DNA from: Flavobacterium humidisoli
GTDB lineage: Bacteria > Bacteroidota > Bacteroidia > Flavobacteriales > Flavobacteriaceae
Direction of reading: 5' to 3'
Assembly: GCF_023272795.1 (NCBI RefSeq)
Contig: NZ_CP096829.1
Coordinates: 3,844,001 to 3,908,000 of the forward strand
Length of the DNA: 64,000 nt
Made by a program: the position numbers and the translations under genes. Shown one piece after another: positions 1 through 64,000 of the stretch. The notes under the pieces were generated by a model. The model made no database searches, was not told the DNA's origin, and saw nothing but the letters and a program-made list of their open reading frames with translations. Each line of letters starts with the position of its first letter. The first letter of the stretch is position 1.

Positions 1-1
1 G

Positions 2-166
2 CAATTAGATGGACAAGATGTTTTATTCGAACTGCAGCCGCTGATTAAAAAATTAGCAAAAGAAACTTTAACAGTAGAAAGAGAGCTTGTTGGTCTTTGC
101 AGCATCGCTTTTGATATTCGATGCATGCAGCACGAGAGACTTTATTCAAGATTATACATGTCGTAG
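2..166 (+). CDS. ureF: Urease accessory protein UreF, C-terminal end (partial)
   Basis: The window opens inside a reading frame that runs to a TAG at 164-166. The 54 visible residues end in FDIRCMQHERLYSRLYMS, which matches the conserved UreF tail with its H-E-x-x-x-S-R-L pattern. UreF acts in the UreDFG chaperone complex that loads nickel into urease. The identification is supported by ureG and ureD immediately downstream. The start and most of the gene lie outside the window. Confidence 0.85.
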   Translation, partial: QLDGQDVLFELQPLIKKLAKETLTVERELVGLCSIAFDIRCMQHERLYSRLYMS

Positions 167-171
167 AAAAA

Positions 172-220
172 GAGAAAAGAGAAAAGAGAAAAGAGAAAAG
201 AGAAAAGAGAAAAGAGAAAA
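172..220. repeat. Perfect heptanucleotide tandem repeat, 7 copies of GAGAAAA
   Basis: Seven uninterrupted copies of GAGAAAA fill most of the 75-bp gap between ureF and ureG and run into the A-rich sequence before the ureG start. The + strand is purely purine. Such simple repeats are prone to slippage. Here the effect would be on ureF-ureG spacing and on the purine-rich translation-initiation region, not on a reading frame. Confidence 0.95.
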
Positions 221-241
221 GAAGAAATAAAAAAATAAAAA

Positions 242-880
242 ATGGAAACTAGAAAATATGTTAAAGTAGGAGTTGCAGGCCCTGTAGGATCAGGAAAAAC
301 TGCATTGTTAGAACGTTTAAGCCGAAAAATGCTGAACAACTATAATTTGGGAGTAATTACCAATGACATCTATACGAAAGAAGATGCCGAATTTATGGTG
401 AAAAATAGTCTATTGCCAAAAGAGAAAATCATTGGAGTAGAAACTGGAGGCTGCCCTCACACAGCAATTCGTGAAGATGCCAGTATGAATTTGGAAGCGG
501 TTGATGAATTGGTTTCGCGTTTTCCTGATATCGAATTGATTCTAATTGAAAGCGGCGGAGATAATCTTTCTGCAACCTTTTCACCAGACTTGGCCGATGT
601 GACCATTTTCGTAATCGATGTGGCCGAAGGAGAGAAAATCCCTCGTAAAGGCGGGCCAGGGATCACAAGATCAGATTTGCTTTTGATCAATAAAATCGAC
701 TTGGCACCTTATGTGGGAGCTAGTTTAGAAGTGATGGAAAATGATGCGAGAAGAATGAGAAAAGGTGCGCCATTTGTGTTTTCAAACCTTAGATCTACAG
801 AAGGAATTGACGAAGTTATTGGCTGGATCAAGAAATATGCATTGCTTGAAGATATCGAAGAACCAAATTTAGTTCGTTAA
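242..880 (+). CDS. ureG: Urease accessory GTPase UreG
   Basis: 212-aa SIMIBI-class GTPase that powers nickel insertion into urease. The P-loop GPVGSGKT spans residues 13-20, the nickel-binding C-P-H motif is residues 71-73 within GVETGGCPH, and NKID supplies guanine specificity in the second half. Length is normal for the family. The ATG follows an A-rich stretch directly after the heptanucleotide repeat, and no earlier in-frame start is plausible. ureD begins 4 bp after the stop, so the two are translated from one message. Cytoplasmic; partners are UreF, UreD and, outside the window, UreE and UreABC. Confidence 0.97.
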
Positions 881-884
881 TCAA

Positions 885-1682
885 ATGGTAAGTACCCTAA
901 AAATAGAAATAGAAGAAAGAGATGGGGAATCATTTTTAAGAGATGCATACGTAACACAGCCTTTTAGAATTATGCCTGTGGGGCAGTATAAATCTGATGG
1001 AGCTTCCTACTTGATGATCATGAGCTCATCGCCTGGAATTTTAAGTGGTGATGCTTATGATATTCAGGTAAATATAAAAGAAAATGCTCGTTTGCAATTG
1101 CAATCACAATCCTATCAGAGATTGTTTAATATGGAAGGCAGTGCAGCGCAAATCATGAATGTCAAAATGGAAAAAGGAACTTCGTTCTCGTATGTGCCTC
1201 ATCCTGTAGTGCCTCATGAAGATTCTACTTTTAAAAGCCATAATAAGATTAGTCTCGACGATGATTGTGATCTAACGATAAGTGAAATCATTACTTGTGG
1301 ACGTAAACATCACGGAGAAACTTTTAAATATACTCATTTTCAGAATCTTCTTGAGGTTTATCACCATGATAGGCTTATTCTAAAGGACAATGTTCTGTTA
1401 AGACCCGATATTATGCCTTTATCGGCTATGGGGTTGTTGGAAGGTTACACTCATCAGGGAACTTTTGTATATCTCAATACAAAAAATGAAGAGGTGAAGG
1501 AACATATCGAATCCTTCTTTATTGAATTGGAAGCATTAGAAAATGTAACATTTGGAATTAGTGAGCTGGAAGCTAATGGCTTTGTCATTAGAATTCTAGG
1601 ACATGGAGGGGAGCAAATGTTTGATTTTTTCAGAAAGGTGCAGGACGTGCTTTGGGAAGAAAAAGACACAATACAAATTTAA
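885..1682 (+). CDS. ureD: Urease accessory protein UreD (UreH)
   Basis: 265-aa scaffold protein of the UreDFG urease maturation complex, which channels nickel to the apo-urease active site. Family features visible are the early Q-P-F-R-I-M-P segment, the Y-L-M-I-M-S-S-S-P-G-I-L-S-G-D stretch typical of UreD, and the mid-protein H-P-V-V-P-H-E-D segment. It starts 4 bp after ureG and is followed 6 bp later by the nickel-transporter-like gene, indicating one operon. No signal peptide is present, as expected for a cytosolic protein. Confidence 0.93.
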   Translation: MVSTLKIEIEERDGESFLRDAYVTQPFRIMPVGQYKSDGASYLMIMSSSPGILSGDAYDIQVNIKENARLQLQSQSYQRLFNMEGSAAQIMNVKMEKGTSFSYVPHPVVPHEDSTFKSHNKISLDDDCDLTISEIITCGRKHHGETFKYTHFQNLLEVYHHDRLILKDNVLLRPDIMPLSAMGLLEGYTHQGTFVYLNTKNEEVKEHIESFFIELEALENVTFGISELEANGFVIRILGHGGEQMFDFFRKVQDVLWEEKDTIQI

Positions 1683-1688
1683 ACAGTT

Positions 1689-2387
1689 ATGGATTCAAAT
1701 TTAATAGCATTATCAGTTACAGCTATCAGCATTAGCTTTTTTCATACAGCATCGGGTCCAGATCATTATCTGCCGTTTATTGTTTTATCGCGATCGCGCA
1801 AATGGAGTCTGTCTAAGACCATTATGCTAACAATAGTTTGCGGTTTAGGGCATATTCTGAGTTCGGTTGTTTTAGGAATTATTGGGGTTTTCTTAGGATG
1901 GCAAATTAATAAAATAAGCTTTTTCCAAGACTTCAGAGGCAATATTGCAAGTTGGGCGCTGCTGTTATTTGGTGCCGTTTACCTTTGTTATGGGCTTTGG
2001 GCCGCTTATAAAAACAAAGCGCACAAACACTTTGACGTAATGGGAGAAGATGTATTTGTGTACTCGCACAAACACGGTGAAGTAGTCATGCCAACAAGTC
2101 GAGTTAAAGTGACGCCTTTGGTTTTGTTTGCCATTTTTGTGATGGGACCAAGCGAGCCGTTAATTCCTTTACTATTCTATTCAGGATTGAACCGTTCTGT
2201 TGCCGAAATTTCCACAATCATTGGTGTATTTACATTAAGTACAGTTTTAACGATGCTTGGAATGGTGCTTTTGGGCGTTTATGGATATTCTTTTTTTAAA
2301 ACAGAAAAATTCGAACGCTATACTCCCGCAATTAGCGGAGCAGTAGTTTTAGCCTGCGGTTTTGGGATGGTCTTTTTGGGTTGGTAA
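1689..2387 (+). CDS. Urease-linked nickel/cobalt transporter-like membrane protein
   Basis: 232-aa polytopic membrane protein with about six hydrophobic segments. The first helix contains H19-TASGP-D25-H26, which resembles the H-x4-5-D-H metal signature of NiCoT/RcnA-type nickel and cobalt permeases. A histidine-rich loop (around residues 110-125, KAHKHFD and YSHKHGE) separates the two halves, also typical of metal permeases. It sits 6 bp after ureD and before a urea transporter, so nickel uptake for urease is the natural role. The exact subfamily (NiCoT or sulfite-exporter/UreH-like) cannot be fixed by eye. Confidence 0.75.
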   Translation: MDSNLIALSVTAISISFFHTASGPDHYLPFIVLSRSRKWSLSKTIMLTIVCGLGHILSSVVLGIIGVFLGWQINKISFFQDFRGNIASWALLLFGAVYLCYGLWAAYKNKAHKHFDVMGEDVFVYSHKHGEVVMPTSRVKVTPLVLFAIFVMGPSEPLIPLLFYSGLNRSVAEISTIIGVFTLSTVLTMLGMVLLGVYGYSFFKTEKFERYTPAISGAVVLACGFGMVFLGW

Positions 2388-2420
2388 ATCAAATAATTTC
2401 ACTTCTAGAAGTATAAATAA

Positions 2421-3314
2421 ATGAAAAAAAGTAAAACGATAGTAGAAACTGTGCTTAAAGGCATTGGTCAAATCATGCTTCAGGAAAGCGCTTGGACAGG
2501 TTTATTATTTTTAATTGCAATATGCTATGACTCCCTTCTTATGGGCGTGGGTGCCTTGATAAGCTGCATTGTTGCCACTGGAACAGCACGAATCTGTAAG
2601 TTCAGTGACGAAAATATAAAAGCGGGTTTGTACGGATTTAATGCTACATTAATCGGGGTAGGATTGGTTTTCTTCTTTGAAACAAGTCCATTAATATGGT
2701 TTTTAATTATTCTAGGTTCAATTTTGAGCACCTTGCTAATGGAATTTTCCATTCGCAAAAAAATTCCATTTTTCACCTTTCCTTTTATTGTAATTACTGT
2801 AGTTGCTGTTTTGAGTATTCAACATTTTGGATTGGCTGCTGCAAGATTACCTGCAGTAAATGCAGAAATGGATGAACTTGAAGTTTTTGAGGTAGCCGCA
2901 CACGCTTATAGTGAAGTGATTTTTCAGGGAACTATTGCTGCTGGCTTGCTGTTTTTTATCGGGGTTTTTCTCAATAATCCTACAGCAGCATTATACGGAT
3001 TCGTAGCAGCAGTGATTGCAGGAGCAATTGCGCATTTTAATCAGGATTCTGTAAAATTAATAGAAGATGGAATGTTTAGCTTCAATGCTGTTTTGTGCGG
3101 AATTGCATGCAGTGGAACAAAACCAAGAGATGGATTATATGTACTGCTGTCAGCAGTCATAGCAACGTACTTTGATATTTTCATGATGCATAATGGTTGG
3201 ATTACACTTACGTTTCCGTTTGTTTTATCGATGTGGGTAATTGTTTCCTTAAAAAAACTGGTAGGTCATTTTGAAAATAAACTCCAAAAACAGGAGCAGA
3301 TAATACTAAAATAA
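2421..3314 (+). CDS. Urea transporter (UT family)
   Basis: 297-aa membrane protein that matches bacterial urea channels of the UT/Yut family. It has two pseudo-repeated halves, each with a Y-G-F-N-A-x-L-x-G or F-S-F-N-A-V-L-C-G type signature (YGFNATLIGVGL near residue 75, FSFNAVLCGIACSG near 230). Such channels pass urea passively down its gradient. The gene is 33 bp after the nickel-transporter-like gene and in the same orientation, completing a urease supply operon. The length is normal. The last about 15 residues are charged (KLQKQEQ) and probably cytoplasmic. Confidence 0.92.
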   Translation: MKKSKTIVETVLKGIGQIMLQESAWTGLLFLIAICYDSLLMGVGALISCIVATGTARICKFSDENIKAGLYGFNATLIGVGLVFFFETSPLIWFLIILGSILSTLLMEFSIRKKIPFFTFPFIVITVVAVLSIQHFGLAAARLPAVNAEMDELEVFEVAAHAYSEVIFQGTIAAGLLFFIGVFLNNPTAALYGFVAAVIAGAIAHFNQDSVKLIEDGMFSFNAVLCGIACSGTKPRDGLYVLLSAVIATYFDIFMMHNGWITLTFPFVLSMWVIVSLKKLVGHFENKLQKQEQIILK

Positions 3315-3343
3315 AATTCGGGAGCGGAATTAAAAAAACTTTT

Positions 3344-3418
3344 AACACATAGGAGCATATTTTTTAAGGTTCAATCCTGTCTCGACGTTTGGGGATCGGG
3401 ACTATGCTTCTATGTGTT
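3344..3418. repeat. Dispersed palindromic intergenic element, copy 1
   Basis: Inverted repeats of 16 bp, AACACATAGGAGCATA (3344-3359) and TATGCTTCTATGTGTT (3403-3418), pair with a single G-T mismatch. The interior carries a segment (GGGGATCGGGA, inverted relative to copy 4) that recurs near 17520. The end motif AACACATAG / CTATGTGTT recurs at 6.4, 7.9 and 17.4-17.8 kb. The element lies between the urea transporter and the TonB receptor gene and could also act as a transcription-attenuating hairpin. Confidence 0.75.
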
Positions 3419-3459
3419 GAAAATAATTTCCCCCAACGAATTAAATAAAATAAAAAATA

Positions 3460-5517
3460 ATGAGAAACAAACTTTTTACAGGGATTGTAATAGTATTGTT
3501 AACAGCGCAGAATGGATTTGCTCAAGAAGTAAATAAAGCAGAAGCAAATAAATCAGAAGTAAACAAGCCAGAAGCAGATACAGTGCATCTGAGCAAAATA
3601 GTTATTAGTAACATCGACTTCAGAAAACAAATTATGAAAGTTGATTTAAGAATGGCACCTGTAAACTCTGCGCAGGATTTATTGCGAAAAGTTCCTGGAT
3701 TATTTATCGCTCAGCACGCTGGCGGCGGTAAAGCAGAACAAATATTTTTACGAGGTTTTGATAATGATCATGGAACCGACATCAGTGTTATGGCTGACGG
3801 AATTCCAGTAAATATAGTCTCACATGCACATGGGCAAGGATATGCTGATCTGCATTTTCTGATTCCGGAAACAATCAAAGATATCGATTTTGGAAAAGGA
3901 GCTTATTATGCCGAAAAAGGTGATTTTAATACTTCTGGCTATGTAAATTTTAGCACATTTGACAAATTAGAGAATAATCTTTTCAAAATTGAAGGTGGTT
4001 CTTTTAATACCATGCGAGCGGTGACCATGCTTAACCTTTTGAATAAGAACAGTAAGGATAAAAATTTTTATGTAGCTGGCGAGTTCAATTACACAGATGG
4101 ACCATTTGATGTCAAACAGGATTTTACACGTATTAACGTTTTAGCGAAGTACAATCAGTGGATTGATGAAAAACACTATTTCTCTATTCTTGGATCTACT
4201 TTTACTTCAAACTGGAACGCCTCGGGACAAATTCCAGAAAGAGCAGTCGAAGAAGGAATTATAAGCAGATGGGGATCAATAGATCCAACTGAGGGTGGAA
4301 GCACTTCGAGAACAAACCTTGTAGTGAATTATAGATATTTGGCCAATGAGAACGAAGAGTTTTCAAGCAATTTATTCTATTCTAAATATAATTTTAATCT
4401 GTTTTCGAATTTTACCTTTTTTCTGAATGATCCTGTTTATGGAGACGAGATTCAGCAGACTGATAATCGTTCTATTTATGGTCTTGAAAATAAGTATATC
4501 CGAAGATTTGCATTTGAGAATAGTAGCATGACTTGGACTTCGGGAGCGGGTTTTCGTTTTGATGACATCAAGAATTTACAATTAAACCATGTTTTTCAGC
4601 GTGATTTATTGTTAGACAGAATGTCTGATGCATCTGCCTCTGAAATAAATGTTCATGGCTATACTTCAATTGATTATAGAGTTGGGAAATGGATCATAAA
4701 TCCATCAGCGAGGTTAGACTATTTTACCTTTAGTCTTCATGATAGGCTTTCTAGTCTGCCCGCAGCAAAAGAGGCTTCTGCGGCTAGAGTGAGTCCAAAA
4801 TTGAATATTTCGTATACACAGAACCAAAATGTGCAATGGTATATTAAGTCTGGTTTTGGTTTTCACTCCAACGACGTGAGAGTTGTAGTGGCGCAAGATG
4901 GAAAAGACATTCTTCCTTATTCTTTTGGAAGTGATTTTGGCGTCATCCTTCGTCCAACAGCCAATATGATTATTCAGCCTGCAATTTGGCATATGTATTT
5001 GCAGCAAGAATTTGTATATGTTGGAGATGAAGCTGTGGTAGAACCATCTGGAAAAACACGTCGTTTAGGGTTCGATCTGAGTTTGCGATACCAGCCAATT
5101 TCATGGCTGTATCTAGATGGCGATCTTAATTATGCTCATGCACGTTATATTGATGAGCCAAAGGGAGAAGATTATATTCCTTTAGTTCCAACACTTACCA
5201 GTACCGGAGGTGTGGCGGTAAAACTTCCTTCTGGTTTTTCGGCAAACCTAAGATACCGCTATATGGATGCCAGACCTGCCATCGAAGACAATTCGGTACG
5301 AACACGCGGTTATTTCGTTAATGATCTTGTGCTGGCATACGGCAAAAAAAACTGGGAAGTAAATCTGCAGTTTCAAAACATCTTTAACACAAAATGGAAC
5401 GAAGCGCAATTTGAAACAGAAACCAGACTTAGAGATGAGACTAGTTCGGTATCCGAATTATGTTTTACTCCCGGAACCCCTTTCGCTGTAAAAACAGGAA
5501 TAAGTTACAAATTTTAA
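3460..5517 (+). CDS. TonB-dependent outer-membrane receptor, probably for urease metal supply
   Basis: 685-aa receptor with a signal peptide ending at G-F-A-Q, then a degenerate repeat (EVNKAEANKSEVNKPEAD) before the plug. The plug domain is recognisable from DLLRKVPGLFIAQHAGGGK and the IFLRGFDNDHGTD stretch with nearby His residues (VSHAHGQG). The remainder is a 22-strand-type barrel ending in an aromatic residue (ISYKF). It lacks the carboxypeptidase-regulatory and SusD partner features of polysaccharide receptors. Position downstream of the urease/nickel/urea genes suggests uptake of a nickel complex; that substrate is inferred only from context. The next gene starts 12 bp after its stop. 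Confidence 0.85.
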   Translation: MRNKLFTGIVIVLLTAQNGFAQEVNKAEANKSEVNKPEADTVHLSKIVISNIDFRKQIMKVDLRMAPVNSAQDLLRKVPGLFIAQHAGGGKAEQIFLRGFDNDHGTDISVMADGIPVNIVSHAHGQGYADLHFLIPETIKDIDFGKGAYYAEKGDFNTSGYVNFSTFDKLENNLFKIEGGSFNTMRAVTMLNLLNKNSKDKNFYVAGEFNYTDGPFDVKQDFTRINVLAKYNQWIDEKHYFSILGSTFTSNWNASGQIPERAVEEGIISRWGSIDPTEGGSTSRTNLVVNYRYLANENEEFSSNLFYSKYNFNLFSNFTFFLNDPVYGDEIQQTDNRSIYGLENKYIRRFAFENSSMTWTSGAGFRFDDIKNLQLNHVFQRDLLLDRMSDASASEINVHGYTSIDYRVGKWIINPSARLDYFTFSLHDRLSSLPAAKEASAARVSPKLNISYTQNQNVQWYIKSGFGFHSNDVRVVVAQDGKDILPYSFGSDFGVILRPTANMIIQPAIWHMYLQQEFVYVGDEAVVEPSGKTRRLGFDLSLRYQPISWLYLDGDLNYAHARYIDEPKGEDYIPLVPTLTSTGGVAVKLPSGFSANLRYRYMDARPAIEDNSVRTRGYFVNDLVLAYGKKNWEVNLQFQNIFNTKWNEAQFETETRLRDETSSVSELCFTPGTPFAVKTGISYKF

Positions 5518-5529
5518 ATTTTAGAAAAT

Positions 5530-6333
5530 ATGAAAAAAGTGCCTGCAAAAAGCAAATTGCTATTGGCAGCGCTCATTTTTGTGGTCACAATAAGCAATTC
5601 ATACGCACAGTTAAGCCCTCCAGGCTTAGGAGAAGCAAAAAACGCTTCTTGGTTTGCTCTTGGAGTCAGGCAATCTTTAGATTCTCTTAAACAAAAAGAA
5701 TCGACCACTTATGTAGGCGTTGGACTAAAGAGCAGTCCAGATGAGAATAATCCATTTTCAAAAATGGCTATTCTCGTAATCAATGAGGAAATTTCGAATC
5801 GTTATAGAAAGAACTGGGAATACTCCTATGCACTAAGCTACAGACGATCTAATAATTATGATTCAGAAGCACCATATGACGAATTAAATCCAGCAATTGA
5901 ACAGGAATTTAGAGTTTACGGACGCTATTCGTACATCATGGAAGGCAATGGACTGAAATGGAAAAACACGGTAAGACAGGAGTTTAGAAAGTTTTTTAAC
6001 CCTGATTTTAGTAATGCCGAAGAGAATTTTCAGTTGCGTACAAGACTTAAAACACAGCTAAGCCTAGATTTAGGAAGCACCAAAACGCATCACATCATAG
6101 GCGGAGCCGAAATGCTTTTTGCAATCAGTAAAGAAAATGAGCCAGAAAAGCAATGGTCGAAGTTTGATTACAAAGAAAGCAGACTTACGCTTTACTATTC
6201 GCTTAGTCCGCATGAGATTCCATTTATTTTCGATGTAGGTTATATGTATAACATTATTGGTAAAGGCGCTGATAGTTCAGACGTGAATTATTTAGCCGTA
6301 GATATAATTTGGAAAAATCCTTTCGGGGCATGA
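5530..6333 (+). CDS. Outer-membrane protein, DUF2490-like
   Basis: 267-aa protein with a Sec signal peptide (cleavage after NSYAQ) followed by alternating hydrophobic and polar residues consistent with a small beta-barrel and ending in FGA. The LSPPGLGEAKNASWFALGVRQSLD opening resembles DUF2490-type barrels often paired with TonB receptors in Bacteroidota. It is co-directional with the TonB receptor and 12 bp behind it, so both are probably co-expressed. No catalytic motif is visible. Assignment to DUF2490 is from memory of the family and moderate in certainty. Confidence 0.65.
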   Translation: MKKVPAKSKLLLAALIFVVTISNSYAQLSPPGLGEAKNASWFALGVRQSLDSLKQKESTTYVGVGLKSSPDENNPFSKMAILVINEEISNRYRKNWEYSYALSYRRSNNYDSEAPYDELNPAIEQEFRVYGRYSYIMEGNGLKWKNTVRQEFRKFFNPDFSNAEENFQLRTRLKTQLSLDLGSTKTHHIIGGAEMLFAISKENEPEKQWSKFDYKESRLTLYYSLSPHEIPFIFDVGYMYNIIGKGADSSDVNYLAVDIIWKNPFGA

Positions 6334-6380
6334 TCAAACAATACAAAAGCCAAGATCTAACCGTGGGCGGCAATTATTTT

Positions 6381-6463
6381 TAACACATCAAAACATAGCT
6401 TTTAGAGGCTTATCTCAAGCGTTTCACTAAAAATGCTACTACACATCGATCTATATGTTAAAA
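6381..6463. repeat. Dispersed palindromic intergenic element, degenerate copy 2
   Basis: The left end TAACACATCAAAACATAG and right end CTATATGTTAAAA are the same terminal motif as copies 1, 3 and 4, with mismatches. An interior segment containing GCGTTTCACT recurs inverted (AGTGAAACGC) in the compound element near 17767. It lies in the gap between the outer-membrane protein and the triple-RidA gene. Confidence 0.6.
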
Positions 6464-6537
6464 TTAAATTTTGTTCAATTTCCATCAAACGAGCGCTAAA
6501 AAAGAAGTAATAATTAAAACAGAAAAACAAACAATTT

Positions 6538-7764
6538 ATGAGCGAAATTAAAAAGAATTCGAGAAACACAGAAAACGCGCCAAAGAGTCCATTTTCGACG
6601 CAAACAGTAGCATTTTCTCATTACAACAATTTTTCGGCACAATTACCTGTCGATCCTAAAACGGGAGAAATTGTTAGCAGCGATATTAAAGAGCAGGCAG
6701 AACAATGTTTAAAGAATATCCAAGCAATCGTAGAAAGCATTGGCCATGTTATGGATGACGCTGTAAAACTAACTGTTTTCCTAAAGAATATTTCTGATGT
6801 AGAGGCAGTAGACGAAGTGTACAAAACGTTCTTCAAAAGCGATCTTCCAACACGCACAACAGTTGCAATAGAAGCTTTGTCGCTAGAGGGTGCTTTAATT
6901 CAGATCGATGCTCTTATCTCAAACGGTGAGGGAACAACTCCTCAAAAAGCTTTAGATCTTGTTAAAGTGACCAGAAACACAGAAAAAGCGCCAAAGAGCT
7001 TACACGCACAAACCGTAGCATTTTCTCATTACAACAATATTTCAGCTCAATTGCCGCTTGATCCTCAATCAGGAAAAATAGTTGCTGGTGGAGTAGAAGC
7101 GCAAACAGAGCAATGTTTGGAAAATATTAAAGCCATTTTAGAAAGCATTGGCCATGTTATGAATGATGTGGTGAAAACTACTATTTTCCTTAAAGACCTT
7201 TCAGACGCTAATGCTGTAAGCGAAGTTTTGGCAAAATTCTTTCCAAACTATGTTCCAGCGAGAACAATTGTTAATGCTTCAGCTTTGCCAATGGATGCTT
7301 TAGTGCAGATTGATGTTGCTGTATCGCATGGTGACGGAACGCCTCCGCAACTTCCTGAAGATACACGCTTTTTAGTAATCGAGGCAAACAACACAGAAAA
7401 TGCACCAAAATCACCATATTCTCATACAGTTGCTTATTCACATTACAATCATATTTCGGGTCAATTGCCTTTGGTTCCAGAAAACAATCAAATAGTTGGC
7501 AGTGGCATTAAAGAACAAGCAGCGCAATGTTTAAATAATATCAAAGCTATTGTAGAAAGCATCGACCACAAAATGGATGATATTGTTAAAATAAACATTC
7601 AGCTTAAAAACGTAGCAGATATTACTGCTGTAAACGAAATCTATACTTCATTTTTTAGCGGTGACTTGCCTGCAAGGACGGTAATTGGCGTTTCGACAAT
7701 TCCTATGGATGCTTTAATTCAAGTTGATGCTGTTGTTTCTAATAGTGAAGGTACGCCAGCCTAA
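6538..7764 (+). CDS. Three tandem RidA/YjgF domains in one polypeptide
   Basis: 408-aa protein made of three homologous RidA (YjgF/YER057c/UK114) domains at about residues 1-130, 140-265 and 275-408. Each unit repeats NTE-[NK]-APKS, a H-Y-N-N/H-x-S-x-Q-L-P strand, an E-Q-C-L-x-N-I helix and the L-P-x-R-T loop. RidA is normally a homotrimer of about 130 aa that hydrolyses reactive enamines/imines, with an essential arginine. That arginine is kept in all three units (LPTRT, VPART, LPART). The usual distal Glu is Asp in all three (QIDA, QIDV, QVDA). A single chain could therefore form a pseudo-trimer. It is monocistronic and followed by a strong terminator. Confidence 0.92.
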   Translation: MSEIKKNSRNTENAPKSPFSTQTVAFSHYNNFSAQLPVDPKTGEIVSSDIKEQAEQCLKNIQAIVESIGHVMDDAVKLTVFLKNISDVEAVDEVYKTFFKSDLPTRTTVAIEALSLEGALIQIDALISNGEGTTPQKALDLVKVTRNTEKAPKSLHAQTVAFSHYNNISAQLPLDPQSGKIVAGGVEAQTEQCLENIKAILESIGHVMNDVVKTTIFLKDLSDANAVSEVLAKFFPNYVPARTIVNASALPMDALVQIDVAVSHGDGTPPQLPEDTRFLVIEANNTENAPKSPYSHTVAYSHYNHISGQLPLVPENNQIVGSGIKEQAAQCLNNIKAIVESIDHKMDDIVKINIQLKNVADITAVNEIYTSFFSGDLPARTVIGVSTIPMDALIQVDAVVSNSEGTPA

Positions 7765-7810
7765 GTAATTGGTGAAAATTTAATTTTTTAAGTAGAGTCT
7801 TTTTTAGACA

Positions 7811-7860
7811 AAAAAAGCGCTTATCACAGGATTGTTAAAGATTCTCCATAAGCGTTTTTT
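7811..7860 (+). terminator. Intrinsic terminator after the triple-RidA gene
   Basis: AAAAAAGCGCTTAT (7811-7824) pairs with ATAAGCGTTTTTT (7848-7860) across a 23-nt loop and ends in a T run. It is symmetrical enough to work on both strands between convergent genes. Confidence 0.8.
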
Positions 7861-7908
7861 GTTTTTATAAATAAAATATGGGTGTGAATCCGTTTCACTA
7901 ATTTAAAT

Positions 7909-7990
7909 ACACATAGCGCTATGTGTTAAAGCTTGCTTTTTCTTTAATCTCAAACACAAGAAATAAAAACCTATGTTTCTATGTGTTTAA
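7909..7990. repeat. Dispersed palindromic intergenic element, copy 3
   Basis: It begins with a perfect 18-bp palindrome ACACATAGCGCTATGTGT (7909-7926) and ends with CTATGTTTCTATGTGTTTAA (7971-7990), the right-end motif shared with copies 1 and 4. It sits between the converging triple-RidA and AraC genes, 10 bp from the AraC stop codon. Confidence 0.75.
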
Positions 7991-7999
7991 ATTAAATTT

Positions 8000-8884
8000 T
8001 TAATGCTTCAAAAACTGCGAGCGATAATCTGAAGGAGATTGTCCCGTCACTTTTTTAAACATACGCGAAAAATAAGAAGGGGACTGAAATTGCAGTTCAA
8101 AAGCTATTTCTGCTATTTCTTTTGAATTGTCCTGCAAAAGAATCTGGCTGTGCTGAATCGTAATTTCATTTATCCATTGTTTTGGCGCTTTTCCAGTGGT
8201 TTCTTTGACGCATTTGTTCAAATAATTATCTGATATTTTTAATAGATTAGAGTAAAAATCGAGGTTTTTATGTCGAATATGGTTCTTTTGCACCAATTCT
8301 CTAAAGTGAAAAGAGATAAAGCTGGTTCGATTGAGCGATTTGTTATCTGTGTTTTCTGTTCGAATAATTTTCAGCAATGCCGATTGAAGAAGCGCAATCG
8401 TGATGGCATCAATATGTTCGTCTTCGTTTAATTCTTCTTCTAGCAATTCAAACAAACGAATAAGCCAATTGATTTTATTAGAATCTAAAATAGAAAATGG
8501 AGAGGTGTAAAAGAAATTTAAATCGCTTGTTGTTAATGCAATTTCAGTGATAACCTCATTTTCATAAATAATAAAAAAGCCTTCAACATCTTCTGATAAT
8601 TCCAGTGTTGCCGTAAAATTTCCTTGTTTAATATTCAGCGCCTGATTCGCATTGATTTCAAAAACAGAGGTTTCCAGCTGCTGCTTCACATATCCTTTTG
8701 TTACAAAAATCAGAAAGTTAAAAGTAGTCTGATACGGATTAACGGGTATGACAATTTTCTTTAAATAATTTTCAATTCGATACAGCTGTACGTTAGAATT
8801 ATTAAAGAGATTATGACTAGTTATATCTGGAAGAAAGAATTTCTTGTATTCATAATTACTAATCATTTTGGGGTTATTCTTCAT
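8000..8884 (-). CDS. AraC-family transcriptional regulator
   Basis: 294-aa regulator with an N-terminal cupin-like sensor half and a C-terminal double HTH (about residues 190-292). The HTH shows SDNYLNKCVKETTGKAPKQWI and the signature EIAFELQFQSPSYFSRMFKKVTGQSPSDYR. It is the type common in Bacteroidota that responds to a small molecule in the N-terminal domain. No divergent partner adjoins its start; upstream is about 330 bp without a gene. The target is unknown. Confidence 0.92.
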   Translation of the reverse strand: MKNNPKMISNYEYKKFFLPDITSHNLFNNSNVQLYRIENYLKKIVIPVNPYQTTFNFLIFVTKGYVKQQLETSVFEINANQALNIKQGNFTATLELSEDVEGFFIIYENEVITEIALTTSDLNFFYTSPFSILDSNKINWLIRLFELLEEELNEDEHIDAITIALLQSALLKIIRTENTDNKSLNRTSFISFHFRELVQKNHIRHKNLDFYSNLLKISDNYLNKCVKETTGKAPKQWINEITIQHSQILLQDNSKEIAEIAFELQFQSPSYFSRMFKKVTGQSPSDYRSQFLKH

Positions 8885-9212
8885 GCGAATTCAATTTTCT
8901 TCTAATAGCTGTAAATGTAAAATGTATAAGTCGTGATAAGAGAATAAAGGCAATTCTTAACACTGGGTATACAGCTAAAAATGAAGCACTAAGTTACGTT
9001 ATTTTTATCTATTTAAGTGAAAAACAAGTAAGGAAGAATCAATTAAAAATCTATTTTAATTTAACTTCGCTGATTATAGATTTTTAGAGACATTTAACTC
9101 CTTAGAATGACTACAGAATTATATCTGTTTCGTATTTTTTGAGTTATTTTATCAAGTTTTTAAAATAAGAAATACGTAGTTTTTAGTTTATTGTCGTTAG
9201 GAGGAATTTTAC
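8885..9212. other. Gene-free stretch of about 330 bp
   Basis: AT-rich spacer between two minus-strand genes. The part nearest 8884 should hold the promoter of the AraC gene (TACATTTTACATTTA read on the minus strand resembles a -7 region). I see no palindrome, RNA gene or coding remnant in the rest. Confidence 0.5.
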
Positions 9213-10337
9213 TTATTGTGGCTTTTTCATAATTGGTATGAATGTATAGACTGCATAAGTATGACCTCTGAATTTGATATTTTTTCTGTACTGGTCGTTA
9301 ATCGATTTTAATTTTACAGCTGATGATTTAGAGACAAAGTTTAATTTTTGAAGTGTTAAATTGATATTTAGGTCTGAAACCCCCATTTCAATCATCTGTG
9401 CACTTAAGTTATCAGATTCTTTAGTAAAATTCATTTTGTGCACATCAATAGACACATTGTTAGCTTTTTTGTATTTTTTAGATTTTTCATAAAGTGTTTC
9501 TATATAATGTTTAGAAGCTCTATGGTTGAAATTAACTGTAGTTTCAGAATTGAGAAACTGTAGAAGATTAAGTTGGTCAATACTGTTTTTATCATCAATC
9601 GTAACAATGTCCTGTTTTTTAGTTCCAAGTTTGTAAATATTATGATCATATACAACCAACATATACGAATCGTTTAGAGGTAGGAAAAACTGCATTCCCT
9701 TTAACCCGTAATCTCTCTGACTGCAGACTTTCCATTTTCTTTTTTCTAAAAACTGATTGTAAAGTATTAAAGGATTATCTGAAATAATAAAAGGATTTGG
9801 AGTAGTATTTTTTAGGAGTTTGTATTTCAATTCTATAAGATCTGGTACAAGTTCTTTGGTAGATTTGAGTGAGTTAAGTTTTCCCTGATCACTCTGCTGC
9901 TCCTGTAATCCAGGAATCATATCAGTAGGTAAATTGCCTTCACTGATTTTAGACTTAGTGGTAAGAAGTTTTTGCTCAAAATTATTTAGAATTCCAAAAC
10001 GAATAGGATTTCGAAGGTCCAAAATAATCATGAAATGCAACATTTTAGAATGATTCAAACCTTTGGCAATTGGCAGTTTTTCTTTTTCCCACATTTCCCT
10101 GAAGATTGGGGCAGAATCTGTTTCCATTTTTGAAAGCCATTCTTCCAACTCGCCATCACGACCATAAAAGTAATCACTGCTAAGCTGTGAGGAGATTGGC
10201 ACATGACTTTTGAAAAGATTCAGTTGTGTGTTGAACATACCAATAGTTTTTTCATTATTTTCATAAGAGAAGAATCTCTGAAAAAACTGTGGTACAAAGT
10301 GCTGGTTTTTTGTGATCTTTTTTTTCTGATGAGCCAT
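9213..10337 (-). CDS. DUF4238 family protein
   Basis: 374-aa protein starting with KNQHFVPQFFQRFFS, the N-Q-H-[FY]-V-P-Q-F signature of DUF4238, followed by the N-terminal helical region (FREMW) and a central block with a TPNPFIISDNPLILYN motif, also typical of this family. The function of DUF4238 is unknown; members are scattered in accessory regions next to restriction and defence genes. Here it heads an AT-rich patch of uncommon genes. It has no signal peptide or membrane segment. An accessory role is plausible but not shown by this sequence. Confidence 0.8.
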   Translation of the reverse strand: MAHQKKKITKNQHFVPQFFQRFFSYENNEKTIGMFNTQLNLFKSHVPISSQLSSDYFYGRDGELEEWLSKMETDSAPIFREMWEKEKLPIAKGLNHSKMLHFMIILDLRNPIRFGILNNFEQKLLTTKSKISEGNLPTDMIPGLQEQQSDQGKLNSLKSTKELVPDLIELKYKLLKNTTPNPFIISDNPLILYNQFLEKRKWKVCSQRDYGLKGMQFFLPLNDSYMLVVYDHNIYKLGTKKQDIVTIDDKNSIDQLNLLQFLNSETTVNFNHRASKHYIETLYEKSKKYKKANNVSIDVHKMNFTKESDNLSAQMIEMGVSDLNINLTLQKLNFVSKSSAVKLKSINDQYRKNIKFRGHTYAVYTFIPIMKKPQ

Positions 10338-10402
10338 TTTAAATTCTGTTTATAAGTATTTGAAATTTGGTTCAATTTTTTAAAAAAAATTATCATCCCC
10401 TT

Positions 10403-10438
10403 GCTCGCGCGAGCGTCTCGCTTGTGAACGCAATCTAA
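10403..10438. repeat. GC-rich palindrome, accessory-island copy a
   Basis: Perfect 12-bp palindrome GCTCGCGCGAGC (10403-10414) followed by CGCTTGTGAACG and the shared flank TCTAAATATATAT. Its GC content stands out sharply in an AT-rich stretch. Related copies lie at 10522 and 10879. Confidence 0.7.
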
Positions 10439-10521
10439 ATATATATGGATTATTATCTTTTTAAAGATCTTTCATTTTACTAAATTTGTAGAGATTCTAT
10501 ACTTTGTGTTCACTAATGATA

Positions 10522-10535
10522 CGCTCGCGTTAGCG
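10522..10535. repeat. GC-rich palindrome, accessory-island copy b
   Basis: CGCTCGCGTTAGCG, an imperfect palindrome of the same kind as the copies at 10403 and 10879, immediately downstream of the 76-aa minus-strand gene. Confidence 0.6.
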
Positions 10536-10559
10536 GGGTATATTTAAGCCAATCAATAA

Positions 10560-10790
10560 CTATTCTATATAATTGATTTTTTTTTTTGCAAATTCACTAA
10601 TTAGATATGTTGAAGTAATATTTAAATCACTTCTATCTAATCCATATTTTTTAACATAGTTGTTGACAAACTCATATACTGTATTTTCTGCATCTGATAA
10701 TTTTTTAATGTTATCATTTTGATTTGAAGCATTAAACTCTTTTGCAAGATGATCATTTAGATCTTTTTCAAATTGTTCTATATTGCTCAT
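10560..10790 (-). CDS. Small hypothetical protein, 76 aa
   Basis: Short acidic-basic protein without signal peptide or membrane helix (MSNIEQFEKDLNDHLAKEF...). It is predicted largely helical and ends in AKKKINYIE. It lies between two copies of the GC-rich palindrome and upstream of the DUF4238 gene on the same strand. I do not recognise it. A good start context (ATG after an A/T-rich leader) and its fit in the gene row argue that it is real. A role as a small partner or immunity component of the neighbouring genes is possible but unsupported. Confidence 0.55.
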   Translation of the reverse strand: MSNIEQFEKDLNDHLAKEFNASNQNDNIKKLSDAENTVYEFVNNYVKKYGLDRSDLNITSTYLISEFAKKKINYIE

Positions 10791-10878
10791 GTTTTTTATT
10801 TTATAAGTTTTATATTAAATTTTATCAAAAAAATAATTTTAAAGTAACTTTACATAATTCAAATTTATAATATTTTCC

Positions 10879-10894
10879 TCGTTCACGTGAGCGA
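10879..10894. repeat. GC-rich palindrome, accessory-island copy c
   Basis: CGTTCACGTGAGCGAA resembles the palindromes at 10403 and 10522 and is followed by TCTAATATATATT, the same flank as copy a. It lies just downstream of the 222-aa membrane protein gene. Confidence 0.6.
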
Positions 10895-10908
10895 AGGTCT
10901 AATATATA

Positions 10909-11577
10909 TTAAAGTAATTCTTTTTTTAAATCATCGATAAAATATTGAAAATCTTTCAAGAAATCTGATATGACACTTTGATCATTATTTATCTCTTCCA
11001 ATGTATAGATTGTAATAATTAATTTCTCAAATGATTTACTTGTCTCATCCGCTTTTTTAATTAAATCTTCGTAAAAAATTGATTTGAAGTTATAATTAAA
11101 TAAGTGACCATAACGTTCACCATATGTAGCTATTAGTGCATAAAATTCATGAAAAATACGTGATTGTTCTATGATTTCATTAACTGCTACGTTATTATAA
11201 GGCAATCCATTATTTTTTTTATGTGTTGCTACTTTTAAATTTGTATTTGCGAGTGCCAAAGCTGATAGAATAGATGTCATTTTTGACGAAATAACTTCAT
11301 ATGCATCAAATTTCCTTATTAGAATATTTGTTTTTCTATTCTCCTCATTTGATTGTAAACCAATAAGGTAAGTCAGATAACTTAAAACAATTAAACTTAC
11401 AATATTTAAAAATATATTTAGTATTCCTCCAAAGTAATCTCCAAAGGCTCCCCACTTACTTATATCTTCTGAAATCGTATGATCATGAAAATAATAACAA
11501 AAAACAATAATTGGAATTAAAAATAAAAATGAAATGATGATAATTAAATAAGGATGTTTTTTTAGAATTGCTGTCAT
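10909..11577 (-). CDS. Two-helix membrane protein resembling putative phage abortive-infection proteins
   Basis: 222-aa protein with two N-terminal transmembrane helices (about residues 10-30 and 52-75) joined by a short loop containing W-G-A-F-G-D-Y-F-G-G-I-L-N. A G-x-F-G-D-[FY]-x-G-G-x-L-N segment between two helices is characteristic of the putAbiC/putative phage abortive infection family and of some two-TM defence effectors. The rest is a cytoplasmic helical domain (NEENRKTNILIRKFDAYEVI onward) of unknown fold. The match is a recollection of the motif, not a search result. The gene is single, AT-rich and followed by a GC-rich palindrome. Confidence 0.6.
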   Translation of the reverse strand: MTAILKKHPYLIIIISFLFLIPIIVFCYYFHDHTISEDISKWGAFGDYFGGILNIFLNIVSLIVLSYLTYLIGLQSNEENRKTNILIRKFDAYEVISSKMTSILSALALANTNLKVATHKKNNGLPYNNVAVNEIIEQSRIFHEFYALIATYGERYGHLFNYNFKSIFYEDLIKKADETSKSFEKLIITIYTLEEINNDQSVISDFLKDFQYFIDDLKKELL

Positions 11578-11766
11578 GATTTAATCAAAATTGTTACCTA
11601 ATGTTATTTGTATTATTATGAGAGGATTATGCAAACATAAATATAATTAAAAATAAAAATACGCGTATTTTTACTTAAATTTTATAAAATAAATTACGCG
11701 TAAAAAGATGCTCTTGGAAGAGTTTTACAAGATAGATTGTCTTTAATCTCACGCTCTAAAACAAAA

Positions 11767-11789
11767 AAGAGACTCAAATGAGTCTCTTT
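11767..11789 (-). terminator. Intrinsic terminator after the XRE gene
   Basis: AAAGAGACTCA and TGAGTCTCTTT form a perfect 11-bp stem with a two-base AA centre, 27 bp past the stop codon of the minus-strand XRE gene. On the minus strand the stem runs into TTTTTT. Confidence 0.8.
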
Positions 11790-11815
11790 CCAAAATCAAT
11801 ATATTTTATAAATAA

Positions 11816-12220
11816 TTACTTACCAATCAATTTCTCAAGCCTCGCCATCATTTCATCTTTTTCCTTCAACATTCTTTCATACAAAGCAATTTTTTCTTCG
11901 TGAAGTTTAATAAACTGATCAATTTGATTAATCGTTGAATTGTAGAATACTGAGGCAGGTTGTTGACAATTATCAAAAGTATTAGAAATAATATTTATCG
12001 CTTGCTCTTCATCAAAATTCTGAAAAGCTTCCACAGGAATTTTCAATACTGCTGAGATTTGTTTCAGCAGGCTGTCTTCAATTACATCTTTTTGCTCCAG
12101 CATAGAAATTTTCTTTTGGTTCCAATCTTCGCCCAGATCATAAGCCAATGCTTCCTGCTTTATGTTTAGCATTTCTCTAAAACGTTTTACGTTTCTTCCC
12201 TGATGTATTTTCTGTTCCAT
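11816..12220 (-). CDS. XRE-family helix-turn-helix regulator with C-terminal coiled coil
   Basis: 134-aa protein. Residues 1-70 form an XRE/Cro HTH (GRNVKRFREMLNIKQEALAYDL, then WNQKKISMLEQ). The C-terminal half ends in a charged helix (LHEEKIALYERMLKEKDEMM) that should dimerise as a coiled coil. I place the start at MEQKIHQG, four residues inside the longest frame, because the family usually begins there. It is divergent from the unknown gene at 12403 across 180 bp, so it may control itself or that gene. Cytoplasmic DNA-binding protein; ligand unknown. Confidence 0.85.
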   Translation of the reverse strand: MEQKIHQGRNVKRFREMLNIKQEALAYDLGEDWNQKKISMLEQKDVIEDSLLKQISAVLKIPVEAFQNFDEEQAINIISNTFDNCQQPASVFYNSTINQIDQFIKLHEEKIALYERMLKEKDEMMARLEKLIGK

Positions 12221-12402
12221 ACTAAATATCAATTTTTCTAAAAGATCAAAGATAAAGCCATTTGGCTAAAAATCATGAGTTTCAAAGATAAAAAAATATC
12301 GTAAAAAAGAGCTTTTTTTGTCAGAATATTATATCTGGTTTATGAATATATTATTCTTCTTAAAATACAGAATTTAGCTACAAAATTTTAAATTTATTAA
12401 CT

Positions 12403-12930
12403 GTGAAAAAAAATAAAACATTCTTCGAAACTTGTTTTTGGGCCGGAGATTCGGCAGAAAATCCATTTAAGGCAATTGATGCTTTTTTTGCTTTTGCTAA
12501 GCTTGATTATTACAAACAGATTTTAAGCGAAGTGGTAATTTACTGCTATAAACCAAAAGTCTACAAAGACGATAATCCTTCGGATGTTTTTATTTTGTAT
12601 TCGGTTCTCAAATCATTTCTCAGAGTTTGTTACTGTCTGCAGAAGAAAAGCAAAAAAAGGAAAGTGAGAGCGTCTTTACGCTCTGAAACAGTATTTCATC
12701 TTTCTTCCCTAACAAAGGAAGAATACAACAATCCTTTTATGGTATTTCAAAAAGCATTTGAATTAAAATCTCTCGAAGAGTTTGAAATGTTTCTATATCA
12801 AGTTCTTGAACTTTCATTGTCTCCTTATTCTATCGATTCTGACTCTGATTTAATGACGCCTTATATTTATTTAATCAAAATGCTCGATGCTGCAGAACTA
12901 CTAAGAGAAAGGGGAGTGGAGAAAATTTAG
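12403..12930 (+). CDS. Hypothetical protein with GTG start
   Basis: 175-aa protein, probably starting at GTG (12403), giving MKKNKTFFETCFWAGDS. No earlier ATG fits. It is alpha-helical, with a basic patch (KKSKKRKVR, about residues 80-88) and no signal peptide. It is divergent from the XRE regulator, an arrangement I have the impression recurs in flavobacteria, but I do not recognise a domain. The basic patch could contact nucleic acid. Function unknown. Confidence 0.65.
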   Translation: MKKNKTFFETCFWAGDSAENPFKAIDAFFAFAKLDYYKQILSEVVIYCYKPKVYKDDNPSDVFILYSVLKSFLRVCYCLQKKSKKRKVRASLRSETVFHLSSLTKEEYNNPFMVFQKAFELKSLEEFEMFLYQVLELSLSPYSIDSDSDLMTPYIYLIKMLDAAELLRERGVEKI

Positions 12931-13184
12931 TTTTTTATTGAGGATTTCTGATTAGTGCTAAATAATCTGTGCCCTTAAAACATTCATTTTTATATCTGTA
13001 ATTTCTATTTTATTTGAATTAATTTTGTCTAAGGTGTTAAGTAGAATTCAAAATTTATAACAACCTCAAGCGTTTAGGGAAAAATTGTGGAGAACGAATT
13101 AAAAACTGGATCCTAATAAATTCTAAAAACTGTATCTGTGTCTGCGAGAGTTAGATTTCTAGTTTTGCTAAAAAATATATAATA

Positions 13185-14111
13185 ATGAAGCCGAATCAAA
13201 ATCATATTTACATTGTTGGAAATGGCGTAATTGGAAAAGCTTTGGCGGTCGCTTTAATTCTGAATGAAAGAAAAGTGACCATTCTAAGAGGAAGTATTGA
13301 CAATCAGCCTGCAATTATTGAAAACATACAGGTAGAAATTGAAAATAAAATAATAGAGGCAGAGGTTGCTGTAAGTTCACTTTCTAACTTTGAAAGTCTT
13401 GACGGAATTATATTATTAACTAATAAATCATTTGGGAATAGTGTTCTTGCTGATAAACTGAAAAATAAAACGGGAAAATCTCCAATTGTTTTTCTTCAAA
13501 ATGGACTACATATTGAAAATAGTTTTTTAAACAAAGGCTTTGATGAGCTTTACAGATGTGTTTTATTAGCAACCAGCGAATCCTTAGAAAATAATAAAGT
13601 TAGATTTAAGCTAGTTGCCCCATCTCCAATTGGAATTGTAAAGGGCTCAAATGATATTCTGCAGCAAATTGTTGATGTACTCAACACCAGTCTTTTTTCA
13701 TTTAGAAACGAAAAAGATATTCAAACCATCATTTGGAAAAAAGTCATAAGTAACTGTGTGTTTAATTCTATCTGTCCTTTATTAGAAACAGATAATGGAA
13801 TTTTCCAACGTAATGAAGAAGTGCTGCAAATTGCACAAATGGTGATTAAAGAATGTTTGTCAGTGTCAAAAGAGTATGACATCAATTTAACAATGGAAGT
13901 TGTTTTAGAAAACATTCTGGCTATAAGTAAAATGTCTGACGGACAAAAAATATCAACCTATCAGGACATTCTAAACAAGAGAGAAACTGAGATAGAAACT
14001 ATGAATTTAGCTATTGCCGAATCAGCCATTTTGAAGGGAAATATAGCCGTGCCTGTTACTGCAATGCTTGGTCAATTAGTAAAAATAAAGTCCGAATTAT
14101 CAAGAAACTAG
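13185..14111 (+). CDS. Ketopantoate reductase-like (ApbA/PanE family) oxidoreductase
   Basis: 308-aa Rossmann protein beginning IYIVGNGVIGKALA, the G-x-G-x-x-G NAD(P) site. The middle helix WKKVISNCVFNSI holds the Lys and Asn of the ketopantoate reductase active site (K-x4-N), and the C-terminal helical domain is of normal length. Family members reduce 2-dehydropantoate in coenzyme A synthesis, but many paralogues act on other ketoacids. There is no pantothenate gene nearby, so the true substrate is open. Followed 15 bp later by a methyltransferase remnant. Confidence 0.8.
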   Translation: MKPNQNHIYIVGNGVIGKALAVALILNERKVTILRGSIDNQPAIIENIQVEIENKIIEAEVAVSSLSNFESLDGIILLTNKSFGNSVLADKLKNKTGKSPIVFLQNGLHIENSFLNKGFDELYRCVLLATSESLENNKVRFKLVAPSPIGIVKGSNDILQQIVDVLNTSLFSFRNEKDIQTIIWKKVISNCVFNSICPLLETDNGIFQRNEEVLQIAQMVIKECLSVSKEYDINLTMEVVLENILAISKMSDGQKISTYQDILNKRETEIETMNLAIAESAILKGNIAVPVTAMLGQLVKIKSELSRN

Positions 14112-14126
14112 TATTATCTCAGAATT

Positions 14127-14273
14127 ATGAATAGTAAACAAACCAGCCCTTGGAACGAAATACCTTTAGAGGATTACGAAAAGCATATGTCTCATAACTC
14201 AGTTGGTCAGCTAGAAGTTTTGAATTTATTGACAAAAAAATATCTAAATAAATTTTATATTCTACTAATTTAG
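14127..14273 (+). pseudogene. N-terminal remnant of a class I SAM-dependent methyltransferase
   Basis: A 48-codon frame begins MNSKQTSPWNEIPLEDYEKH and continues with SVGQLEVLNLL. This resembles the first 40 residues of small methyltransferases (W-x-x-I-P-L-x-D-Y-E-x-H-M ... V-x-Q-L-x-x-L), which precede the SAM-binding G-x-G loop. Here the frame ends after KKYLNKFYILLI at TAG, before any SAM motif, and the following bases are AT-rich non-coding. I read it as a truncated relic. The family call rests on the motif as I remember it. Confidence 0.5.
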
Positions 14274-14330
14274 TATACATTGCAATAATATTGAATTTAT
14301 TTCAAGATATTTGATAATTAAATTATTAAA

Positions 14331-15116
14331 ATGAGCAAAACGAAACCGTATGCTTTAATAACCGGTGCCAGCAAAGGCATTGGAAAATCTATTGCTTCTG
14401 AATTGGCGAAACAGGGGTATCCGCTATTGCTTGTAGCAAGGAGTGGGGAGGAGTTAAAAGTACTATCTGATGATCTTCAAATTAAATACGGAATCAGTAC
14501 GGCTGTTTTATCCATTGATCTTTCGGTAAATGGCGCATCGCAAAAAGTAACCGATTGGATAAAAATGAATAACTATCCGATTGGCATTTTAGTTAACAAT
14601 GCGGGTTATGGTGTCTGGAGAGATTTTAGTCAGTCTTCTTTAACCGATCAGCTTGGTATGATGCAACTTAATATGAATGTTGTTGTAGAACTTTCGCATT
14701 TATTAATACCCATACTTTCGCAAGAAAAACAAGCCTACATTTTAAATATATCGAGTACGGCTGCTTATCAGGCTGTGCCAACGCTGGCTGTTTATTCGGC
14801 TACAAAAGCTTTTGTTTTATCTTTTACGCGTGCCCTGCGTTTCGAACTTTCCCAAACTTCAATTTCAGTAACTTGTTTTAGTCCAGGTCCAGTTGATACT
14901 GGTTTTGCCGCAAGAGCGGGTTTAAGTGCTCTAAACAAGATGGCTGAAAAGTTTAATATGCAGCCAGATGAAGTGGCAAAAATGGCTGTAAAAGCCATGT
15001 TCAGCAAAAAATCAGAAGTTATTCCAGGTTTTACCAATCTCATTTCGGTTTATGCCAATCGTGTACTGCCAAAGGCTTTCATCGAAAAAACGGCAGCTGG
15101 GATTTATAAAATTTAA
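14331..15116 (+). CDS. Short-chain dehydrogenase/reductase (SDR)
   Basis: 261-aa classical SDR. The cofactor site TGASKGIG is at residues 12-19, the NNAG motif at about 88-91, the catalytic Ser in NISSTA and Tyr-x-x-x-Lys in YSATK around residues 155-159. NADP use is likely from the RSG after strand 2. It resembles DltE-like SDRs of unknown substrate. The poly-Cys leader lies directly downstream under its own promoter, so the SDR need not share that regulation. Confidence 0.93.
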   Translation: MSKTKPYALITGASKGIGKSIASELAKQGYPLLLVARSGEELKVLSDDLQIKYGISTAVLSIDLSVNGASQKVTDWIKMNNYPIGILVNNAGYGVWRDFSQSSLTDQLGMMQLNMNVVVELSHLLIPILSQEKQAYILNISSTAAYQAVPTLAVYSATKAFVLSFTRALRFELSQTSISVTCFSPGPVDTGFAARAGLSALNKMAEKFNMQPDEVAKMAVKAMFSKKSEVIPGFTNLISVYANRVLPKAFIEKTAAGIYKI

Positions 15117-15143
15117 TTTTTTTAGAAAAAAACAGAAAAAAAA

Positions 15144-15174
15144 TTTTGGCAAATAATAAATTATATTACATTTG
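15144..15174 (+). promoter_or_regulatory. Bacteroidota-type promoter of the cysteine leader
   Basis: -33 region TTTTGG (15144-15149) and -7 region TACATTTG (15167-15174) fit the TTTG / TAnnTTTG consensus, with 18 bp between the TTTG and the TA. Transcription should begin near 15181, about 20 nt ahead of the leader ATG. Confidence 0.65.
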
Positions 15175-15201
15175 CATAAATGTCTACTAATTCTATAGAG
15201 T

Positions 15202-15288
15202 ATGTCTAATAATAGAAATATGTTTAATTTACCTAAAGGTCGAATGCACGCAAACATGCGAATGTGTTGCTGTTGTTGTTGCTGCTAA
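15202..15288 (+). CDS. 28-residue leader peptide ending in seven cysteines
   Basis: A short frame starting MSNNRNMFNLPKG reads through a Met/His/Arg segment (RMHANMRM) into seven consecutive Cys codons (TGT TGC TGT TGT TGT TGC TGC) and then TAA at 15286-15288. It has its own promoter and lies 51 bp upstream of the PhyH gene. An uninterrupted Cys run just before the stop is the hallmark of a regulatory uORF sensing Cys-tRNA supply: ribosomes would stall when cysteine is low. No clear terminator hairpin follows, so coupling could be translational or through other RNA structure. An alternative start is the internal ATG at 15220. Confidence 0.75.
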   Translation: MSNNRNMFNLPKGRMHANMRMCCCCCCC

Positions 15289-15339
15289 TCTTTCGGAAAA
15301 TTATAAACACTATTATTTCAATTATTAAATATATTTATC

Positions 15340-16146
15340 ATGGTATCTTCTTATAAAACTTTTACACTTGCTAATCAATTAACTAACGAGCAAATTGCCT
15401 TTTTTAACGAACATGGTTTTATCCATTTCAAAAAATTTATAAATCCAGAAACTGTTTCCTCAATCATTGATGCCTCCAAACAAGTAGAGCAAAAATGGAT
15501 AGACAATGAACTTCAAAAAGTAAATGGTGTTCCAATTAAATACGGAAAAGATTTGGATGGTTCTCCAATTGTACAGCGTTTTGCTTTTATCAATCAGCAT
15601 CATCAAACCTTAAGCGGCCTTTTATTGGATCCAAGATTTAATGGTTTATTGCCATTGGCAGGCGATGGTGCAAGATTGGGAACCGAAGAAAAAGACGGAA
15701 TGGTTTTCAATCATTATATTAATGGGCCAGAAAGTAAGTTTACCAAAATGGGCTGGCATACAGATGGTTTGAGAGATATTTTTTATGGTGGAAAATTAAA
15801 CCCGATGTTAAATGTGGGTATTCATTTAAGCACTTTAAAACCAGAAAACGGTGGCCTTAAAATCATTCCGGGCACGCACAAGCAAAGCATTTACCAGATG
15901 CTTTTCCGTAAAAAATACTTTTTAGATAATAATCCTGATCCTCAGGAAGTTTCTATTAATCCAGAAGCAGGCGATTTAACCATTCACGATGGACGTTTGT
16001 GGCACAGAGTTGCACAATCCTCTATCCGTGGCGAAGAGAGTAGAAGGAGAGTTATTTATATTCCGATTATAGCAGGAAAATATGCTCCTAAAAACGAGAA
16101 TAGCCCAACGGTTTTCTATCAACGTTTTGCGGGTATTGTTAAATAA
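15340..16146 (+). CDS. Phytanoyl-CoA dioxygenase (PhyH)-like Fe(II)/2-oxoglutarate oxygenase
   Basis: 268-aa protein with the PhyH layout: ITN-terminal EQIAFFNEHGFIHFKKF, the iron ligands H-x-D in GWHTDG (about residue 140) and the distal His in TIHDGRLWHR (about 215-220), with Arg residues of the 2-oxoglutarate site following. Non-haem iron hydroxylases of this family act on lipids, amino acids or antibiotics. It stands behind the Cys-rich leader and before a CDP-alcohol phosphotransferase and GtrA, hinting at lipid or head-group modification. The substrate is not known. Confidence 0.85.
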   Translation: MVSSYKTFTLANQLTNEQIAFFNEHGFIHFKKFINPETVSSIIDASKQVEQKWIDNELQKVNGVPIKYGKDLDGSPIVQRFAFINQHHQTLSGLLLDPRFNGLLPLAGDGARLGTEEKDGMVFNHYINGPESKFTKMGWHTDGLRDIFYGGKLNPMLNVGIHLSTLKPENGGLKIIPGTHKQSIYQMLFRKKYFLDNNPDPQEVSINPEAGDLTIHDGRLWHRVAQSSIRGEESRRRVIYIPIIAGKYAPKNENSPTVFYQRFAGIVK

Positions 16147-16300
16147 TTATGCTGATTGTTCTCGCATTTAGTTATCTGGTTAGATCAGGTAAGCTAAAAA
16201 GTACCACAGATTTTTTTAAAAATACGCAGCGAAAAATCAAATTTAAAATTGCAAAAGTAGAATTGGCTATACTGTCAGGGTTACAAATATTGGGCTAATA

Positions 16301-16987
16301 ATGGGAAAAGAAATACAGGAGGAGGAATATAGTACAATTGCACAAAGAACATTTTCTGACCGTAAGCGAACTAATATTTTAAAAAGAGCAGAACAGTTAA
16401 CGATTGTATTTTTGCTTCCAAAAGTGCCTAAATTCATTTCACCCAACTTGCTCACTTTGATAGGGACGCTTGGTTCGGGATTGGTTTTTTTAGCTTTTGT
16501 TTTAGGAACTTATTTGACAAACGGGTATTTGCTTTTGGGTATTATCGGATTGGCTATAAATTGGTTAGGCGATTCTTTAGACGGAAGATTGGCTTATTAT
16601 AGAAATATTTCGCGCCGCTGGTATGGTTTTGCACTCGATATTATTGCCGATTGGATTGGTATTGTACTGATAGGCTTTGGCTATTACATTTATGCTGAAA
16701 ACGGCACGCAAATAATAGCCTTTGCTTTTGTAGCGTTGTATGGTTGGTCTATCATCATCAGTCAGTTGCGCTACAAAATTACAGATGAATACAGTATAGA
16801 TTCTGGCTTTGTTGGTCCAACAGAACTTCGATTTATTATTGCTTTAATTTTAATTATAGAAGTTTTATTTCCTGGATCAATTGCCTATTTGGCTGGCTTA
16901 ATTACAGTTATATTACTTCTAATCAATGTTATTGATAGTGCAAAACTTTTAAAGCTAGGCGATTTAAAAGATAAAAACCAAGGCTGA
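16301..16987 (+). CDS. CDP-alcohol phosphatidyltransferase family membrane protein
   Basis: 228-aa integral membrane protein with the CDP-alcohol phosphotransferase core GDSLDGRLAYYRNISRRWYG followed by FALDIIAD. Three of the four catalytic aspartates are visible as D-x2-D-G and D-x3-D. The usual A-R of D-G-x2-A-R is A-Y here and the spacer to the next Gly is nine residues rather than eight. Members condense a CDP-linked lipid or alcohol with an alcohol or phosphate acceptor in phospholipid synthesis. It is followed by gtrA 1 bp later, so they are an operon. Substrate undetermined. Confidence 0.8.
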   Translation: MGKEIQEEEYSTIAQRTFSDRKRTNILKRAEQLTIVFLLPKVPKFISPNLLTLIGTLGSGLVFLAFVLGTYLTNGYLLLGIIGLAINWLGDSLDGRLAYYRNISRRWYGFALDIIADWIGIVLIGFGYYIYAENGTQIIAFAFVALYGWSIIISQLRYKITDEYSIDSGFVGPTELRFIIALILIIEVLFPGSIAYLAGLITVILLLINVIDSAKLLKLGDLKDKNQG

Positions 16988-16988
16988 A

Positions 16989-17414
16989 ATGTTCAAGAAA
17001 AAAGCTATTTTCACTTTTCTGCAGGCGCAAGTTGCGGCATTTTTAGGTGGTATTACCGATTATGGCTTAATGATTTTGTTAACTGAAGTCTTCAAACTGC
17101 ATTTTACCTTTTCTATTCTAATCTCCGGAACTGTTGGCGCCATTATCAATTTCAGCATCAATAGATTTTGGGTATTTAAAAATCAATGCGGTTATAACAG
17201 CCGCATTAATAGTCAGCTTTTTAAATTCGCAGTGGTTGTATTAGGAAGCATTTCTTTAAAATCATTTGGTACGCTTATTTTGCAAAAAGCATTTCAAATC
17301 GATTATCGAATCGGAAGATTAGTAACGGATAGTTTTGTTTCTTATGGATTTAATTACCCACTGATTAAATATTGGGTTTTTAGGGCAAATGAAAAACAGA
17401 ATGTAATCGAATAG
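16989..17414 (+). CDS. GtrA-family membrane protein
   Basis: 141-aa protein with four hydrophobic helices and the GtrA signature (GGITDYGLMILLTE near the start, AIINFSINRFWVF at about 50-62, and a matching SYGFNYPLIKYWVF near the C-terminus). GtrA proteins are thought to flip or present undecaprenyl-linked sugars for glycosylation. The start lies 1 bp after the CDP-alcohol phosphotransferase stop, so translation is probably coupled. The pairing suggests a lipid or cell-envelope head-group pathway, an inference only. Confidence 0.88.
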   Translation: MFKKKAIFTFLQAQVAAFLGGITDYGLMILLTEVFKLHFTFSILISGTVGAIINFSINRFWVFKNQCGYNSRINSQLFKFAVVVLGSISLKSFGTLILQKAFQIDYRIGRLVTDSFVSYGFNYPLIKYWVFRANEKQNVIE

Positions 17415-17444
17415 AATTAATTCTGGTAATTAAAAAAAAAGCAA

Positions 17445-17820
17445 TTTAACACATAGAAACATAGGTTTTCGATTCCTAAAAAGAATATAAAAAAGAAACT
17501 AGTTTCTTCACACATAGTTCCGATCCCGAACCGTTGGGCAATGTCATTAAATTAAGCTTTTTTGAGCTATAATTTTTCTCAAACATAGGAGAATGCAAAG
17601 ATTAACCGCGATATTGTCATTTCGACGCAGGAGAAATCTTCGCAAGTAACTCCGCAACGCAAATCCAATCTTTGTCGAGTTTCTTGTGTGATCTCTCCTT
17701 CGTCGAGATGACAAACTTTGTAGAAACTAATCCTAACACATAACCAACTATGTTTGTTTTAAACAAGTGAAACGCCTTTTTTAAGCGTTCTAAATCTATG
17801 TTTCTATGTATTAAAATAAT
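17445..17820. repeat. Compound dispersed element, copy 4, with a second repeat nested inside
   Basis: Left end TTTAACACATAGAAACATAG (17445-17464) and right end CTATGTTTCTATGTATTAAA (17796-17815) are inverted copies of the same motif as at 3344, 6381 and 7909. Sub-blocks recur inside (CACACATAGTTCCGATCCCGA; AACACATAACCAACTATGTTTG; AGTGAAACGCC), so several palindromes of the family are stacked. A separate 99-bp repeat interrupts it at 17615-17713. There are no coding genes here; the open frame on the minus strand is an artefact of the repeats. Confidence 0.8.
17615..17713. repeat. 99-bp palindromic repeat nested in the compound element
   Basis: TGTCATTTCGACGCAGGAGAAATC (17615-17638) pairs with GATCTCTCCTTCGTCGAGATGACA (17690-17713): 24-bp arms with three mismatches. 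I recall this TGTCATTTCGACG...AGGAGA palindrome as a common dispersed repeat of flavobacterial intergenic regions. Its internal part (GTCGAGTTTCTTGTG) is also characteristic. MITE-like in appearance, without a coding sequence. Confidence 0.8.
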
Positions 17821-17852
17821 CACACCAAACCATTTCTTATAAATATTTTGTC

Positions 17853-18428
17853 ATGAATAAACCATTTAAATATTTTACAAAATCACTAATCGTTATAACG
17901 ATTTTAGTAAACATAATGTCTGGAAATCTAATGGCGCAGTCCAAAAATCCATCGCCATTACATTTTCCAACGCCTAAAAATGTAGATAATATGCTATTTT
18001 ACATTCAGCGGGACCCCAATATAAACACTGCTATTTATGCCTTAAATTACCAAGAAAATGGAAAAATAGATAAAGACAATCCGATAAAAGGGTATTGGAT
18101 TCGATATGCTGAGAAAGGAGAAACAAAAGATTTTAATTACATACAACGCAAGTTTGCCTACGGAATAGAAAGCAAAGTATTGAATAATGAAGAATTTGAG
18201 CTTCAATTCGTATCGTATAAAAAACTGCCTTTAACCTTGAAAAAGACGGATTTAGATCAAAAGTATCATGTTTTTGTAAGTATAAATCAGAAGAAAATAC
18301 AAGTAGAAAAAATATTTGTGCGTATTGAAGGAGGTTCTTTTTGGTTGCCCAATGTAAAGTATGCTGAAGTTACTGGAATTGAGACTTCTTCAAATAAAAC
18401 CATTACGGAGAGGATGTTATTAAAATAG
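17853..18428 (+). CDS. Secreted DUF4833 protein
   Basis: 191-aa protein with a Sec signal peptide (hydrophobic stretch, cleavage near NLMAQ) followed by the DUF4833 pattern: FPTPKNVDNMLFYIQRD, NTAIYALNY, IKGYWIRYAEKGE, YIQRKFAYG. The fold is a small beta domain; function unknown. It stands alone after the compound repeat. Periplasmic or outer-membrane-associated location follows from the signal peptide. Confidence 0.8.
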   Translation: MNKPFKYFTKSLIVITILVNIMSGNLMAQSKNPSPLHFPTPKNVDNMLFYIQRDPNINTAIYALNYQENGKIDKDNPIKGYWIRYAEKGETKDFNYIQRKFAYGIESKVLNNEEFELQFVSYKKLPLTLKKTDLDQKYHVFVSINQKKIQVEKIFVRIEGGSFWLPNVKYAEVTGIETSSNKTITERMLLK

Positions 18429-18612
18429 GACGAGAAAAAGAAATCATTAAACGAATACTCAGCCAATTAGAAAGTCTCCGAAGAGATCAACTAATTTACA
18501 TCAAATAACCATGAAATCAGGTATTGTTTTTCGTATCTACCCAGAGTAAATTTGTTTGAATCAAACGGTAGATAATTCTACATTCAACAATAACCTTGAA
18601 TTTTTACAAATC

Positions 18613-19215
18613 ATGAACATAAACAAAACACTCAGTATTGCCATACTTGTGCTTTTTACACAGCTAAGTTTCGCTCAATATTTTAAACTAACTCCCCAAG
18701 GCTTTGTGTCAAATGACGATAGCGATTTTACGGTAGTAAATGTGCCAAACGTAAAGCAAAAGGATCTGTATAAGAATGTACTAAATGCTATTAATTCGAT
18801 GTACAGTAATCCACAAAAAGGACTTAATGTAGTGGATGGTGAAAGTATTAGTTTGACGGCTTATGAAGAAAATGCTCTAACTGTAAAGCATAGCGCTGGA
18901 GGTTTTGGAAAAGGAATTTATAAATATGACTTATCTTACACGTTATCTTTTCTTTTTAAAGACGGTAAGATCAGGATTAACAGTCCTACTTTTGAATGTA
19001 GACGATGGTATGAAGGAACTTACAAACCTACAAGTGGCTGGGGAAGCAGCGGCTGGACTACTCTAAAACTTGTAAAAGGCAAGAACGATAGAGTGGCTAT
19101 TTATGATAAAGATGGAAAATTGCTTTTAGAAGATGCCTACAATGGATTAAACACTCATTTGAATTCGGTTTTAAAACAAATTATTGATAAATCTCAAAAG
19201 ATTAATAATTGGTAA
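18613..19215 (+). CDS. Secreted DUF4468 protein
   Basis: 200-aa protein. I start at the ATG of MNINKTLSIAILVLF (18613), which gives a clean signal peptide ending QLSFAQ, rather than the longer frame opening at a TTG. The mature part carries the DUF4468 opening DFTVVNVPNVKQKDLYKNVL and GESISLTAYEENALTV, a TBP-like fold found in secreted Bacteroidota proteins. Function unknown. It is followed by a 390-bp gap that contains a broken AraC gene. Confidence 0.8.
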   Translation: MNINKTLSIAILVLFTQLSFAQYFKLTPQGFVSNDDSDFTVVNVPNVKQKDLYKNVLNAINSMYSNPQKGLNVVDGESISLTAYEENALTVKHSAGGFGKGIYKYDLSYTLSFLFKDGKIRINSPTFECRRWYEGTYKPTSGWGSSGWTTLKLVKGKNDRVAIYDKDGKLLLEDAYNGLNTHLNSVLKQIIDKSQKINNW

Positions 19216-19289
19216 TAAAGATTTAAAAGGGATTTACATTCATTTCTTTCAAATTCAATTCTTTCTTTACATATTATATAATTATAAAG

Positions 19290-19580
19290 TGGCTTAGTCT
19301 ATTGATCTGATGCAGGACTTCAGTGGAGGGAACCCCGTTTGAGCAGTTATTAATGAGCAGAATTGATGCTTCTTCGAACTTTGCTAAAGTATTGCGCATA
19401 TTCAAAACCTACGAATAAGCAATTTCGTTTACGCTTAAATTGGATCTGGGAATGAGTTGTTTTGTTTTTTCAATAATATGATTATGAATGTATTGCTGCG
19501 TATTTAACCCATAATTAAGAGTAAATCCAGATGTGCAACAATTAAATCCTGGCTGTAATGATTGTCTGGTGTAAAGAGTT
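19290..19580 (-). pseudogene. AraC-type regulator remnant with internal deletion and frameshift
   Basis: The minus strand reads DLIVAHLDLLLNYG, which matches the end of the AraC sensor half, joined directly to LNTQQYIHNHIIEKTKQL, the middle of the HTH region. It then continues LSVNEIAYS, reaches a stop, and continues shifted as GFEYAQYFSKV in another frame, with a STEVLHQIN tail. The intervening first HTH helices are missing. Intact homologues in the window (8000 and 38145) show the same order. This is a decayed regulator; no functional product is expected. Confidence 0.65.
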
Positions 19581-19608
19581 AATTTTTTTTTTAGATAGTA
19601 TTACTATT

Positions 19609-21540
19609 TTAAAGACCTGTTATAATAAACTCGCTTCTGCGGTTCATTTGATGCTGTTCTTCAGAACAATTTACACCATCAGAACAATTGTTTACCAACT
19701 GAGTTTCTCCATATCCTTTGGCTGTTAAGCGACTTGCAGCAACTCCGTTTTTAACCAGCCAGTTTAAGGTAGATTTTGCTCTCTGATCAGATAATTTTAG
19801 ATTGTATTGATGTGATGCTCTGCTGTCTGTGTGAGAACGAATATCGAGTTTCATATTAGGATGCTGGTTTAAAACATCTAATATTTTTTCTAAATCAATG
19901 GCAGCCTCAGTACGGATATTGTATTTGTCTAAGTCAAAATAAATCATTTTTATGCCAAAACATTTTCCTAAATCATCTCCAACCGTAACTTTGCAGATAG
20001 ATTTATCCAATGCAATGGGCAGTTGAGTTTTTCCAGAAACTTTTCCAATTGTCACCATTTCTTCTTTTGTTTCGTATTCGGTTTTTTGAGCTCGTACCAT
20101 GTAGGTTTTACCGCATTCTACAGTAAACGCATACTCTCCGCTTGAATTGGAAATACTGGATTTTATAATTTTTTGATTTTCATATAAAGTCAATTCAGTT
20201 CCTGGCAGCACAACACCACTTTGAGAATCGGTTATTATGCCATTAAGTTCCTGCAGACATTTTAACACGCGTGTTTCTACGAATTTGTAAATATCATCAG
20301 AACCTTGTCCGCCATCTTTATTGGAGCTAAAATAACCTTGTCTGGTAATAGGATCGATACTATAAGCAAAATCATCTTTTGGAGAATTAATATCATTTCC
20401 AAGATTTTGAATATCCGTAACGCTTCCATTAGATTGAATCTGTCCTACAAAAAGATCCAAACCTCCAAGTCCGGGATGACCGTCTGAAGCAAAATAAATT
20501 TCATTTTCGGTGGTTACGTACGGAAAGGTTTCTTTTCCTTCGGTATTAATTGATGGACCAAGATTCTCAGGAGATCCAAAACTGTTATTGCCTTTTATAC
20601 TCACTTTGTAAATATCCGACTGGCCAATTGTGCCTGGCATATCAGACGCAAAATATAAGGTTTTTTCATCTGGACTAAGTGTAGGATGAGCGGTGCTGTA
20701 ATTATCGCTTGTAAAGGGGAGAGGAACAATGTTGCTGAATTTTTCGTTGTCAAAATCGGCTTTGTAAATTTTTACGAGTGTAATTTCCTTCTCATCTTTT
20801 CCTTTTTTGCCGTCTATAAAATTATTTCGTGTAAAGTAAACTGTTTTCCCATCCTTGGTAAAGACAATTGTTGATTCGTGGAAACGGCTGTTGAGGAGTG
20901 ATTTGATTTTATTTACTTTTGATGCCTCTCCGGTTGCAGGATCAATGTCGGCATTATAAATATTGGTAAAGTATTCTCCTGTCCATTTATGTTTTCTCTG
21001 GGTAAAATTTCCAGTATCTCTGGCCGAAGCAAAATAGATTTTGTTGTTATAGATAAAACTTCCGTAATCGGAATATTTAGAATTAATTCCAGCATTTTCA
21101 ATTTTATAACGTCCAGAATTGGCTTTAATCTGGTCAAGATAGTTGACATTTTCTTGGTAAAGTTTTGCTCTTGAATCGTTTTTATATTTAGTACTGAATT
21201 CATTTAAGATAGCTGTAGCTTTATCGGTCTGTCCAGCTGATTTTAGAGACTGCGCGTATCTGTAATAGTATTCGGCTTCGGGAGTTGAATTAAGAGCAAA
21301 AAGCTCTCCGTACCATTTCGCAGCAGCTTCGAATTCGGAATTAAAATAATAGGAATTACCTAATTTTTTAAACAAATCTTCAGATTTATATCCTTTATCA
21401 GCAATTCTTTCATATGTTTTTATGGCATCGATATAGGCATAATCATCGTATTTTTTATCACCCGATTTTACTTTAGACTCTTGCGCATAGCCATAAAAAA
21501 CATTTAGAATTATTAAGCAGAGAAATGTGTAATTTTTCAT
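19609..21540 (-). CDS. OmpA-family protein with TPR, PD40 and carboxypeptidase-regulatory domains (PorE-like)
   Basis: 643-aa envelope protein: signal peptide to GYAQ; TPR-type helices (about 30-130); PD40/WD40-like beta-propeller repeats (SPDEKTLYFASDMPG, ENEIYFASDGHPGLGGLDLF, QGYFSSNKDGGQGSDDIY); a carboxypeptidase-regulatory-like domain (LNGIITDSQSGVVLPGTELT); and a C-terminal OmpA domain (about 535-640) with the peptidoglycan-binding SHTDSRAS...NLKLSDQRAKS motif. The order is that of PorE, which tethers the type IX secretion machine to peptidoglycan. It follows the PorP/SprF gene by 10 bp and probably anchors the surface proteins of this locus. Confidence 0.9.
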   Translation of the reverse strand: MKNYTFLCLIILNVFYGYAQESKVKSGDKKYDDYAYIDAIKTYERIADKGYKSEDLFKKLGNSYYFNSEFEAAAKWYGELFALNSTPEAEYYYRYAQSLKSAGQTDKATAILNEFSTKYKNDSRAKLYQENVNYLDQIKANSGRYKIENAGINSKYSDYGSFIYNNKIYFASARDTGNFTQRKHKWTGEYFTNIYNADIDPATGEASKVNKIKSLLNSRFHESTIVFTKDGKTVYFTRNNFIDGKKGKDEKEITLVKIYKADFDNEKFSNIVPLPFTSDNYSTAHPTLSPDEKTLYFASDMPGTIGQSDIYKVSIKGNNSFGSPENLGPSINTEGKETFPYVTTENEIYFASDGHPGLGGLDLFVGQIQSNGSVTDIQNLGNDINSPKDDFAYSIDPITRQGYFSSNKDGGQGSDDIYKFVETRVLKCLQELNGIITDSQSGVVLPGTELTLYENQKIIKSSISNSSGEYAFTVECGKTYMVRAQKTEYETKEEMVTIGKVSGKTQLPIALDKSICKVTVGDDLGKCFGIKMIYFDLDKYNIRTEAAIDLEKILDVLNQHPNMKLDIRSHTDSRASHQYNLKLSDQRAKSTLNWLVKNGVAASRLTAKGYGETQLVNNCSDGVNCSEEQHQMNRRSEFIITGL

Positions 21541-21550
21541 AATATTTTTT

Positions 21551-22468
21551 TTAGAAGAAACGAGGAGTTGTCATTTTACCATTGTTTTTGAAGAATTCAT
21601 AACGGAGAAATATCTCGTGTGATCCTGAATTGTAATTATTAAGGTGTGTGGTTTCACGGTCGTATCCATAACCCAAATAAAGTCCGTCAGTGATTTGAAA
21701 TCCAACCATTGCGCTTAATGAGGCACTCCATCTGTATGCGACACCAACAACAAATCGGTCAATAAACATAAAATTGGCAGAAATATCGACCTGAAGCGGT
21801 GCTCCTTCTACCATTTTTGCCAGTACAGCAGGTTTGAATTTGTAATATTGATACTTATCGAGATTAAAGACGTAACCTCCCATTAAGTAGTAATTGATTT
21901 TGTCTTTATAGATGGCTACATCATTGTCATCATATCGATTGGTCTCGATGAAATTAGGAACTGAAAATCCGATGTAAGCTTTATCTGAATGCCAGTAAAC
22001 ACCAGCTCCCACATTGGGAGAAAACTTATTATCTAAATCCTGAAATTGCGGATCTCCTTGATCTTCAGGATTCAGCTTGTTAATGTCAAGATTAAAAATA
22101 TTAGCCGTTCCTTTAATACCAAAAGAAAGTTTAAAATCGGGCGATGTTTGTATGGTATAAGAAACATCTGCCGATATATTGTTCTCGTTTGTAGGACCGA
22201 TTTTATCATTAACTAAAGAAAGACCAACACCAAGTCTGCTATTATTAATTGGAGTATTAATAGAGAAACTGCTTGTTTCTGGCGCACCATCAAGGCCAAC
22301 CCACTGCGTTCGATAGAGCCCAAAAATACTCAAAACCCCACGTGATCCAGCATAAGCGGGGTTTATATTAATGGTATTATACATATACTGTGTGTATTGT
22401 GCGTCTTGCTGTGCATAGCTGGCATTGGTTATAAGCACAATGGCAAAAAGGAGTAACTTTGTTTTCAT
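21551..22468 (-). CDS. PorP/SprF family type IX secretion outer-membrane protein
   Basis: 305-aa beta-barrel with signal peptide (cleavage after SYAQ) and the conserved opening QYTQYMYNTININPAYAGSRG, SLVNDKIGPTNEN and closing YDRETTHLNNYNSGSHEIFLRY, all marks of the PorP/SprF family. In Flavobacterium johnsoniae SprF assists secretion and surface attachment of the adhesin SprB. Here it lies upstream of the OmpA/PD40 gene and just downstream of a type-B CTD secreted protein, the usual pairing of a SprF paralogue with its own substrate. Confidence 0.95.
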   Translation of the reverse strand: MKTKLLLFAIVLITNASYAQQDAQYTQYMYNTININPAYAGSRGVLSIFGLYRTQWVGLDGAPETSSFSINTPINNSRLGVGLSLVNDKIGPTNENNISADVSYTIQTSPDFKLSFGIKGTANIFNLDINKLNPEDQGDPQFQDLDNKFSPNVGAGVYWHSDKAYIGFSVPNFIETNRYDDNDVAIYKDKINYYLMGGYVFNLDKYQYYKFKPAVLAKMVEGAPLQVDISANFMFIDRFVVGVAYRWSASLSAMVGFQITDGLYLGYGYDRETTHLNNYNSGSHEIFLRYEFFKNNGKMTTPRFF

Positions 22469-22622
22469 GGTACGAATATTTATGACTACTACTTTTGCAT
22501 TGTCTTGAAATTACGTTAAATAGCGCAATTAAGATTTTTAATAGTAATCTGAATAATTATTAAAAACAAGAGCAGTTTAATAAGGGTTAAAATTTAAACT
22601 ACTTACATTTTAAATCTCAATC

Positions 22623-23867
22623 TTATTTATCATTTGTAATATATAGATAACCGGTTTTTTCGATTATTGTATTGTCTTTGTTGTATTTTAGAACATAAAA
22701 ATAGGTTCCAGCAGGCAATCCTTCACCTCTTTTTACTGTGCTTCGCCCATCAGAATATCCCTTAAACATCACATCATTTTCATTATAGGATGTGGCATCA
22801 TATACTTTTACTCCCCATCGGTTGTATATTTCTACACGGTTGTCTGGGTATTTATCAATTCCTTTTATATAAAAGCTATCATTAATACCGTCGCCATTAG
22901 GAGATACGGCATTGTAAATAATTAGATCTGAATCTGGAGTAATTGTGTTTTTTACAATCGCAATTGTAAAAAGGCCATAGCCTCCGACTTGTGTGGTAAC
23001 TAGTTTAGAATAATTGGCTCCTGTCAAGAGATTGGTCGTGACTCCGCCTTCATTTACCCATTTTTGGACAGCTTGATCCCAACGTACTATTCCTAGCTGG
23101 GTATTTGGATTTTCTTCAAAAAAAGAAGCTGGTGTTGTATTGGTGTCAAGAGTAAGACTTAGTATAATTTTTTCTGAACCTTGATCTTGAGTTAAGTTCC
23201 AATATTCAACTTCATCAATAGATATAATCGTTTCATCCTTGCTTGTGTAGGGATACTGATTTCCTGCATTTTGTAAAAAGTATTGAGTTGTGTAAATATT
23301 ATTGGCATTTGCTCCTTTATCATGATAGGATGGCCTGAAATATAACTGATCTCCAATAGGAAATTCAAAATCGAGATCACCGATATTTTCTACTTTTCCA
23401 TCTACAAAACTCAGATTACTGGCATCTGTATGAAAAGCATTTTGGTCAAAAATCATTTTTCCATTAAAAGTATCGGCGTCAATAATTCCGTTTTTAAATG
23501 TTGCATTGTTTCCAATTTCAATAGTTGTATTTAAATGAAAAGGAACTAATTCTGATGAATTCTCAAAAATAATATTCTGAAAATGTGCGATTTGTGTTCC
23601 TGAAATAAGCTGTTGCTTCGTTCCTATGAAAAAAGTTTGTCCATTACTGGCATTACTGTAAGTAACTAATCCATCATTATTAAAATTAGCATAGGCAATA
23701 AAATTACCATCAATAAGTAAATCACCTGTGGTTTTGTTATCAAAATTAAATAAGGTTGAAAACTCCGTGTTTGGAGTAATGGATAAATCTCCCGTATTGA
23801 TAGTTTGCGCAGTAATATTATTAATGAATTGTGCACATATTAGAATTTTTATTATATGTATTTTCAT
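22623..23867 (-). CDS. Secreted protein with gliding-motility (type-B) C-terminal sorting domain
   Basis: 414-aa protein with a signal peptide (NNITAQ), a beta-helix or solenoid-like N-terminal part, and a C-terminal type-B T9SS CTD (about 320-414): YNAVSPNGDGINDSFYIKGI, YPDNRVEIYNRWGVKVYD and AGTYFYVLKY, the gliding-motility-associated C-terminal domain. Such CTDs direct export through T9SS and association with a PorP/SprF partner, which is encoded next. It is the only gene in the locus with a recognisable CTD and is thus the likeliest direct substrate. Confidence 0.93.
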   Translation of the reverse strand: MKIHIIKILICAQFINNITAQTINTGDLSITPNTEFSTLFNFDNKTTGDLLIDGNFIAYANFNNDGLVTYSNASNGQTFFIGTKQQLISGTQIAHFQNIIFENSSELVPFHLNTTIEIGNNATFKNGIIDADTFNGKMIFDQNAFHTDASNLSFVDGKVENIGDLDFEFPIGDQLYFRPSYHDKGANANNIYTTQYFLQNAGNQYPYTSKDETIISIDEVEYWNLTQDQGSEKIILSLTLDTNTTPASFFEENPNTQLGIVRWDQAVQKWVNEGGVTTNLLTGANYSKLVTTQVGGYGLFTIAIVKNTITPDSDLIIYNAVSPNGDGINDSFYIKGIDKYPDNRVEIYNRWGVKVYDATSYNENDVMFKGYSDGRSTVKRGEGLPAGTYFYVLKYNKDNTIIEKTGYLYITNDK

Positions 23868-23944
23868 CGTGATCTAGCATTTAAACGTTAAATAATACAG
23901 ACCTCTCTATTATCATAAAGAGATCTGTATTCAATTTATTTTTT

Positions 23945-26350
23945 TTAAGGAAGAACATAACTAGAGTTAATATTATCCTGCACATATTTAATAGCCCACG
24001 CCACAGCATTCGCATACATGATACTATTATAGACTGTAATTCCAGAATCATATGCTTTTGACAAAGGCTGTCCAGTAGAGGCAAATTTTGCTGGCCATGT
24101 TGTAGTCGAAGTATTGGAAACTGTTCCCGCAGTCCAGCCAGAATCTCCAACATAAACATATCCTAAAGTATTATGTTTAAATGAAAATATTCTGGTTGCA
24201 TTTCCATTTTGAGTTGAGAGATTCGTTACGTTTGCAGGTAGTCCAGTAACATAATAAGAATTGTTTACATCGCTTCCTAGGTTAAATCCTGTAATGGTTC
24301 CAAACGGACCTTGTAGGATAGGATCTGAAACATTTAAAACAGGATTGGTATAAGTTGTTCCTGTACCAGAAACAACTGCTGTTGATGAACCGCAAATTGT
24401 ATTAATTAAGCTGGCAGCACCAGATGAATCGTTTTCTTGCGAATGAATCAACACACCTTTTTTATTCTGAACAAAATCATTTAAAATAGTAATTGATGCT
24501 GCGCTTGGCAGATAATTATAACCGATTACTATAATATCTATATTATTGGTATTGATTAAGTTTTTAAGTGTAGTTCCTTGATTACTTCCACCATTTATAA
24601 TTGTAATGCTTTGTACCTGAAATGTTCCCGTGGGACTGAAATTTGCTGTTGAAGCTAAAATGGCTCTTGAAGCATCTCCTGTTCCAGCAGTTCCTGGCTG
24701 ATACATTCCGTCTCCCAATCCTAATACTTTCATAGTACGGAAAACAAAAGTGACGCTTTTGTTACAAGCTGTACTTCCATTAGTACTATTGGCAGTTATT
24801 GCGTACGAAAAAGTTCCGCCTGAAATTGGCGTTCCTGTTGCTGTCAATATTACATTTTGGGATCCAGTGGCACTAAATGTTCCGCTTGCCGAAAAGCTGA
24901 TTCCGTTTACTGTATTTGTTGTAATACTATAGGCACCAACATACGTTACATTTACTGGTACAGTCATGGTATTTGCTGGTAGCATTGCTACACCTGGTGC
25001 GTAACTACCAGCTGTTGTAATTCCGGCACAATTGGTTGTGTAAGTAACAGGTTGTGGAGCTATTGTTACATTTAATCCGCAGGTTGCTACTGCGCCTGGT
25101 GTTCCAGATACTGTTAGTGCTGTTGTTCCTGAAGCTGTTGGAGTTCCAGAACCTGTTAATGTAATATTTTGCGCGCCCAAAGCAGATAAATTTACCAATC
25201 CCGATGTAAAAGAAATTCCGTTTGCAGTAGTAGTGGTAATTGTTGTTTTTCCAGTTGCTGTCACATTTATAGGTAATGTAATTGTATTGAGTGCCGTTAA
25301 AGGAACATCCTGCATATAAGTTCCATTTTGTGTTGCCGTACCGCAATCAATAGTATAAGCTACTGCTTGTACTGTAATTGGGATACCGTTACATGAAGCT
25401 GTTGCTTGTGTCGTTGCATTAGAGACAAGGTTAAAATTGTTAGTACCTGATGCATCTGGGGTGCCTGTTCCTAAAAGCTCAATGGTTTGGTTAGGTGTTA
25501 AATCTGTAAATGTCCCTGTTCCGCTAAAAGAATAGCCATTTACAGTATTGGTATTCATACTCCAAAAGCCTAAAACTGATGGACTTATACTAACCGTAAT
25601 TTTATTTGAAGATGTTAAAGGAATTCCAATATAGTAATTCCCTAATGGATTTATTACACCACAATTTATTACATAGTCAACATCTGGCTTACTAATAAAA
25701 ATATATGGAACACAAGAACTGGTTTTACCATTCAATACAATATTCACTTGATCTCCGGGATCTGGTACAACATAACCATTATTTGGGGTACCGGTGCCAG
25801 GTAAATTTAAGGTATAGGTTCCTGCTGTAGGAAAAGTTCCGCTTGATCCAAAATAATAGCCATTAGTAGTAGTAGCCGAAATTGTATAAACTCCAGGCTG
25901 TGAGACAGTGACTGGTACTGTTAAATAATTAGATGCAATAAGCATTGCACCCACAGCATAGGAACCAAAAGCTTGAACTGCACTGCATTGAGCTGTTGTA
26001 ATTTCAAATACAGCTGGAGGTAAAGTTCCACAGATACTCAACCATATATTCTGAATTTGGCTCCAATAATCAAAACATCCTGTTGTTGTATTAAATATTA
26101 ATAAACCATCTGTCAAATTAGCCACAGGTATTGCATCTCGCTGTGCCGTGGTTAGTCGGGAAGTCAGCATTCCTTTATTGTTACTCTCCAATTCGAATAT
26201 TGCTCCAGGTTTAGCTTTTTCTGGTCCGGTACTTACTGTTCCGTCTTTTATTTTAGTATTATTTACTTGCGCTTTAAGAGAATAAAGACTGAATAAAATA
26301 AAGAATACTGCACAGATATTTTTGTTGGTTTTATATAATGTTATTTTCAT
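23945..26350 (-). CDS. Large secreted Ig-like repeat protein (801 aa)
   Basis: I use the start MKITLYKTNKN (26350), which gives a signal peptide ending SLKAQ, rather than the frame 20 codons longer. After a KGMLTSRLTTAQRDAIP segment common in Bacteroidota surface proteins come about five Ig-like or SprB-like repeats of roughly 95 aa with a TVNGISFSASGTFSATGSQN pattern and paired Cys. The C-terminal 200 residues contain an amidotransferase-like alpha/beta fold (IDIIVIGYNYLPS, KGVLIHSQEND). No CTD is visible. A surface protein or adhesin of the same locus, with unknown ligand. Confidence 0.75.
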   Translation of the reverse strand: MKITLYKTNKNICAVFFILFSLYSLKAQVNNTKIKDGTVSTGPEKAKPGAIFELESNNKGMLTSRLTTAQRDAIPVANLTDGLLIFNTTTGCFDYWSQIQNIWLSICGTLPPAVFEITTAQCSAVQAFGSYAVGAMLIASNYLTVPVTVSQPGVYTISATTTNGYYFGSSGTFPTAGTYTLNLPGTGTPNNGYVVPDPGDQVNIVLNGKTSSCVPYIFISKPDVDYVINCGVINPLGNYYIGIPLTSSNKITVSISPSVLGFWSMNTNTVNGYSFSGTGTFTDLTPNQTIELLGTGTPDASGTNNFNLVSNATTQATASCNGIPITVQAVAYTIDCGTATQNGTYMQDVPLTALNTITLPINVTATGKTTITTTTANGISFTSGLVNLSALGAQNITLTGSGTPTASGTTALTVSGTPGAVATCGLNVTIAPQPVTYTTNCAGITTAGSYAPGVAMLPANTMTVPVNVTYVGAYSITTNTVNGISFSASGTFSATGSQNVILTATGTPISGGTFSYAITANSTNGSTACNKSVTFVFRTMKVLGLGDGMYQPGTAGTGDASRAILASTANFSPTGTFQVQSITIINGGSNQGTTLKNLINTNNIDIIVIGYNYLPSAASITILNDFVQNKKGVLIHSQENDSSGAASLINTICGSSTAVVSGTGTTYTNPVLNVSDPILQGPFGTITGFNLGSDVNNSYYVTGLPANVTNLSTQNGNATRIFSFKHNTLGYVYVGDSGWTAGTVSNTSTTTWPAKFASTGQPLSKAYDSGITVYNSIMYANAVAWAIKYVQDNINSSYVLP

Positions 26351-26426
26351 AATCTTAATATTTAAGTCCGTAATAATATTACTTGCCACTTCTTGCTTTA
26401 GAACTTCCAAAACATAATAACTGGCA

Positions 26427-29400
26427 TTAATTATTCTTTTCTGTTATTAGTTTTTCCAGCCTTTCTAGGCGCAAATTCATTGCTTTTGAAGCTTCTTTCA
26501 ATTCTTTTATTTCTTTATCTTTTGCTTCAATCTCTTTATTTTGCTCTATAATGTGTAAATAAATTTCTTCTGTTTTTTCTAATAACTGAATTGATAGTTC
26601 AGACATATTAAATGCGTATCCTTCTTTCGTTTTTTCGAGCTTGTTAATAGGGGTTATTCCGGGAAGATGTTTGTGTTTTTTAATATAATCTTCAATTTCT
26701 GGTAGACGTTTAAATTTATAATCAGCCTTGATTTCGGATTTTCCTTTAAAATAATCTTCAAATACATAATCAGCATAGTAGGTATTTACTGTTGAAATTG
26801 CGCCGTTAACTCTCAGTTTTTCATTTGGTGCAGTAGATGAGGTTGTGTATCCAATTCCTACCCATCCATTAGTATAAATATCTTCTGAATTTAGTGTAGC
26901 TCCAGTGTGGGTTGTTGTACTATACCAAGGTTCTTTTACCGCAGCGCCTAAATCTAATTGAGTTAGTATTTTGTTTTCGTCTGTATAATCTAGGGTTCCT
27001 GTTGTAGCATTTACTTGTAAATTGGTTAATGTTTCCGATTCTCCAATTAAATCAACCATTTTAAATTCTGTGGCATTTCCATGTTCATCACTATAAATCA
27101 AAGAGTGATTTGCACCATCATATACTAACGATGTTAAGGTTTCTACACCTTTCACCAAAACTGATAAATCAATTGGATTAGGCGTATTTGTTTCATCTGT
27201 ATAAGTCAAAGTATGCAAATCAAATAATTGCCCAAATGGATCTGTTATTTGTGTAACAACATCTTTTAAAGAAGTTACAGTTTCTTTCACCTCAACAGGT
27301 GTGCCACCAGCTTCATTTGTATAGGTGGCGATAATGTTACCAGTAGTTACAATTGGATTTATTGTAGTTAGGGTTTCGCTGGCCTTAATAGCAGGAGTTA
27401 AATCTAATGCAGCACTTGCTAATCCGTTTACGGTTGTGGTTAAGCTCGTTCCAGTCAGTGATGTTGCATTGCTGTTGATTATAGGGACTGCCGTTCCGGC
27501 AACTCCGTTTACTGTGGTGCTTAAATCATTTCCTGCTGATGTATTGACTACTGTTGTCGCTGGAACTAAAGAACTTGCAGTTACAGTTTTTAAAACGCCA
27601 GTTGCATCTGCCACGACAACATTATCAGTTCCTGAAACACTTGGCTGTAAACCTTCTACACGAACAGGATTTATACCTGTTAAAGGCTTTACGTGTAAAG
27701 TGTTTGTGGGTGCATCAATACCTATTCCAACATTTACAGCATCAGCTGCCATACCTCCTAAAACCAAACTATTGCTTGTTGCTACTTTTGAATTATTTCC
27801 AATAGCTGTCGAATTATTTATAGGGTTACTATTTGTTGGATTGGCATTATTACCAATAAAGGTATTTCCAGAACCATTAAATCCGCCAATACCACCAGCA
27901 ACAGAACCTACTGCTGTATTATTACTTCCTGTTTGATTACTTGCAAGTGCTGAGTAACCTACTGTGGTGTTATGATTTCCCGAAGCATTTTCCTGCATGG
28001 CAAGAAGTCCGGTTGCAGTATTAAAATCACCTATTGTATTAGTAGACAAGGCATAGGTTCCTAAAGCAGTATTATTAGATCCTGTTGTATTGCTATATAG
28101 GGTAAAATTTCCTAAAGCAGTATTAGATTCCCCCGAAGTATTTGAAGGAAGTGTAGATGTCCCCAAAGCAACATTCCGAATCCCAGTCGAAGCTATATTT
28201 AATGCATTAACACCAAAAGAAGTGTTGTCTGTTTCAATTCTTCCAGCTGGCATATTATTTCTTCTAAAAACCAGGTTTACATTATCTGTTGTGCCTAAGA
28301 AATTTAAACTAGCATCTGTTCCTGTGTTACCAAAAATATTCCAACTATTTGCGTTAAGAGTTGCAGGGGTAATTGTTTTTAAAATACCAGTCGCATCTGA
28401 CACAACAATATTATCTGTTATTCCTCCTGTCTGCAACCCCTCTATTGCCAGTGTATTTGTTACATCGGTAGTAATTACTGTTGGAGTCGTAAGTGTTCCG
28501 CCTAATTTTATATTTCCGTTATTAGCCGTTAAACCATTGTCAGCAGTCGATAAAACAGATACTCCGGGAGTTGTCGCAATTCCATTTACAGTAGACACTA
28601 AAATACCGTTTGTAGTAGTTATAACATTGCTATTAATAATTGGTGCTCCAGTGCTTGTCACTCCGTTTACCGTTACTGTTGAAGTATTGGCAGAAGAAGC
28701 GTTTGATACTGTTGTTGCCGCTGTAATTCCAGATGGTGTAAGTAATGCTCCGCCATCGGTTCCTATAGCAAGGATATTGCCAGCATCGGCGCTTTTTAAA
28801 ACTGCAGTCTGTATGTCTGCATTTTCATTTGTATAGGTGATAACACCTGTTGCAGTATCTTGAGAAAGATTGGTTGTAGTTTCTCCAGAAGCAATTGCAG
28901 GAGCCAGATCCAGCGCTGTACTTGATATTCCGTTTACGGTTGTGGTTAAACTAGTTCCAGTCAGTGATGTGGCATTGCTGTTAATTATAGGAACTGCAGT
29001 TCCTGTTACTCCATTTACAGTAGTGCTTAAACTGTTTGCGATTGAGGTGTTTGAAACTGTAGTAGCGGGAATTAATGAGCTTGGTGTTACTGTTCTTAAA
29101 ATGCCTGTTGCATCAGCTACTATGATGTTGTCTGTTCCCGACAAACTAGCCTGCAGCCCTTCTATGCGAACAGGATTTACACCAGTTAATGGTTTTATGT
29201 GTAAAGTATTTGTTGGTGTATCAATACCTATTCCAACATTTACAGCATCAGCCGCACTGCCTCCTAAAACTAAACTATTGCTCGTTGCGACTCTCGCGTT
29301 GTAACCAACAGCAGTGGCATTGGAGACATTTAATCCTGATGCACTTAAATTAGCTCCAGCGCCCAAAAATGTATTATTAGAAGCTGTGGTGTTATTATTG

Positions 29401-31853
29401 CCAGCACCATTACCGAATGCAGTATTTCTATTGCCGCTAGTATTACCTGACAGAGAGCCATATCCAGAAGAAGTGTTAAAATTTCCTGTCGTATTGTCTA
29501 GCAAGGCTAAATGTCCAGATGCAGTATTTTCAGCACCAGTTGTATTATTATATAATGAATTTTCACCCATTGCGGTATTATAAAATCCAGATGTATTGCT
29601 AAAAAGGGAATATCTACCCATTGCAGTATTTCCTGTTCCAGTAGAAGCAATATTTAGTGCGAACACCCCAAAAGATGTATTGTTGCGATTAAGTAAACCC
29701 GCTGGATTATTATCTCTCTTGAAAACCAAATCATGATCATCTGTTGTTCCTATAAAATTAACAGATTCATTAGTTCCGCTATTGCCTAATAAATGCCAAT
29801 CATTTACATTTAAAGCTGTAGATGATATTGTTTTTAAAACTCCACCAGTACCTGAAACTACTATATTATCATTTACTGTTCCAGCCTGTAAACCAGTTAT
29901 GGCTAAAGTATTCGCAGAATCAGTAATTATTGTTGTTGGAGTTAACAGTGATCCGCCTAATTGAACGTTACCGTTTACTGTAGTTAATCCATTATCAGAT
30001 GATATTACTATTGGGACGGGGGCAGTTGCTACTCCATTTACGGTTGATATTAAGTCACCATTTACAGCTGTTAAAGTATTGGTCGTGCCCGCAGCAAGTG
30101 CAGGAGCCAGATCCAGCGCAGTGCTTGCTACTCCGTTTACGGTTGTGGTCAAACTAGTTCCCGTGATTGATGTGGCGTTGCTGTTGATAATTGGCGCTCC
30201 GGTACTTGTCACTCCGTTTACCGTTACTGTTGAAGTATTAACTGTTGAAGCATTTGAAACGCCGCTTACAGCATCTGAAGTTGTAGAAACTCCATTTACA
30301 TTAGAGGTTAGGGTATTGCCAGCCAGGCTCAGAGCATTGGTTGTGCCTGCTGTAATTGCGGGAGTTAAATCTAATGCAGTACTTGCAACTCCATTAACAG
30401 TTGTGGTTAAAGTTGCGCCTGTTAATGCCGTTTCGTTGCTGTTGATAATTGGCGCTCCGGTACTTGTCACTCCGTTTACCGTTACTGTTGCAGTATTAAC
30501 TGTTGATGTATTAGAAACAGTAGTAATACTTGTAATTGCAGTAGGGGTTAATAGAGCACCTCCATCATTACCAGCAGTAATTATATTAGTAGGCTCAGAA
30601 CTAATGACATTCGACGTGACCGCAACTCCGGTTTCATTAGTAAAAGTAATTACTCCCGTTACTGGATCTTGACTTTGAGTTGTCACTGTTTCTTTAATAT
30701 CAACAGATAATCCAGCTTCATTATTATATGTTGCTATAGTGTTTCCTGTTGTCAGAGCAGGAGTTATTGTTGTAACTGTTTCAGCATCACCAACCAAATC
30801 AACCAAATTAATTACTGTTGGAGTTCCACTTTCACCATTATATGTTAAGGTTTTCGCTGTTTGATCGTAAACTAATGTTGTCTGAGTTTCTGCATCACCT
30901 ACCAAATCCAATAAATTAATTGTATATGGTGCAGCCTTTTCATCTATATAAGTTAAAGTATTTGCTGTACTATCATATGTAAGACTTGTTAGTGTTTCAT
31001 TTGCTTTGATGATGTTGGTTAATTGATTGATAAAAGTTGAATTATTTAAAATTGTATTCGCATTGTTTATTACATCTCCAACTATATCAATTGTAGTTTT
31101 AGTTGCATTCTCGCTTGTATAGGTGTATTGACCATTATTAGCAGCATCCTTCTCTAGTGTAGTAATCGTTTCATTAGCTTTTACAATAGTACTAATATCA
31201 ATTATTTGTGTATTACCAGAAGCATCAACATAACTAAACTGATTTGTTGTAGAGTCAAAAGTTACATTTCCCTCCGTTTTATTTACAATATCCTGAATGA
31301 TATTTGTTACTGCTGGATTGTTTACAATCGTACTGAAATTAGTTGTTACATCGCCAACAATGTCTATATTCACAGCTATACCGGCTTCGTTAGTATAGGT
31401 ATAAGAACCAGCACCATTATTTATAAGTGAGGTGATTGTTTCATTTGCTTTTACAATTGAGCTTATATCAATAATTTGCGTATTTCCTGAAGCGTCAATA
31501 TAAGTGAATTGTTGATTTGTAGGGTTGTAAATAACTGTACCTGGATTTGTAGTTATTTCATTTGATATTACAATTCTATTCCATTTGTTATCATACCAGT
31601 AGTAATAACCTGGTTTAATATCAGAAATAGTAGAAGTATTAAATACCAATAAACTATTAACATTGCCATTTGAAATTGTAGTGGCATCAGTCGAACCTGT
31701 TAAGCTAATTTTAGGAATTAATACACCTTTGTCGGCTGCAACAACTTCTAATTGAGAAGATGCATTTGGCATTGGTGTTCCAATACCTACTTGAGCGTTT
31801 ATTGGACCTAAATAGCAAATAATAAAAAATGTAAGGAGTAATGTTTTTTTCAT
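26427..31853 (-). CDS. Giant trimeric-autotransporter-like repeat protein (1808 aa)
   Basis: I take the start at MKKTLLLTFFIICYL (31853), which has a clean signal peptide ending PINAQ. N-terminal VGIGTPMPNASSQLEV is the usual opening of Bacteroidota tail-fibre-like surface proteins. The body has ETITSL/YTYTNEAG repeats, two YadA-head-like modules built of N-T-x-x-G-x-x-[SA]-L repeats, and many S-T-T-V-N-G-V repeats. The C-terminus has an intramolecular-chaperone-like segment (YADYVFEDYFKG..., IKKHKHLPGI) and a coiled coil. Long trimeric fibre is the likely structure. There is no T9SS CTD, so its export route is unclear. Codon repetition makes assembly errors possible. Confidence 0.8.
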   Translation of the reverse strand: MKKTLLLTFFIICYLGPINAQVGIGTPMPNASSQLEVVAADKGVLIPKISLTGSTDATTISNGNVNSLLVFNTSTISDIKPGYYYWYDNKWNRIVISNEITTNPGTVIYNPTNQQFTYIDASGNTQIIDISSIVKANETITSLINNGAGSYTYTNEAGIAVNIDIVGDVTTNFSTIVNNPAVTNIIQDIVNKTEGNVTFDSTTNQFSYVDASGNTQIIDISTIVKANETITTLEKDAANNGQYTYTSENATKTTIDIVGDVINNANTILNNSTFINQLTNIIKANETLTSLTYDSTANTLTYIDEKAAPYTINLLDLVGDAETQTTLVYDQTAKTLTYNGESGTPTVINLVDLVGDAETVTTITPALTTGNTIATYNNEAGLSVDIKETVTTQSQDPVTGVITFTNETGVAVTSNVISSEPTNIITAGNDGGALLTPTAITSITTVSNTSTVNTATVTVNGVTSTGAPIINSNETALTGATLTTTVNGVASTALDLTPAITAGTTNALSLAGNTLTSNVNGVSTTSDAVSGVSNASTVNTSTVTVNGVTSTGAPIINSNATSITGTSLTTTVNGVASTALDLAPALAAGTTNTLTAVNGDLISTVNGVATAPVPIVISSDNGLTTVNGNVQLGGSLLTPTTIITDSANTLAITGLQAGTVNDNIVVSGTGGVLKTISSTALNVNDWHLLGNSGTNESVNFIGTTDDHDLVFKRDNNPAGLLNRNNTSFGVFALNIASTGTGNTAMGRYSLFSNTSGFYNTAMGENSLYNNTTGAENTASGHLALLDNTTGNFNTSSGYGSLSGNTSGNRNTAFGNGAGNNNTTASNNTFLGAGANLSASGLNVSNATAVGYNARVATSNSLVLGGSAADAVNVGIGIDTPTNTLHIKPLTGVNPVRIEGLQASLSGTDNIIVADATGILRTVTPSSLIPATTVSNTSIANSLSTTVNGVTGTAVPIINSNATSLTGTSLTTTVNGISSTALDLAPAIASGETTTNLSQDTATGVITYTNENADIQTAVLKSADAGNILAIGTDGGALLTPSGITAATTVSNASSANTSTVTVNGVTSTGAPIINSNVITTTNGILVSTVNGIATTPGVSVLSTADNGLTANNGNIKLGGTLTTPTVITTDVTNTLAIEGLQTGGITDNIVVSDATGILKTITPATLNANSWNIFGNTGTDASLNFLGTTDNVNLVFRRNNMPAGRIETDNTSFGVNALNIASTGIRNVALGTSTLPSNTSGESNTALGNFTLYSNTTGSNNTALGTYALSTNTIGDFNTATGLLAMQENASGNHNTTVGYSALASNQTGSNNTAVGSVAGGIGGFNGSGNTFIGNNANPTNSNPINNSTAIGNNSKVATSNSLVLGGMAADAVNVGIGIDAPTNTLHVKPLTGINPVRVEGLQPSVSGTDNVVVADATGVLKTVTASSLVPATTVVNTSAGNDLSTTVNGVAGTAVPIINSNATSLTGTSLTTTVNGLASAALDLTPAIKASETLTTINPIVTTGNIIATYTNEAGGTPVEVKETVTSLKDVVTQITDPFGQLFDLHTLTYTDETNTPNPIDLSVLVKGVETLTSLVYDGANHSLIYSDEHGNATEFKMVDLIGESETLTNLQVNATTGTLDYTDENKILTQLDLGAAVKEPWYSTTTHTGATLNSEDIYTNGWVGIGYTTSSTAPNEKLRVNGAISTVNTYYADYVFEDYFKGKSEIKADYKFKRLPEIEDYIKKHKHLPGITPINKLEKTKEGYAFNMSELSIQLLEKTEEIYLHIIEQNKEIEAKDKEIKELKEASKAMNLRLERLEKLITEKNN
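27385..28520. repeat. Long intragenic duplication, C-terminal copy
   Basis: The segment encoding the NTLHVKPLTGINPVRVEGLQ block, a YadA-like head and flanking V-N-G repeats is a diverged copy of 28890-30000. For instance the ACTCCNTTTAC...GTGCTTAAA stretch near 27505 reappears near 29010, giving an offset of about 1.5 kb. Boundaries are approximate. Confidence 0.75.
28890..30000. repeat. Long intragenic duplication, N-terminal copy
   Basis: Partner of 27385-28520, with the same succession of modules (V-N-G repeats, NTLHIKPLTGVNPVRIEGLQ, YadA-like head, DNNPAG/NNMPAG block) in the giant repeat protein. Boundaries are approximate. Confidence 0.75.
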
Positions 31854-31993
31854 TTTTAAATATTTTAAATTGTGCAATAGTCGTTAAGGAGCAGACTTTT
31901 CTAAATTCAAGGAATATAAAATGAGGCTTTGTATTGAAAAACAACCAAAAGAAAGGCAGGTAGTGTTTTTGTAAGATATTATTTGTAGAATTA

Positions 31994-32022
31994 TAAAGGT
32001 AGAAATTTTACATAACGACAAA
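31994..32022 (-). promoter_or_regulatory. Candidate promoter of the giant repeat protein
   Basis: On the minus strand TTTG (32022-32019) is followed after 17 bp by TACCTTTA (32001-31994), one base off TAnnTTTG. Transcription would begin near 31988, leaving a leader of about 135 nt before the start at 31853. Confidence 0.4.
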
Positions 32023-32540
32023 TGTTAAAAAAATATAGAGTTATATTTATTTTTTGTCATCTGCCCAATATTTATGAAACGTTTAGATAGGAATACTAAA
32101 AACAGAGCGCATTGACAAGGAATTTTTAATAGCGCTCCATGCTTCAAAAAATGGTTGCATTTTATAATATGAAACAATTTTGATTTATTTGAAACAATAA
32201 AAAAGCTAGTATTGAGTATGTAATTACTTGATAAACAGTGTTTTTTTTGTAAATAACCTATTCTTTGAATTAGTTAATTCCACTTTGAAGTACAAGTGAA
32301 TGAATAAATCATAACATCACGATTGAAAATCTTAGGTTTTTGCTCAATCAATAATGCTGTAAAACAAGATTAAATGTATTATTTCTTAATGACCGTTATC
32401 ACAATAAACTTCGACAATTGATACTCTCGAAGAATGAAGTTGAATTATAAAAAAAATTGGAAAACTAGAATATAAAGACATAGAAGCGAGTTAATTATAT
32501 TCTCAAAAAGTATTAAAGAAAAAAAAATGAGGAGGGGGCT
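32023..32540. other. Gene-free stretch of about 520 bp
   Basis: AT-rich sequence between the surface-protein promoter and the recombinase remnant, with no convincing open frame, RNA or palindrome that I can see. Short translated pieces do not match any family I recognise. Confidence 0.4.
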
Positions 32541-32559
32541 GACCCTTTCTCGATGCAGA

Positions 32560-32755
32560 AAGTTATTTATAGCCGGAATATTAAAAATTGATGACTATAA
32601 CGAACTAAAAAAAGAGAATCAAGTCACACCAAAAATCTTAAAAATTAAAAGCTATTGATGGAAAAAATCAAATAGAAGAAAAAACATTAGTTGAAATCTT
32701 TCAAAGATTTCTGAATTTGAGGCCTCAGATAAAAGACGTCTTTTAAATTTTTCAT
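32560..32755 (+). pseudogene. Decayed C-terminal fragment of a site-specific serine recombinase
   Basis: In shifting frames the + strand reads C-RKLFIAGILKIDDYNELKKE, then KAIDGKNQIEEKTLVEIF, then FEASDKRRLLNF. This order matches the C-terminal coiled-coil region of large serine recombinases of Bacteroidota (K-x-LFL-x-G-x-I-x-x-D-D-Y-x-x-L-K-x-E ... S-D-x-K-R-R-L-L-N). Stops and frameshifts rule out function. The match is from memory of the motif and the ends are approximate. It marks a scar of a past mobile element in this gene-poor kilobase. Confidence 0.45.
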
Positions 32756-32772
32756 AATGCAATACTCCGTGA

Positions 32773-32835
32773 TTCTGTCACAAAAATTATACAGGATAAA
32801 AACTGTATAATTTGCCTGAGCTTTTTGTGACAGAA
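32773..32835. repeat. Double nested hairpin with 14-bp perfect arms
   Basis: TTCTGTCACAAAAA (32773-32786) pairs perfectly with TTTTTGTGACAGAA (32822-32835). Directly inside, TTATACAG (32787-32794) pairs with CTGTATAA (32803-32810). The same sequence in a degenerate form occurs at 46908-46990, so it is a dispersed family and not only a terminator. Confidence 0.8.
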
Positions 32836-32900
32836 AAAAGTATCAAGTCTTCAAGGTTGAACGTATACTATTATCGCAATAAGTAACATATCTAATAACA

Positions 32901-33530
32901 TTAATAAACTTTCGTTATCATTTCATCTATAGGCAAACGAACTTTTTTCGTAGCTGCCATATAGTCTTTCTCCGAATCCCGATATCCTAAAGCGAGGATA
33001 ACTGTAGACTGCAATCCTTTTTCTTTCAAACCCAAAACGGCATCGATAATGGCGGCATTAAATCCTTCGATAGGAGTGGCGTCCACTTTCAATTCTGCCG
33101 CAGCAATAAGTGCAGTTCCTAGAGCAATATAAGCCTGTTTGGCGGCCCAAAGGGCTTTTTGCTCTGCGTTAATAGCACTAAAATAGGAATGCAATCCATT
33201 TCTAAATCCTGATAAGGCACCAGCATCAAGACCTCTTTGTTTTTCTGTCATTGCCATGTAATCGTCAATGTAAGTCGAAGACATGTCAGTGAATGCAGCA
33301 AAAACTAGCAAATGAGAGCAAGAGCTAATCTGTCCGTTATACGAATCAGCACCTAATTTCTTTTGGATTTCTGGATTGCTTACAACAAAAACACGATAAG
33401 ATTGCAGACCGCAAGAAGATGCTGAAAGATTTATAGCCTCTAAGATCTGATCGACCTTTTCTTCTGTTACTTTAATGTTACTGTAAGCTTTTGTGGCGTA
33501 GCGCCATTTTAAATTTTCTATCAAATTCAT
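32901..33530 (-). CDS. Nitroreductase-family NAD(P)H oxidoreductase
   Basis: 209-aa FMN-dependent oxidoreductase; I start at MNLIENLKWRYATKAYS (33530), the family's normal N-terminus, rather than the frame nine codons longer. The FMN-binding R-Y-A-T-K-A-Y segment (residues 10-16), NLSASSCGLQSYRVFVV, and the C-terminal ALGYRDSEKDYMAATKKVRLP are typical of NfnB/YfkO-like enzymes. They reduce nitro-aromatics, quinones or enones with NAD(P)H. It is cytosolic and stands alone, downstream of the hairpin element. Confidence 0.92.
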   Translation of the reverse strand: MNLIENLKWRYATKAYSNIKVTEEKVDQILEAINLSASSCGLQSYRVFVVSNPEIQKKLGADSYNGQISSCSHLLVFAAFTDMSSTYIDDYMAMTEKQRGLDAGALSGFRNGLHSYFSAINAEQKALWAAKQAYIALGTALIAAAELKVDATPIEGFNAAIIDAVLGLKEKGLQSTVILALGYRDSEKDYMAATKKVRLPIDEMITKVY

Positions 33531-33672
33531 TACTATGTCTATCTTAAGTTTTGGCAAATATAAATGATATTGTTTTCTTTTTCGAGTTTTTGAAGTGCTC
33601 TAGGAAACTCCAAATCAAATCATTTCAGTTCACTAAAGAATATTTATCTGTTTTTCTTCATTATTATGTTTG

Positions 33673-33695
33673 TTTAAAGATTAATAATCTTTAAA
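33673..33695. promoter_or_regulatory. Candidate operator: 23-bp palindrome upstream of mesX
   Basis: TTTAAAGATTA (33673-33683) and TAATCTTTAAA (33685-33695) are perfect 11-bp inverted arms around one base. It lies 103 bp upstream of mesX in the gap shared with the divergent nitroreductase. A dimeric repressor or activator is the obvious reader; Lrp encoded downstream at 37296 is one candidate. AT-rich palindromes also arise by chance. Confidence 0.45.
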
Positions 33696-33797
33696 AATTT
33701 ATATAAAAAGAATAATTATCTGATTTTAAGTATAAATAAAAATATTTAATCTTTTATTTTCAAATTTGCAGGATAAAAAACTAAATATTATCATCAG

Positions 33798-34850
33798 ATG
33801 AAAGCGAACATACAAGAAGATAGGGGAATAAACGAAAAGCAGGATATTGAAAACACCCAGAATACAATCAAGAATGATTTTGCATTCAAATTAAAGAGCA
33901 CTTGTTTAGATGAAAATTATCACCCCTCAAGTCAAACGCGTTTGACAACCAATTTTGCCAACTTGGCCAGAGGAGCTAGTCGCAAGCAAAACTTACGTAA
34001 TGCCTTAAATATGATTAACAATCGATTCAATGCATTGGCTCATCTGGATAATCCAAAAGGGGATCGTTACCGTGTAGAACTTGAAATCCTCACAGTAACA
34101 ATGAGTATTGATGATAAGAATGGTAGTAACGATCTACCGATGATTGAAGTTTTAAAAACCAATATTATTGACCGTAATACTGGCCAGCAAATCGAAGGAA
34201 TTGCCGGAAATAATTATTCCTCTTATGTTCGGGATTATGATTTCAGTATTTTATTGATTGAGCACAATAAAAATAAATCTACTTTTTCTATTCCTGAAAA
34301 TTTTGGTGATTTGCACGGAAAACTTTATAAGTGCTTTGTGAATTCTTCCACTTATAAAGAGCATTTTAAGATGTCACCGATCATTTGTCTCAGTGTATCG
34401 AGTAACAAAACGTATACTCGCACGGAGTATCAGCATCCGGTTCTGGGTTTTGAGTATCTGCAGGATCAGTACTCTATCACTGATGAATATTTCTCTAAAA
34501 TGGGTTTAAAAGTTCGTTTTTTCATGCCTGCGAATAGTGTGGCACCAATGGCTTTTTATCATTCTGGAGATCTGCTTGCTGATTATACTGATCTTGGACT
34601 AATCAGCTCAATAAGCACGATGGAGACTTTCCAGAAGATTTATCGCCCTGAAATTTACAATGCAAATTCAGTGGCTGGGAAAATCTATCAACCTAGTCTT
34701 AAACACGATGATTATTCACTTACCCGCGTGGTTTATGACCGCGAAGAGCGCAGTCGACTGGCTGTTGAACAGGGTAAATATGCAGAAGAACATTTCATTA
34801 AGCCTTACAAAAGTCTCTTGGAACAATGGTCTGCTAATTTTACCCTTTAA
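33798..34850 (+). CDS. mesX: MesX, putative oxygenase partner of methionine synthase MesD (DUF1852)
   Basis: 350-aa DUF1852 protein (FKLKSTCLDENYHPSSQTRLTTNFANLARG near the start, SYVRDYDFSILLIEHNK mid-protein, PVLGFEYLQ later). DUF1852 genes pair with a short MetE-like gene; the pair was reported as MesX-MesD, a folate-independent methionine synthase in which MesX is needed for activity and thought to use oxygen. Here mesD starts 30 bp downstream, which confirms the pairing. No signal peptide. The methyl donor is not established. Confidence 0.88.
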   Translation: MKANIQEDRGINEKQDIENTQNTIKNDFAFKLKSTCLDENYHPSSQTRLTTNFANLARGASRKQNLRNALNMINNRFNALAHLDNPKGDRYRVELEILTVTMSIDDKNGSNDLPMIEVLKTNIIDRNTGQQIEGIAGNNYSSYVRDYDFSILLIEHNKNKSTFSIPENFGDLHGKLYKCFVNSSTYKEHFKMSPIICLSVSSNKTYTRTEYQHPVLGFEYLQDQYSITDEYFSKMGLKVRFFMPANSVAPMAFYHSGDLLADYTDLGLISSISTMETFQKIYRPEIYNANSVAGKIYQPSLKHDDYSLTRVVYDREERSRLAVEQGKYAEEHFIKPYKSLLEQWSANFTL

Positions 34851-34880
34851 TTGATTACAACGCATTAATATTATACTATT

Positions 34881-35912
34881 ATGAAGAAATTATTATTACC
34901 CACCTCTATTGTTGGAAGTTTACCTAAACCTGCCTGGCTTGCACCACCCGAAAAACTTTGGTCGCCATGGAAATTAGAAGGTGATCAGCTGCTTGAAGGG
35001 AAACAAGATGCTTTACGCATTTCTTTGCAGGAACAGCAATTGGCAGATCTAGATATTATTTGTGATGGCGAGCAGACACGCCAGCATTTTGTAACGACTT
35101 TTATCGAACATTTAAGCGGTGTAGATTTTGAAAATCGTAAAACAGTAAAAATCCGTAACCGTTATGACGCGAGTGTTCCAGTGGTCGTAGGTGAGGTTGC
35201 ACGCCAGAAAGCAGTTTTTGTTGAAGATGCTAAATTCTTACGTAAACAGACTACTAAGCCTATAAAATGGGCATTGCCAGGCCCTCTGACAATGGTAGAT
35301 ACCTTGTACGACGACCATTATAAAAGCCGGGAAAAATTGGCATGGGAATTTGCGAAAGCACTCAATGAAGAAGCAAGAGAACTTCAAGACGCAGGAGTAG
35401 ATATTATCCAGTTTGATGAACCTGCATTTAATGTGTTCTTTGATGAAGTAAACGATTGGGGAATGGCAGCATTAGAACGAGCCATTGAAGGTTTACACTG
35501 TCAAACTGCAGTTCATATTTGTTATGGTTATGGAATACAGGCAAATACTGATTGGAAAAAGACATTAGGTTCAGAGTGGCGACAATACGAAGAAATTTTT
35601 CCGAAAATTCAAAAATCAAAAATTGATGTGGTGTCTTTAGAATGTCACAACTCCAATGTGCCTTTAAATTTAATGGAACTTGTTCGCGGTAAAAAAGTAA
35701 TGGTCGGTGCCATTGATGTGGCAACCAACACTATCGAAACACCAGAAGAAGTAGCTGATACCCTGCGTAAAGCTCTTGAGTTTGTCGATGCCGAAAATCT
35801 TTACCCTTCTACAAATTGCGGTATGGCTCCGCTATCTCGAAACGTAGCCAGAGGCAAGTTAAGTGCTTTAAGCGCAGGAGCAGAAATTATACGCAAAGAA
35901 CTTGGGATTTAG
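34881..35912 (+). CDS. mesD: MesD, folate-independent methionine synthase (MetE C-terminal-like)
   Basis: 343-aa protein corresponding to the catalytic C-terminal barrel of cobalamin-independent methionine synthase, lacking the folate-binding N-terminal half. The zinc ligands are visible as H-x-C in VHICYG (about residue 212-214), E in SLECHNS and C in TNCGMAPLS near residue 314. The MesD class requires MesX, encoded 30 bp upstream. It transfers a methyl group from an unknown donor to homocysteine. A TTG-started transporter and hairpins follow. Confidence 0.9.
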   Translation: MKKLLLPTSIVGSLPKPAWLAPPEKLWSPWKLEGDQLLEGKQDALRISLQEQQLADLDIICDGEQTRQHFVTTFIEHLSGVDFENRKTVKIRNRYDASVPVVVGEVARQKAVFVEDAKFLRKQTTKPIKWALPGPLTMVDTLYDDHYKSREKLAWEFAKALNEEARELQDAGVDIIQFDEPAFNVFFDEVNDWGMAALERAIEGLHCQTAVHICYGYGIQANTDWKKTLGSEWRQYEEIFPKIQKSKIDVVSLECHNSNVPLNLMELVRGKKVMVGAIDVATNTIETPEEVADTLRKALEFVDAENLYPSTNCGMAPLSRNVARGKLSALSAGAEIIRKELGI

Positions 35913-35956
35913 TCTCAATGTATTAATTAGAATATGGTTTCCCTGTTTGAAGCCTG

Positions 35957-36032
35957 CTGTCCGTAGAATTTAACAGAGTTACTCTGCGGACAGACTAATG
36001 AATCTGGAGAATCTACGTTTATGCGCGTAGAT
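35957..36032 (+). promoter_or_regulatory. Two hairpins between mesD and the SBF-like transporter
   Basis: CTGTCCGTAGA (35957-35967) pairs with TCTGCGGACAG (35983-35993), 11 bp with one G-U. A second, ATCTACG (36011-36017) with CGTAGAT (36026-36032), is followed by ATTTTTG and could terminate. A further CTACGGAGA piece lies before the transporter start. Partial termination or an RNA-level switch between the two genes is possible. Confidence 0.5.
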
Positions 36033-36076
36033 ATTTTTGTAATCTTGACTCTACGGAGAATAATATTAAAAAAACA

Positions 36077-37069
36077 TTGAAGAAATTATTAGAAGTATTA
36101 AAAAAAGCAGGTTTCGACGGTTTCCTGTTAATGATAGCCGCTATGATTCTGATGGCTTATTTTTTGCCAAAGCCAGGCATGGTTAAAGAACCTATTTCGC
36201 TGGAGGAAATTGCCAATGCTGGCGTTTCCTTAATTTTCTTGTTTTATGGCATGCGACTGAGTGTTGAGAAACTAAAAGCTGGACTTTCCAACTGGAAAAT
36301 GCACATTGTGGTCCAGTTGACAACCTTTTTATTTTTTCCGCTCCTAGTTTTACCATTTCGCCCGTTGTTTGTTAATAACGGCTACGAGCTGCTTTGGCTG
36401 GGTGTATTTTTTCTGGCAGCTTTACCGTCTACAGTATCCTCTTCCGTGGTAATGGTTTCCATCGCCAAGGGAAACATTCCCGCAGCCATTTTTAATGCGA
36501 GTATTTCCAGTTTGATCGGAGTAGTGGTTACGCCGCTCTGGGTTGGACTGTTTATAGCTTCTGCAACAGGCGATTTTGATGTCACTCAAATCGTCATAAA
36601 GTTGATTCTGCAAGTCTTGCTGCCTGTGATCATCGGCATAAGCCTCAATTCCCGTTTCGGCAGCATTGCCGAAAAATACAAGAAACAGCTCAAATATTTC
36701 GATCAGGCAGTTATTCTAACCATTATTTACACGTCGTTTTGCAAATCATTTTCCGAACATCTTTTTGAAGGTTTTACCGCCCTTGAACTTGCTGGACTCG
36801 CTACAGGGATGATGGCGTTGTTTTTCGCCGTATTTTTTTGTGTCGGACTATTCAGCCGTCTACTTGGTTTTTCAGATGAAGACCGTATTACTGTCTTATT
36901 CTGTGGGTCTAAAAAGTCATTGGTACACGGCACTGTTATGTCAAAAGTACTTTTTCAGCACAATACGATCACAGGCATCGTATTGCTGCCGCTCATGCTT
37001 TACCATGCCTTGCAATTGATTTCCGCTAGTATCATCGCTCAGGGTATGGCTCGACGAAAAGAAGTATAA
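36077..37069 (+). CDS. SBF-like (bile acid:sodium symporter-type) transporter
   Basis: 330-aa protein with about ten hydrophobic helices, resembling YfeH/SBF-like members of the BASS superfamily (GVFFLAALPSTVSSSVVMVSIAKGN and GNIPAAIFNASISSLIGVVVTPL, the family signatures in helices 4-5). It starts at TTG (36077); no ATG gives the N-terminal MKKLLEVLKKAGFD. It follows mesD, so a role in importing or exporting a sulfur compound or methyl donor is tempting, but the substrate is unknown. An Lrp gene follows after 226 bp. Confidence 0.85.
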   Translation: MKKLLEVLKKAGFDGFLLMIAAMILMAYFLPKPGMVKEPISLEEIANAGVSLIFLFYGMRLSVEKLKAGLSNWKMHIVVQLTTFLFFPLLVLPFRPLFVNNGYELLWLGVFFLAALPSTVSSSVVMVSIAKGNIPAAIFNASISSLIGVVVTPLWVGLFIASATGDFDVTQIVIKLILQVLLPVIIGISLNSRFGSIAEKYKKQLKYFDQAVILTIIYTSFCKSFSEHLFEGFTALELAGLATGMMALFFAVFFCVGLFSRLLGFSDEDRITVLFCGSKKSLVHGTVMSKVLFQHNTITGIVLLPLMLYHALQLISASIIAQGMARRKEV

Positions 37070-37295
37070 TTTTATTGATGACATAGCTCTTTATCTTTTT
37101 TATATAAAGGGTACTAAGGATAACGCTCCCTACTATAAAATAATGCCTTTTAGATTTTTATACTGTGAAGGCAAATGTTGCAGTATAGTATGTTTTTATC
37201 TAGTATAAAATAAGATTTTTATATTGTTTTTGGTTATATTTGAAGAATTTTATTCTGATATAAAAATAAATTAAACTTGTTTAAATTAATATTCT

Positions 37296-37748
37296 ATGGA
37301 GCAAATAGACGATATTGATCTTCAGTTATTAAATATACTTCACGATAATTCTAAATACACTGTAAAAGAACTTGCTAAAATGGTAAATCTTTCTGCATCG
37401 CCTGTTTTTGAGCGGATTAAAAGATTGGAAAACAACGGATATATCAAGAAGTATATAGCACTCCTTGATGCAGAAAAATTAAATCGAGGTTTCATTGTTT
37501 TTTGTAATATCAAACTTAAACAGCACGATCGTAATATCGGGAATCAGTTTGTTAGCGATATTATGAAAATCGAAGAAGTTGTGGAATGTTATAATATTTC
37601 GGGTGATTACGATTTTTTAATGAAAGTTTCTGCTAAAGACATGAAACATTATCAGGATTTTGTGTTTAATAAATTGGGGTCAGTTGAAAGCATAGGGAGT
37701 ACCCAAAGCACCTTTGTTATGTCGGAGATAAAAAATATGTATGGATAG
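37296..37748 (+). CDS. Lrp/AsnC-family transcriptional regulator
   Basis: 150-aa regulator with an N-terminal winged HTH (IDLQLLNILHDNSKYTVKEL, LSASPVFERIKRLENNGYI) and a C-terminal RAM ligand-binding domain (GDYDFLMKVSAKDMKHYQDFV). Lrp-type proteins sense amino acids and often control adjacent amino-acid genes. Standing after mesX-mesD-transporter, methionine or a related compound is a reasonable ligand by context. A TATATTTG -7-like sequence lies at 37235-37242. A terminator follows at 37921. Confidence 0.93.
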   Translation: MEQIDDIDLQLLNILHDNSKYTVKELAKMVNLSASPVFERIKRLENNGYIKKYIALLDAEKLNRGFIVFCNIKLKQHDRNIGNQFVSDIMKIEEVVECYNISGDYDFLMKVSAKDMKHYQDFVFNKLGSVESIGSTQSTFVMSEIKNMYG

Positions 37749-37920
37749 TTACGTGATGGCTTAACGGGATTTCGAACCGTCGTCCAGCTTTGATTATATC
37801 TCTGACAACACCACTTTAAGACTGTTTGTTTCAAAGCAAGTCTAAGGATTTCTTATCAAAAAATCGAACCATGAAATGTTAGGTTGTAAGGCTTGAAAAA
37901 TCTACATATTAGTGCATAAA

Positions 37921-37952
37921 AAAAGAGATAACTATTTCTAGTTGTCTCTTTT
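37921..37952 (+). terminator. Intrinsic terminator after the Lrp region
   Basis: AAAAGAGATAACTA (37921-37934) pairs with TAGTTGTCTCTTTT (37939-37952), 14 bp with one G-U, loop TTTC. It is preceded by an A run and ended by a T run, so it could act in both directions. Confidence 0.8.
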
Positions 37953-38144
37953 AGTAATGTTTACAGTTTAAAAAACATTTAATGAATGATTTAAAGAAAT
38001 TGGTTTATTTTTCTATTGATTTGTAAGATAATTATTTTTATTTGTAAGTGGTTTGTATGTATCGTACGGGTTAAATGTTAAAATGCATTATTCACTAATA
38101 TTTTTCGACTCTGAAGAGTATTGCTTGGTAAAGATCACCATTTT

Positions 38145-39041
38145 TTAATTCAAAATCCGATATTCATTAGGAGTGCTTCCAACATGCTGTTTGAAAAAAC
38201 GCGTAAAATGCTGCGGATATTTAAAACCTAATTCATAGGCGACTTCATTAATAGTTTTTGTTGAATCGAATATCTTATTTTTAGCAGTATCTATTATTTT
38301 ATTTTGAATGTATTCCTGAGCAGATTTTCCCGTTTCTTTCTTAATAAGATCACCAAAATAATTAGGAGACAAATTAAGTTCGCCGGCATAATACGCTACG
38401 GAAGGAAGTCCTAAGATATTTGGTTTATCCGATGAAAAATAACTGTTTAATAATTCTTCAAATTTTTCAACAATTCCTTTGTTGGTTGTATCCCTGGTAA
38501 TGAACTGACGGTCATAGAACCTTTCGCAGTAATTCAAAAATAATTCAATATTTGAAGCAATAAGTTTTTTGCTGTGTTTGTCAATAGACTGCTTTAATTC
38601 AGTTTCTATTTTAGAAAAACAATCAAAGACAAGCTGTTTTTCTTTCTCTGATAAGTGTAAAGCTTCACTTGTATTGTAGCTGAAAAAGTTATAGTCACTA
38701 ATAGTTTTAGCAAGTGAGGTGCCTCGAATTAAATCCGGATGAAAAACCAACCCATGTCCTGCGGGCTGATAGTAATCTACTTTGTTTTCTACATCAATGG
38801 TCTGGCCTGGAGATACGAAAACTAAGGTTCCTTCCTGATAATCGTAATAATTACGGCCGTATTTCAAATCCCCGCATTTTACATCTTTAAGAAATATGCA
38901 GTACAATTCAAAATTCATCCTTGAACCTGTTCTTGGTTTAGCTTTATTAAAATCAATTATACTTACTAAAGGATGCAATGTTTCATGATTATTAAAATCA
39001 TTATACTCCTGAATAGTCTCGAAGTTAAATACCTGTCCCAT
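38145..39041 (-). CDS. AraC-family regulator divergent from the redox operon
   Basis: 298-aa regulator with a cupin-type sensor (GTLVFVSPGQTIDV) and a C-terminal HTH (SPNYFGDLIKKETGKSAQEY, INEVAYELGFKYPQHFTRFFKQHVGSTPNEYR). It is transcribed away from a nine-gene operon that starts at 39206, with a 164-bp shared control region. That arrangement is the usual one for an AraC activator and its operon, so it is the likely regulator. A TTGGTA...TACCAA inverted repeat (39119-39149) lies between them. The inducer is unknown. Confidence 0.93.
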   Translation of the reverse strand: MGQVFNFETIQEYNDFNNHETLHPLVSIIDFNKAKPRTGSRMNFELYCIFLKDVKCGDLKYGRNYYDYQEGTLVFVSPGQTIDVENKVDYYQPAGHGLVFHPDLIRGTSLAKTISDYNFFSYNTSEALHLSEKEKQLVFDCFSKIETELKQSIDKHSKKLIASNIELFLNYCERFYDRQFITRDTTNKGIVEKFEELLNSYFSSDKPNILGLPSVAYYAGELNLSPNYFGDLIKKETGKSAQEYIQNKIIDTAKNKIFDSTKTINEVAYELGFKYPQHFTRFFKQHVGSTPNEYRILN

Positions 39042-39193
39042 GTCTTCATCGTTGTTTGTTACACAAATTTAACTATTTAAGTACAGTTTTAACAGCAGTC
39101 TACTCTGAATCAGTAATCTTGGTAGGAGATTCCGTAATCCGTATACCAAAAACCATACTTTTAGTTCGGAGATTTGTAATAATAGAATTATAA

Positions 39194-40057
<864 letters not shown>

Positions 40058-40079
40058 CTAACTAGAGATAAAATTTAAA

Positions 40080-42233
<2,154 letters not shown>

Positions 42234-42258
42234 AAAATAATTATAAACTAAAAATAGT

Positions 42259-42702
42259 ATGAAAAAATCATTTTTTAAACTACTGATATTCATTCTAACG
42301 ATGAACAGTTCTTTTGCTCAAAATAATACTGCGGAAGAGGAAATAATACAGCTTTCAAAGCAAAAATGGCAATGGATGGCTGATAAGAATGTAGATAAAC
42401 TTACACCATTGTTTGATGATAAATCTGTCTTTGTTCATATGGGAGGGAGTTGGGGAAAGACGCAGGAAATCAATGTAATTAAAAGCGGAGGAATTCATTA
42501 TAAGAAAGCTGATGTTCATGAAGTTTCAGTAAACATTATCGATAATACAGCCATACTTTTAAACAAAATTACACTATTGGCTGTAGTGGGAGGCAATGAA
42601 GTAACCAATCCTTTTATAGTAACCGAAGTATATGTAAAAGGCATTAATGGCTGGAAGCTGGGTTCATTGTCGTTTACTAAAGTCATGACGCCTGAAAAAT
42701 AA
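42259..42702 (+). CDS. Secreted DUF4440/NTF2-like protein
   Basis: 147-aa protein with a signal peptide (MKKSFFKLLIFILTMNSSFAQ, cleaved after FAQ) and an NTF2-like cone (QLSKQKWQWMADKNVDKLTPLFDD, then FVHMGGSWGKTQEI, ending in LGSLSFTKV). Such folds serve as small-molecule binding or isomerase domains (SnoaL/DUF4440). It is part of the operon (25 bp from the preceding gene). Periplasmic location is inferred from the signal. Catalysis is not established. Confidence 0.85.
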   Translation: MKKSFFKLLIFILTMNSSFAQNNTAEEEIIQLSKQKWQWMADKNVDKLTPLFDDKSVFVHMGGSWGKTQEINVIKSGGIHYKKADVHEVSVNIIDNTAILLNKITLLAVVGGNEVTNPFIVTEVYVKGINGWKLGSLSFTKVMTPEK

Positions 42703-42714
42703 AAGAACTAAAAT

Positions 42715-43803
42715 ATGATGAATAACAAAATCATTTACAATTGGATCATTTTATGTCTGTTATTGATAACGGCAGGCTCCTCCATTACAGCGCAGAAAAA
42801 AGTAAAACAAAAGCCAATACTTATAGAAGAGCAGGGAAGCTTTGCTGTTGGCGGAACCATAATTGAAAACCCGGGAACTTTTGATCCTTATAATATTACG
42901 CCGGCAGGACAGACCTTTCACGGAGATCATGCTTATGTTTTTTATCAGATTCCAGCCAATGCGCACAAATATCCATTGGTCATGTGGCACGGCATAGGCC
43001 AGTTTTCCAAGACTTGGGAAACCACACCAGACGGGCGTGAAGGGTTTCAGAATATTTTTCTGCGCAGAAATTATCCTGTTTATCTGATCGATCAGCCCAG
43101 AAGAGGAAATGCAGGAAGAAGTACTTCGGAGGCTTCTATAAAACCAGTTCCGGATGAGCAGCAATGGTTTGGCGTATTCCGCGTGGGAATCTGGCCCGAT
43201 TATTTTGAGGGAGTGCAGTTTGCCAGAGATAAAGAAACGCTTAATCAGTACTTCCGATCGATGACTCCAAATTTAGGTACAATTGATTTGAATGTTACTA
43301 CAGATGCGGCTGCTGAGCTGTTTACAAAAACAGGTCCTGCAATTCTTGTCACGCATTCCTATTCAGGCGGAATGGGCTGGATGACAGCAATTAAAAATCA
43401 GAATGTAAAAGCCATTGTATCTTATGAACCGGGAAGCGGATTTTTATTTCCTGAAGGAGAGGTTCCATCGCCCATAGCGAGTTCTGCGGGAGCACTTGAA
43501 GCCACCGGCATTCCCCTTAACGATTTTATGAAGCTGACGAAAATTCCTATTATAATTTATTACGGAGATAATATTCCCGATAAACCATCAAAGAATTCCG
43601 GAGCGGACGGATGGCGTTCACGTTTGGAAATGGCAAGACTATGGCGAGATGCCGTAAACAAAAGAGGCGGCGATGTAACAGTGGTGCATCTTCCTGAAAT
43701 TGGAATTAAAGGCAATACGCACTTTCCATTTTCAGATTTAAATAATATCCAGATTGCAGATCTTATGTCTGACTGGTTAAAAGAAAAAGGATTGGATAAG
43801 TAA
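42715..43803 (+). CDS. Secreted alpha/beta hydrolase
   Basis: 362-aa protein with a signal peptide (about 25 aa, cleavage after SITAQ) and an alpha/beta hydrolase fold: oxyanion region WHGIGQFSKTW (about 92-102), nucleophile elbow THSYSGG (Ser flanked by Y and G, about residue 222), acid in the YYGDNIP region and His in GNTHFPFSD near the end. The family includes esterases and lactonases. Starts 12 bp after the DUF4440 gene. Periplasmic; substrate unknown. Confidence 0.88.
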   Translation: MMNNKIIYNWIILCLLLITAGSSITAQKKVKQKPILIEEQGSFAVGGTIIENPGTFDPYNITPAGQTFHGDHAYVFYQIPANAHKYPLVMWHGIGQFSKTWETTPDGREGFQNIFLRRNYPVYLIDQPRRGNAGRSTSEASIKPVPDEQQWFGVFRVGIWPDYFEGVQFARDKETLNQYFRSMTPNLGTIDLNVTTDAAAELFTKTGPAILVTHSYSGGMGWMTAIKNQNVKAIVSYEPGSGFLFPEGEVPSPIASSAGALEATGIPLNDFMKLTKIPIIIYYGDNIPDKPSKNSGADGWRSRLEMARLWRDAVNKRGGDVTVVHLPEIGIKGNTHFPFSDLNNIQIADLMSDWLKEKGLDK

Positions 43804-43821
43804 CTGGAAAGAAACAAGAAA

Positions 43822-44448
43822 ATGAAGAAACTAACAGCAATCTGCTTTATGCTTACAACAGCTGCCTGCCTGTTTTCAGGCTGCAGTAAAGCGCAGGAAG
43901 CATCTCAGGATAAGACAGCGGTACAAACCGATAAAAATATACTGATCATGTATCTGTCACGAACAAAAAATACCAAAGCAGTTGCAGAGATGATTCATAA
44001 GAATGTGGGAGGCACATTGACAGCATTGGAATTGCAAAATCCTTATCCGGAGGATTATAAAACAATAGTCAGCCAGGTTGCCAAAGAAAACGAAACAGGT
44101 TTTCTCCCTCCGCTTAAAACCAAGATAGACAATATTGAAAAATTTGATGTTGTATTTGTAGGCTTTCCAACATGGGGAATGCAACTGCCACCGCCTATGA
44201 AAAGTTTTTTGAAGCAGTACAATCTGGAAGGGAAAACAGTTATCCCATTCAATACCAATGCCGGTTATGGGATAGGGAGCACTTTTCAAACTGTAAAAGA
44301 GTTATGCCCTAAAAGTACCGTTTTAGAAGGTTTTTCTACAAAAGGCGGAATAGAAAGAGACGGGGTTTTATTTGTGATGGAAGGCGGCAAGGAGAAAGAG
44401 GTTCAGACTGAAGTTCAAAACTGGCTTAAGAAAATTGGTTTTAATTAA
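43822..44448 (+). CDS. Flavodoxin-domain lipoprotein
   Basis: 208-aa flavodoxin preceded by a lipoprotein signal (FSGC lipobox, Cys about residue 21). The FMN phosphate loop is MYLSRTKNTKAVA (about 50-62), the first aromatic loop FPTWGMQLPPP and the second NTNAGYGIGS. Flavodoxins are normally cytosolic electron carriers; a membrane-anchored periplasmic form is unusual. As it has a Gly in the loop where Trp is expected in some families, its FMN affinity is unsure. It lies in the middle of the exported set of this operon. Confidence 0.88.
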   Translation: MKKLTAICFMLTTAACLFSGCSKAQEASQDKTAVQTDKNILIMYLSRTKNTKAVAEMIHKNVGGTLTALELQNPYPEDYKTIVSQVAKENETGFLPPLKTKIDNIEKFDVVFVGFPTWGMQLPPPMKSFLKQYNLEGKTVIPFNTNAGYGIGSTFQTVKELCPKSTVLEGFSTKGGIERDGVLFVMEGGKEKEVQTEVQNWLKKIGFN

Positions 44449-44458
44449 ATAAAAAAAA

Positions 44459-45172
44459 ATGAAAACACTCTCGATACTTATAATGATTGTATTTGCTTGT
44501 GCAGAAGGAAATTCGCAGACTGATCAAAATCAGAGTTTAAGCAGGCAGCAGCAGGCAATTGTAAAAATTGGAGCACTTACAGCCAAAGGTGATTTAGTAA
44601 AATTGAAAACGGAATTAAATAAAGGACTTGACGCAGGTTTGACCGTTAATCAGATTAAGGAAACACTGGTGCATTTATACGCCTACTGCGGATTTCCAAG
44701 AAGCATTCGCGGACTGCAGACTTTTATGGCTGTACTGGAAGAACGTAAAGCAAAAGGAATAACCGATACAATTGGAGTAGAGGCATCACCTATAAAGGAC
44801 GAGCGTTCGAAATATGAGCGTGGTAAAGCAGTATTGGCAGAGCTTACCAAGGCATCGCAGGACGGACCAAAAACAGGCTATTCTGCCTTTGCACCGGAAA
44901 TTGACGTTTTTTTGAAAGAACATCTTTTTGCAGATATTTTTGAACGTGATGTTTTAACTTATTCTGAAAGAGAATTGGTAACGGTTTCTGTAATAGCCAC
45001 TATAGGAGATGCAGAACCTATGCTGCAATCACATTTGAATATCTGCCTGAATTTGGGTTTAACGCCAAAACAGCTCCAGGAATTTGTTGAAATTATCAAA
45101 ACAACGATTGGCGGAAAGGAAGCTTCGGCTGCACAAAAAGTGTTAAGCGAGGTATTAAAAGCCAAAAAATAA
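44459..45172 (+). CDS. Secreted carboxymuconolactone decarboxylase (CMD)-family protein, two domains
   Basis: 237-aa protein with a signal peptide (cleavage after GNSQ) and two CMD/AhpD-like halves (about 30-110 and 140-232). The first has YAYCGFPRSIRGL, with a Cys in the place of one of the AhpD redox cysteines; the second has SHLNICLNLGLTPKQLQE. The family contains peroxidase adaptors and decarboxylases. It lacks a full C-x-x-C, so AhpD-type chemistry is doubtful. Starts 10 bp after the flavodoxin. Confidence 0.87.
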   Translation: MKTLSILIMIVFACAEGNSQTDQNQSLSRQQQAIVKIGALTAKGDLVKLKTELNKGLDAGLTVNQIKETLVHLYAYCGFPRSIRGLQTFMAVLEERKAKGITDTIGVEASPIKDERSKYERGKAVLAELTKASQDGPKTGYSAFAPEIDVFLKEHLFADIFERDVLTYSERELVTVSVIATIGDAEPMLQSHLNICLNLGLTPKQLQEFVEIIKTTIGGKEASAAQKVLSEVLKAKK

Positions 45173-45183
45173 AAAATTAAAGC

Positions 45184-46245
45184 ATGAAAAATGTATCGAT
45201 TATAAAAGCACTAATACTAACCGTAATTACTATAAATATGGCACATGCACAAACTATTCAAAAAAGGTATGAGCACAATCCATTTACCTTAGTGTATGAT
45301 GGCGCGATAACTAAAAATGAAAAAGGTAAAGTAAATATTCATCCCGTAAAATATAAACTTAACGGAATTGATATCGCTGCCAATGTTTACACACCTGCAA
45401 ATTATGATGCTTCAAAGAAATATCCTGCAGTTGTAATAGCACATCCTAATGGCGGTATCAAAGAGCAGACAGCAGGACTTTATGCGCAGCGTCTGGCTGA
45501 GAATGGGTATATAACCATTAGCGCTGATGCAGCATACCAAGGAGCAAGCGGAGGAGAGCCACGTCATACTGATAAACCGGCAAGCCGTGTTGAAGATATT
45601 CACGGTATGGCTGATTTTATCACTCAATATGCGGGAGTAGATGCCAATCGTCTGGGGATTCTTGGAATTTGCGGCGGCGGCGGTTATACATTGAAAGCAG
45701 CACAATCAGACAAACGTTTTAAGGCAGTAGCAACATTGAGTATGTTCAATTCTGGTGAGGTAAGGCGTAATGGTTTTCAAAATTCCCAATTGGCTACAAT
45801 TCAGGAAAGATTACAAAAAGCAACAGAAGCCCGCGCCCAGGAAGCTGCAGGCGGTAAAATGATTTACGCTGGTGTAGCGAGTATCACCGACGAAGAAATT
45901 GCAAAAACATCAACTGATTTATATCGTGAAGGATATGAGTACTACTATAGAACTTATGCGCATCCAAATTCAACTTTCCTTTATACTATGAGCAGTCTGC
46001 TGGACTTAATGACCTGGGATGCTGCAACGAATATGGATCTAATCAACCAGCCATTGCTGATGATTGCGGGAAGCAAAGCCGATACCAAGTATATGACCGA
46101 TGAAGCTTTTCCAAAAGCAGTTAATGCAAAAACCAAGGAACTTTTTGTTATTGAGGGCGCTACTCACATACAAACCTATTATAAACAAGAATATGTTTCT
46201 CAGGCTGTCACTAAATTACTGAGTTTTTATCAGGCCAATATTTGA
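45184..46245 (+). CDS. Secreted alpha/beta hydrolase (dienelactone-hydrolase-like)
   Basis: 353-aa protein with a signal peptide ending HAQ. Alpha/beta hydrolase core: HPNGGIKEQTAGLYAQRLAENGY (oxyanion), a GICGGGGYTL nucleophile elbow with Cys in the nucleophile position (G-x-C-x-G, about residue 162, as in dienelactone hydrolases), a D in AGSKADTKYM and a His in GATHIQTYY. The Cys nucleophile fits dienelactone hydrolase rather than a serine esterase. It starts 11 bp after the CMD gene. Confidence 0.85.
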   Translation: MKNVSIIKALILTVITINMAHAQTIQKRYEHNPFTLVYDGAITKNEKGKVNIHPVKYKLNGIDIAANVYTPANYDASKKYPAVVIAHPNGGIKEQTAGLYAQRLAENGYITISADAAYQGASGGEPRHTDKPASRVEDIHGMADFITQYAGVDANRLGILGICGGGGYTLKAAQSDKRFKAVATLSMFNSGEVRRNGFQNSQLATIQERLQKATEARAQEAAGGKMIYAGVASITDEEIAKTSTDLYREGYEYYYRTYAHPNSTFLYTMSSLLDLMTWDAATNMDLINQPLLMIAGSKADTKYMTDEAFPKAVNAKTKELFVIEGATHIQTYYKQEYVSQAVTKLLSFYQANI

Positions 46246-46269
46246 TATTTTAAATTAAAATAAAACATT

Positions 46270-46770
46270 ATGAAGCTAATAAATTTATCAAAAAGCACAG
46301 CGATAGCTTTTCTATTCTGTATTGTAATGGCTGTAGTTTCTTGTAAAGATGGTAAAGAACAGAAGGCAGATTTGGATTTAATTTTTCCGAAGGGCGATAA
46401 AATCACAAATAAGAATTTTACAGGAGAAGTATGGTTGAATAATCTGGCGCAGGCAGACAGCACTAATCAGAATGCTGTTGGAAGTGTAACTTTTGAGCCT
46501 GGAGCAAGAACCAAATGGCACAGTCATCCCGCAGGGCAGATTATACTCGCTCTTGACGGAGTTGGATATTACCAGGAAAAAGGAAAACCAAAAATTATTG
46601 TCAATAAGGGAGATGTGATTAAATGCCCTGCAGACGTTCCGCATTGGCATGGTGCGAGCACAGATAAGAAGTTTATTCAGGTTGCAATTACAGGACGAGA
46701 AAAAGGAGAAACGATTTGGCTGGAAACGGTTAGTGATATTGAGTACAATAAAACACAGAAACAATTATAA
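46270..46770 (+). CDS. Cupin-domain lipoprotein
   Basis: 166-aa protein with a lipobox (VVSC, Cys about 25) and one cupin barrel: motif 1 GARTKWHSHPAGQIILALDG (H-x-H, with Gln where Glu is usual) and motif 2 GDVIKCPADVPHWHG (last His). Metal-dependent cupins of this size are frequently next to CMD and flavodoxin genes. It is the last complete gene of the operon, 24 bp after the hydrolase. A truncated 26-codon frame follows 22 bp later. Confidence 0.88.
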   Translation: MKLINLSKSTAIAFLFCIVMAVVSCKDGKEQKADLDLIFPKGDKITNKNFTGEVWLNNLAQADSTNQNAVGSVTFEPGARTKWHSHPAGQIILALDGVGYYQEKGKPKIIVNKGDVIKCPADVPHWHGASTDKKFIQVAITGREKGETIWLETVSDIEYNKTQKQL

Positions 46771-46792
46771 AAGAGTACATAAAGTTACCTAA

Positions 46793-46873
46793 ATGGAAAA
46801 CACATTAAGTAATACATACGCTGCGAAAAGATATGAGCACATAACCTTCGAACCTAAATTCTTGAGCACTTGA
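46793..46873 (+). pseudogene. Truncated 26-codon frame at the end of the redox operon
   Basis: An ATG 22 bp after the cupin stop opens MENTLSNTYAAKRYEHITFE and ends at TGA after PKFLST. The tight spacing fits a tenth operon gene of which only the first 26 codons remain. A dispersed hairpin element lies just downstream (46908-46990). I do not recognise the protein and it may be a chance frame. Confidence 0.35.
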
Positions 46874-46907
46874 TTTTGCTGAGTTTTTATTTTATCAAAA
46901 AATAGTG

Positions 46908-46990
46908 TGCCACGATTCAGCCACAAAAATTTGCTGGTTTAAATTCTTTAAAAACTGCATTAACTTTTGTGTAAGAAAAAGGATGAAGTC
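46908..46990. repeat. Degenerate copy of the 32773 hairpin family
   Basis: CACGATTCAGCCACAAAAATTT ... AAAAACTGCAT ... CTTTTGTGTAAGAAAAAGGATGAAGTC follows the same order as 32766-32845 (GATTCTGTCACAAAAATT ... AAAAACTGTAT ... CTTTTTGTGACAGAAAAAAG...AAGTC) with gaps. The arms here no longer pair well. Together the two define a dispersed intergenic family in this genome. Confidence 0.55.
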
Positions 46991-47081
46991 GAATTGATAA
47001 GTAATCAATCTTGTAAACAGTTCTTTCCAATAAAGATTATTTCTCCATCAATCATTTTATCAATTCGTACTGAAAATAAAT

Positions 47082-47108
47082 AAAAAAAGAGGCTTAAAAG
47101 CCTCTTTT
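47082..47108 (-). terminator. Intrinsic terminator of the minus-strand secreted protein gene
   Basis: AAAAGAGGCTTAAAAGCCTCTTTT is a perfect stem of about 10 bp. On the minus strand it is followed by TTTTT and lies 4 bp from the stop codon of the gene ending at 47112. Confidence 0.85.
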
Positions 47109-47111
47109 GGA

Positions 47112-47582
47112 TTAATGTTTCCCGTTTCCTTTCCCATTTCCATTATGGTTCCCATTATCGTGGTGTCCATTGTCTTTTCCTTTATTATTTCCTTTACCGG
47201 GCTTTTGACCAATTGTTTTTTGAGGCTGTCCTTTATAGCCTTTTCCATATTTTACTTTATGGTTTTTAAAATTATCATAAGGTCTGTCACCTCTATAATC
47301 AGTCAAAACTACTTTGTATTCAGTATAAAGGTCATAATTTCTATAAGCATATGGTAGAGATCTGGTTCTAACCCATTTTCCATTATTCAGATAAACATAA
47401 TTTGATGTGCTTACATCATAGTAGGTTTCAAGATCCGGCAGGTAATAATAACGAACATCTGTATAACCGGCAGGTCCCCATGCAGGAGGAGTTCCAATAT
47501 TAACGTTTACTGATATCTGAGCCTGTGTATAGCTAAAAGAAAGGAACAGTATTCCAATCAAAAAATATTTAATAGTTTTCAT
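47112..47582 (-). CDS. Secreted protein with Gly/Asn/His/Lys-rich tail
   Basis: 156-aa protein with a signal peptide (cleavage after TQAQ). The mature N-terminal part (PAWGPAGYTDVRYYYLPDLE, YVYLNNGKWVRTRSLP) matches a family of uncharacterised secreted Bacteroidota proteins. The last 40 residues are low complexity (NGHHDNGNHNGNGKGNGKH style), rich in His, Gly and Lys, possibly binding metal or polyanions. Stands alone, with its own terminator. I know no function for it. Confidence 0.7.
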   Translation of the reverse strand: MKTIKYFLIGILFLSFSYTQAQISVNVNIGTPPAWGPAGYTDVRYYYLPDLETYYDVSTSNYVYLNNGKWVRTRSLPYAYRNYDLYTEYKVVLTDYRGDRPYDNFKNHKVKYGKGYKGQPQKTIGQKPGKGNNKGKDNGHHDNGNHNGNGKGNGKH

Positions 47583-47669
47583 AATGTTACTTTTTATTCA
47601 TTAACATATTTGATAGAACAAGAAATGTGCCTAAAATTTATTTTTACTGTTTAAGTATCTGAATATATT

Positions 47670-48854
47670 TTATTTGTATTTGATGTTAATGCTTATAATA
47701 TCCGAAGTCATATTAGTAGTTCTGGTATAATGCCCGTAACGTATTTCTAATGTATTCCAGTGTTTAAGTCCAAAGATTCCGTTTATAGGTGTAAATTTCA
47801 TTCCCATTCCAAAGAAACTGCTGTCAAACTTAGATAAATCATAATTGCTGGTATAGTATTCATCAGCTGCAGTATGTTCTCCGTATGGTTTAAAATACTT
47901 TGTTCCTGTCTGGGTATAATATCTGTAAAACGGACTCACTGAAAATGCCTGGGTTAATTTCACAGGAATTTCAAGATCGGCAGTATGTGCTTTTAAGCTC
48001 CAGTCATCAGTGTAATATCTATAATAAGCACGAATAATTAGATTATCTCCCAGGAAATAACTGGTCCTGATTCCCAGTGGAATTTTAAGTCGGGTATCCG
48101 GCATTTTTTCCTGATGCACTGATCCGTCTGCAAAATATACTCTATGAAAAGGAAGGCTTAAATATCCATTTTGGCTGATTATATCGCCTACAAGCATTAC
48201 CTGAAGGTTTTTGTTTACCACCTGCGAGTAGCTTAAAGTTCCTGCAAAAGTATTACGGTTCGCGCTGTCGTAGCCTTCCTGGCCTGGAGGACGGAGTTCG
48301 ACGGGTTCAATTAGTTTTAACTGATCTATAAAGGTTTGAAATTTAGCCGTAAATTCTCCGTTTCTGTCTTTTGTTTTTTGTGAGAAGCTGATATTTCCTC
48401 CGAAAGACTGATAATCAAACTCGGTTGATGATGAAACCCCAATTCCCAATGTTCTCCCTTTTTCTTCGTTCTCTCTCCAATAAGTCAACGAAGGATAGAA
48501 GCGGTTGTCTGAAGATGATGCAGATGAATTGGCGCTCAAATCAATCATATCTGATGATGCTGAGGTATAATGGTCAATACCGGCTTCGATATCAAAAGTA
48601 TGTTTGATTCCGGTTTCTCCGTATTTTACTAATTTTACATCGATAGTATTTGCAATATCTGTAAGGTGTTCAGAACCAATACCTCCAGTAACGGCAGAAT
48701 TGTTTCCGTCCTGTTTATAATAGCTGGAAACCAGATTTACTTCTTCCAGTTTTAATTTTTTGCTTTTATAACTGGTAGAATCCGCAGGAACGTTTTGTGC
48801 TCTTGCCTGAAATAGTGCCAATAAAGCAAATCCTGTTATGAATATTCTTTTCAT
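47670..48854 (-). CDS. Outer-membrane DUF3570 protein
   Basis: 394-aa beta-barrel protein: signal peptide to ARAQ, then the DUF3570 pattern of HTFDIEAGIDHYTSASSDMI, a Ser-rich SSSDNRFYPSLTYW loop and repeated amphipathic strands (YFLGDNLIIRAYYRYYTDDW, SPFYRYYTQTGTKYFKPYGE), ending in YK. In other genomes DUF3570 genes accompany DUF4266, ApbE and thioredoxin genes, exactly as here. It is probably the outer-membrane component of an exported flavin or peptide system; role unknown. Confidence 0.85.
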   Translation of the reverse strand: MKRIFITGFALLALFQARAQNVPADSTSYKSKKLKLEEVNLVSSYYKQDGNNSAVTGGIGSEHLTDIANTIDVKLVKYGETGIKHTFDIEAGIDHYTSASSDMIDLSANSSASSSDNRFYPSLTYWRENEEKGRTLGIGVSSSTEFDYQSFGGNISFSQKTKDRNGEFTAKFQTFIDQLKLIEPVELRPPGQEGYDSANRNTFAGTLSYSQVVNKNLQVMLVGDIISQNGYLSLPFHRVYFADGSVHQEKMPDTRLKIPLGIRTSYFLGDNLIIRAYYRYYTDDWSLKAHTADLEIPVKLTQAFSVSPFYRYYTQTGTKYFKPYGEHTAADEYYTSNYDLSKFDSSFFGMGMKFTPINGIFGLKHWNTLEIRYGHYTRTTNMTSDIISINIKYK

Positions 48855-48872
48855 TTTTTGATCTTATGAAAG

Positions 48873-49106
48873 TTAGTTGCACCCGCAGCCCCCGCCGCTT
48901 TTTCCTGAATTGGCTCCGGAAGCTCCCTCGCGGTAGGATTGGAAACTGAGTTCTGTTTTTTCGATTTTCCTGTTCGAAAGCACCATTTCAGAATCGTTGA
49001 TTTTTCCTTTCTGGTATTCTTTTACCGATGTGCAGGAGGTGAGCAGAATGCCGGTAAAAGCAATGCTGCAGCATAGTGCGAGCGCTTTTTGTTTTGGCTT
49101 TTTCAT
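48873..49106 (-). CDS. DUF4266 lipoprotein with a C-terminal GGGCGCN tail
   Basis: 77-aa protein with a lipobox (LLTSC, Cys about 25) and the DUF4266 body (REYQKGK-like VKEYQKGKINDSEMVLS, TELSFQSYREGASG). The tail is Gly/Ser-rich and ends GGGCGCN, with two cysteines close to the C-terminus. The start overlaps the ApbE stop by 4 bp (ATGA), so translation is coupled. Position between ApbE and DUF3570 is the conserved arrangement of this family. The Cys tail might bind metal or be modified; that is inference. Confidence 0.85.
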   Translation of the reverse strand: MKKPKQKALALCCSIAFTGILLTSCTSVKEYQKGKINDSEMVLSNRKIEKTELSFQSYREGASGANSGKSGGGCGCN

Positions 49107-50053
49107 TTCAGGTTGATGTTTTTTGAAGTGTAAATTTTGTTGTTATCGTCTATTATTATGCAATATAGATCCGGTATCTGATCTATTAAAAACAAGCCTG
49201 CCTTAATTCCCATAACCGCTATTGGGGTTGCCATTGCATCTGCAAATTCTGCATTTGAGGCAATAATGGTCACGCTTTTTATTCCGGTTATTGGCAGTCC
49301 TGTTTTTGGATCAATGGTATGCGAATATTTTTTGCCGTTAATGGTTACGAATTTTTCATAGTTGCCAGAGGTTGCTACCGCTTTATTGGATATTTCCATA
49401 TACGAAAAAGCACCATTTGGAGCATCAGGATTTGCCACGCCAATGGTCCATTTTTTTCCATCAGGCTGCAGTCCCCATGCAGATAGATCTCCGCTGGCAT
49501 TTATAATGCCGCTTTGAACATTGTTTCTGATTAGGATTTGTTTGGCCATTTCAGCCGCATAGCCTTTTCCGATTCCTCCAAAACCAATCCGCATTCCTTT
49601 TTCTTTTAGAAACACAGTTGTGTTTTCTCTGTCAAGGATTATGTTTCGGTAATCTATAAGGTGCACCATTTTTAAAGCCGTTTCGGCATCTGGCAGCTTG
49701 GTCATGGACTTGTCAAAATTCCAAAGGCTTTTGTCTATGCTTCCATAAGAAATATCAAAGGCTCCTTGTGTAATTCTCGAAATCCCGATAGACCTTTCGA
49801 TAAGATTAAAAACTTCCAGATCTACTTTAACAGGCTTAATTCCTGCATTTTCATTAATGAGATTCGTTTGACTGTCATTTTTATAAGTAGTCAAAAGTTT
49901 TTCGATTCGCTTGATTTCTTCAATGGCGAGGTTGATATTCTCATTTCCTGTTTTCTCATTTTGGGACACAACTGTAATGGTAAAGTTGTTTCCCATGAGC
50001 TTTAGGGATTGTGAATATTTTTGATTTTTCGTTATGTTATTTTCGGCTGTCAC
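49103..50053 (-). CDS. apbE: FAD:protein FMN transferase (ApbE)
   Basis: 316-aa ApbE-family protein: first strand SLKLMGNNFTITVVS, GGIGKGYAAEMAKQIL (about 174-190), NASGDLSAWG, ATSGNYEKF, SHTIDPKTGLPITG and the metal/flavin site DAMATPIAVMG. ApbE attaches FMN to a Thr of target proteins (D-x-x-[ST]-G-A-[ST] type). No signal peptide or lipobox is visible here, unlike most ApbE, so this copy may act in the cytosol or use a different route. Its start overlaps the end of the upstream thioredoxin gene by 17 bp. Confidence 0.92.
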   Translation of the reverse strand: MTAENNITKNQKYSQSLKLMGNNFTITVVSQNEKTGNENINLAIEEIKRIEKLLTTYKNDSQTNLINENAGIKPVKVDLEVFNLIERSIGISRITQGAFDISYGSIDKSLWNFDKSMTKLPDAETALKMVHLIDYRNIILDRENTTVFLKEKGMRIGFGGIGKGYAAEMAKQILIRNNVQSGIINASGDLSAWGLQPDGKKWTIGVANPDAPNGAFSYMEISNKAVATSGNYEKFVTINGKKYSHTIDPKTGLPITGIKSVTIIASNAEFADAMATPIAVMGIKAGLFLIDQIPDLYCIIIDDNNKIYTSKNINLK

Positions 50054-50471
50054 AGATCGCTTTTATTTCGGCAGTCCACTCATCAGGTGTAGTTTCTGGT
50101 TTTCCGTGCCAGGTTTTGATTACTTTACCATCTGCATCCAGAAGAAGTGTTAAAGGAAAACTTCCTTCTTTATTATAAATTTCGGCTAAATCCTCGTTGC
50201 GCTTCACTTGCTCCGGAGTTCCAAGGTTTTTCTTTTTTCTTGGAAAATCAGCATTAACCAACACTAAATTTTCATTTGCCATAGCTGTGAATGTTTGACT
50301 TTCGAGATAGTCTCTGCGCGTTACGATGCAGGGTCCACACCAGTCTGAACCAGAGAAGTTCAATAGAATTAATTCGTGCTTTTCCTTTGCAATTTTTTTT
50401 GCATTATTAAAGTCGGGTTCCCAATTTATAGGAAGCACTGTTAACATCAGGAATAATGTAATTAGCTTCAT
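50037..50471 (-). CDS. Secreted thioredoxin-fold protein
   Basis: 144-aa thioredoxin-like protein with a short signal peptide (MKLITLFLMLTVLPI). The active site reads GSDWCGPCIVTRRDY, i.e. W-C-G-P-C, near residues 42-46. The mature domain continues as LLLDADGKVIKTWHG. It resembles periplasmic thioredoxins (DUF255/Trx-7-like). First gene of the thioredoxin-ApbE-DUF4266-DUF3570 operon; a role in keeping exported cysteines reduced, for instance of the GGGCGCN tail, is plausible. Confidence 0.9.
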   Translation of the reverse strand: MKLITLFLMLTVLPINWEPDFNNAKKIAKEKHELILLNFSGSDWCGPCIVTRRDYLESQTFTAMANENLVLVNADFPRKKKNLGTPEQVKRNEDLAEIYNKEGSFPLTLLLDADGKVIKTWHGKPETTPDEWTAEIKAICDSRK

Positions 50472-50717
50472 TTTGGCGTTTGTTTTTAGATATATACGAA
50501 ATAACGAATTCGAAGGGGTCTTATTTTTTTTTATCGCTTAAGATTTGATTAATTTTTTCAAGTTTTATACTTCTGTTTTTCTAGAATAAATTGCTTGAAA
50601 TTCAGAACGATATTTTTGTTTTTCTTGTGTTGGCAATAGTCAAATTGATTCTTCAAGTTCATTTTAAAAGTACGTTCTGGCATTTAATTTCAAAATGTTT
50701 TTAATCACTTTTTAAAT

Positions 50718-50760
50718 TGATTGGGATCATTTTTAATTCTGCTTTATTACTTCAAATTTG
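50718..50760 (+). promoter_or_regulatory. Crp/FNR-type box and -7 element of the first BON gene
   Basis: TGATTGGGATCA (50718-50729, extended TTGAT-N4-ATCA) is centred 29.5 bp before the first base of CAAATTTG (50753-50760), one mismatch from TAnnTTTG. The predicted start of transcription is near 50767, before the chosen ATG at 50824 but after an alternative ATG in the longer frame, which decides the start. Confidence 0.7.
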
Positions 50761-50823
50761 CTTAATGATCCAGGTCTTAGAATGGCGTGGAATTTAGTTT
50801 CTGTAAAATTTAAAGTTTTTGCC

Positions 50824-51483
50824 ATGAAAAAAGATAACGATGTTTTACGCAAAGAAGCAGTAGAGGCTATCAAATGGGAGCCGCTATTACGCTCAAATGA
50901 AATTGATGTTACTGTTCAAGACGGGATTGTTACCCTTGGCGGAACAGTGGATAACTACACACAAAAAAAAGAGGCGGAGCAGGCAGTTAAAAATATTGCA
51001 GGTGTAACAGGAGTAGTAGACGATATTAAAGTTGATTTATTCTTTTCTGCTATTAGAAGCGATACCGAAATTAAAGCTGCTGTTAGCAAAGCGCTGCATG
51101 AAAATTGGGCTGTGCCTGATCATAAGATAAAAGTTAGTGTAGAGAATGGATGGGTAACACTAGATGGGATTCTACATTGGAATTTTCAAAGAAAAGCAGC
51201 TGATAACGCTATTCGATATCTGGCAGGAGTAAGAGGGGTGATTGACAATATGAAAATAGAAGCTGAAATAAAAGACGAAATGACAAAAGAAATAGTAGAG
51301 AAAGCCCTTCGCCTGAGCTGGATTCTTGATTTTGATAATATTAAAGTTAGGGTCGAAGGCAAAACAATATACCTCAGCGGTATTGTTGATTCTCTTTTTC
51401 AGAAAGATGAAGCAGAAAGAATTGCCTGGAATACGCCTGGTGTATGCTATGTTGACAATGAGATTGTTGTAGAATTTAATTAA
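50824..51483 (+). CDS. Triple BON-domain protein, copy A
   Basis: 219-aa protein (start MKKDNDVLRKEAVEAIKWEP at 50824; an upstream in-frame ATG lies ahead of the probable transcription start). Three BON domains of about 65 aa each show the IDVTVQDGIVTLGGTVDNY and VSVENGWVTLDGILHWN patterns, with an alternation of V-x-L-x-G motifs. BON domains bind lipids or outer-membrane partners. No signal peptide, so it may be cytosolic or use another route. It has a probable regulator box and is followed by a paralogue 25 bp after its stop. Confidence 0.88.
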   Translation: MKKDNDVLRKEAVEAIKWEPLLRSNEIDVTVQDGIVTLGGTVDNYTQKKEAEQAVKNIAGVTGVVDDIKVDLFFSAIRSDTEIKAAVSKALHENWAVPDHKIKVSVENGWVTLDGILHWNFQRKAADNAIRYLAGVRGVIDNMKIEAEIKDEMTKEIVEKALRLSWILDFDNIKVRVEGKTIYLSGIVDSLFQKDEAERIAWNTPGVCYVDNEIVVEFN

Positions 51484-51508
51484 TGTGCAAAAGACTAATA
51501 CATTAGAT

Positions 51509-52180
51509 ATGAAAAGTAATGAAGTTTTACAAAGAGAGGTGCAGCAGGCAATTAAATTAGAACCCCTACTGCATCCAGCAGAAATTGGTGTAATAGTAAA
51601 AGAAGCAATAGTGACCCTTACAGGAAATGTGGATTCACTTGTGAAGAAAAAAGAGGCGCTGCATGCTGCCAAGAAAATAAAAGGTGTTGCTGCAATTGTA
51701 GATGAAATAAAGGTTTTTATTGAAAAATCAGCTGTAATTTCAGATCAAAAGATTGCCGAGCAGGTTGTTAATGCTTTTAATGAAAATCATATTATACCTA
51801 AAAAAGCAGTCTGCATTACAGTAGAAGACGGCTGGGTTATTCTTGAGGGAATTTTACCTTGGAGTTTTCAAAGAGATATTGCTGCGGAAATTGTTGAAAA
51901 TCAAAAAGGAATAGTAGGATTAACAAATAATATTAAACTTAAGAGAGAGACATTTCATCCTGTAGAAAAAGAGCTGCTTGAGAAAGCGCTTCAAAGACAT
52001 TGGGCTCTTGATCTTGATGAAATAAATATTGAGGTTGCAGGAGCGACCGTGCAGCTATCTGGAACAGTAGGCTCTATTTTACAAAAAGAGGAGGCAGAAA
52101 AAATTGCATACAAAACTCCGGGAGTAATCAAAGTGATAAACCATTTGAAAGTGAATCTGGAACAGCCTTATCTCTGTTAG
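51509..52180 (+). CDS. Triple BON-domain protein, copy B
   Basis: 223-aa protein; start MKSNEVLQREVQQAIKLEP at 51509 chosen for alignment with copies A and C (the frame opens 8 codons earlier at a GTG). It has the same three BON units (IGVIVKEAIVTLTGNVDSL, ITVEDGWVILEGILPWS, INIEVAGATVQLSGTVGSI). The N-terminal helix with K-L-E-P-L-L-H-P-A-E-I is close to copy C. It continues the operon of copy A toward the LOG gene, which starts 22 bp after its stop. Confidence 0.88.
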   Translation: MKSNEVLQREVQQAIKLEPLLHPAEIGVIVKEAIVTLTGNVDSLVKKKEALHAAKKIKGVAAIVDEIKVFIEKSAVISDQKIAEQVVNAFNENHIIPKKAVCITVEDGWVILEGILPWSFQRDIAAEIVENQKGIVGLTNNIKLKRETFHPVEKELLEKALQRHWALDLDEINIEVAGATVQLSGTVGSILQKEEAEKIAYKTPGVIKVINHLKVNLEQPYLC

Positions 52181-52201
52181 GAGATTTAAAAAATGTAAAC
52201 C

Positions 52202-52912
52202 ATGAAAAATGCAAAACCTCGTAACGATTCGTCAGAAATTCAGTTTTTAGAAGGGCCGCAATCGAGGTTAAGCGAGCTGAAGTTTATATTAGGTATTTTG
52301 TGGGAACTGATAAGATGCTTCAGAAAACTGTACACTATTGGTCCTTGTATTACTTTTTTTGGATCTGCACGTTTTAAAGAAGATCACCCTTATTATGAAT
52401 TTACAAAAAAAGCCTCCGGCGAGTTTGCTAAACTTGGTTTTACCATAATGACTGGAGGTGGGCCAGGCCTTATGGAAGCTGCAAACTTGGGAGCAAAACA
52501 GGTTGGAGGAAAATCAGTAGGATGCAATATAAAACTTCCTATTGATCAGGTGCCAAATTCGTACCTTGACAAGTGGGTTGTGGCAAAACATTTTTTTATC
52601 CGAAAGATTCTTTTAGTGAAATATTCTTTTGCCTTTGTAGTTATGCCTGGCGGTTTTGGAACGCTGGACGAATATTTTGAAGCGCTTACGCTGATACAGA
52701 CCGGAAAGATTAAAAACTTCCCTATTATTATATTCAATGCAGCATATCATAAAAACCTAATTGATCATATTAAGCATATGAAACAGCAGGGAACTATAAA
52801 CGAGCTAGATTCAAAATTATTCTTGATAACAGACGATATTGAAGAAGCAAGACTTTTTATCATGGAGCATAGCATTAAACATTACGGCCTAAAACCAAAA
52901 TTCAAAATTTAA
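52202..52912 (+). CDS. LOG-family protein (TIGR00730-type nucleotide hydrolase)
   Basis: 236-aa protein of the LOG/lysine-decarboxylase-like fold: FGSARFKEDHPYYEF, MTGGGPGLMEAANLGAK (nucleotide site) and MPGGFGTLDEYFEALT, the P-G-G-x-G-T-x-x-E signature. Family enzymes cleave AMP-type cytokinin ribotides or other nucleoside 5'-monophosphates. In bacteria outside plants' company the physiological substrate is uncertain. Cytosolic and last gene of the BON-BON-LOG operon. Confidence 0.92.
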   Translation: MKNAKPRNDSSEIQFLEGPQSRLSELKFILGILWELIRCFRKLYTIGPCITFFGSARFKEDHPYYEFTKKASGEFAKLGFTIMTGGGPGLMEAANLGAKQVGGKSVGCNIKLPIDQVPNSYLDKWVVAKHFFIRKILLVKYSFAFVVMPGGFGTLDEYFEALTLIQTGKIKNFPIIIFNAAYHKNLIDHIKHMKQQGTINELDSKLFLITDDIEEARLFIMEHSIKHYGLKPKFKI

Positions 52913-52976
52913 ATTTTTTGTATGTTTTAAAATGGTTTAAGTAAAATTCTATACTGTTGGTAAACATTTGTAACTG

Positions 52977-53630
52977 CTAAAGTTTTTTGTCCTTTTGTTT
53001 ATGAAGATTCGTGATTACATTATGTTTCAGCATATCACTTATAATTAATCTGCCATATTCGTGTGCAAGAGCAGGAGCACTAGAAGGATTAAAAGACTGG
53101 GTTTTGGCTGAATAGACTAATTCTTGATTTGGCATTAGAAACAAGCTACTTTCCCAAAAGTAATAAGTGTTATTTACATAATATCCGTGTTCATTTATTT
53201 TACTATATACGGCATTATAATAAACATCAAAATTATTAGTATCGGTTTCTGCAGCGTCAAACATGCTTTTGGGCGCATGATAGGTTTCTTTTTGTTTATC
53301 AAGCAATACAATTGTTAAAACAGCAATAATCCCATTTTGCTTTAACTCTTTTATTATCTGTTTTTGATCCTGGCCCTTATATGTTTCAAAATCATAAATA
53401 TCGGATGAGGCGGCAGCATCGTAGCCAAGATTACACAAGTCGTCAGCCAGATGATTTTCCATTTTCTGCAGCAGTCTTTTATCAGATTCTGGCATTAAGC
53501 CAACTACTATAATGCGACCATGTTGCAGACTAGATGCTTCTGTCGAGTGCCAACTGCTGGTAATATTTGAACTGGAACATTGAACAAAAAAGACCGAGAA
53601 TATTAAAAGACTGCTTACAAGTGGTTTCAT
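52977..53630 (-). CDS. Lipoprotein of unknown function, possibly DUF4136-like
   Basis: 217-aa protein with a lipobox (FVQC, Cys about 18) and a mature sequence opening SSSNITSSWHS, as in DUF4136-like lipoproteins. The body looks like an alpha/beta nucleotide-like fold (GRIIVVGLMPESDKRLLQKM, IIKELKQNGIIAVLTIVLL). It lies opposite a small lipoprotein gene across 154 bp with a Crp-type box in between. Its promoter carries the fixed 29.5-bp geometry. Function not known. Confidence 0.7.
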   Translation of the reverse strand: MKPLVSSLLIFSVFFVQCSSSNITSSWHSTEASSLQHGRIIVVGLMPESDKRLLQKMENHLADDLCNLGYDAAASSDIYDFETYKGQDQKQIIKELKQNGIIAVLTIVLLDKQKETYHAPKSMFDAAETDTNNFDVYYNAVYSKINEHGYYVNNTYYFWESSLFLMPNQELVYSAKTQSFNPSSAPALAHEYGRLIISDMLKHNVITNLHKQKDKKL

Positions 53631-53663
53631 ATCGTTTTAGAATTAGAATTAGTTTTCAATAAA

Positions 53664-53706
53664 TAAAATTATGATTTCCAGCTCGATCAAAATATGACCA
53701 TAATCA
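53664..53706 (-). promoter_or_regulatory. Crp/FNR-type box and -7 element of the lipoprotein gene
   Basis: TGACCATAATCA (53695-53706) is centred 29.5 bp from the first base of the minus-strand TAATTTTA (53671-53664), one base off TAnnTTTG. It faces the gene starting at 53630. Confidence 0.65.
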
Positions 53707-53784
53707 CCATTTGTGAATATATTTTTTAAATATGAAAAATTGCTGATTCAATGAGTATTATATGAATATTAAACATCAAAAAGT

Positions 53785-54231
53785 ATGAATGCAAAATTCA
53801 ACATAATGGCTGCTATAACTTTACTGATATATTCCTGCCAGAATAAAAATTCGTCAAATGAGGAAGGCCTTAATGCAGATTCAATAATGAAAAGAGAAAA
53901 TATTGAGCAGCAGACCCTTCGAAAATGGTTTTCATTTAATAGGGAATCAGATAGTATAATTGCATCTGTGGAGTTAACTATTAAGAATCAAGAGAAAAGT
54001 ATGAGTGTGGATGGTGAAAATAAGACTGAAGAAAAGAGGCTGGAAGAGGCGAAATATCACCTTGAAGAATTGAAAAGAAGAGTCAGTTATATTAAAGAAT
54101 ATGAAACTAGCACTGAAAGTTTTAATTCCTCAGTTGTACATCAGCTTGATTCACTGAAGCTAGATTATCTTCAGGAAAAACTTAAACTTGAAGCGGCTTT
54201 ATGTAGATTGCAGGAATTTAAATCGCCTTAA
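53785..54231 (+). CDS. Small putative lipoprotein with helical body
   Basis: 148-aa protein. The N-terminus MNAKFNIMAAITLLIYSCQ contains a lipobox-like LIYSC (Cys about 18), so it is probably a lipoprotein. The rest is a charged helix-rich segment (EEKRLEEAKYHLEELKRRVSY), likely coiled coil. I do not recognise a family. It is divergent from the lipoprotein gene at 52977 and converges with the universal stress gene through a strong terminator. Confidence 0.65.
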   Translation: MNAKFNIMAAITLLIYSCQNKNSSNEEGLNADSIMKRENIEQQTLRKWFSFNRESDSIIASVELTIKNQEKSMSVDGENKTEEKRLEEAKYHLEELKRRVSYIKEYETSTESFNSSVVHQLDSLKLDYLQEKLKLEAALCRLQEFKSP

Positions 54232-54296
54232 TCGGGTTTGCCTGCTGAAATAAATTTAAAAAACAGCTTATTGGACTTTTAATAATAACAATGAAA

Positions 54297-54337
54297 AAAA
54301 TTGGCTGGCAAATGTAATCTATTTGCCAGCCAATTTT
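54297..54337. terminator. Bidirectional terminator, 17-bp perfect stem
   Basis: AAAATTGGCTGGCAAAT (54297-54313) and ATTTGCCAGCCAATTTT (54321-54337) pair perfectly around a seven-base loop between two converging genes. Its 3' arm on the + strand reaches the stop codon region of the minus-strand gene. Confidence 0.9.
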
Positions 54338-55167
54338 CATTTTCTAAAAACAAGCATAGGTGTTCTTGTATCAAAACCCTTTTCGGATGTTTTGATAGGC
54401 TGAAAAAGCTGTCCAAACCAGCTTCGATCCTCTTTGGCAAACATGGTTATGATGGAGGGTTTGGCTCTCATAATATCAATTTGCAGGTGGCGAAGTAATG
54501 ATACTTCGGGATTTAGCTTTTTAAAATGAAAATGCACAATATTGGATTTATATTGATGTTCTATTTCATGTAGTTTTTTATTGATTTCTTCCTCTTCGGT
54601 AAAGTAATCATAATGATATATGGAAATCGGAGCATTAAATTCTGCAGCAAACTTTTTAATTAAGGGCAATTCAATTTTTATGTCTTCAATGTCAGATGGA
54701 TATAAGACAGAATTTAATTGCTTCATTCTGTAATGTCTTGGTACAACAAGAACAGGAATAGGAGAATCGTGTAAAATTTTGCTGGTATGGCTGCCTAATA
54801 GCTTATTGGCCAGACCACCGCCTCTGGTGCTCATGCAAATATAATCGGCTTTGATTCTTTTTGCACAGTCCAGAATAGCTTCATTTACACCCAGCTTATT
54901 TTCGACTATATAATTAATCTTTTCTGGTTGTTTATGGGTTTGCCTGTACAGAGTATGTATAAATCTTTTTAAGCTTTGTTCTTGCATTTTAGTGTCAGGT
55001 TCCGGAAGGCCAACAAAAGTAACAGATGAAAAAGGATCAATGATAAATGAACTGTTTACATAAAGAAATGTAAGTTCGTAACCTGCTTGTGCAGCAAGCT
55101 GTATGGCAAATCGTACTGCCGGTTTGGAATTATAGGATAAGTCTGTTGTGACAAGTAATTTTTTCAT
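54337..55167 (-). CDS. Universal stress protein, two Usp domains
   Basis: 276-aa tandem Usp: the first half has the LLVTTDLSYNSKPAVRFAIQLA start and the ATP-binding G-x2-G-x9-G-[ST] in STRGGGLANKLLGSHTSKIL (about 128-147), followed by PVLVVPRHY; the second half is degenerate (KQLNSVLYPSDIEDIKIELP, ending TPMLVFRK). Usp proteins accumulate in stationary phase and oxygen limitation in many bacteria. Its gene is the last of a minus-strand group with the membrane protein genes at 55189 and 55702. Confidence 0.9.
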   Translation of the reverse strand: MKKLLVTTDLSYNSKPAVRFAIQLAAQAGYELTFLYVNSSFIIDPFSSVTFVGLPEPDTKMQEQSLKRFIHTLYRQTHKQPEKINYIVENKLGVNEAILDCAKRIKADYICMSTRGGGLANKLLGSHTSKILHDSPIPVLVVPRHYRMKQLNSVLYPSDIEDIKIELPLIKKFAAEFNAPISIYHYDYFTEEEEINKKLHEIEHQYKSNIVHFHFKKLNPEVSLLRHLQIDIMRAKPSIITMFAKEDRSWFGQLFQPIKTSEKGFDTRTPMLVFRK

Positions 55168-55188
55168 GTTTTCTAATTATTAATGCTG

Positions 55189-55668
55189 TTAATTGGAATC
55201 AAATTTCATTTCATTTACATATAAGTTTACTTTTTTCCATTGTCTGCTGCTAATTTTAGTTGTATCAACGTCCGTAGTCCAGTCTAATCCGGGAAATAAT
55301 TTTAATCTGTTAATTACGCGTTTTTTGTATCCAAACGCAAAACGATCCCCCCGCATCTGGAAATCTATAGTTTTGTTGCGGTTGCCTAGGTTTTGGTAAA
55401 GAATGGTCTGCGTTTTCCAGTCGCCGCCCCAAGTCAGAAAAGATTGGATAAAGCACAGGCAACCAACAATCAAAATTGTCAGCAATCTTGATTTCGTTGT
55501 TTGCAATTTTCCAAAAAGCTGTCCTGCAATAAAAATAAATGAAATTGCAGCTGCCAGCAATATTACAAAATGTACAATCGAATTATTAATGTATAAAGCT
55601 GTATACCGATTTAAAAAAAGCAATAGAAATGTAATTGCGAATACGATATTAATCATCAAAGTTTTCAT
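55189..55668 (-). CDS. Membrane protein of unknown function, three helices
   Basis: 159-aa protein with three hydrophobic segments in the first 85 residues (MKTLMINIVFAITFLLLFLN, a second around 30-50 and a third around 62-80) and a basic, soluble C-terminal part (RGDRFAFGYKKRVINRLKLF). There is no domain I recognise. It starts 34 bp after the stop of the small 54-aa frame and is 21 bp from the universal stress protein gene, so the three are likely co-transcribed. Confidence 0.65.
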   Translation of the reverse strand: MKTLMINIVFAITFLLLFLNRYTALYINNSIVHFVILLAAAISFIFIAGQLFGKLQTTKSRLLTILIVGCLCFIQSFLTWGGDWKTQTILYQNLGNRNKTIDFQMRGDRFAFGYKKRVINRLKLFPGLDWTTDVDTTKISSRQWKKVNLYVNEMKFDSN

Positions 55669-55701
55669 TGTATCTCGTCTTAAATGAACAATGCCATTAA
55701 A

Positions 55702-55866
55702 TTAATGGATATCATTTGATTCAGATTCCTCTTCAAAAATATTGGAGAAGCTATTTAAATCTTTCTCATATGTTTTTTTATCTTTTCTATTTAGTCTGAA
55801 AATGTAAATTATCATAATGAGTACGAAAGCACCAGTAACAGACAGTATAATCCAGCTTGGTTCCAT
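55702..55866 (-). CDS. Small single-helix membrane protein, 54 aa
   Basis: A 54-residue frame on the minus strand starts MEPSWIILSVTGAFVLIMII and continues YIFRLNRKDKKTYEKD, with an acidic tail (FEEESESNDIH). One transmembrane helix (about 5-24) is followed by a positive stop-transfer segment. The organisation is like small membrane proteins that pair with larger partners. It lies in line with the two downstream genes. It is short, so the coding call rests on the helix, the stop-transfer and the neat fit in the row. Confidence 0.65.
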   Translation of the reverse strand: MEPSWIILSVTGAFVLIMIIYIFRLNRKDKKTYEKDLNSFSNIFEEESESNDIH

Positions 55867-55947
55867 GATATTTGATTTTTAAATTAATTTTTCCTTTTAG
55901 TCAGATTCTAAAAATTATGCAGTTATGTAATTTTTTTTCAAGTTTTA

Positions 55948-55971
55948 AAAAAGAGAGTAATCTCTCTCTTT
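55948..55971 (-). terminator. Terminator of the third BON gene
   Basis: AAAGAGAG (55950-55957) and CTCTCTTT (55964-55971) form an 8-bp stem 1 bp after the stop of the minus-strand BON gene, with a T run on the far side when read on the minus strand. Confidence 0.65.
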
Positions 55972-55972
55972 A

Positions 55973-56641
55973 TTACAATACTGGAGTGTATTTATGTTCT
56001 ACAGCCAGCTGATTGTCAACAGCCCAGATGCCAGGAGTTTTCCAGACTATTTTTTCTGCCAGATCTTTTTGGTAAATGGAAGAGACACTACCAGTCAAAG
56101 TAACTTTTGTGCCATCTACCTTAATTAGAATATTTTCAGAATGTAAGGTCCAGTTGCTGGACAGGGCTTTTTTTATGCTGTGTTTCTCAATCTCGTTTTG
56201 TATTTCCGCTTTAATTTTGATGTGATTTGTCACACCTCTCACACCTGAAAGATGCCCAATAGATTTTTCAGCTGCTTCTTTTTGATAGTTCCAAGTCACA
56301 TGTCCTTCAAGTGTGACCCATCCTTTTTCCACCTTAACCTGAATGTTTTCCTGAGGAACATTCCAGCTGTCAGTTAAAGCTTTTAAGGCATCGCTGGCAA
56401 TATCCTCATCTGTTCTTTGGTTGCTGGAATACTTTATTTCAATTTCCTCGACAACAGCTTTTACTCCATCAACATTTTTGGTGGCATTTTCAGCTTCGAT
56501 TTTTTTATAGTAAGCATCGACTGTTCCCATCAGCGTCACAATTCCATCTTTAGCGGTTACGCCAATTTCTGCCGCATGCAGCTGTGGCTCCCATTTTATG
56601 GCATTTTGAACGTCTCTTTGTAATTCTTCATTTGTTTTCAT
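55973..56641 (-). CDS. Triple BON-domain protein, copy C
   Basis: 222-aa protein; start MKTNEELQRDVQNAIKWEP (56641) chosen to match copies A and B. Three BON domains are visible: IGVTAKDGIVTLMGTVDAY, VKVEKGWVTLEGHVTWN, ILIKVDGTKVTLTGSVSSIY. It stands 40 bp behind the general-stress-like membrane protein (56682), in the same direction, and so is expressed from the box-carrying promoter upstream of that gene. As with the other copies, no signal peptide is seen. Confidence 0.88.
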   Translation of the reverse strand: MKTNEELQRDVQNAIKWEPQLHAAEIGVTAKDGIVTLMGTVDAYYKKIEAENATKNVDGVKAVVEEIEIKYSSNQRTDEDIASDALKALTDSWNVPQENIQVKVEKGWVTLEGHVTWNYQKEAAEKSIGHLSGVRGVTNHIKIKAEIQNEIEKHSIKKALSSNWTLHSENILIKVDGTKVTLTGSVSSIYQKDLAEKIVWKTPGIWAVDNQLAVEHKYTPVL

Positions 56642-56681
56642 TATAATGTTATTTAGAGAGTTAGATAATTTAATTTTTCCG

Positions 56682-57212
56682 CTAATAAAACTCCAGTGTT
56701 TCATTATTTAAAAGAATTTGATTTTCTTTTTCAGCTGGAGAATTCTCTTTCGGAATATGTATTTGTAGCAATACACGCATTTTGTCTATTTCTGCTGCAG
56801 TTTCATTTGCACAGAGTATAAATTTTCTGGCTTTTATCTGAGTATGATATTTTATGGTTGTGTTTTTTGAAAACGCTGCAATTACTAGTGGTATTATTGA
56901 GAGTATAAGTATAATTAAGCAGGCAGCTATAATTGGAACTCTGAGATAAGGCAGTCTAACAATCAGGTTAAAAAACAACAGAGTACCAAATATGAGCCCT
57001 GACAGACCAATGGCAAATAATCCGGTAATACTCCATTTTTCCATTTTGTCATAAATATTTTGATAGCCTAAAACATTTTGTTCTGTGTAACATTCCATCC
57101 CTATAATAGAGAGCTTTGTAATATCATAACCATTTTTTTTGAGTGTTTTTATGGCCTCCTCAGTATGTTGCTGTGTTTGAAATTGAGCAATAAAAAGTTT
57201 TTGATTTTTCAT
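56682..57212 (-). CDS. Membrane protein with an N-terminal general-stress (YflT-like) domain
   Basis: 176-aa protein. Residues 1-60 (FIAQFQTQQHTEEAIKTLKK, YDITKLSIIGM) resemble the YflT / general stress protein 17M domain. Two transmembrane helices follow (about 65-85 and 92-113), then a soluble tail (RKFILCANETAAEIDKMRVLL). Members are thought to be membrane-linked stress sensors or regulators. It is the first gene of the group with BON copy C and lies divergent from the OsmC-like gene with two Crp-type boxes in the shared gap. Confidence 0.7.
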   Translation of the reverse strand: MKNQKLFIAQFQTQQHTEEAIKTLKKNGYDITKLSIIGMECYTEQNVLGYQNIYDKMEKWSITGLFAIGLSGLIFGTLLFFNLIVRLPYLRVPIIAACLIILILSIIPLVIAAFSKNTTIKYHTQIKARKFILCANETAAEIDKMRVLLQIHIPKENSPAEKENQILLNNETLEFY

Positions 57213-57314
57213 GGTTTTTTGTTTTTTAGTAAGTAATGCGAACTAGTATTCTAAGAACTGTTTTATAATTTTTAAACTGTTAAAAATGCTCTTTGAGTAG
57301 TTTATTTTGTTTAG

Positions 57315-57357
57315 TAAAAGTGCATAAAAACATTAAAAAGTAAAATGATCTTAGTCA
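57315..57357 (-). promoter_or_regulatory. Crp/FNR-type box upstream of the YflT-like/BON operon
   Basis: TGATCTTAGTCA (57346-57357; extended AATGATCTTAGTCATT) lies 29.5 bp, centre to first base, from a weak -7 element CACTTTTA (57322-57315) on the minus strand. Spacing matches the other boxes but the -7 sequence has two mismatches, so this is the least certain of the set. Confidence 0.55.
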
Positions 57358-57409
57358 TTCACGAAACTATTTGCTGTTTAAATTATTTAATGTCTGGTAC
57401 TGGAAAATG

Positions 57410-57452
57410 TGACTAGAATCATTTTTTATAGTATGCTAATAGTTTAATTTAG
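57410..57452 (+). promoter_or_regulatory. Crp/FNR-type box and -7 element of the OsmC-like gene
   Basis: TGACTAGAATCA (57410-57421) is centred 29.5 bp before the first base of TAATTTAG (57445-57452), one mismatch from TAnnTTTG. The gene starts at 57499. Confidence 0.65.
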
Positions 57453-57498
57453 TAGAACACATGCCTCTAAAGAGCTATATAACAGGAAAAAAAGTAAA

Positions 57499-57936
57499 AT
57501 GGAAGCTTCACAGGAATTTCAGGTAGATTTGCATTGGCAGGAAAGTCAAAAGGCAATCTTAAGTGCTGTTATATTTAATGATGTTATAGAAGTGGCTTCG
57601 TATTCTTGTTTAAAAAAATCAGATGAAGCTGCTTGGTCTGCAGAACATTTATTTATTGCTTCTGTAGAAAGTTCTTATATGACAGGATTTTTTAGGGCTG
57701 CAAAACATGAAGGCCTTACATTTAAAAGTTATAAAAGTACAGCCCGAGCATCTATACTCATCTCTGATGAATTTTCAGAGATAACAGATATTGTAATTAG
57801 ACCAGTAGTTGTGATCACGGAAAGGGATAAGATTAATAGAGCTTTGAAAATATTGTCAATCTGTAGGGATCACAGTGTAGTTTTAAAGGCTTTAAAAGTG
57901 AGACTGCATATATTTCCTTCAGTTATAATATCTTAA
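57499..57936 (+). CDS. OsmC-family protein lacking the first catalytic cysteine
   Basis: 145-aa protein with the OsmC/Ohr fold signatures (EAAWSAEHLFIASVESSYMTGFF and LKILSICRDHSVVLKALK). OsmC and Ohr reduce organic hydroperoxides with two cysteines; the first, in the S-P-E-E-L-L-x-A-A-x-x-x-C motif, is Ser-Ser here (SVESSYM), while the second (SIC) is kept. It therefore cannot use normal OsmC chemistry. The gene shares its boxes-containing gap with the stress-like operon and is followed 73 bp later by the P-type ATPase gene, probably co-transcribed. Confidence 0.85.
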   Translation: MEASQEFQVDLHWQESQKAILSAVIFNDVIEVASYSCLKKSDEAAWSAEHLFIASVESSYMTGFFRAAKHEGLTFKSYKSTARASILISDEFSEITDIVIRPVVVITERDKINRALKILSICRDHSVVLKALKVRLHIFPSVIIS

Positions 57937-58009
57937 TGCATTTTAATCATAATTTTTCGCATCTTTATATATAATACTGCATTCCAGCCTAATTTTATTT
58001 CAAGATACT

Positions 58010-60505
58010 ATGAATACTGACGAAAGGGAATTAAAAGGATTAAGTTTTAATGAGGCAACTGATTTAAGAAAAAAATTTGGAACTAATACTTATAATCATA
58101 AAAAAGAGGACCGGTTTTTAGTTTTTTTTAAAAGTATATTCGGAGAACCAATGGTTCTTTTATTACTAGTGGCTTCAGTAATTTATTTCATTAATAAACA
58201 ATACAGTGATGCTGTATTTCTTTCAGCTTCAATCTTATTAATTGTTGCCATTTCACTGTATCAGGAAAAAAGAAGCCAGAATGCTCTGGCAAAGCTTCAG
58301 GAATTTACACAGCCTTTATGTAAAGTGATTAGAGAAGGGCAGCAGCAAAATATCAAAACACAGGATATTGTGGTGGGAGATTTTGTAATTGTCGAAGAAG
58401 GCGGTTTGGTTCCAGCTGACGGAATTATTTTGCGATCTAATGATTTTTCTGTAAATGAATCAATACTGACAGGTGAATCTATGGCTGTTTTTAAAGATTC
58501 GGAAAAGGAAGATAATAAGGTTTTTTCAGGAACCAATGTGGCCAGCGGTCTTGCAATAGTAAAAATAACAGAAATTGGAAACCAGACAAGACTGGGTAAA
58601 ATAGGGAGCAGTTTGGAAGCTATTGCCGAAGAGAAAACACCATTGGAGCTTCAAATTGGAAATTTTGTAAAAAAAATGGTTTTTGCTGGGGCACTAGTTT
58701 TTATTTTGGTATGGAGTATTAATTATTCCAAAATAGGCAATGTTTTAGAAAGCCTTTTGATGGCACTAACTCTGGCTATGAGTATCTTGCCAGAAGAAAT
58801 TCCGGTCGCTTTTACAACATTCATGGCATTAGGAGCCCGCAGACTTATGAAAATGGGTATTGTTGTAAAACAAATGAAAACGGTCGAAACCTTAGGCAGT
58901 GCCACAGTAATATGTACCGATAAGACTGGTACCATTACGCAGAATAAAATGGAACTTGCCAAGCTTTATCTGCCATCTGGTTCAGAAGTTAATGCTGATA
59001 CTTTTACACAATTAAAGGAAACAGAAGAACTGGTTGCTACTGCCATGTGGGCAAGCGAACCCATTGCTTTTGATCCTATGGAAATAGCGCTTCACAACAG
59101 TTATAAAAAATTTACCAACAAGGATAGGAGAGCCGCTTTTAAAATGATTCATGAATATCCTTTATCAGGCAAACCGCCTATGATGACCCATATTTTTGAG
59201 GATGAATCAGCCAATCGAATTATTGCGGCAAAAGGAGCGCCAGAAGCCATATTAGAAGTGTGCCATCTTACAGCTGAAGAAAAAGAAAGGGTAACGGCTG
59301 CGATGAATAAACTAACCGAGAAAGGTTATAGAGTGCTTGGCGTTGCGGTAGGAAATTGGCACGGGAATAATTATCCGGAAACCCAACAGGAAATTCCATT
59401 TGCATTTAAAGGTTTAGTTGCTTTTTATGATCCTCCAAAAGAGAATATTAATGAGGTCTTGCAATCATTTTATAAAGCAGGCATAGCAGTAAAAATTATT
59501 ACAGGAGACAATGCAAAAACCACTAATGCAATTGCACAGCAAATCGGTTTTAGAGGAGGGGATAAGACTATTACTGGGGATGAGCTTATGAGGATGAGCG
59601 ATGCTGAACTTCAGAATAAGGTAATGGATATTAACATTTTTAGCAGAATGTTTCCCGATGCCAAACTGCGAATCGTAAACGCTCTGAAAGCAAACGGACA
59701 GATTGTTGCTATGACAGGAGACGGCGTAAATGACGGCCCTTCGCTCAAGGCGGCACATATAGGCATTGCAATGGGAAAAAAGGGAACTTCAATAGCAAAA
59801 GATGCCGCTTCGCTAATTCTGGCAGACGATGACCTTTCTAAAATGGTTGATGCTGTTGCTATGGGAAGAAAAATCTATACAAATCTAAAAAAGGCAATTC
59901 AGTATATTATTTCCATACATATTCCTATAATCCTGATTGTATTTTTGCCGCTTGCGCTGGGATGGATTTATCCCAATATATTCAGTCCGCTTCATGTAAT
60001 TCTGCTGGAACTTATCATGGGGCCAACCTGCTCTATAATTTATGAAAATGAACCTGCAGAAGCAGATACGATGCAGAGAGGACCAAGGTCTCTTACAGCA
60101 ACATTTTTTAATGCAAAAGAACTTGTTGTGAGTATTCTTCAGGGTATTGCTATAACTTTAGGTCTGCTGTTTATCTATCAATGGTGCATTCATAATCAGG
60201 GAGATGAAGACAGAACCCGAAGCATGGTTTTTCTCACGTTAATTACCGCTAACATTGTTCTCACTTTGGTCAATCGATCTTTTTATTATTCAATCTGGGT
60301 TACCCTGCTGTATAAAAACAAACTGGTTGCTATGATAATAAGTATTACAGTGCTTTTAACGATAGTATTATTTGCCGTACCTTTTCTTCGTTCTCTGTTT
60401 AGTTTTGAATTGATTACTTTCTACCAGCTGGTTCTATGTTTTTTAGTGGGTTCAGTATCTGTTTTATGGTTTGAGGGAATAAAATATCTTAGAAGGAATA
60501 AATAA
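58010..60505 (+). CDS. P-type cation-transporting ATPase (calcium-type, PEEIP motif)
   Basis: 831-aa P-type ATPase with the phosphorylation motif DKTGT in ICTDKTGTITQ (about 304), the actuator TGES (about 162), the hinge TGDGVNDGPSLKAA (about 570) and ten predicted helices. The intramembrane motif is ILPEEIPVAFTTFMALGARRL, where Ca-type pumps have P-E-G-L-P; the E-E variant is found in a group of prokaryotic pumps of uncertain ion. Energises ion export or uptake across the inner membrane. It converges with the beta-CASP gene 6 bp away. Confidence 0.95.
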   Translation: MNTDERELKGLSFNEATDLRKKFGTNTYNHKKEDRFLVFFKSIFGEPMVLLLLVASVIYFINKQYSDAVFLSASILLIVAISLYQEKRSQNALAKLQEFTQPLCKVIREGQQQNIKTQDIVVGDFVIVEEGGLVPADGIILRSNDFSVNESILTGESMAVFKDSEKEDNKVFSGTNVASGLAIVKITEIGNQTRLGKIGSSLEAIAEEKTPLELQIGNFVKKMVFAGALVFILVWSINYSKIGNVLESLLMALTLAMSILPEEIPVAFTTFMALGARRLMKMGIVVKQMKTVETLGSATVICTDKTGTITQNKMELAKLYLPSGSEVNADTFTQLKETEELVATAMWASEPIAFDPMEIALHNSYKKFTNKDRRAAFKMIHEYPLSGKPPMMTHIFEDESANRIIAAKGAPEAILEVCHLTAEEKERVTAAMNKLTEKGYRVLGVAVGNWHGNNYPETQQEIPFAFKGLVAFYDPPKENINEVLQSFYKAGIAVKIITGDNAKTTNAIAQQIGFRGGDKTITGDELMRMSDAELQNKVMDINIFSRMFPDAKLRIVNALKANGQIVAMTGDGVNDGPSLKAAHIGIAMGKKGTSIAKDAASLILADDDLSKMVDAVAMGRKIYTNLKKAIQYIISIHIPIILIVFLPLALGWIYPNIFSPLHVILLELIMGPTCSIIYENEPAEADTMQRGPRSLTATFFNAKELVVSILQGIAITLGLLFIYQWCIHNQGDEDRTRSMVFLTLITANIVLTLVNRSFYYSIWVTLLYKNKLVAMIISITVLLTIVLFAVPFLRSLFSFELITFYQLVLCFLVGSVSVLWFEGIKYLRRNK

Positions 60506-60511
60506 TGATTT

Positions 60512-61867
60512 CTAAATTTCTATTTCACTACCCATAAACGGAACAGTGCATTTAAATCCATATTTGTCCTGGATTTTAATTCTTAGTTCTTCTGCCGGAA
60601 GGTTTTCTCCGTGAACTAAATAAATGCATTTTGGATTGTTTTTAAGAGCAGAAAGCCAGTTTATCAAATCTTCCTGATCGCCATGTGCAGACAGCCCTTC
60701 AATTTGTACAATTTTAGCTTGTACTGGATAATATTTTCCATGAATTTTAATTTCATTAGCTCCATCAAGAAGCTTTCTTCCGCGAGTGCCTTCTGCCTGA
60801 TAGCCCACAATTATGACAGTAGTTTTTTCAAGACCTATATATTTTTCAAAATAAGACAGCACTCGGCCGCCGGTAACCATACCGCTTGCTGCAATAATTA
60901 CTTTTGGCTGAGGATCTTCAATAATGCGCATGGTCTGATCGAATTCAGAAACGATTCTGAACATTTTGAACATTTCATGGCAATCATTGACAGAGAGTTT
61001 ATGCCACTGCATATTTTCCAGAAAAACATCAAGTACGCTGGCACCCATAGGAGTGTCAAGGATGTAAGGAATGTTAGGTATTCTTCCTTCTGTTTTAAGT
61101 TTCCATAAAAGATACATTATGGATTGCGCTCTCTCGACAGCAAATCCTGGAATAATTACGGTTCCGTTTTGTTCGATAGTACTATTGATATAGGTTTCCA
61201 GCTCTTTTTTCACGTCGAGGTCAGGATGCAGGCGATTGCCGTAAGTGCTTTCTAAAAAAATATAATCGGCCACTAAAGGTTTTGTTGGCGGAAACATTAA
61301 TACGTCATCATCCCGCCCAATATCGCCTGAAAAGACTAAAGTTTTACCCTCAAGAGTCAGTGTAATGCTGCAGGCACCAATAATATGTCCCGCACTCGAA
61401 AAAACGGCATTAATATCATTTGCCACAACAATTGATAGATTGGGCTGTATTACTTTAAAAAAAGGGATAACATTTCCTGCCTGAATTACGGTATATAAAG
61501 GTTCTGCCTTTTCATGTTTAGAATAATGTTCTTTGTTGGCTTTATCAGCTTCTTCTTCCTGAATTTTAGCGCTGTCTAAAAGAACGAGCTGTGCTACTGC
61601 TTCGGTTGGACTGGTGCAGTAAATTTTTCCTGTAAATCCCTGAGCGACCAGTTTTGGTAGCCAGCCGCAATGATCCAGATGGCCATGCGTTAAAAGCACA
61701 TAATCTATACTTGCGGGTAAAATTGGCAGCGGTTCCCAGTTGAGTTCCCTAAGTGCTTTAAGCCCCTGAAAGAGCCCGCAGTCAACCAATATTCTAACAC
61801 CATTGCTTTCTATGAGTGTTTTGGAACCTGTTACAGTTCCAGAGCCTCCTATAAATTTAATTTTCAT
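60512..61867 (-). CDS. Beta-CASP metallo-beta-lactamase-fold RNase-like protein
   Basis: 451-aa protein with the MBL motif THGHLDHCGWLPKLV (H-x-H-x-D-H, about 58-63), the HIIGACSITL segment, SGDIGR and a C-terminal beta-CASP part (YILDTPMGASVLDVF, AASGMVTGGRVLSYFEKYIG, SAHGDQEDLINWL). The architecture equals prokaryotic CPSF/YSH1-like RNA nucleases. It follows the ATP-cone nuclease gene by 1 bp, so both are produced together. RNA processing under stress is the natural role; the target is not known. Confidence 0.93.
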   Translation of the reverse strand: MKIKFIGGSGTVTGSKTLIESNGVRILVDCGLFQGLKALRELNWEPLPILPASIDYVLLTHGHLDHCGWLPKLVAQGFTGKIYCTSPTEAVAQLVLLDSAKIQEEEADKANKEHYSKHEKAEPLYTVIQAGNVIPFFKVIQPNLSIVVANDINAVFSSAGHIIGACSITLTLEGKTLVFSGDIGRDDDVLMFPPTKPLVADYIFLESTYGNRLHPDLDVKKELETYINSTIEQNGTVIIPGFAVERAQSIMYLLWKLKTEGRIPNIPYILDTPMGASVLDVFLENMQWHKLSVNDCHEMFKMFRIVSEFDQTMRIIEDPQPKVIIAASGMVTGGRVLSYFEKYIGLEKTTVIIVGYQAEGTRGRKLLDGANEIKIHGKYYPVQAKIVQIEGLSAHGDQEDLINWLSALKNNPKCIYLVHGENLPAEELRIKIQDKYGFKCTVPFMGSEIEI

Positions 61868-61868
61868 C

Positions 61869-62699
61869 TTATATAAGTTTACAAATTTGTGAAGCTTCTT
61901 TCAATACATTTCGAACCCGGTTTTCGCTAAGTCCAATTTTATGAAGACTATGAGAATCGTTAATAAGATCTTTTACAAGCAGCTGATCCAGAATTAGCAA
62001 TTTTTCCTTTTCTACCATAGATAAGGTTGTGAGGCAGGTAATAGGATAGAGCCCTCCTTTATCAATTTTACTTTTGATGTTGTTATCTTTTGGATAGTCC
62101 CAACTTAAAAGGTTTATTCCGCTGCAGTTTGCGAAACTTTCCGCATCTTTAGTAAAGCGATTATTGGTTACTATTATACAGGAATTAATAGTTTCGCTAT
62201 TAGAAAAAATAGTATGCGTTTTCACTTTAAGGTCATTAAAACGAGAAAGAATGTACATCGGAACTTTTACATCAGAAGAAGCTTCTCTGCTGCTGTGAAA
62301 TTTACATTCAATCATCGAAATCAGATTCTCTTTTTTCAGCATTACATCTACTTCATGCGAGACACATTTTCCCTGCAGCGTTAAGTTGGTTCTGGTTTTA
62401 AAGCCTTCGGCAGCATATAATCGTGCAATAAATTTTTCAAAGAAAAAACCAGCCGGGCCAAGCATTTGTAAGGCAGAACGCAGATTATAACGCGCTGCAT
62501 GACCATTCGAAGCTTTTTTTAGAATAGCAAAAGCCATTTTGTATATCTGTTTGGTCGTTATTCCCTCGTACATTTGACTCTGTATTTGAGCCAGCGATTC
62601 TTTAATGAGTTCAGGGGCAGCACCCGATTTTTGAAGAGAAAGCCTTAATTTTTCTATGTCGAAAGGAACAACATGCCCTGAGTGCTTAATTACTTTCAT
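61869..62699 (-). CDS. ATP-cone domain fused to a restriction-endonuclease-like domain
   Basis: 276-aa protein. Residues 1-95 are an ATP-cone (VIKHSGHVVPFDIEKLRLSL, MYEGITTKQIYKMAFAIL, ARYNLRSALQMLGP). Residues about 95-200 have the PD-(D/E)xK nuclease fold: HEVDVMLKK followed by MIECKFHSS, giving D and E-x-K. ATP-cones bind ATP/dATP in ribonucleotide reductases and NrdR; here one is coupled to a nuclease, perhaps making cleavage depend on nucleotide levels. Two Crp-type boxes lie upstream and the beta-CASP gene follows 1 bp after. Confidence 0.85.
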   Translation of the reverse strand: MKVIKHSGHVVPFDIEKLRLSLQKSGAAPELIKESLAQIQSQMYEGITTKQIYKMAFAILKKASNGHAARYNLRSALQMLGPAGFFFEKFIARLYAAEGFKTRTNLTLQGKCVSHEVDVMLKKENLISMIECKFHSSREASSDVKVPMYILSRFNDLKVKTHTIFSNSETINSCIIVTNNRFTKDAESFANCSGINLLSWDYPKDNNIKSKIDKGGLYPITCLTTLSMVEKEKLLILDQLLVKDLINDSHSLHKIGLSENRVRNVLKEASQICKLI

Positions 62700-62747
62700 A
62701 AATTTTTAGTTGATCCCTATTACTTAAAAAGTATAGGATTGTTCAAC

Positions 62748-62812
62748 CAAAATTATAGCAGATTATCTAGAGAAGGGATGATCAAAATCACTTAATAAAA
62801 TGATTTTGATCA
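62748..62812 (-). promoter_or_regulatory. Promoter with two Crp/FNR-type boxes, ATP-cone nuclease operon
   Basis: TGATCAAAATCA (62779-62790) and TGATTTTGATCA (62801-62812) are inverted copies of each other, 22 bp apart centre to centre. On the minus strand a perfect -7 element TAATTTTG occupies 62755-62748; the first box is centred 29.5 bp and the second 51.5 bp from its first base. Transcription should begin near 62741. The pair also forms a 13-bp inverted repeat that could terminate transcription of the upstream regulator gene. Confidence 0.75.
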
Positions 62813-62822
62813 TAATGAAAGA

Positions 62823-63872
62823 TTAGTTTTTTATTTTGCTGAGTTTTTCCAAATTGAGTACATGAATGGTACTGGCTGTTTTCTCAATCAGTCCTTCTTC
62901 TTTAAAATCGCTTAAAGTGCGACTTACTGTTTCTGGAGAAGTTCCTGAAAATGCGGCAAGATCATCCCTGCTGAACTTGATGCTGGAACCATCCATGCCA
63001 TGCTGTACTACTAAATGGACAATACCTTGGGCAATTCTCTTTCGCACTGACATATAGGCTATCTGCAAGAGGCGAACCTCTTTTTCTCTCATGTCATTGG
63101 CTAGAATTTTAATGAATTTTGCGCCTACATCCGGATAAATAAAAAGGAGTTTATCGAGCTGTTCAGTTGGCAGAAAGCTCAAAACGGTTTCTTCTAAAGC
63201 TATTGTGGTATCATTATAAGTGTCATTAGAAAATAAAATACTGATGTCGAGGTAATCATTCTCTTTAAATACGCCTGTAATGAGTTCACGCCCGTCTTCG
63301 GTTAATTTTACAGTTTTCACTTTGCCGCTTATAATGTAATAAATGCCCGTTACATTGTCCCCCTCATAATGAATATACTGGTTTTTTTTATAGTGCCTTG
63401 TACTTCTTTCCAGCATTATTTCCTTGAGTTTTACCAGTCCGTCCTCTTTAGAAATAAGAGTGTTGAGGTTTTCAGCCGTTTGTCCGTAAAACAGCTGCTG
63501 CAATTCTTGTTTTTTCAGCCTCGCTTCTATAGCCCGTAAAAGTTCCAAATCGTCAAAAGGTTTAGTGAGGTAATCATCTACTCCGAGTTCCATACCTTTA
63601 CGAATATCGGCTCTCTCTGCTTTTGCGGTTAAAAATATTACAGGTGTGGTCTGTGTTTCTGGATTCTTTTGGAGAATGTGTAATACTCCATAGCCATCAA
63701 GCTCGGGCATCATGATATCACAGAGTACAATATCAGGTTTTATTTTTAGCGCTATTTCTACTCCGGCTTTTCCATTGTCGGATGCAAAAACTTCATATCC
63801 TGATAGTTCCAGTATTTCAACAACATTTTCCCTAATATTGTCATTGTCTTCGATAATAAGTATTTTAGTCAT
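62823..63872 (-). CDS. Response regulator with REC, cNMP-binding and Crp/FNR-type HTH domains
   Basis: 349-aa protein. REC domain (1-120): ILIIEDNDN acidic pocket, D52 in VLCDIMMPE, T in IFLTAKA and K in LTKPFDD. A cyclic-nucleotide-binding-like beta roll (about 155-255, IYYIISGKVKTVKLTEDGRE) lacks the Arg of the cAMP site, and a C-terminal winged HTH shows FSRDDLAAFSGTSPETVSRTLSDFKEEG. The recognition helix E-T-V-S-R matches FNR E-x-x-S-R, which reads TTGAT. Phosphorylation presumably replaces the FNR iron-sulfur sensing. Its ATG overlaps the kinase stop by 4 bp. Confidence 0.93.
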   Translation of the reverse strand: MTKILIIEDNDNIRENVVEILELSGYEVFASDNGKAGVEIALKIKPDIVLCDIMMPELDGYGVLHILQKNPETQTTPVIFLTAKAERADIRKGMELGVDDYLTKPFDDLELLRAIEARLKKQELQQLFYGQTAENLNTLISKEDGLVKLKEIMLERSTRHYKKNQYIHYEGDNVTGIYYIISGKVKTVKLTEDGRELITGVFKENDYLDISILFSNDTYNDTTIALEETVLSFLPTEQLDKLLFIYPDVGAKFIKILANDMREKEVRLLQIAYMSVRKRIAQGIVHLVVQHGMDGSSIKFSRDDLAAFSGTSPETVSRTLSDFKEEGLIEKTASTIHVLNLEKLSKIKN

Positions 63873-64000
63873 AAACGCGGCAGTTCAATAGTAAATAAAG
63901 TTCCTTTGTTAATTGCACTTTCAAAAGAAATGGTGCCATTCATCAGAGATACATATCGTGAAACAATGTGCAGTCCGAGACCGGTTCCCGGTAAATTTGC
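63869..64000 (-). CDS. Histidine kinase, C-terminal end (partial)
   Basis: The minus strand reads ANLPGTGLGLHIVSRYVSLM up to a TGA at 63871-63869. G-T-G-L-G-L is the G2 box of the HATPase_c domain and the tail FESAINKGTLFTIELP is its final strand. It overlaps the response regulator start by 4 bp (ATGA), so the two form a translationally coupled pair. The remainder lies beyond the window, and its sensor is unknown. Confidence 0.88.
   Translation of the reverse strand, partial: ANLPGTGLGLHIVSRYVSLMNGTISFESAINKGTLFTIELPRL

Follow-up and report, generated by a model that had tools for sequence, protein, structure and literature searches.

The leader peptides closest to the one described here are those of Actinobacteria, in which peptides with Cys runs but without terminators were predicted in 2005 to precede cys operons (PMC1262725), and for mycobacteria the passages of PMC9094748 and PMC13236596 that cite the work describe poly-Cys upstream ORFs that respond to cysteine (Canestrari et al. 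2020, doi 10.1111/mmi.14498). Excerpts of a transcriptome paper on Flavobacterium psychrophilum, a member of the genus studied here, describe leader-peptide attenuation for amino-acid biosynthesis operons, but make no mention of poly-Cys leaders or of a PhyH operon (PMC9723704). No description of Cys leaders in Bacteroidota was found in the open-access papers searched.

The leader that we describe lies in a 64,000-nucleotide stretch of Flavobacterium humidisoli DNA (the window), upstream of an operon whose first gene encodes a PhyH-family oxygenase. It resembles the actinobacterial poly-Cys ORFs in that a small frame upstream of an operon carries several Cys codons in a row close to its stop, with no obvious terminator, but it belongs to another phylum, has no evident sequence relation to them, is accompanied by a regulon-wide motif, precedes a PhyH/lipid-type target operon, and has an RNA arm that could base-pair around the start of the following gene. 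Whereas the mycobacterial start is leaderless, the PhyH leader is predicted from the promoter position to be preceded by some 20 nt of 5' UTR. Attenuators of the trp and his type likewise place regulatory codons in a leader, and two leaders of the same regulon, those of metY and of a dehydrogenase gene, are followed by intrinsic terminators as in that type, unlike the PhyH leader, which is not. The cysteine regulon of Firmicutes under CymR, an Rrf2-family protein, offers a further comparison, since here too the other putative targets are sulfur genes and an Rrf2 gene in the cys cluster bears the motif, but in this case a candidate Rrf2 operator, to which we infer that Rrf2 binds, is combined with Cys leader peptides. 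The locus would be a separate Bacteroidota version of the poly-Cys attenuator, in which both the regulon and the target operon are new.

The leader ORF and its operon

The features of the locus, in coordinates of the window, are as follows.
14331 to 15116, plus strand: SDR oxidoreductase (PF00106), the upstream neighbor (Pfam and gene order).
15145 to 15174, plus strand: promoter, with TTTG at 15145–15148, 18 nt, and TACATTTG at 15167–15174 (sequence; kept in Flavobacterium and Pedobacter).
15183 to 15199, no strand assigned: 17-bp pseudo-palindrome TCTACTAATTCTATAGA, a candidate sulfur-regulon operator (alignment and genome search).
15193 to 15345, plus strand: two complementary arms of a proposed sequestering RNA structure, one made up of roughly the first 60 nt of the mRNA and the other of the spacer with the PhyH start (15286–15345).
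15202 to 15288, plus strand: leader ORF MSNNRNMFNLPKGRMHANMRMCCCCCCC and stop (sequence and conservation in relatives).
15265 to 15285, plus strand: seven consecutive Cys codons (TGT/TGC), the proposed stall site if charged Cys-tRNA is scarce.
15340 to 16146, plus strand: PhyH-family Fe(II)/2-oxoglutarate oxygenase (PF05721), the first operon gene (Pfam family).
16149 to 16298, plus strand: 49-aa ORF between the PhyH and transferase genes, kept in nearly all loci and with no Pfam match.
16301 to 16987, plus strand: CDP-alcohol phosphatidyltransferase (PF01066; Pfam and gene order).
16989 to 17414, plus strand: GtrA/DPMS-TM family membrane protein (PF04138; Pfam and gene order).

As read from the window sequence, the leader frame begins with the ATG at 15202 and runs for 28 codons to the TAA at 15286–15288, leaving a gap of 51 nt before the PhyH ATG at 15340, in agreement with an earlier note on this DNA that had described a 28-codon frame ending in seven Cys codons and a stop 51 bp before PhyH. 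TTTG/TAnnTTTG is the Bacteroidota promoter consensus, and the promoter that the same note had assigned to the leader, TTTG followed after 18 nt by TACATTTG, fits this consensus and is kept in relatives. Its position predicts a transcription start near 15181, from which the short 5' UTR follows, and the pseudo-palindrome would occupy approximately +2 to +18 of the predicted transcript. The 5.64-Mb genome has a single instance of six Cys codons followed by a stop and none of the reversed control pattern, and such control patterns, together with the conservation described below, rule out a chance origin of the Cys run. A five-Cys pattern was also searched for in a family-wide sample and was set aside, the inspected matches being mostly within genes and in other frames. 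Rfam gave no match near a gathering score.

The gene order SDR, leader, PhyH, 49-aa ORF, CDP-alcohol transferase, GtrA, often followed by DUF4833, is constant in Flavobacterium, and in Pedobacter the order from SDR to GtrA is likewise found with few insertions or losses; in most other families SDR adjoins PhyH. In Pedobacter zeae (locus L174) there is a motif-like site before the DUF4833 gene, which in Flavobacterium is found directly behind the PhyH operon.

Conservation of the leader

With the PhyH protein as query, 80 loci were obtained from named genomes, mostly of Flavobacterium and Pedobacter. An in-frame run of at least three Cys codons is present at the same place before PhyH in 79 of these 80 orthologous loci, which represent two families; L112 is the only locus without it, and the leader of L105 is divergent (MYYIEQHPKNNQVYLMCCCL). 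The earlier note had made its reading depend on conservation of the frame in relatives, and the frame is conserved. The Flavobacterium leaders are of the type MSNKRNMFNFPKGRMHANMRMC(4-9) and the Pedobacter leaders of the type MSNKTxLFYFxxxxNHSxMRMCCCCA, both written up to the stop, and in most sequences MRM directly precedes the Cys run. The run varies from 3 to 9 codons across loci, with 274 TGT and 178 TGC codons that are freely interchanged, and this interchange together with the drifting run length points to selection for the amino acid or for the tRNA that carries it. With no stop behind the Cys run, the frame extends into the start of PhyH in 18 loci, about one-third of those from Flavobacterium, and therefore the stop is not an essential part of the leader; in the remaining loci it is 44–61 nt upstream of PhyH. 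A Cys run directly at the stop, as the note had it, is thus common but not universal, and what is conserved is the run of Cys codons. The leader matches the poly-Cys type both in having such a run close to the end of a small frame and in the retention of that frame upstream of the same operon.

A pseudo-palindromic motif shared with sulfur genes

In the alignment of loci, TCTACTAATTCTATAGA is nearly invariant between the promoter and the leader, Pedobacter included. A search of the F. humidisoli genome allowing at most two mismatches found 18 sites, 7 of them intergenic and 11 within genes; at three mismatches the motif was no commoner than a control pattern. The seven intergenic sites are those of PhyH, of metY (which we take, by eye from the sequence, to be of the O-acetylhomoserine sulfhydrylase type), of three SusC-type TonB receptors, of a glutamate-type dehydrogenase (PF00208), and of an Rrf2-family regulator gene (PF02082), which the motif precedes. 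Downstream of the Rrf2 gene are TauE-family genes (PF01925), cysH- and cysD-type genes (both PF01507), and a GTPase that, from reading its sequence, we presume to be cysN-like. Two of the motif-bearing receptor operons share a gene cluster that also encodes three sulfatases and a protein of the rhodanese-thioredoxin type. The exact motif is found at 15 sites in 5 of 31 sampled Flavobacterium genomes (reversed pattern, 0), all of them intergenic and at the same kinds of genes as in F. humidisoli, and in further Flavobacterium genomes the motif is again beside genes of these kinds. An Rrf2 gene linked to sulfur genes and a motif common to the targets, both present here, are what is expected of an Rrf2-type sulfur regulon. 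Because the motif is common to the PhyH operon and to sulfur genes, the statement of the earlier note that the operon genes have no direct connection with known cysteine synthesis has to be revised.

In another family, at locus L233, a perfect inverted repeat TTTATTAGTCTAC-N7-GTAGACTAATAAA is located ~200–230 nt before PhyH and ahead of a Cys leader, and it may be the operator in that family.

Cys-rich leaders at other genes

Cys-rich leaders are also found at other genes that carry the motif. Behind the motif, metY has the leader MKTIAKRNMMCCKMMQMCIPICCCQK and the dehydrogenase gene has MKNYSRNIMTSFPCSFAMCCMMNYVLKWR and MRTNRNMKILMRRCLIKIPCCI, and those of the TonB receptors are MKTTESISRYILPKKYTYSTICYMCFCC (GTG start) and MKTLQTCCCK; MKTTAYTSHYILPEKFTYNAFSYMCMCC (TTG start); and MKKRMCCR. 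By a rule requiring an ATG or GTG start, a length of 8–45 aa, and MC.C or C..CC, Cys leaders are present at 5 of the 7 motif genes and at none of 52 other upstream regions taken from the window and from fetched stretches (Fisher p 4.2e-6, a value that is only indicative because the rule was written after the leaders were seen). The motif genes without a leader by this rule are Rrf2 and one receptor, the latter being the one with the TTG-start leader. Intrinsic terminators follow the metY and dehydrogenase leaders, which on sequence look like classical attenuators. In two further families, unrelated Cys leaders, MRHSATYYFYISDMCCCIHIPVMCCR and MKFDQQPAYLCSVTHLVTNHLTMMMGMRCC, are found upstream of PhyH, and the occurrence of different peptides at the same genes, with only Cys and Met in common, is best explained by sensing of those codons. 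Elsewhere in the phylum, Cys/Met-rich frames are upstream of metY in 7 of 30 cases, some from close relatives. Such frames, for example MKLTNQYIAREMMCMCCYMQTLH and MQQPCCMCICCPCC, precede metY homologs in other families (L247, L250, L255, L251, L258), so the leader class may be phylum-wide.

Two further arrangements were seen. Before the glutamate-type dehydrogenase gene, tandem Cys leaders ending in SFAMCCMMNYVLKWR and consisting of MRTNRNMKILMRRCLIKIPCCI are found at L204:4050-4420 and also at L172, L179, L209, and L215, with a terminator between the two leaders, and this arrangement is kept in several Flavobacterium genomes. At L143, L144, and L154, a second conserved stem, CCATTTCTG..CAGAAATGG, is located between small Cys leaders and TonB-receptor genes and has no T-run.

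Predicted RNA pairing at the PhyH start

There is no intrinsic terminator between the leader and PhyH, and the PhyH leader is accordingly not a classical terminator-type attenuator. In a single-strand fold of the window leader, the first ~60 nt pair with the spacer and PhyH start (z −2.2), and across 56 sequences from Flavobacterium an average of 71% of the start region is predicted to pair with the first 64 nt (mean z −2.2). With the arms aligned separately, 84% of cells are paired in register versus 42–53% when slid by 1–3 columns, and own arms pair better than swapped arms (residual test, p 1e-4). The arms show scarcely any variation, and for that reason a per-pair permutation gave a weak result (observed 84.0 versus a permutation mean of 83.5, with little covariation); one of the sequences was also the source of the structure. 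RNAalifold found no consensus structure on the full alignment. In Pedobacter no pairing of the PhyH start with the leader is predicted, so an RNA switch cannot be the same there. For Flavobacterium, a sequestering switch is a plausible model.

Proposed control of the operon and alternatives

In our assessment there is a probability of roughly 80% that this is a conserved regulatory leader that senses cysteine and controls the PhyH operon within a sulfur-starvation regulon. We infer that a shortage of cysteine very probably switches the operon on. In view of the motif, the sulfur genes that share it, the other Cys leaders, and the terminators, PhyH probably belongs to the sulfur regulon and would be controlled in two ways, by an operator, probably one for Rrf2, and by a Cys leader on which ribosomes stall. 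The cysteine-sensing upstream ORF proposed in the earlier note is well supported, on comparative grounds, by the conserved Cys run with its synonymous TGT/TGC changes, by the motif common to sulfur-assimilation and scavenging genes, and by the unrelated Cys leaders at sulfur genes and at PhyH homologs of other families. In the mechanism that we propose, the leader would sense cysteine supply by way of charged Cys-tRNA and control production of PhyH, the 49-aa protein, the CDP-alcohol transferase, and GtrA. At one layer the motif would be the operator, and its likeliest binder would be the Rrf2-family regulator of the cys cluster, a candidate whose own gene carries the motif. At the other, scarce Cys-tRNA would cause ribosomes to stall in the run of Cys codons, and in Flavobacterium the stalled and queued ribosomes might cover the 5' RNA arm and thereby expose the PhyH start, whereas plentiful cysteine would let the two arms pair and keep PhyH translation low. 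The RNA part of this model presupposes queued ribosomes.

Control might instead be transcriptional only, through the operator and an Rrf2-type regulator, with the leader kept for some other role of the RNA or DNA and its Cys codons not sensed. Such an explanation would suit a regulon that is marked by the motif alone and in which Rrf2 and one receptor have no Cys leader by the ATG/GTG rule, but we consider it improbable, given that the run persists as Cys codons even as its length changes and TGT and TGC replace each other freely, and that unrelated peptides at other sulfur genes are alike only in Cys/Met richness. We give still less credence to an active peptide, that is, a thiol-rich metal-binding or copper-sensing nascent chain. 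Other bacteria are known to have upstream ORFs with Cys motifs that sense copper, and a tail of 4–9 Cys could bind Cu or Zn, but the leaders of the regulon share only Cys/Met richness and no common spacing motif, the Pedobacter tail is only CCCCA, and the genes in the company of the leaders are for sulfur assimilation and scavenging rather than metal homeostasis. The overlap of the leader frame with the PhyH start in 18 loci brings translational coupling into consideration, whereby ribosomes that complete the leader close to or within the start of PhyH would raise PhyH translation when cysteine is plentiful. This is just as hard to credit, since the stop is 44–61 nt upstream in the other loci, and induction by plenty would be the opposite of what is expected of the sulfur-acquisition genes with the same motif.

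Possible function of the operon

Neighboring genes offer some indication of what the operon may do. At L235, the neighbor of PhyH is a fatty-acid hydroxylase with 49% identity to the one found next to the dehydrogenase that carries the motif, and motif-like sites with two mismatches are found before such a hydroxylase in a Pedobacter (L193) and before another fatty-acid hydroxylase in F. pectinovorum (L196), which points to a putative lipid-hydroxylating set under sulfur control. Sequence comparison of PhyH with the PDB gave weak matches only, to MysH, SnoK, and leucine hydroxylase (E 2e-4 to 0.03), and these fit the oxygenase superfamily without indicating a substrate; the AlphaFold model, built from 16 near-identical sequences, has a mean pLDDT of 40. 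In F. johnsoniae, deletion of the SulA-type gene Fjoh_2419 abolishes sulfonolipids (PMC9304779), and the title of a paper cited there states that efficient gliding of this species requires sulfonolipid synthesis. No SulA-type acyltransferase gene adjoins any of the seven intergenic motif sites, and thus the sulfonolipid synthesis step is not visibly in the regulon. The operon may serve to modify sulfonolipids, to scavenge sulfonates, or to make a replacement lipid free of sulfur, and a sulfonolipid or Cys-derived head group as its product is speculation. A broader proposal, which we offer tentatively and with some doubt, is that an undescribed, phylum-wide class of Cys/Met-rich leaders and an Rrf2-type operator together form a dual-control sulfur-starvation regulon that includes a membrane-lipid set (PhyH, SDR, fatty-acid hydroxylase, CDP-alcohol transferase, and GtrA), through which lipids, perhaps sulfonolipids, would be remodeled or recycled at cysteine shortage.

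Significance for Flavobacterium and Pedobacter

The open-access literature that was searched describes no cysteine control for Bacteroidota, and the present analysis provides a concrete, testable sulfur regulon for Flavobacterium and Pedobacter, defined by its palindromic motif, by a candidate regulator, and by several Cys leaders. It also suggests independent origins of poly-Cys attenuators in Actinobacteria and in Bacteroidota. The conserved, uncharacterized PhyH-CDP-alcohol transferase-GtrA operon is provisionally placed in sulfur metabolism, which would narrow its function, and because sulfonolipids are needed for efficient gliding of F. johnsoniae, a link between cysteine supply and these lipid enzymes, if true, would matter widely across the phylum.
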